Assembly: GCA_018398765.1 (NCBI GenBank)
Contig: JAHBMJ010000054.1
Span: 10,001 to 30,000 of the forward strand
From: Chromera velia
Lineage: Eukaryota > Sar > Chromeraceae
Direction: 5' to 3'
Length of the DNA: 20,000 bases
In this document: piece by piece, positions 1 through 20,000 of the stretch
Layout: every line of letters begins with the position of its first letter
Position numbering within the stretch: the stretch's first letter is position 1
The notes under the pieces: model-generated
The model's input: the letters and a program-made list of their open reading frames with translations, nothing else
Database searches by the model: none
What the model was told of the DNA's origin: nothing
Translations under genes and position numbers: made by a program

Positions 1-317
1 AGATAGCGCGCAAGAGATAGCGGCAGAGCAGAAGATCTCTCCTCCATGCCCCTTTTGCCTCTTCTTTCTGTAAGGTATCACGCTTAATGTCTTTTCGGCA
101 ATAAGGAAAGAAGATGGAGGAAACTGGTAACAGCTACATTTCTCTTCTCTTCCCTCCTAATGCTCTTTCTTCTTCTGCAGAGCTCTTCTCCGATCTGAAA
201 GAAAAACCGACCGACCGACCCAACCGTCAAACCAACCGAAAAATCTGGCCCTTGACGTCAATGGCCTCCAGTTCTGTCAAGGGAACTGCAGCGACGCACG
301 CACAAAGGCGTTGCCCC

Positions 318-326
318 AGAGAGAGA

Positions 327-370
<44 letters not shown>

Positions 371-420
371 CTTTGAGTGGACTGGACGGGAAGGAACGCA
401 GGGAGGGAGGGAGGGAGGGA
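318..420. repeat. GA microsatellite followed by GGGA repeats
   Basis: An almost uninterrupted GA dinucleotide run (about 318-366) is followed by a short GGGA tetranucleotide run (401-420). It lies on the 3' side of the minus-strand membrane-protein gene, in what is probably intron or 3' flank. The long reading frames crossing it on both strands are by-products of the repeat (ER/RE or LS/SL polymers) and are not genes. Confidence 0.9.
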
Positions 421-509
421 GACGGGGGGAGAGGCAGGTAGGAAGACAGTCTGTCTCTCAGGCGAAAATGAGACAAAAGTTGTAGACGGGGTTGAATGAC
501 TGGACTCAC

Positions 510-529
510 TGAGGAATCCTTCAGATCCT
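510..529 (-). CDS. possible micro-exon of the membrane-protein gene
   Basis: On the minus strand a pyrimidine-rich acceptor ending GCATCAG is followed by coding that accepts the phase-1 end of the exon at 827-764 (reads EDLKDSS). A GTGAGT donor follows after 20 nt. The exon could instead continue further downstream in the same frame. Only the splice signals and phase agreement support it, and no further exon downstream could be recognised between 1 and 509, so this is tentative. Confidence 0.2.
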
Positions 530-763
530 CTGATGCAGAAAGAAAGAGCATACATAGCAGAACCACAATAATCTTTTTTTATGGTCCCTCTCACCCTCTA
601 GTGTATCCATCCGTCTGTCTGTCTGCCCGCCCGGCTACCTGCCTGACAGTGCGCTTCTATCTGCCTCTCTCTTTTTCTTTTCCTGAAGACGGAGAGTTCC
701 GCCGTTTCACCCGCGCACCTCTGAACTGAAATTCCTTTTTGTTCATCTCTGTGTCCACAGAAC

Positions 764-827
764 CTTTCGCGTTGAATGCGTTGACGGGGGCGAAGTTGAC
801 AAGAAAGTCGACGAGGTAGTTGTCAAT
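764..827 (-). CDS. exon of multi-pass membrane protein gene (downstream exon)
   Basis: A 64-nt minus-strand exon bounded by an acceptor TTCCAG (828-833) and a donor GTTCTG. It reads IDNYLVDFLVNFAPVNAFNAK and leaves one base over. It opens in phase 0, exactly the phase in which the upstream exon (1428-1211) ends, which is the main reason to accept it. The peptide is amphipathic to hydrophobic (LVDFLVNFAPV) and could be membrane-associated. The acceptor sits directly beside a 24-bp minisatellite in the adjoining intron. I recognise no family. The rest of the C-terminal part of the gene is not resolved. Confidence 0.6.
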
Positions 828-833
828 CTGGAA

Positions 834-977
834 GGATAAATGTATCTATGGATGGATGGATAAATGTATCTATGGATGGATGGATAAATGTATCTATGGC
901 TGGATGGATAAATGTATCTATGGATGGATGGATAAATGTATCTATGGATGGATGGATAAATGTATCTATGGATGGAT
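834..977. repeat. 24-bp minisatellite, six copies
   Basis: Six tandem 24-nt units (GGATAAATG...GGATGGAT), one carrying a single GGCT variant, fill the acceptor-proximal part of the intron between the minus-strand exons at 1428-1211 and 827-764. Because 24 is divisible by three, most frames stay open through it, which explains the repetitive peptides predicted there. It is intronic and not coding. Confidence 0.95.
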
Positions 978-1210
978 GGATGGATGCCATATGAATAGAA
1001 AGTACCGTCTGTTGCAAAACAATGAGGCAGACGTTCAGGCTGATCTTGGCAAATCGACACGTGATCGTGTGCTGAAGCAACTGGATGACAGACGGCAGAG
1101 CGGAGGGAAGACAGAACGCGCATAGAGATGCGAAAGAAGAAACAGCACGCTTTCTTTCTATCCCCTTTCCTTTTCCCCTCAGCCTTGTTTATCGTTCCTT
1201 TTCGACTGAC

Positions 1211-1428
1211 GTCTGCGATGAAGATGCTCTTGATGGAGTTCAGCAGGGTGTCACCAATGTGTTCGGACTGCACATGCGCACACACAAAGGAAGCCTCCAC
1301 GAACACATCCGTGTGTCTGCCAGATGATGCTTCTACATTGAAGTACAGCTGAACGAGAGCCCCTCCAGGATCCCCGTAGATGCCAAAACATTCAGTCAGG
1401 CACACCCATCCAATGCTTGCAAAGAAAG
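1211..1428 (-). CDS. exon of multi-pass membrane protein gene
   Basis: A 218-nt minus-strand exon. The acceptor is GCTACAG (ending at 1429) and the donor GTCAGT (1210-1205). It opens in phase 1, matching the GAAG end of the exon at 3225-3186, and closes in phase 0, matching the next exon at 827. It encodes about 72 residues: an N-terminal hydrophobic stretch (AFFASIGWVCLTECFGIYG), a short hydrophobic segment (ALVQLYF), then a soluble-looking region ending KSIFIAD. The other frames are interrupted by stops. The consistent phases and cysteine-rich hydrophobic start fit a multi-pass membrane protein. I do not recognise the family. Confidence 0.7.
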
Positions 1429-2084
1429 CTGTAGCATCCTAAGTCCAGCCGGTCCTCCTTTTGTTCCACGGTCGTGGACACAAAGAGAGTCACAAACTCT
1501 CCCGATGAACCTAACAAAGCCCCCCGTTTAGAGTGAGAAACGCAACGGGAGTAGATCCATTCACTCGGGGGCAGTCAGTGCCAGTCAAAAGCACTCAGAT
1601 ACGTGGAAACGGAAAAGAAGCATAAATTGAACTGCCGTCGGAAAAACACTAAAAGGAGAATTCAGCACCCGATCGACGGACCTGAAGGATCATTGTCGAC
1701 CCTGTGAGCAGGAGAGAGACGGGCATGACCAGACACCCAAAAAAACCAAGGAACACGATCAGAATCCAACGCTGAAGGCAAAATGAATGAAACGACCAGA
1801 CGATCAGTCTGCATATCAGTCTACACTGATGCACTCGGGTACAGCGTCTATATGTCGATATCACTCTTTCAATCGAGATCACTCTTTCAATCTATGCAGA
1901 AATTCCTGAGTCCATGAATGCAACGGTCGATCCACCACGTGTGGAAGAGAAAGACTAGTGCACGATCACCACCAAAGTGAGAAAGGACGTATCATTCTGC
2001 ATTCACTTGTTCACTTTTTGAACAGCATTCAAGGAAAGATTCGAAATTCAAACTTCTCTCTCTTTCCTCGTACCTCTCTCCTTG

Positions 2085-2181
<97 letters not shown>

Positions 2182-2219
2182 GGGGAGAGAGAGGGAGAGA
2201 GAGGGAGAGAGAGGGGGAG
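2085..2219. repeat. compound CA/GA microsatellite, copy 1
   Basis: A CA run (about 2085-2133) passes directly into a GA run with AAAG, GGGGA and GGGA interruptions. This is the longer of the two versions in the duplicated intron. The length difference from copy 2 is confined to the CA part. Confidence 0.95.
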
Positions 2220-2873
2220 CNAGCATCCTAAGTCCAGCCGGTCCTCCTTTTGTTCCACGGTCGTGGACACAAAGAGAGTCACAAACTCTCCCGATGAACC
2301 TAACAAAGCCCCCCGTTTAGAGTGAGAAACGCAACGGGAGTAGATCCATTCACTCGGGGGCAGTCAGTGCCAGTCAAAAGCACTCAGATACGTGGAAACG
2401 GAAAAGAAGCATAAATTGAACTGCCGTCGGAAAAACACTAAAAGGAGAATTCAGCACCCGATCGACGGACCTGAAGGATCATTGTCGACCCTGTGAGCAG
2501 GAGAGAGACGGGCATGACCAGACACCCAAAAAAACCAAGGAACACGATCAGAATCCAACGCTGAAGGCAAAATGAATGAAACGACCAGACGATCAGTCTG
2601 CATATCAGTCTACACTGATGCACTCGGGTACAGCGTCTATATGTCGATATCACTCTTTCAATCGAGATCACTCTTTCAATCTATGCAGAAATTCCTGAGT
2701 CCATGAATGCAACGGTCGATCCACCACGTGTGGAAGAGAAAGACTAGTGCACGATCACCACCAAAGTGAGAAAGGACGTATCATTCTGCATTCACTTGTT
2801 CACTTTTTGAACAGCATTCAAGGAAAGATTCGAAATTCAAACTTCTCTCTCTTTCCTCGTACCTCTCTCCTTG

Positions 2874-2956
<83 letters not shown>

Positions 2957-2994
2957 GGGGAGAGAGAGGGAGAGAGAGGGAGAGAGAGGGGGAG
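2874..2994. repeat. compound CA/GA microsatellite, copy 2
   Basis: The same compound CA/GA tract as at 2085-2219, with a CA part about 14 nt shorter. It ends at the unique flank beginning CAGGGAGTACGG. It is likely the other allele, or a replication-slippage version of the same locus. Confidence 0.95.
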
Positions 2995-3185
2995 CCAGGG
3001 AGTACGGGGAGTCACGGCCAGAGGAAAAAGAAAAAGGGAATTTACTCAACACCTCACCGAGCAGAGAAACAAAACCTGCATGCATGCATGCAATGCAGTG
3101 ATCACAGACCCGCCCTTCTCTGCCTTCACACGCCTTAATTCCGTCTCCGCGTTCCATCTCGATCCATCCGTACAGGCCGACTGAC

Positions 3186-3381
3186 CTTCAATCTCCATTT
3201 CCACGAACTCCACGAGCTCGCTGCACTGCCCCCCCTTTCGCCTTCTACCAAGCCGTAAGAATGCCGGAGAGGAACTGCTGAAGGACTTCCCAACGGGGTG
3301 TGGAAGGCGGACCCCCGTGGCCGAGACGGATCCTTTTCGGAACCTTGGGCAAGACCCACGATCAGACATCGGATGTGACCA
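3186..3381 (-). CDS. exon(s) of multi-pass membrane protein gene, internal boundary ambiguous
   Basis: The 3' part on the minus strand (3225-3186) reads CSELVEFVEMEIE. It ends GAAG before a GTCAGT donor, in the phase needed by the exon at 1428. The upstream exon at 3820-3712 ends in phase 2. Two solutions join them. Solution one: acceptor TTTGCAG at 3381, then an exon to 3249 reading GHIRCLIVGLAQGSEKDP..., then a 23-nt GT...AG intron (3248-3226). Solution two: a single exon starting at 3343 after CCCAAG, in the frame FRKGSVSATG... Both are open throughout. The first has the better acceptor but needs an unusually small intron. The region is a hydrophilic serine/arginine-rich loop between membrane segments. 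Confidence 0.5.
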
Positions 3382-3457
3382 CTGCAAACAGTCCCTCACT
3401 CACTCAAGCAGGCAGAGAGAGAAACGTCTAGGCAGGAAGGGAAAGGGGTATCGGAAA

Positions 3458-3510
3458 ACACACACACACACACACACATACACACACACACACACACAAA
3501 CACACACACG
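3458..3510. repeat. CA microsatellite with TA and AA interruptions
   Basis: A CA run interrupted by CATA and CAAA and ending ACACACACGTGTGT. It is intronic, lying between the minus-strand exons at 3820-3712 and 3381-3186. Confidence 0.95.
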
Positions 3511-3711
3511 TGTGTATGATTGCCGCATGGGGGGGACCGCTGGGTCTGAAGGCAAACACCTGCATGTGCATTGTTCAAGCATAAGTGACCAAGCGCACGC
3601 TCACGCATCTATTCATTCAAATTTCATTGAGCAAGCTTCATGCCAAATTTATCTGTCGTTTGTCCGTCTCATTCTGCGCGCACATCTGCCGTGCGAGTCT
3701 GCCCTGCGTAC

Positions 3712-3820
3712 TTGATTTCCGGCACCATTCTGAAGGCGAAGACTGCCACCGCGATGGCGTCCACGTAGATCATCGCAGAGGTCGAGGAGGAGATCAGCTC
3801 AGACAAGCCTTGCGCGTGCA
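3712..3820 (-). CDS. exon of multi-pass membrane protein gene (transmembrane segment)
   Basis: A 109-nt minus-strand exon with a clear acceptor (CCTGTTTGCAG, ending at 3821) and a donor GTACGC (3711-3706). It opens in phase 1, completing a codon left by the exon ending at 4123, and closes in phase 2. It encodes 35 residues beginning HAQGLSELISSSTSAM, followed by a hydrophobic helix (IYVDAIAVAVFAFRMV) long enough to cross the membrane, with a central aspartate. Phase agreement with the upstream exon supports the model. Family unknown. Confidence 0.7.
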
Positions 3821-4122
3821 CTGCAAACAGGAACGTAGGTAGGTTCATCTAAATAAAGAAAGTACTTGCACGGCTACATGTGTGTTGAATCCCGGGGGGG
3901 CATTTCAGGAGAAAACAAAAAAGTTAGAAGTGAGACTGCTGCCATTGGTCACGGGGGCAAATCGGGCCCTTTGTTCATTTGTATCTATGGATACGTGTGC
4001 ACACATGGACGATTCACTGCGTGCAGGGCATTCACCAAATGTTACGTAGACGGACAAAGGAGGAGAGGTCATGAGGGAGCGTTGGCAGATTAGGATTTTT
4101 CTTGACTGACTGGGAATATTAC

Positions 4123-4696
4123 TGAAGGGAATGTACGCCAGAATGCCCCCTTGGGCTGCTGTGAACTGTTGTTTGTGTTCTTTGTCGTGTTTCAGGTTGA
4201 AAATGGCCGGAGAGACGGCCATCATTGCAAGCACCTGGACACAGACAATCAGGACGCAAAACACCTGTACCAAAACACGGCTTCTCGCGAAGGGATTACG
4301 TGACTGCTTCGTGTCTTTCACCTCACAGAAACAAAAGAGACCATACGCGTCTCTGTTCACGTGATATCTTGCAGTAGTTGGGTCCCGGGGACCCATGCTG
4401 ACTATGCTACCCCGGCCGATACTGTCCCTCCTTCGTGCTCCCCTGGTTGTGCCGCTTTCGGGTCCGTCTGTCACCTCCTCCACTCGAGGAAGTTCAAGAT
4501 GGGGACGGAACGACATGACGATGTAGATGGGCGTCAACCTCGGAAGAGCTGCAGAAAGGAGACGGCAAAGCCTATGGTCAATGGTGTCACCTCTCAGTTT
4601 GTTTTCGCCCCGCAAGCCTTTGGGCCGTCGGAGGAATGTATCAAAGATTCCCTGCTTCAGACGTGCACGCAGTCTGACGGTCTGAGTTATCGACAT
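4123..4696 (-). CDS. 5' exon of multi-pass membrane protein gene
   Basis: A long open minus-strand segment ending at the donor GTAATA (4122-4117), one base into a codon, which fits the exon at 3820. The chosen start is the Met at 4696 (MSITQTVRLRAR); an upstream Met at 4738 is in the same frame. A good acceptor (CTCCTTTCTGCAG, ending at 4549) would instead make this an internal exon starting at 4548. The N-terminal part is basic and disordered-looking (RGARRRDSIGRGS). A Cys-containing stretch (YGLFCFCEV) follows, and then a strong transmembrane helix (VLVQVFCVLIVCVQVLAMMA). Together the exons suggest a protein with at least three membrane segments. No channel or transporter signature is visible, so no function is assigned. 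Confidence 0.6.
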
Positions 4697-4854
4697 GATT
4701 GTGTACACGTATATATTAATACAGGGATCATGGGACATGCATGATGCGGATTAGAATAGACGAGGGTTCGTGGATGCACAATGCCTGTAAAGCAGCGGTT
4801 TTTACCCCCGCGGGCAGCTCTTAAATTTGGTCCGCGGCGCAGCATTTAGCTTGC

Positions 4855-4876
4855 CCCGCGGCGGTACCGCCGCGGG
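4855..4876. repeat. perfect 22-bp GC-rich palindrome
   Basis: The segment is its own reverse complement, centred on GGTACC, with arms CCCGCGGCG / CGCCGCGGG. Two further CCGCGG-type palindromes lie within 60 bp upstream (CCCGCGGG near 4807 and TCCGCGGCGC near 4832). Similar CCCCGCGGCG cores recur at 5654 and 5695. Confidence 0.9.
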
Positions 4877-5514
4877 TTTCACCTGGTGGGGCGCTTTTCG
4901 GGCTCCCGGACCGAGGCTTGCTGCTGCCATTCTGTTGACCTTTTGAAATTCCCCCCACTTTCAACACAGTTTTTGGCCCCCCCTTTTTCTCTTCGCTCCC
5001 CTGTCTCTCTCTGGCGGAAAGCTGCGGAGACTTCTAATCAGCTCGAGGGGCTGCAAGGGATGGGGGGACGGGATTTAGCTTCAAATGCTTCTCCGGACTC
5101 TGCACTTCTGTTTTCTTCTCGCTCTCTAAAGGCCGTTTAAAAAAACATGACATAAAATTTTGTTGCAGCTCTCGCTGCCTCCCCTTTATGCCGGACATCT
5201 GTCTAAGGATGGGCAGGCACGGCGGGGCACGTAAATAACAACAGAGAACAACAGGCACTTAGAGGAGACGGTGTACCAACTGTGAGTCTGTGACCTATCA
5301 GGACTCAATATTTCTGTACTGCTGCAGTCGGTCACCAATAAAACAAAGGAACAATTATCATCAACAGTTATAAACAGTTCTTTGAAGGAGCAATTTGAAA
5401 GAGGTTTGAAAGAACGTCCGGTGAAGTTGAGTCTGAAAATGAGTCGAGTGCATGAGTCAAACTGAGCGTATCCTATGAGATTCCTCTCTGTGGCGGCGCC
5501 TCAACTTTTTTTTT

Positions 5515-5735
5515 GCAGGCTCTACGGTGGCGCGGCTCCGCCGTGAAGTGGACCTTTTTGCTGGGCCTAGCCGCCCTGCGGCATGCTGCCGTGGGGCTCT
5601 ACACATCCTGCGCCGCGCCGCTCCGTAGCACACCACGGACAGGAGAAAATTTCGCCCCGCGGCGTGCCACAGGGCGCCCTTCGGGCGTTTCGCAACCCCG
5701 CGGCGTTTGCCCACAAACGCCGTGGGCTTTACAGG
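5515..5735. repeat. cluster of GC-rich hairpins
   Basis: About 220 bp of strongly GC-rich DNA in a moderate-GC setting. It contains a near-palindromic ACGGTGGCG...CCGCCGT pair at the left, a CGCCC-TTC-GGGCG stem near 5670, and a 9-bp stem CGGCGTTTG/CAAACGCCG with a 4-nt loop near 5702-5724. The CCCCGCGGCG core occurs twice here and is shared with the cluster at 4.8 kb. This suggests a dispersed foldback repeat family and not a gene; the arginine-rich frames across it follow from composition. Confidence 0.6.
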
Positions 5736-6127
5736 TATTGTAGATGCATAGTACGTCCTAGCATACCGGTTGTTAGTTCGTACGGTATTGGGTATCGTGC
5801 CTAGGCCAGTTTCTTCCTAATCTACCCTAATCTATCCACCCTTAGTTTCTGACTCTGCCTGCCTCTCTATCATATTTTAGAATGCTATTGGATTAGAACC
5901 TACTGTTAGACCACAATAGTCCATACTACAAAAGTGGTGCCCTGGACCCTCCACTCCGTGGAAAGCGTATAGCGTGTATGGGGCAGATTAATTAGGGCAC
6001 TTTCTGCATACGTACGTTAAATTAGGTGGCCCGACAATCTTTCACGGACCATGCATGCACAGACTAATGATCTGACACAAGCAAGCTTGCGAACGGCCCC
6101 GGAAAGGAAGAAAAAATTGCAACTGCA

Positions 6128-6195
6128 TGGTTGACCTAGTGGTTAACGCATGCTATATAGCTGCTTAAAGTGGATTAAAGTCACGCAGAAAAGTG
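6128..6195 (+). other. tRNA A-box-like sequence, possible SINE relic
   Basis: TGACCTAGTGGTTAACGC resembles the D-arm/A-box of a tRNA (consensus TRGCNNAGYNGG with the GGTTA loop). A possible but poor B-box (GGATTAAAGTC) lies about 35 bp downstream. No cloverleaf can be folded by eye, so this is not a functional tRNA call. It could be a degraded tRNA-derived element. Confidence 0.15.
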
Positions 6196-6229
6196 TACTC
6201 ACATGCAGTCAGGGGGGGGATAACCCAGA

Positions 6230-7200
6230 TGTATGTAAGATTTCATATATTTTCTAAAAAATACTGTAGAATGAAAACTAAGTTTAAGAAAATTAAAATC
6301 CATAACATAATTAATTTTCTTATATGTTGTTAACCATCTTTTATATTTTTTGTATGAAAAGCCGAAAAAAAGTTTATAATGGATTTCAAATTTACAGGTC
6401 GGCCTGGACTAAACCTATAAACAAATTTATCAATAATTTTTATAACTTGTTATCATTAAAAAAACCTTAATGCAAACTTTTAAGACTTAATCAAGAAATG
6501 ACTCCTAATGACTCCTTAACGCTCACTATGGTTTCATTTATTATGTCTCAATCTTCAAAATACGTTCACTGCGTTGACCTCCCTGAACCTAAGTACCACT
6601 TGAGAGTTCAAGCCGCATTTTTGGATAAGCTTGAAAGTCTGCGCTGCCGGTGTGGATCATTTAGAGTGTTTTGAAAGTCACGGCCAGGCTTGTGCCTTTA
6701 AAAATGGACTTTTGCCCTCAAGTCGCACTTTTAAAAACATGATTCATACTATAAAAGTTTTTTTTGTATCTTGACCTAGATCTTGACTGCATGATCCTGA
6801 ATGGTCAAAACTATAATAAACTATAAGAGATTTAATATCCAAAAAAGTTTTTACATTTAAAAAAAATTTAAAACAAAAATGTACGGAGTAAAAACCTGTA
6901 GCATGTTATAGAAAAGTAATGGTCAAATTAAATTTCTCTGAGTTTAAGTCGTTTGGTTGTCAATGATCTAAAACCTAATTAAAAGGTATCGAGATTCTTA
7001 GTTTTTTTTTGTTATTTCACAATTGTCCTTACTAAGGCTTATTTACCCTTCCTTATAGCCAAAACAGTTATGTGCAATTATAAACTACGATCGATCAACC
7101 AATAAGAAAAAAAAAAACAATCAAAGGAAATCGAAAGAAAACACCAGACACTTGCAGAAGCGGTGAGACTAAAAAAAATCTAAAAAAAGCGCACGAAACC
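6230..7200. other. AT-rich block without genes
   Basis: About 1 kb dominated by A and T runs, with no open frame of note and no splice-bounded exon. It begins just after a GGGGGGG tract and ends before a GC-rich patch (GCGCGCGCGGCGCGC near 7280). A comparable AT-rich block lies on the other side of the inverted gene unit (15,250-16,258). No clear alignment between the two blocks was found by eye. Confidence 0.6.
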
Positions 7201-7532
7201 ATAAGCCAATCCGCCAAGCGTACCTAAGGATGTGTATGGTGCCGGGCAAGTTGCACACACATTGTATGGAAAAAGGGTGCGCGCGCGGCGCGCATTAATA
7301 CATTGTCAGGCCCCCGGCCCGCAGGGCGCTGTGCGTGCGATTTTGGCCCTGGCTGCATGCATGACCTGTGGTGGGGCATGCCGGGGCTCTCGACGGCCGG
7401 AAAAGCCGATTTTACTCAAATTCAACAAATGAGAAATTAATCAGCTTTCTATATATATATGGTATTCTAGCTGCTGGAAAAAGAGTACTTCATCAATTAA
7501 CAGCATGTGAGTTACTTCAATGATTTGGTTCC

Positions 7533-8074
7533 ATGCTGAGCGCTAGGGTCTGGCACTTATATTGGGTTACAGGTTTTAACACCCCCTGTACATAAGGGTA
7601 TACCCCCCTGTAATGTTACCCTTACTTCAAAAGTGGTCCCAATCGATCAATCTCATCAGGTTACATCTAAAAATATTAAAAACATCTTCTGTTGATTGAG
7701 GTTATATGAGAAACTGATGAAAAACGATACGTTAGGTTAAATATGCAATACATCTACCGCGCATTGCACGCTCATCGATCTCACTTGAAAAATAGGCGTA
7801 TGCATGATCAAAAAAATTTCAAGGTCGATCGATCGGCCATTGAAGATTGATCGATTGACCCTGTTGGAAATATTGATCGACATCACATCGACATCGAACG
7901 ATATCGAACTCCTGATCAATCCAGATGTTTATCAATTGATCTTGCAATCTGTGGAGCGATCGAAGTCTATACATCCTGTGACCTTGCCTGCACTGATCGA
8001 GCTTTCCCATTGCTCACATGCACAAGTCTTGAAACATGCCTTCGATCTTGCTTTGATCTTTCTCATCAGTCATC
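7533..8074 (+). promoter_or_regulatory. upstream/leader region of the left convergent gene
   Basis: The outer part contains GAGCGCT, then GGCACTT and ATATTGGGTTACAGGT, in the same order as in the reverse complement of the right-hand end (around 15,006-14,960). A stretch with GGTTACA-type motifs follows, then the conserved 34-nt block at 7729-7762, and then a leader unusually rich in CGAT/GATC up to the ATG at 8075. The right-hand gene has the same sequence of parts. It probably contains promoter and 5' UTR, but no TATA-like element or start site can be fixed. Confidence 0.5.
7729..7762 (+). promoter_or_regulatory. conserved 34-nt upstream block, left copy
   Basis: Begins ACGTTAGGT and continues through AAATATGCAATA to TACCGC. 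It matches the minus-strand block at 14598-14565 at 30 of 34 positions without gaps. It lies 312 nt before the left ATG; the right copy lies 262 nt before its ATG. The surrounding leaders are much less conserved, so this is a candidate core promoter or transcription-start element. Confidence 0.5.
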
Positions 8075-9564
8075 ATGGATGATGCTGATCCTTATGCTGA
8101 CGTCAACTTCAAAGATGAGGAGTTGGATGTCGATGCGATTCGAAAGTAGGCACAAACAGACATAGGTGCTTTGGACTTGTTGAAATGCAATTTTGATTTT
8201 TGGACTACGCCTGCTTCCTCAGACACTGCCCAGCCCTCTCACCTTGCTTTGTATATTCTTTATCTGTTCACCAAAATTTCCAGTCAGAGAGAACTCTTCT
8301 TGCAGAGCAAGTACAAGCCTCTTGGTGACGATGGTGTCCCTCGCGGGAAGGCCCGCGAAGCGTACTATCAAGAGCTTGGGGCAGAAATTTTCAAGAGTTG
8401 CATTCCACTGCTGAGGGAGCGATCTGAGCAGAAGCAAACCACATCAAAAAACCAGATCAAGCTTCGGAAGGGTGATCTCTCGGGGGAAGACTTCGCACGA
8501 GTGTTTTGGGAGGTGATTATGGCCGATAATCAGGTTGACGATGAGAAAACCGGCCTTTTATACGGCTGGCAAAATTTCAATCAGCAGGTGAAGTCTTTGG
8601 CAAAAGAACGAAATGCCAGTTCCCCACTAGCAGCGCCCGCACAGGCACCAACAGCAGCTGCAGTACCATCTCAAGAAGGAATTCCGCCCCTCCAACAGCC
8701 ACAGCAGAAGCAGTCGAAGAAAAAGAGGCAGCATACCGATGGATGGGAGCTCAGACCCGAGTTCTACTCTACAGTCAAGGTGAATGAGGAGCTGAAAAGA
8801 TTCCCAAAACTATATTTCATTACCAATGAGGTAATGACAGCGTTACCAATAAGGTAATGACAGCGTTTTACCGCACGTGGAACATCATTTTCGATCCCGA
8901 AAACGATTTATCTATGGTAGTTAATGAGGGATTCAAGCGAACCTTCCTCACTGCCTGCCTTGACAGGCGAACCCTCTTCAAGGGCTTCCGCGGTGAACAG
9001 GCCAAGTATGATGCAGATGTACTGAAGAAGAAGGAGGCAGCGAAAAAGAGGAGAAAAGAGGCTCTAGCGCAGGGTGGTGGGCAGGGTGGGGGCCCAGGGT
9101 CGGCAATAGGATCGGCAGGAGTTCCCGAGGGGTTCTCTGCCCTCTCTGCCCTCTCTGGCCTCTCTACAGGTCTGGTGGTTCCCCAGCAATCTCCAGCCTT
9201 TTCCGCCCTCTCTGCAGGTGGTTTTATCCCCGACCAATCTCAGCAATCTCCCCCTCTCCATCCGGCCCTTCCCCCTGCTACATTCTTTGGGCCCTCCCAG
9301 GCTGAAAGCTCTCTGTCGTTGTCTCAAATTGCAGCGATGAGTTGTGGAGATTTTCAAAAGTTGCAGGAAAGCCTGAAAGCCCTCCCTGCCCCAAGCAGCT
9401 CCTCGAGCTCATCCAGTCAGCCTGCGAGTCAGCCGTTTCCAGGCATTTTTGGTGTACAGGTAGCATCTGATTCAGCGGTGACAGGGGGGGGAAGCAACTT
9501 GCAGACAGGAGATAACAGGGGGGCTGATGGTTCTGGGAGCTCTGACATGTTTCAGACTTATTAA
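8075..9564 (+). CDS. left gene of convergent pair: low-complexity nuclear-type protein of unknown function (interrupted)
   Basis: Starts at ATG 8075 (MDDADPYADVNF), a start similar to that of the right-hand gene (LDVDPYADTDF). The frame meets a TAG at 8147-8149, stays open to a TAA at 8855-8857, and resumes in another frame to the TAA at 9562-9564. The stop lies in a 21-nt GT...AG segment (8129-8149). The frameshift is caused by a 23-bp tandem duplication that also creates a 23-nt GT...AG segment (8831-8853). Removing both gives 481 residues. In order: a helical N-terminal region of about 150 residues (LALYILYLFTKIS, DFARVFWEVIMADNQVDD), an Ala/Pro/Gln linker, a basic NLS-like KKKRQ, a second block (FYRTWNIIFDPENDL), a Lys/Arg helix (LKKKEAAKKRRKEAL), and a Gly/Ser/Gln/Pro tail with FSALSALSGLSTG repeats and a serine run. 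It may be nuclear. It is either spliced with tiny introns or a young pseudogene. Confidence 0.5.
8821..8866 (+). repeat. 23-bp tandem duplication inside the left gene
   Basis: Two adjacent 23-nt units (8821-8843 and 8844-8866) differ at one base (TACCAATGAG versus TACCAATAAG). Each contains AGGT. The duplication shifts the frame, but splicing from the GT of the first unit (8831) to the AG of the second (8853) would remove exactly one unit length. Confidence 0.9.
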
Positions 9565-9949
9565 TAAGAGAAGGCTCTTGTCTCATCCCTTCTCTTCTCC
9601 TTTCCCTCTCCGATTCTCAATTAATATATCAGTTGAAACATAAGGAGAGGGAGAGTGGATACGATGGAGGAGGATGAAGAAAGGGAGAGGATTCAGGGGA
9701 AAGTGAGTGAACCCTCAATTAATGTGAATTCAATCAATGAATCAATCAATCAATCAATCAGTTCAAAATTCATTTTATACACTTCTTTAGTACACAGAAG
9801 CACTTCTTTAGTACACAGAAATTCAGAAAGCATATCAAGACAAAGAAGACGATCAAGATGCATCAATCACGATTCTATGTACAAAGCAGTCAAACAGAAG
9901 GAAGACAGAGAAAAGCAAGGAAGGCGAAGGAAAGCAGGAGTGAACGAAA
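9565..9949. other. 3' flank of the left gene with short repeats
   Basis: Contains pyrimidine-rich sequence after the stop, an AATC tetranucleotide run (about 9733-9760) and a 21-nt tandem pair (9780-9800 and 9801-9820, CACTTCTTTAGTACACAGAA). The open frame that crosses it is low-complexity and has no splice or start support. It runs into the left arm of the large inverted repeat. Confidence 0.6.
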
Positions 9950-10900
9950 CAGAGTGGACTCCAAAGTAGGACTTAGTGGAATCCAAAGTGACTTTTAAAT
10001 TTACTATATTCTAGCTTCATTATAAAATAAAACTAGGTTACTTGAAGCAATCTAGAGTCTTTTAAAGTATTTAAAATCGTTACTCTTGTGCAAATCTGCT
10101 TAAATGTGCTCAAGAGACTGGTTGATTAGCTAGGGTGTATGGTGGGGAAAAATTACGATCACCGCGGCACGTAGAGGTTAATGAATGTTACCTGCAAAGA
10201 AATACACAGGCACAACACTAATGGATACGCTCAAAAGCAACATTTAGCGCCGCCAATTAAGTACAAAGAATTGCTTCTTCTGCAAGGGAAACAGTGCAGG
10301 AAGGAGGGCTTCACAGCTAGGCTGGTCAGACCGGACAGGAGACAGTCAGCAGGGGTTGGAGAGAACAGAGCACAGAGACAACATAATGCTATTCATAAAG
10401 AACTCACACTACACGGCGCAAAAGCTTGCAACTCGTTCTGCGTATGTCAATGAGAAACTATAAAAAAGAAGGATAGGTCCGTAGGTAGATCTAGATGTTT
10501 AGAGGGAGACTAGTACAGAGTATCACAAATGAGAAGGATGAACGAGTAAGGAGCACTTGCGTCGGGATAGTATGGACCATTTTTAACGACTGACACATAC
10601 GGAGCAAGTGGAAGACATTCAAATGCATGAAAGCTGAGCAATTGTTCTGGGTGGAAAAATGTCTGGCAGGACTGAGAGCTGTGCAAAGCTTCAGAAGAGG
10701 CGGTCAAAAAATGGAGGCTCCAGCAGACTCTCCATCGACCCTCTCTCAGTGACCTCCCTTGTACGTTTCTATCAAGCTCCTAGCAGAACAAAGAAGCTAG
10801 ATGCTAAGCAAATCATCATGCAAAGCGAGAGAGCAAGCCGCGCTTCCTTAACTGACCTGCAGGTGTCCTCAAGTCTCCGTCCACCAATACCTGCAAACAC
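9950..10900 (+). repeat. left arm of ~950-bp inverted repeat
   Basis: From CAGAGTGGACTCC to CAATACCTGCAAACAC, this arm aligns along its full length with the reverse complement of 12672-11712. In the first 265 or so aligned bases I counted 24 transitions, one transversion and one single-base indel, about 90% identity. It begins about 385 bp after the stop of the left gene, so it is 3' flank or 3' UTR of that gene. Confidence 0.9.
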
Positions 10901-10967
10901 TTTTTCTGACTGTTTTGGGTCAGGGACCTCGAGTTGGGTCGGACACCCCCCCCCTTCCGAGGTTTAG
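10659..10967 (+). CDS. small open frame in the left repeat arm (102 codons), doubtful gene
   Basis: Starts MSGRTESCAKLQKRRSKNGG and stays open through the inner end of the repeat arm. The opposite arm has the equivalent frame (11953-11615). Across the 81 shared codons I count about 11 amino-acid replacements and 7 silent differences. That does not show strong selection on the protein, although both copies remain free of stops. The composition is basic (RRSK, SRTKK). No splice signals, domain or family is recognised. It may be non-coding 3' sequence that happens to be open. Confidence 0.25.
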   Translation: MSGRTESCAKLQKRRSKNGGSSRLSIDPLSVTSLVRFYQAPSRTKKLDAKQIIMQSERASRASLTDLQVSSSLRPPIPANTFSDCFGSGTSSWVGHPPPSEV

Positions 10968-11711
10968 AAGTCCGCACTTCTGAACTTTGGGCCAGGGGGG
11001 TCAAACCCCCCCGCCGCCAGGTCCAGACATCGGCTTATCGTGGGTCCGGGAGGCGCCGCCACGGGGCCAGAGGGGGTGGCGGCACCCTGCCCCTTCGACG
11101 CACGCAGCCGACTTTGCCTCTGTCGGCCAATAATCGGGTCTGAAGTCTCTTGTCCGTCTTGAAGGTCCACAGGTTCAAAACTGCGAAGTTCTGAACCTCT
11201 AAGCAAACGGACTTTTCCCACAGAAATGTTGTCACAAAAAACGCTCTGTCAGATGTCTTCTGATGGTCTTAGAAGATGTCTGACAGAGCGTTTTCTCGGT
11301 TTTGACTTTTTTTTCGGGAATGTACTTTCGGGGCTCTGGAGGAGACGGCTGAAACAACAGTTGCTGGGTCACCTCGGGTCGGCACGAAGTGGAGCTTGGA
11401 GGTGGGTCCAGTGGACACTAGCCGTCTTGATCTTGTTTCTAACGTCTTTCTGCTTGTTGCTTCTCCTCCTGTTCAAGCGGGGAAGGGCTGCCAGCCTTAT
11501 CTAGGTATTAAAGTACTGCTGCCTTCATTGCTCTCCTTACTCTTTCCTTGCAGGTCACAGTCTTTGGAGCCCCGGGGTCAACCCCCAGGTCAGCCTGTCC
11601 GGACCCGCTGCTTTTTAGGCTCTTGGTTTTGTCCTTGGGACCTTGTGCATGCAGAATAAGCTGGACAGAAGTGCTTCCTTGACTGCATAAAGCGTGAACG
11701 CCTGTCCCTCC
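10901..11711. other. spacer between the inverted-repeat arms, rich in hairpins
   Basis: About 810 bp unique to the centre of the unit. It holds a ~35-bp imperfect inverted pair (10959-10993 with 11164-11199), and inside it an 11-bp GC stem with one mismatch (11052-11062 with 11076-11086) and a GGGGGGT-CAA-ACCCCCC stem (about 10995-11012). A separate 24-bp-arm hairpin lies at 11238-11294. The axis of the large repeat (about 11,311) differs from the axes of the small ones, so they are independent foldbacks. No convincing exon was seen. Confidence 0.7.
11238..11294. repeat. strong hairpin: 24-nt arms, 9-nt loop
   Basis: Arm AAAACGCTCTGTCAGA... (11238-11261) pairs with ...TCTGACAGAGCGTTTT (11271-11294), with only two mismatches in the middle of the stem. 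The loop is GATGGTCTT. It lies near the centre of the spacer of the large inverted repeat. Candidate roles are a small-RNA precursor, a cruciform or recombination site, or a small foldback insertion. No evidence decides among them. Confidence 0.85.
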
Positions 11712-11953
11712 GTATTTGTAGGTATTGGTGGACGGAGATTTGGGAACACCTGCAGGTCAGTTAAAGAAGCGCGGCTTGCTCTCTCACTTTGTATGATGAG
11801 TTGCTTAGCATCCAGCTTCTTTGTCCTGCTAGGAGCTTGACAGAAACACACAAGGGAGGTCAGTAAGAGAGGGTCAATGGAGAGTCTGCTGGAGGCTCCA
11901 TTTTTTGACCGCCTCTTCTGAAGCTTTGCACAGCTCTCAGTCCTGCCAGACAT
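11615..11953 (-). CDS. small open frame in the right repeat arm (112 codons), doubtful gene
   Basis: The counterpart of the frame at 10659-10967 (starts MSGRTESCAKLQKRRSKNGA). It stays open across the repeat arm and past its inner end, where the two frames diverge completely (EGQAFTLYAVKEALL here). Replacements include Arg to Cys and Tyr to Cys, which argues against a constrained fold. It could be non-coding. Confidence 0.25.
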   Translation of the reverse strand: MSGRTESCAKLQKRRSKNGASSRLSIDPLLLTSLVCFCQAPSRTKKLDAKQLIIQSERASRASLTDLQVFPNLRPPIPTNTEGQAFTLYAVKEALLSSLFCMHKVPRTKPRA

Positions 11954-12672
11954 TTTTCCACCTAGGCCAATCGCTCAGCTTTCATGCATTTGAATGTCTT
12001 TCACTTGCTCTGTGTGTGTCAGTCTTTCAAAGCGGTCCATACTGTCCTGACGCAAGTGCTCCTTTCTCGCTCATCCTTTCTCATTTGTAACACTCTGTAC
12101 TAGTCTCCCTCTGAACATCTGGATCTACCTACAGACCTGTCCTTCTTTTTTACAGTTTCTTATTGACAGACGTAGAACGATTTGCAAGCTTTTACGCCGT
12201 GTAGTGTGAGTTCTTTGTGAATAGAATTATGTTGTCTCTATGCTCTGTTCTTCGGAATCCTCTCCGAACCCTGCCGACCGCCTCCTTTCCGGTCTGACCA
12301 GCCTAGCTGTGAAGCCCTCCTTCCTGCACTGTTTCCCTTACAGAAGAAGCAATTCTTTGTACTTGATTAGCGGCGCTAAACGTTGCTGTTGAGCATATCC
12401 ATTAGTGTTGTGCCTATGTATTTCTTTGCAGGTAATATTTACTAACTTCCACATGCCGCGGTGATCGTAATTTTTCCCACGATGCACCTTAGCTAATCAA
12501 CCAGTCTTTTGAGCACATTTGAGCAGATTTGCACAGAAGTAGCGGTTTTAAATGCTCTAAAAAACTTTAGATTGCTTTAAGTAACCTAGTTTTACTTTAT
12601 AATGAAGCTAGAATATAGTAAATTTAAAAGTCATTTTGAATTTCACTAAGTCCTACTTTGGAGTCCACTCTG
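11712..12672 (-). repeat. right arm of ~950-bp inverted repeat
   Basis: Reverse-complement partner of 9950-10900. It starts 113 bp beyond the stop codon of the right gene (12785). Differences from the left arm are almost all G/A or C/T exchanges. Confidence 0.9.
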
Positions 12673-12784
12673 TTACGAGAGAAGGGAAAAAAACAAGTAC
12701 TAGAGAGGGCAAAAGCTGAAATGGCGAGCTGTTGACCTGAAATTCTGTCCAAAAAGCTTTTCGCGTAGGGCTTTCTGCCGGCTT

Positions 12785-14302
12785 TCACCCTCTCCGTCCA
12801 AGTTCAGCGAGGAATGCAATAAGACGGTGAAATTCCCCCTCCAGAGTCCGTCTTTGTGACTCCGCTACTTCACAACACCAATACCAATCGTAAGCACCGA
12901 TCAGCCAGATTGTATGCCAAAACACGGACTTCTCTGTCGCTATGCCGAGAGCTGCTGGGAGCTCTTTGTCATCAGCCACGTACAAGATCTCGGTGATCAG
13001 CTCGAGTTTGATGTCCAGTGGAGCATTAGAGAACTCTTTGGCAATCCTGCATGCATGCACATCAATGCAGTGCTGCAACAGAAAGTGAGTGATAGAGCGA
13101 GACAAACTGACTGCATGACAGACAGAAAGGCGTACACTAACAAATTGGTGACACACAGACAGACACACAGACGGTTACACAGACAGACAGACACACAGGG
13201 AGAGTGAGTCAGACAGACTCACATATACAAGAGACCGATCGACGGATAAATGGCCCGGACCAACTAACCAGATAGGGTTATTAAATAGCTCAAACAAGGC
13301 CTCTGCCATCCGCTGAGCCATTGCCATTCCAATAGCACTCTCGCACTCCCCCTTCACGCTGTATAGAGTCGATGCCTTTGTAAACCCTCGCTTCAAAAAG
13401 TCTATTTCTGGATCTAGAAATCAGAGGACGGCTTAGAGCATGTGACGACCAAGTGTTGTCTTTCCAAATGTGAACCCGTCCTCCCATAGGAGGGCGATGA
13501 GCCGTTTCTGTACACAAATCTTTTGCCTTTTCGGATCAAATACAACGGGCTCTTGGGAGATCGACTCAAAGTCGATGGCCTTGCGATCGACTTTGCCTTT
13601 CAAGCTTCCCTTCAAAACTGATAGCGTTCTCTTCTTGAAGTATCCACCCTCCCTCTCCTTGTGTTTCAACTGATACATTGAGAATGCCACGGCTTCTGCA
13701 AGGGTCATCTCTTTCTTTTAGACTCAAGGCAACACCTTGTAGACAAAGCAGATTTCCAACTTCCCCTCAAATGGGCAAAACACTGCAGCAAGAGTGCAAT
13801 ATCGACTCTCCTGCATCAATGACAACTCAAGTTTTTCGATTGCATGAAGCCTGAATCTTTTCAAAACGTCGGATAACACCTTCCGGGGAAGCCCGCAAAC
13901 TGTGGACTCTTAAAAAAGACTCAGATCGACTTCTGGAAAGATCTCGGTCAAAGCTCTCCTGAGCTTGTCATTCTCATAGATGCGGCGGGAGTTTCGTAAC
14001 GTCGCAGCGAGTCCGCGGCAAGAGACTTTGTTCGCAACCATCAGATTCAACGGTAGAAAATAAACTCGGTATTGTCTGTACATTTTTTTCTGGAGGCAGA
14101 CCTTACGCTTAGCATCTCTAATCCGCGCAATATTTGCTGCGTTGCGTTCTGCTCTCGGTAACTTGGACACTCCAAATTCTGCGTCTTTTGGGACCTCTTT
14201 TCGAGCGGCACAGGTTCTTCTATCAATACGGAGGTGAAACGACTCACTTGCACTGGTTGCAAAGTCTGTGTCAGCATACGGATCGACATCAAGAGACATC
14301 AT
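12785..14302 (-). CDS. right gene of convergent pair: unknown protein (interrupted by in-frame stops)
   Basis: Minus strand, start ATG 14302 (MMSLDVDPYADTDF), stop TGA at 12787-12785. One frame runs from 14302 to about 13223 with no frameshift but five stops (TAA; TGA and TAA; TAA and TGA). They fall in three segments that each begin GT, end AG and have a length divisible by three: 13920-13900 (21 nt), 13735-13715 (21 nt) and 13449-13414 (36 nt). An ordinary 150-nt intron (13222-13073, GTGAGT to TTGCAG, phase 0) precedes the last exon. All four removals give 429 residues. The first part is basic (DAKRKVCLQKKMYRQYRVYF), the middle carries KHKEREGGYFKKRTLSVLKG, and the last exon is Trp-rich (FWHTIWLIGAYDWYWCCEV). 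I recognise no family, and the body does not resemble the left gene beyond the N-terminal motif. Alternative: a pseudogene with nonsense transitions. Confidence 0.5.
13073..13222 (-). other. conventional intron of the right gene
   Basis: Donor GTGAGT after TAT, acceptor TTCTGTTGCAG before CAC, phase 0 on both sides, 150 nt. The interior is a CAGA/CACA simple repeat. Unlike the shorter candidate introns in this gene it has textbook splice signals, which shows that the gene is or was spliced. Confidence 0.65.
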
Positions 14303-14528
14303 TGTGGATAATAATATCGATATCGATCGATATACCTACAAATTTTGCTTTCAGAGTCTCGAGTATCAATCTTTATGAAGTCTGGAGTCGATCTGTTTTG
14401 ATCTATGATGAGTAGACGGACCTTACAAGGCGATCGATTTACCCTCTTTGCAATATCGATTGATCGATATTCGATGCCTTGAAGGTGCATAAAAATCAGT
14501 CTGATGTCACATCGCGCGATCGCGCATG

Positions 14529-14560
14529 GTGTATTGGTAAGCCAGTGTATTGGTAAGCCA
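14529..14560. repeat. 16-nt tandem pair
   Basis: GTGTATTGGTAAGCCA occurs twice in direct, exact tandem. It lies between the conserved 34-nt block and the leader of the right gene. There is no equivalent in the left leader. Confidence 0.95.
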
Positions 14561-14564
14561 TCAA

Positions 14565-14598
14565 GTGCGGTACATATATTGCATATTTGACCTAACGT
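14565..14598 (-). promoter_or_regulatory. conserved 34-nt upstream block, right copy
   Basis: The minus-strand counterpart of 7729-7762 (30 of 34 identical, no gaps), beginning ACGTTAGGT. It lies in the same orientation relative to its gene, 262 nt before the ATG. Confidence 0.5.
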
Positions 14599-14617
14599 GG
14601 ATGTGTCCTTTTCACTT

Positions 14618-14850
14618 TGTAGCCAAACCCCTTGTAACCTTGTAACCTGTAACCTAAAATAACCCTCTTCAAAAGTGATGTAACCTTTGTTTACATGCAT
14701 TTTAAAGTGTTTTTAAAGTAATTTAAAGAGTTTTTGAAAGTTGACTTTTTAGTCGGTTATGGACTTCAAGACCCCCTGTAACCTTGTAACCTGTAACCTT
14801 GCAAGGGCACATATATACTAAGGGGTGTAACCTCATGTAACCACATAACC
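14618..14850. repeat. array of GTAACCT / AGGTTAC motifs
   Basis: GTAACC recurs about a dozen times (for example CCTTGTAACCTTGTAACC near 14630 and again near 14778), with spacings mostly of 7-8 bp or short gaps. A sparser version (GGGTTACAGG, GTTACCC, GGTTACAT) lies at 7562-7665 on the left. It is telomere-like in style but not a standard telomere repeat. Confidence 0.6.
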
Positions 14851-14998
14851 TATACAGTAAAAGTGATTGATTTTGAAGTAACTCAACATGCCGGACCTCT
14901 AGCTTGTCTGGAAAGCTTGTCAAAATGTTTTTTGGTTCATTTTTTATGTTATTTTTGCACTTGTAACCCTATATGAGCCCAAGAGTGCCCCCCCCTAG

Positions 14999-15181
14999 GC
15001 TGAGCGCTCCCGGAAAGCTTCTGGATGGGTGAGGAGCACTTTGGTTCGGAAATGGAGGCTTAGACTGACGGGCTCGAGGACCAGGCTCAAGGAGATCCTA
15101 GAAATGCTGTCCACGTACATGCGGAGGGCCGACCTGAGCAACACCAGGAGAAAGGGGGCTAGGAGGCCTCTATTAACTCAG
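14999..15181 (+). CDS. possible plus-strand exon, arginine-rich
   Basis: Open for 61 codons and ending CAG before a consensus donor GTAAGT (15182). It includes a basic helical stretch (LTGSRTRLKEILEMLSTYM). The upstream end coincides with the GAGCGCT boundary of the inverted unit, and no acceptor or initiating ATG is clear. No partner exon was found downstream within the window. It could be a real exon of a host gene next to the unit, or chance. Confidence 0.25.
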
Positions 15182-15249
15182 GTAAGTCCATTTGGTAGGA
15201 AAAGACAGCTCTTGATGAGAGGAATCATGACAATGGTTTTATATCATAC

Positions 15250-16258
15250 AAACATATAAATAATTTCAACCCATGTATGACAAGCTGACACATGCCAACA
15301 CAGCGTCCCTTGGGTCGTCTAAGAAAGCAAGAATCGAGCTTTGGGGTTCCAAAGAAGCAAATTATCAATTGCTGGAAGCATTCGAGTATTTTTTAGATTC
15401 GAACTTGACTTTTTAATCCGAACTTTTTAGGTGTTTTTGAGACAAAATCATCTCGTTAAAAAAAAAAAAAAACTTAAACATCACAAACCATTTTTTTTTT
15501 TCATCATTTTTTTTTTTCCACTTTAAAAAATGACCTCATTTAAAAGTATGTTTTTGAAAGTTTCTAGGAAAGTTTAGTGATTTAATTTTTTTTTCAATAA
15601 CCAAGATATTGTATACACTAGCTGATTCTGTATATAGTAGTCTCATAATGATTAATTGGTAGAAGACTTGCATGCGGAAGACTTTACTAAAAGTTTATCT
15701 TCAAAACCAGTTGGTATAATAGCATGTGTGCTTTCACTAAGTTTCGACCTAGTTTTATTTCAGCATGATTCAATTGCATTAAACAGACTGGTTAACACAG
15801 CAGAAAGAGTGCATGCAATCAATTGAAATTACAATTCATGAAATTTAAACTTCGTGCAATCCGGATTGGGACAAGAAAAAAGTGAATATTTAATTTAAAA
15901 TTATAATTCCTAGTATAATTCAGTTAAAACTTAGCTAAAAATTTATACTATAAATATTTTTATAGGATTTATTACCGATTTAAGTATAAACAATTTATTA
16001 ATAGTACAATAAATATGAATTGAAAGTTAAAACTGTCACATTATATAGCGAAATATAACAAAATAAACAAAAAAACGGAGATAAAAAAAAAAAGGAAACT
16101 ATTTGATCTGATGTGTCTTTTTGCACTGATACTAATAACAACTAAGAAAATAAACATAATAACATTTCATTATAAAACCAAATCTTTAATTATAGAAGCG
16201 CTTTAAGCATTTATTCGATTTCTACTGTATGTTTTTCAATTTTCTTCTAGTACATCAT
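15250..16258. other. AT-rich block without genes
   Basis: About 1 kb with long A or T runs (15459-15474, 15491-15500, 15508-15517) and no usable open frame. It separates the inverted unit from the minus-strand gene ending at 16260 and mirrors the AT-rich block at 6230-7200 in position and length. Confidence 0.6.
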
Positions 16259-16259
16259 G

Positions 16260-16602
16260 TCAGCGACCCTTGCCTCTCCCCTTTCCTTTACCTAGTTTCA
16301 AAGATTTCATGGTGGCTTTTATGGATGGCCGAAGCGCTGAGCTGGATGTGAGTTGATTACCTCTGCAACGCCTCTGATTTTGCTTTGAATCAGCCGTAGC
16401 GGCGGCTAACGATGAAAACGAGGCTGAAGATGAAGCTGGGGCTCCATCTGAAACACCCATCTCATCTTTTTCTTCTGCATCTGACAAATCACCTCTGTCT
16501 GAATCTCCACTTCCCTCTTTTAATGAAGTCACAACCTTTTTCGCAACATCTTCACCCTCGATCACGATATCGAAGTGATTTTGCTTTAACCACTCAAAGT
16601 AA
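16260..16602 (-). CDS. terminal exon of an acidic/serine-rich protein with basic tail
   Basis: Acceptor CTTCATACAG (ending at 16603). The exon opens with one base that completes a codon left by the exon ending at 16819, so the phases agree. It encodes about 113 residues to a stop at 16260: YFEWLKQNHFDIVIEGED (compact start), an acidic serine-rich region (GDSDRGDLSDAEEKDE), a Ser/Ala stretch, and a Lys/Gly/Arg tail (KLGKGKGRGKGR). Acidic then basic low complexity suggests a nuclear or nucleic-acid-associated protein. Family not recognised. Confidence 0.55.
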
Positions 16603-16818
16603 CTGTATGAAGCACACCTTTTTCGTACATTCCTGTTTGTTTATATGTGGCGGAGGAGGCCAGCTGTGTGTAATACAAAGCCATTGACACCGACACTCTG
16701 CACGGTTCTCTTCTTCTCGGGGTGGCTCTCTTTTTGGGGTTGGTTTTTGATTGGTCAATGAACATAATAGGGCCAAAACGACCCGTAATATCCGTTTTTT
16801 TGGCTTGTAGGCTCCTAC
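16603..16818 (-). other. intron of the 16.3-17.2 kb gene
   Basis: Donor GTAGGA at 16818 and acceptor CATACAG at 16603, 216 nt, phase 2. It contains three stops in the reading frame, consistent with being intronic. Confidence 0.5.
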
Positions 16819-17207
16819 CAATGGCTAACCAGCTCCATGTTCTTCTGCCCCGAGTTGAGAACTTCTTCAATAAATATTAGGCCCAGTAGCAAGGGCCCTG
16901 TTTCCCCCCCCGTTTCATTCTCTGAAACAGGCATTTCCTTGCTATTCTTCTTAGACGACACTGACGGAGCAGATTCTGGACGGTATTGAACTAGAGCCCA
17001 CTTTTCAGAAACAAATGTGGACGAATGACGCTCGTTTGACATCTCATCGGTTTGGAATTTGCTGGGGACCTTGAGGGGGGGTCCTTCCTAGTTGCGGCCT
17101 AGGAGGTCTTGGCACACATGGACGTCCGCTTCCTCAAAGAGCTGCTCAGTCGCCTGGGACTCCTCTCCGTAGTACTTCTCTTCGGTGGAGCTAAGCGCTT
17201 CGAGTGT
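16819..17207 (-). CDS. internal exon(s) of the acidic/serine-rich protein, one in-frame TAG
   Basis: Acceptor AATTGCAG (ending at 17208), phase 0. The frame reads TLEALSSTEEKYYGEESQAT... and then hits TAG at 17090-17088. The same frame resumes EGPPLKVPSKFQTDEMS and continues to the donor at 16818. The TAG can be removed as the end of a 30-nt (17117-17088) or 36-nt (17123-17088) GT...AG segment, both divisible by three. Alternatively the protein starts at the Met at 17042 (MSNERHSSTFVSEKW), or this is a nonsense mutation. The peptide is hydrophilic and rich in Ser and Glu. The upstream exons of this gene are not resolved; the duplicated exons at 17.46-17.94 kb may belong to it. Confidence 0.45.
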
Positions 17208-17462
17208 CTGCAATTGATTTGCCAGACAGGTGTATCACATCAAACGTTCTTACTCCAAATACATATAAAACTACTAACTTAGTCACGCTAGGCAGAAAAA
17301 ACAAAAAGAGAGACGAATTTAAAAAAACAACCTTACACGTGGACCCTACATATACACTGCAAGATATGAAACCTCCTAGTATACAATAATAAAAGGTTTT
17401 TTTGTACAATAAGTGAGAAACTTGAAGAGTTTAACCGTATTTTTATGCGTGCATTTCAGTCC

Positions 17463-17651
17463 TTGAAGAGAATTTAATGGCATTTAAAGCAATGGTGAAC
17501 ACTTCAAAGCCAAATTTAGGATCTTTCGAAGCGCTGACCTCCGGAGCAAGGCCTTCGGCATATGTTCGCAGCCCCTCATCAGCAAGTTGGCTTGTCAGGC
17601 GGTCTTTTGCAGTCGTTTCCTGTCGGACTGCAAAAGCATCCCTGAGAAGAC
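17463..17651 (-). CDS. duplicated exon, downstream copy (donor lost)
   Basis: With an acceptor at GGCAAG (ending at 17652) it reads LLRDAFAVRQETTAKDRL..., then LADEGLRTYAEGLAPEVS, and ends NAIKFSS; about 63 codons, charged and helical-looking. At the position of the GTATTC donor in the other copy this one has GG, so the exon would run on to a stop at 17443 (TEMHA). It may be the terminal exon of a gene or a broken copy. No family recognised. Confidence 0.4.
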
Positions 17652-17943
17652 CTTGCCTGTGCAAAAGCGTGCAATGCTACTATTGCTGTTGTTTATGAAT
17701 ACGTGAAGAGAATTTAATGGCATTTAAAGCAATGGTGAACACTTCAAAGCCAGATTTAGGATCTTTCGAAGCGCTGACCTCCAGAGCAAGGCCTTTGGCA
17801 TATGTTCGCAGCCCCTCATCAGCAAGTCGGCTTGTCAGGCGGTCTTTTGCAGTCGTTTCCTGTCGGACTGCAAAAGCATCCCTGAAAAGACCTTGCCTGC
17901 ACAAAAGCGTGCAATGCTACTATTACTGTTGTTTATGAATACG
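17464..17943. repeat. tandem duplication of a 240-bp unit
   Basis: Copy 1 (17464-17703) and copy 2 (17704-17943) are the same length and differ at eight sites, all transitions. Each unit contains a whole candidate exon plus a short stretch of intron on the minus strand. Confidence 0.95.
17703..17891 (-). CDS. duplicated exon, upstream copy
   Basis: 189 nt (63 codons) between an acceptor GGCAAG and a donor GTATTC. The intron to the next copy would be 51 nt (17702-17652), and phase 1 is kept on both sides, so the two exons can be joined in frame as a repeated 63-residue module. It reads LFRDAFAVRQETTAKDRL... Compared with the other copy there are five amino-acid differences and no silent ones. 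Function unknown. Confidence 0.4.
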
Positions 17944-18065
17944 TGTATACCAAAGAAAAGAAAGCACACAATTAGATAGATAGACAGAGACACCAATACA
18001 TACTGCAGAGATGATTCGATGCTAGAATCAGATAGGCAGACCATATGGTTTGAATTCTTTTTGGG

Positions 18066-18572
18066 GGGGGCGGACAGAGAGAGACCGACCGACCGACAGA
18101 CCTAGCCGACAGACAGACAAACAGTCAGACTGACAGACCATATGGTTTCTTTTCCTTCTCTTCTTCATGAATACAATGGAGAGTCAGACTAACAGACTAT
18201 ATGTTTTCTTTACCTCCTCTTCTTCATGAGTACAACGGGTAGTCAGAGAGACAGACCTAGGTGATAGACAGACAGAAAGATAGCCTTAGATAGACAAACA
18301 GACAGACAGACAGGCAGACAGGGAGACAGGCAGACAGACAGACAGAAAGACAAAGAGACTGAAGACTCAGAGATAGAGAGATAGAGAAACAGAGAGACAG
18401 AGAGACAGACAGACAGAGAGACAGACAGACAGATAGACAGACAAACAGACAGATAGACAGATAGACAGATAGACAAACAGACAGACAGATAGACTATATC
18501 GTCTTTTCTTCACTTCACCTTTTCCAAATCGCTTCCTTTCTTTCAAATAGACAGGCAGACAGACAGACAGAT

Positions 18573-18611
<39 letters not shown>

Positions 18612-18720
18612 GAGACTGAGAGAGAGAGAGACAGAGAAACAGAGAGACAGAGAGACAGCCAGACAATCAGACAGATAGACAGACAGATAGACAGAGAGAC
18701 AGACAGACAGACAGACAGAG
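18066..18720. repeat. GACA/GATA-type tetranucleotide microsatellite with embedded 59-bp repeats
   Basis: Long GACA (CAGA) tracts with GATA and GAGA variants. Interspersed is a degenerate unit beginning CAGACCATATGGTTTC, with full copies at 18134 and 18193 (59 bp apart) and partial ones near 18037 and 18487. The long cysteine/leucine/serine frames on the minus strand are repeat artefacts. Confidence 0.95.
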
Positions 18721-19980
18721 TTCTTCCTGCTATTGTCCTTCTCCAACCGTTGAGCCCTTGTGGCTGCACGACATCTTTTTTTAGAGAGCGAGAAGGAGAA
18801 AGGTGAAATTCAATGAAGGAAAAGAACAAAAGAAACAGAGTCCGATCCTGCTGGTGATCATTCCTGGAGGAAAAAGAGAAGAGAGGGGGTGGGGCAAAGG
18901 TCGGGCAAACGAACTGATAGGGATTCATTTGTGTATGCCCTCTAACTTCCTAGGCTTCCTGCTTTCCCGTTTACCTCTCTTTCCCGCCTTCAGCCCTCTT
19001 TCTCATCTTTCGTACGAGCGACATATGCAGAAAAAAAAAGATTCTCAAGAGTCCAGATAAAGACGGACAAAATTCTACCTTACGCTTTGTGAATTTCTAT
19101 ATAAATCGCAGTCGCTGTGATGCAACGCGTCTTGATATTAATAAAGGAAAAGCAATAAAAGGATTCTCAGCCAGGAACCACCTTTCTTCTAACAATACTC
19201 GAAGAAAAACGCTGATGAAAAAAGGCGTAGATATTGGAAGAAGCGCACGAGAAACCAAAAAAAGAACTGTGCTTATATTTTACATCGATTCAGATTTGTG
19301 TTTTCACTGGTGCAAATCTTTTAAATGAATTTGTTGACCACCGCACTACTGGTATGCATGCATTTGGCTGTTTACAGCTGTTCATGTAGCCGCTATTCGT
19401 TTGCAATTTGTTTAAATTTATTTGTTTGCTTGATGGACTGATTGACTATCTCTCTTTTAGTCCCTTACCAGGACCGATATGCTGGCAGTGCGCTTGAATT
19501 GTGTATGCATATGAAAATTTTAATGCATGGATCTTTTTTCGATCGATCGCCCCGTTTGGATCCAACGAATCAATCAATCAATAGATCAATCTGCCTGTCC
19601 AATCAATCAATGTTTCTATAAATTTTTATAATATTTTTTTAAAACTTTTTTGTATAAGGTTTTAGTGATTGACACACATGTTTCAGATCTGGATAGGTTT
19701 AAGACTTTAAGTTTAAGCTTTTAAAGTAAGAAAAAAATAAATGAAAAAAAAAAAAGATCCATGTGTTTCTAAATCTATGCTATAAATTGTAAGTTTAACT
19801 TTTAATATGTTTGTATATCTTTAGAGTAACACTACTATAGTATTATATTACTACTATATTATACGTATGCTTAATGAATGTAACAACTTTAAATTTTATT
19901 TCAAACGATTGAAATGAACTGTAGACTATGTTTGTTATCATTGCACTTCAATATGATGAATGAATAATTTAAGGCGGTTA
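18721..19980. other. no gene recognised
   Basis: A few open frames of 70-90 codons exist, but none has coding-like composition or paired splice sites. There are AATC repeats near 19569-19611 and then an AT-rich end (19,610-19,930). Nothing else can be supported. Confidence 0.6.
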
Positions 19981-20000
19981 AGGCCAGTGATCCACCACTT

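Follow-up and report, generated by a model that had tools for sequence, protein, structure and literature searches.

In a window of 20,000 nucleotides from Chromera velia, two convergent genes, here called A (8075..9564, forward strand) and B (first exon 13297..14302, second exon 12785..13072, reverse strand), had been described as parts of one imperfect inverted unit of 7.5 kb. We found that this claimed two-gene unit is very probably made of three different DNA-type mobile elements, each inserted inside the previous one. The nesting, the ends, the duplications, the copy number, the convergence of the two genes, the loss of exons and the disruption of the frames were all demonstrated, and because of the nesting the insertions are ordered as outer, middle and inner. 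Scanning the window for Rfam families and tRNAs gave no match, and a Pfam scan of seven neighbouring window ORFs gave none above cut-off.

The outer element is a 582-bp repeat with CTAGGG inverted ends, an 8-bp duplication and many copies. It is split here into a left piece (7543..7727) and a right piece (14602..14998), both on the forward strand, which are joined at other loci: among 41 loci fetched, 40 cross the junction without a break, and the alignment is gap-free in 30 of the 41. Just beyond the outer ends lies the direct repeat GCTGAGCG (7535..7542 and 14999..15006; identical at 8/8 bases), and in 35 of 44 aligned instances of the repeat the 8-bp flanks agree at 7-8 of 8 bases, whereas only 0.95% of mismatched pairs agree as well as this. 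The blocks GAGCGCT, GGCACT and ATAT.GGGTTACA, which the original prediction had taken as ends of the gene unit, belong instead to this separate repeat, as its target duplication and its inverted ends. This non-autonomous element with inverted ends inserted first, giving the 8-bp target duplication.

Inside the outer repeat lies a copy of a two-gene DNA transposon (7728..14599) with termini CACGTTRGG, the left terminal C being T here. Its left terminal inverted repeat of 32 nt (7729..7760, forward strand) is 91% complementary to the right one (14567..14598, reverse strand), and the copy is flanked by the 2-bp target duplication GA (7726..7727 and 14600-14601). This inverted repeat, which truly marks the termini of the gene-bearing element, had been missed in the original prediction, as had the 8-bp direct repeat beyond the outer ends. 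The idea of a hitherto undescribed mobile element that carries two convergent genes holds for the middle layer, but with ends at 7728 and 14599 and with the arms excluded. The ends are fixed among relatives: all seven other left ends start at 7729 in BLAST with C as the preceding base, and six of seven other right ends stop at 14599, that of C2045 lying at 14601. A 2-bp duplication flanks four of the five two-ended family copies (C54, GA; C822, AG; C2595, AG; C1358, AT), and only C2045 lacks it (AA vs GA). The other two-ended copies measure 7.5, 6.3, 2.3 and 1.1 kb. When the terminal pattern CACGTTRGGTYAAATATGCAATA was searched with up to three mismatches, all 16 matches fell within 11 contigs already known for the family, and the reversed-pattern control gave none. 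Two marks of class II elements, terminal inverted repeats at fixed ends and a target duplication of fixed length, are therefore present. This transposon entered the 582-bp repeat as the second step, giving the 2-bp duplication.

The third element is a fold-back repeat of 2.7 kb (9948..12674) with termini AACAGAGTGGACTCC and a 4-bp target duplication ACGA (9944..9947, right copy 12675-12678). Four further middle-element copies (C2595, C1358, C3873 and C703) lack the repeat: both flanks are joined, and a single copy of the 4-bp sequence stands at the empty site. The arms (9945-10900 vs 11712-12677) are 89.9% identical over 967 aligned columns, in agreement with the earlier estimate of about 90%. 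With an arm and part of the spacer as the genome query, 40 matches were scored among 255 candidates, the window included, and in copy C1621 part of the fold-back repeat sits elsewhere, after window position 9730. The 950-bp arms are an independent dispersed repeat; a generic repeat unconnected to the genes was the very outcome that the original prediction had named as refuting it. As the last step, the repeat entered the middle element past the second exon of gene B, giving the 4-bp duplication. Taken together, these features are a nest of three repeats, and therefore neither the supposed outer ends nor the arms are part of the genes. The false 7.5-kb unit is replaced by a nested-insertion history that empty sites back at two levels.

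The genes themselves are degraded. Gene A is broken by an in-frame TAG at 8147 and by a 23-bp tandem duplication (about 8822-8867) that shifts the frame; in copy C2595, 391 codons are open across both of these lesions. The first exon of gene B, whose inner border is approximate, carries a WEDG block and five in-frame stops, and the C3873 copy has a 283-codon open frame. The second exon, with predicted borders and splice sites, carries an ADDKQL-type block (ADDKEL here). An internal deletion has left its scar at 9784..9817, along with two short filler units in tandem; C2595 is longer at this point by 2.2 kb and C1358 by 3.4 kb, and the DNA lost here includes more exons on gene B's strand, the C exons. 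With its internal deletion the window copy is a dead derivative, and none of the copies examined has every gene open. Decay in the window family is biased: C:G>T:A singletons exceed the reverse change 13-20 fold per site, while the excess is about 4.4 fold in the outer and inner repeats. Such a bias could open repeat-targeted mutation or methylation to testing in Chromera velia.

The convergent arrangement is not confined to the window copy. Genes A and B converge in all seven window-family contigs matched by both protein queries, and also in each of the four sister-family contigs that have both (C911, C23, C1907 and C1035). The pair is genuine and is found again in the sister family, with proteins about 25-40% identical. 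In a second sister family (C1873, C2882) homology begins exactly at CACGCTGG, the C1929 alignment beginning two bases earlier; a search of this family for a relative of gene A found none. Matches to the C exons occur in each of the three families and lie on the strand of gene B, and with predicted splice sites B and C probably form a single spliced gene.

Scans of the gene pieces against Pfam and PDB gave no convincing match. The best nominal Pfam hit was PF09344 (E 0.004, 17.1 bits vs a cut-off of 26), and the best PDB hit had an E of 0.22; other matches below the Pfam cut-off (DUF4875, Arg_repressor, CPxCG_zf, Melibiase_2_C, Cas_CT1975 and others) were dismissed. The single-sequence fold of the window gene B was uninformative (mean pLDDT 33.6), and the transposase reading therefore depends on inspection of motifs. 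Conserved blocks (WED.., DDKQLxAALGI, PG.MH.C and L(D/E)EGR.EQ), with acidic blocks shared across the families, suggest that B+C is a putative DDE-type transposase. Gene B, together with the downstream C exons missing from the window copy, would encode this transposase, and gene A would encode a protein with a presumed accessory role. The middle element most likely moves as a two-gene cut-and-paste DNA transposon. The family adds a multi-gene DNA transposon with no convincing Pfam or PDB relative, one that would bear on transposase diversity if the DDE reading is true.

Where this transposon belongs is a matter of graded likelihood. It may belong, as a divergent lineage, to the CACTA/EnSpm-Mirage-Chapaev-Transib (CMCT) group, a tentative placement to which we give somewhat less than even weight and which would refine, and is compatible with, the explanation given above. 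One account gives CMCT elements CA..TG ends in most cases and duplications of 2-5 bp (PMC12730594), and on that description the CAC..GTG ends and 2-bp duplications of the middle element lie within range. However, when the available pieces were inspected for C(2)C and H(3-4)H motifs between the second D and the last E, we found single instances in one family or another and none conserved in all three. The exon joins are incomplete, and a hidden motif of this kind is therefore possible. The lack of a Pfam match for the gene pieces also argues against the placement. Less likely, in our judgement, is that the element and its two sister families constitute a new superfamily of DNA transposons whose catalytic core has no detectable kin among those described, the window family being in addition subject to a C-to-T mutating process. 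Such a group would have a transposase gene (B+C), faced in two of three families by the convergent accessory gene A, together with CACGYTGG ends, found in two of three families, and 2-bp duplications, found in the window family. Genome searches with KDZ (PF18758) and Transposase_21 (PF02992) gave no matches, but the 14-genome controls gave none either, so that this negative carries no weight.

An endogenised virus or virus-like element is very improbable. The middle element has more than one gene and none with known relatives, as a virus might, but it also has short inverted ends, 2-bp duplications and shortened derivatives. A search of the IMG/VR viral contigs, sensitive to close relatives only, turned up nothing related to the two window protein pieces, and the gene pieces scanned had no Pfam match to capsid, polymerase or other replication genes.

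Hardly credible is a cassette-type family, with conserved flanks, bodies that are replaced or evolve fast, and dsRNA control by opposed 3' ends. DPYAD is indeed present in both N-termini, and the 34-nt block said to be common to both genes is real and in fact 40 nt long: the stretch after gene A (9623..9662, forward strand) repeats part of what gene B encodes (13640-13679; 92.5%, E 3e-11 in a pairwise search), also found in C2595, C1358 and C3045 at 95-97.5%. However, the two copies have the same sense, and the block therefore gives no complementarity between transcripts. The proposed 3' complementarity of about 950 nt came from the arms, which belong to the separate insertion. Nor are the bodies swapped, since between aligned copies of the middle family they are 92.8-95.4% identical in DNA, and the terminal pattern turned up no contigs beyond those of the family. 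The CGAT-rich leaders score above most dinucleotide shuffles, but within their range (score reached by 23/500 and 16/500; by 6/500 for the better-preserved C2595 copy), a marginal excess that is not convincing and falls well short of clear homology. Lastly, a single 7.5-kb mobile element ending at the GAGCGCT and GGGTTACA blocks and including the arms is refuted by the empty sites: blocks and arms do exist, but the outer repeat runs on without the interior at all but one fetched locus, and four other gene-bearing copies have no arms.

Among known systems, the outer repeat resembles miniature elements with 8-bp duplications, hAT-like ones among them, in its size, inverted ends, duplication length and many copies. 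The inner element resembles the known class of fold-back or long-inverted-arm repeats in having inverted arms of about 950 bp around a spacer, in being dispersed, and in its 4-bp duplication. The middle element differs from Kyakuja-Dileera-Zisupton (KDZ) elements, for which the same account gives target duplications of 7-8 bp (values for Kyakuja and Zisupton; PMC12730594), in that its own is 2 bp. It is also unlike CACTA/EnSpm in its convergent genes, in gene pieces that lack a Pfam Transposase_21 match, and in that neither C(2)C nor H(3-4)H was found as a conserved motif. It is like CACTA/EnSpm in its CAC..GTG termini, its very short target duplication, its shortened derivatives and its two genes, a two-gene layout being that of plant CACTA elements.

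The stretch at 7533..15010, which the original prediction took for one imperfect inverted unit of 7.5 kb (a mobile element or two members of a cassette family), is made up of nested layers. The outermost is a dispersed 582-bp repeat, 7543-7727 plus 14602-14998, with loci elsewhere in the genome that span the junction. We searched the genome (177.8 Mb in 4040 contigs, a size that marks it as eukaryotic; window at C54:10001-30000) with each end. The left end gave 42 listed matches (40 scored of 93 candidates); among the matches listed apart from the window, 34 extended only up to ~7728 and 7 places matched only from 7729 on. With the right end, all listed matches except the window started at ~14600. 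When the window's two outer flanks were joined at 7727|14602 as an empty-site query, 40 of 41 fetched loci spanned the query, 30 of the 41 alignments being gap-free; some genomic copies are present twice in this set, and the sole non-spanning locus, L052, had its best match confined to the right part. Furthermore, GCTGAGCG lies on either side of the repeat in the window as an 8/8 duplication. Across 44 aligned instances, a set in which some loci were fetched more than once and contig C775 contributes tandem units, the flanking 8 bases agree at 7 or 8 positions in 35 (0.95% for mismatched pairs) and at 4 or fewer in 7. GAGCGCT, GGCACT and GGGTTACA, previously read as ends of the gene unit, are instead the target duplication and inverted ends of this repeat. 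At C775 (5744-7496; loci L077 and L078) it forms at least three head-to-tail units spaced ~585 bp, a dispersed element turned satellite-like. The window also holds a ~790-bp tandem duplication (1433-2223 and 2222-2998, 98% identical, with a single N at 2221), which could be recent or an artefact of assembly, and a 240-bp one (17464-17703 and 17704-17943, 97% identical).

Within the outer repeat lies a two-gene DNA transposon. In BLAST comparisons with the window, all 7 other left ends start at 7729 and 6 of 7 other right ends stop at 14599; the seventh, in C2045, stops at 14601, where two flanking bases happen to match. The base preceding 7729 is T in the window and C in all 7 other copies; the terminus is therefore CACGTTRGG and the element 7728-14599. 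For the copies in C1621, C3045 and C3873 no right end was observed, and for those in C442, C703 and C3480 no left end. A degenerate 23-nt terminal pattern (≤3 mismatches) gave 16 genome matches, all within 11 already known contigs, and its reversed control gave none. A 2-bp duplication (GA, AG, AG, AT) was found at 4 of 5 two-ended copies, C2045 being the exception. Two-ended copies measure 7.5 kb (C1358), 6.3 kb (C2595), 2.3 kb (C822) and 1.1 kb (C2045), and the window copy ~4.1 kb with the inner repeat subtracted.

The innermost layer is a fold-back repeat at 9948-12674. In four other copies of the transposon (C2595, C1358, C3873, C703) 9947 runs straight into 12675 with a 4-bp overlap; ACGA is therefore duplicated around the repeat. 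A query of the right arm and part of the spacer gave 40 scored matches including the window, the best 40 of 255 candidates. All 7 further loci inspected carried the AACAGAGTGGACTCC terminus (≤3 mismatches allowed) and 5 of the 7 (L003, L005-L008) had inverted arm or spacer pairs; at L005, TCTC flanks the repeat on both sides. In addition, the C1621 copy has part of the repeat at a different place, after window 9730. Given the empty sites, the copies elsewhere and this other position, the ~950-bp inverted arms, which are present as first described, belong to a dispersed repeat whose insertion was independent of the genes. This is the very outcome that the original prediction had set against its own reading of the arms as part of a gene unit. 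The spacer contains a 57-nt self-complementary stretch (11238-11294), 81% identical to its own reverse complement.

Both genes do have the shared block, 40 nt long (9623-9662 vs 13640-13679), and a DPYAD N-terminus. The block also occurs in C2595, C1358 and C3045. It is same-sense in gene A (left, + strand) and gene B (right, - strand), and transcripts therefore would not pair through it. The leaders past the terminal repeat score nominally above most shuffles (reached by 23, 16 and 6 of 500) and fall short of clear homology. A and B are convergent in 7/7 window-family contigs matching both queries, and in 4/4 contigs with both in the first of two sister families (C911/C23/C1907/C1035 and C1873/C2882/C1929). 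Relatives of gene B, ~24-35% identical to it, occur in both families, and C3607 holds one weak match. The C exons, further exons on gene B's strand, likewise recur in both (37% identity to C1035 over 271 columns; 49.5% to C1873 over 103). Gene A relatives were found in five contigs of the first family (35% identity across 91 aligned columns; E 2e-8 when two loci were searched and 9e-4 genome-wide) and, at the thresholds used, in none of the second. On these alignments, the gene pair is conserved. The second family's alignment starts exactly at CACGCTGG in two copies and two bases earlier in C1929, and this start is close to the window family's end; the end of the first family was looked for and not located. 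Inside the C1035 copy (locus L087, ~440-4060) the gene B exon with ADDKQL is amplified in tandem at 397-bp spacing, with 184-codon open frames in several units.

In the window neither gene is intact: gene A carries an in-frame TAG plus a 23-bp duplication, and the first exon of gene B five in-frame stops; the genes are also broken in places in the other copies examined, each differently. Between 9791 and 9818 the window has a scar and two short filler units. Compared with it, C2595 and C1358 carry 2.2 and 3.4 kb extra there, including additional open stretches, on the same strand as gene B, that are also found in the sister families, and C3873 is ~10 kb longer, with runs of N. Among singletons, counted over 7728-14599 and the copies in C2595, C1358, C3045, C3873, C1621 and C703, C:G>T:A changes outnumber the reverse by 192 to 9 in the left part (6 copies; per-site ratio 19.7) and 167 to 13 in the right (5 copies; 13.3). 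For the outer repeat (36 copies) the ratio is 4.5, and for the arm (8 copies) it is 4.3; the excess is thus tentatively larger in the transposon, the copy sets having been chosen differently. CA and CG sites in the transposon mutate ~1.6-2.7x as often as CC and CT.

Pfam and PDB searches with the transposon's proteins returned no convincing relative, and IMG/VR no close relative of the two window protein pieces. Blocks conserved across the families, WED(G/E), DDKQLxAALGI, PG.MH.C and PLF.L(D/E)EGR.EQ, may represent a DDE-type transposase core. We found no description of the element in the titles and abstract openings searched or in passages of PMC12730594 and PMC4501334; as Repbase, supplements and most subscription papers lay outside the search, this is weak evidence that none is in print. 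According to PMC12730594, C(2)C and H(3-4)H motifs are common to the CMCT group. With its CAC ends and 2-bp duplication the element fits the description given there, but these motifs are not conserved in the protein pieces at hand. For this reason we liken the element to CACTA rather than assigning it: it probably works like a CACTA-type element, but is not classed as one.
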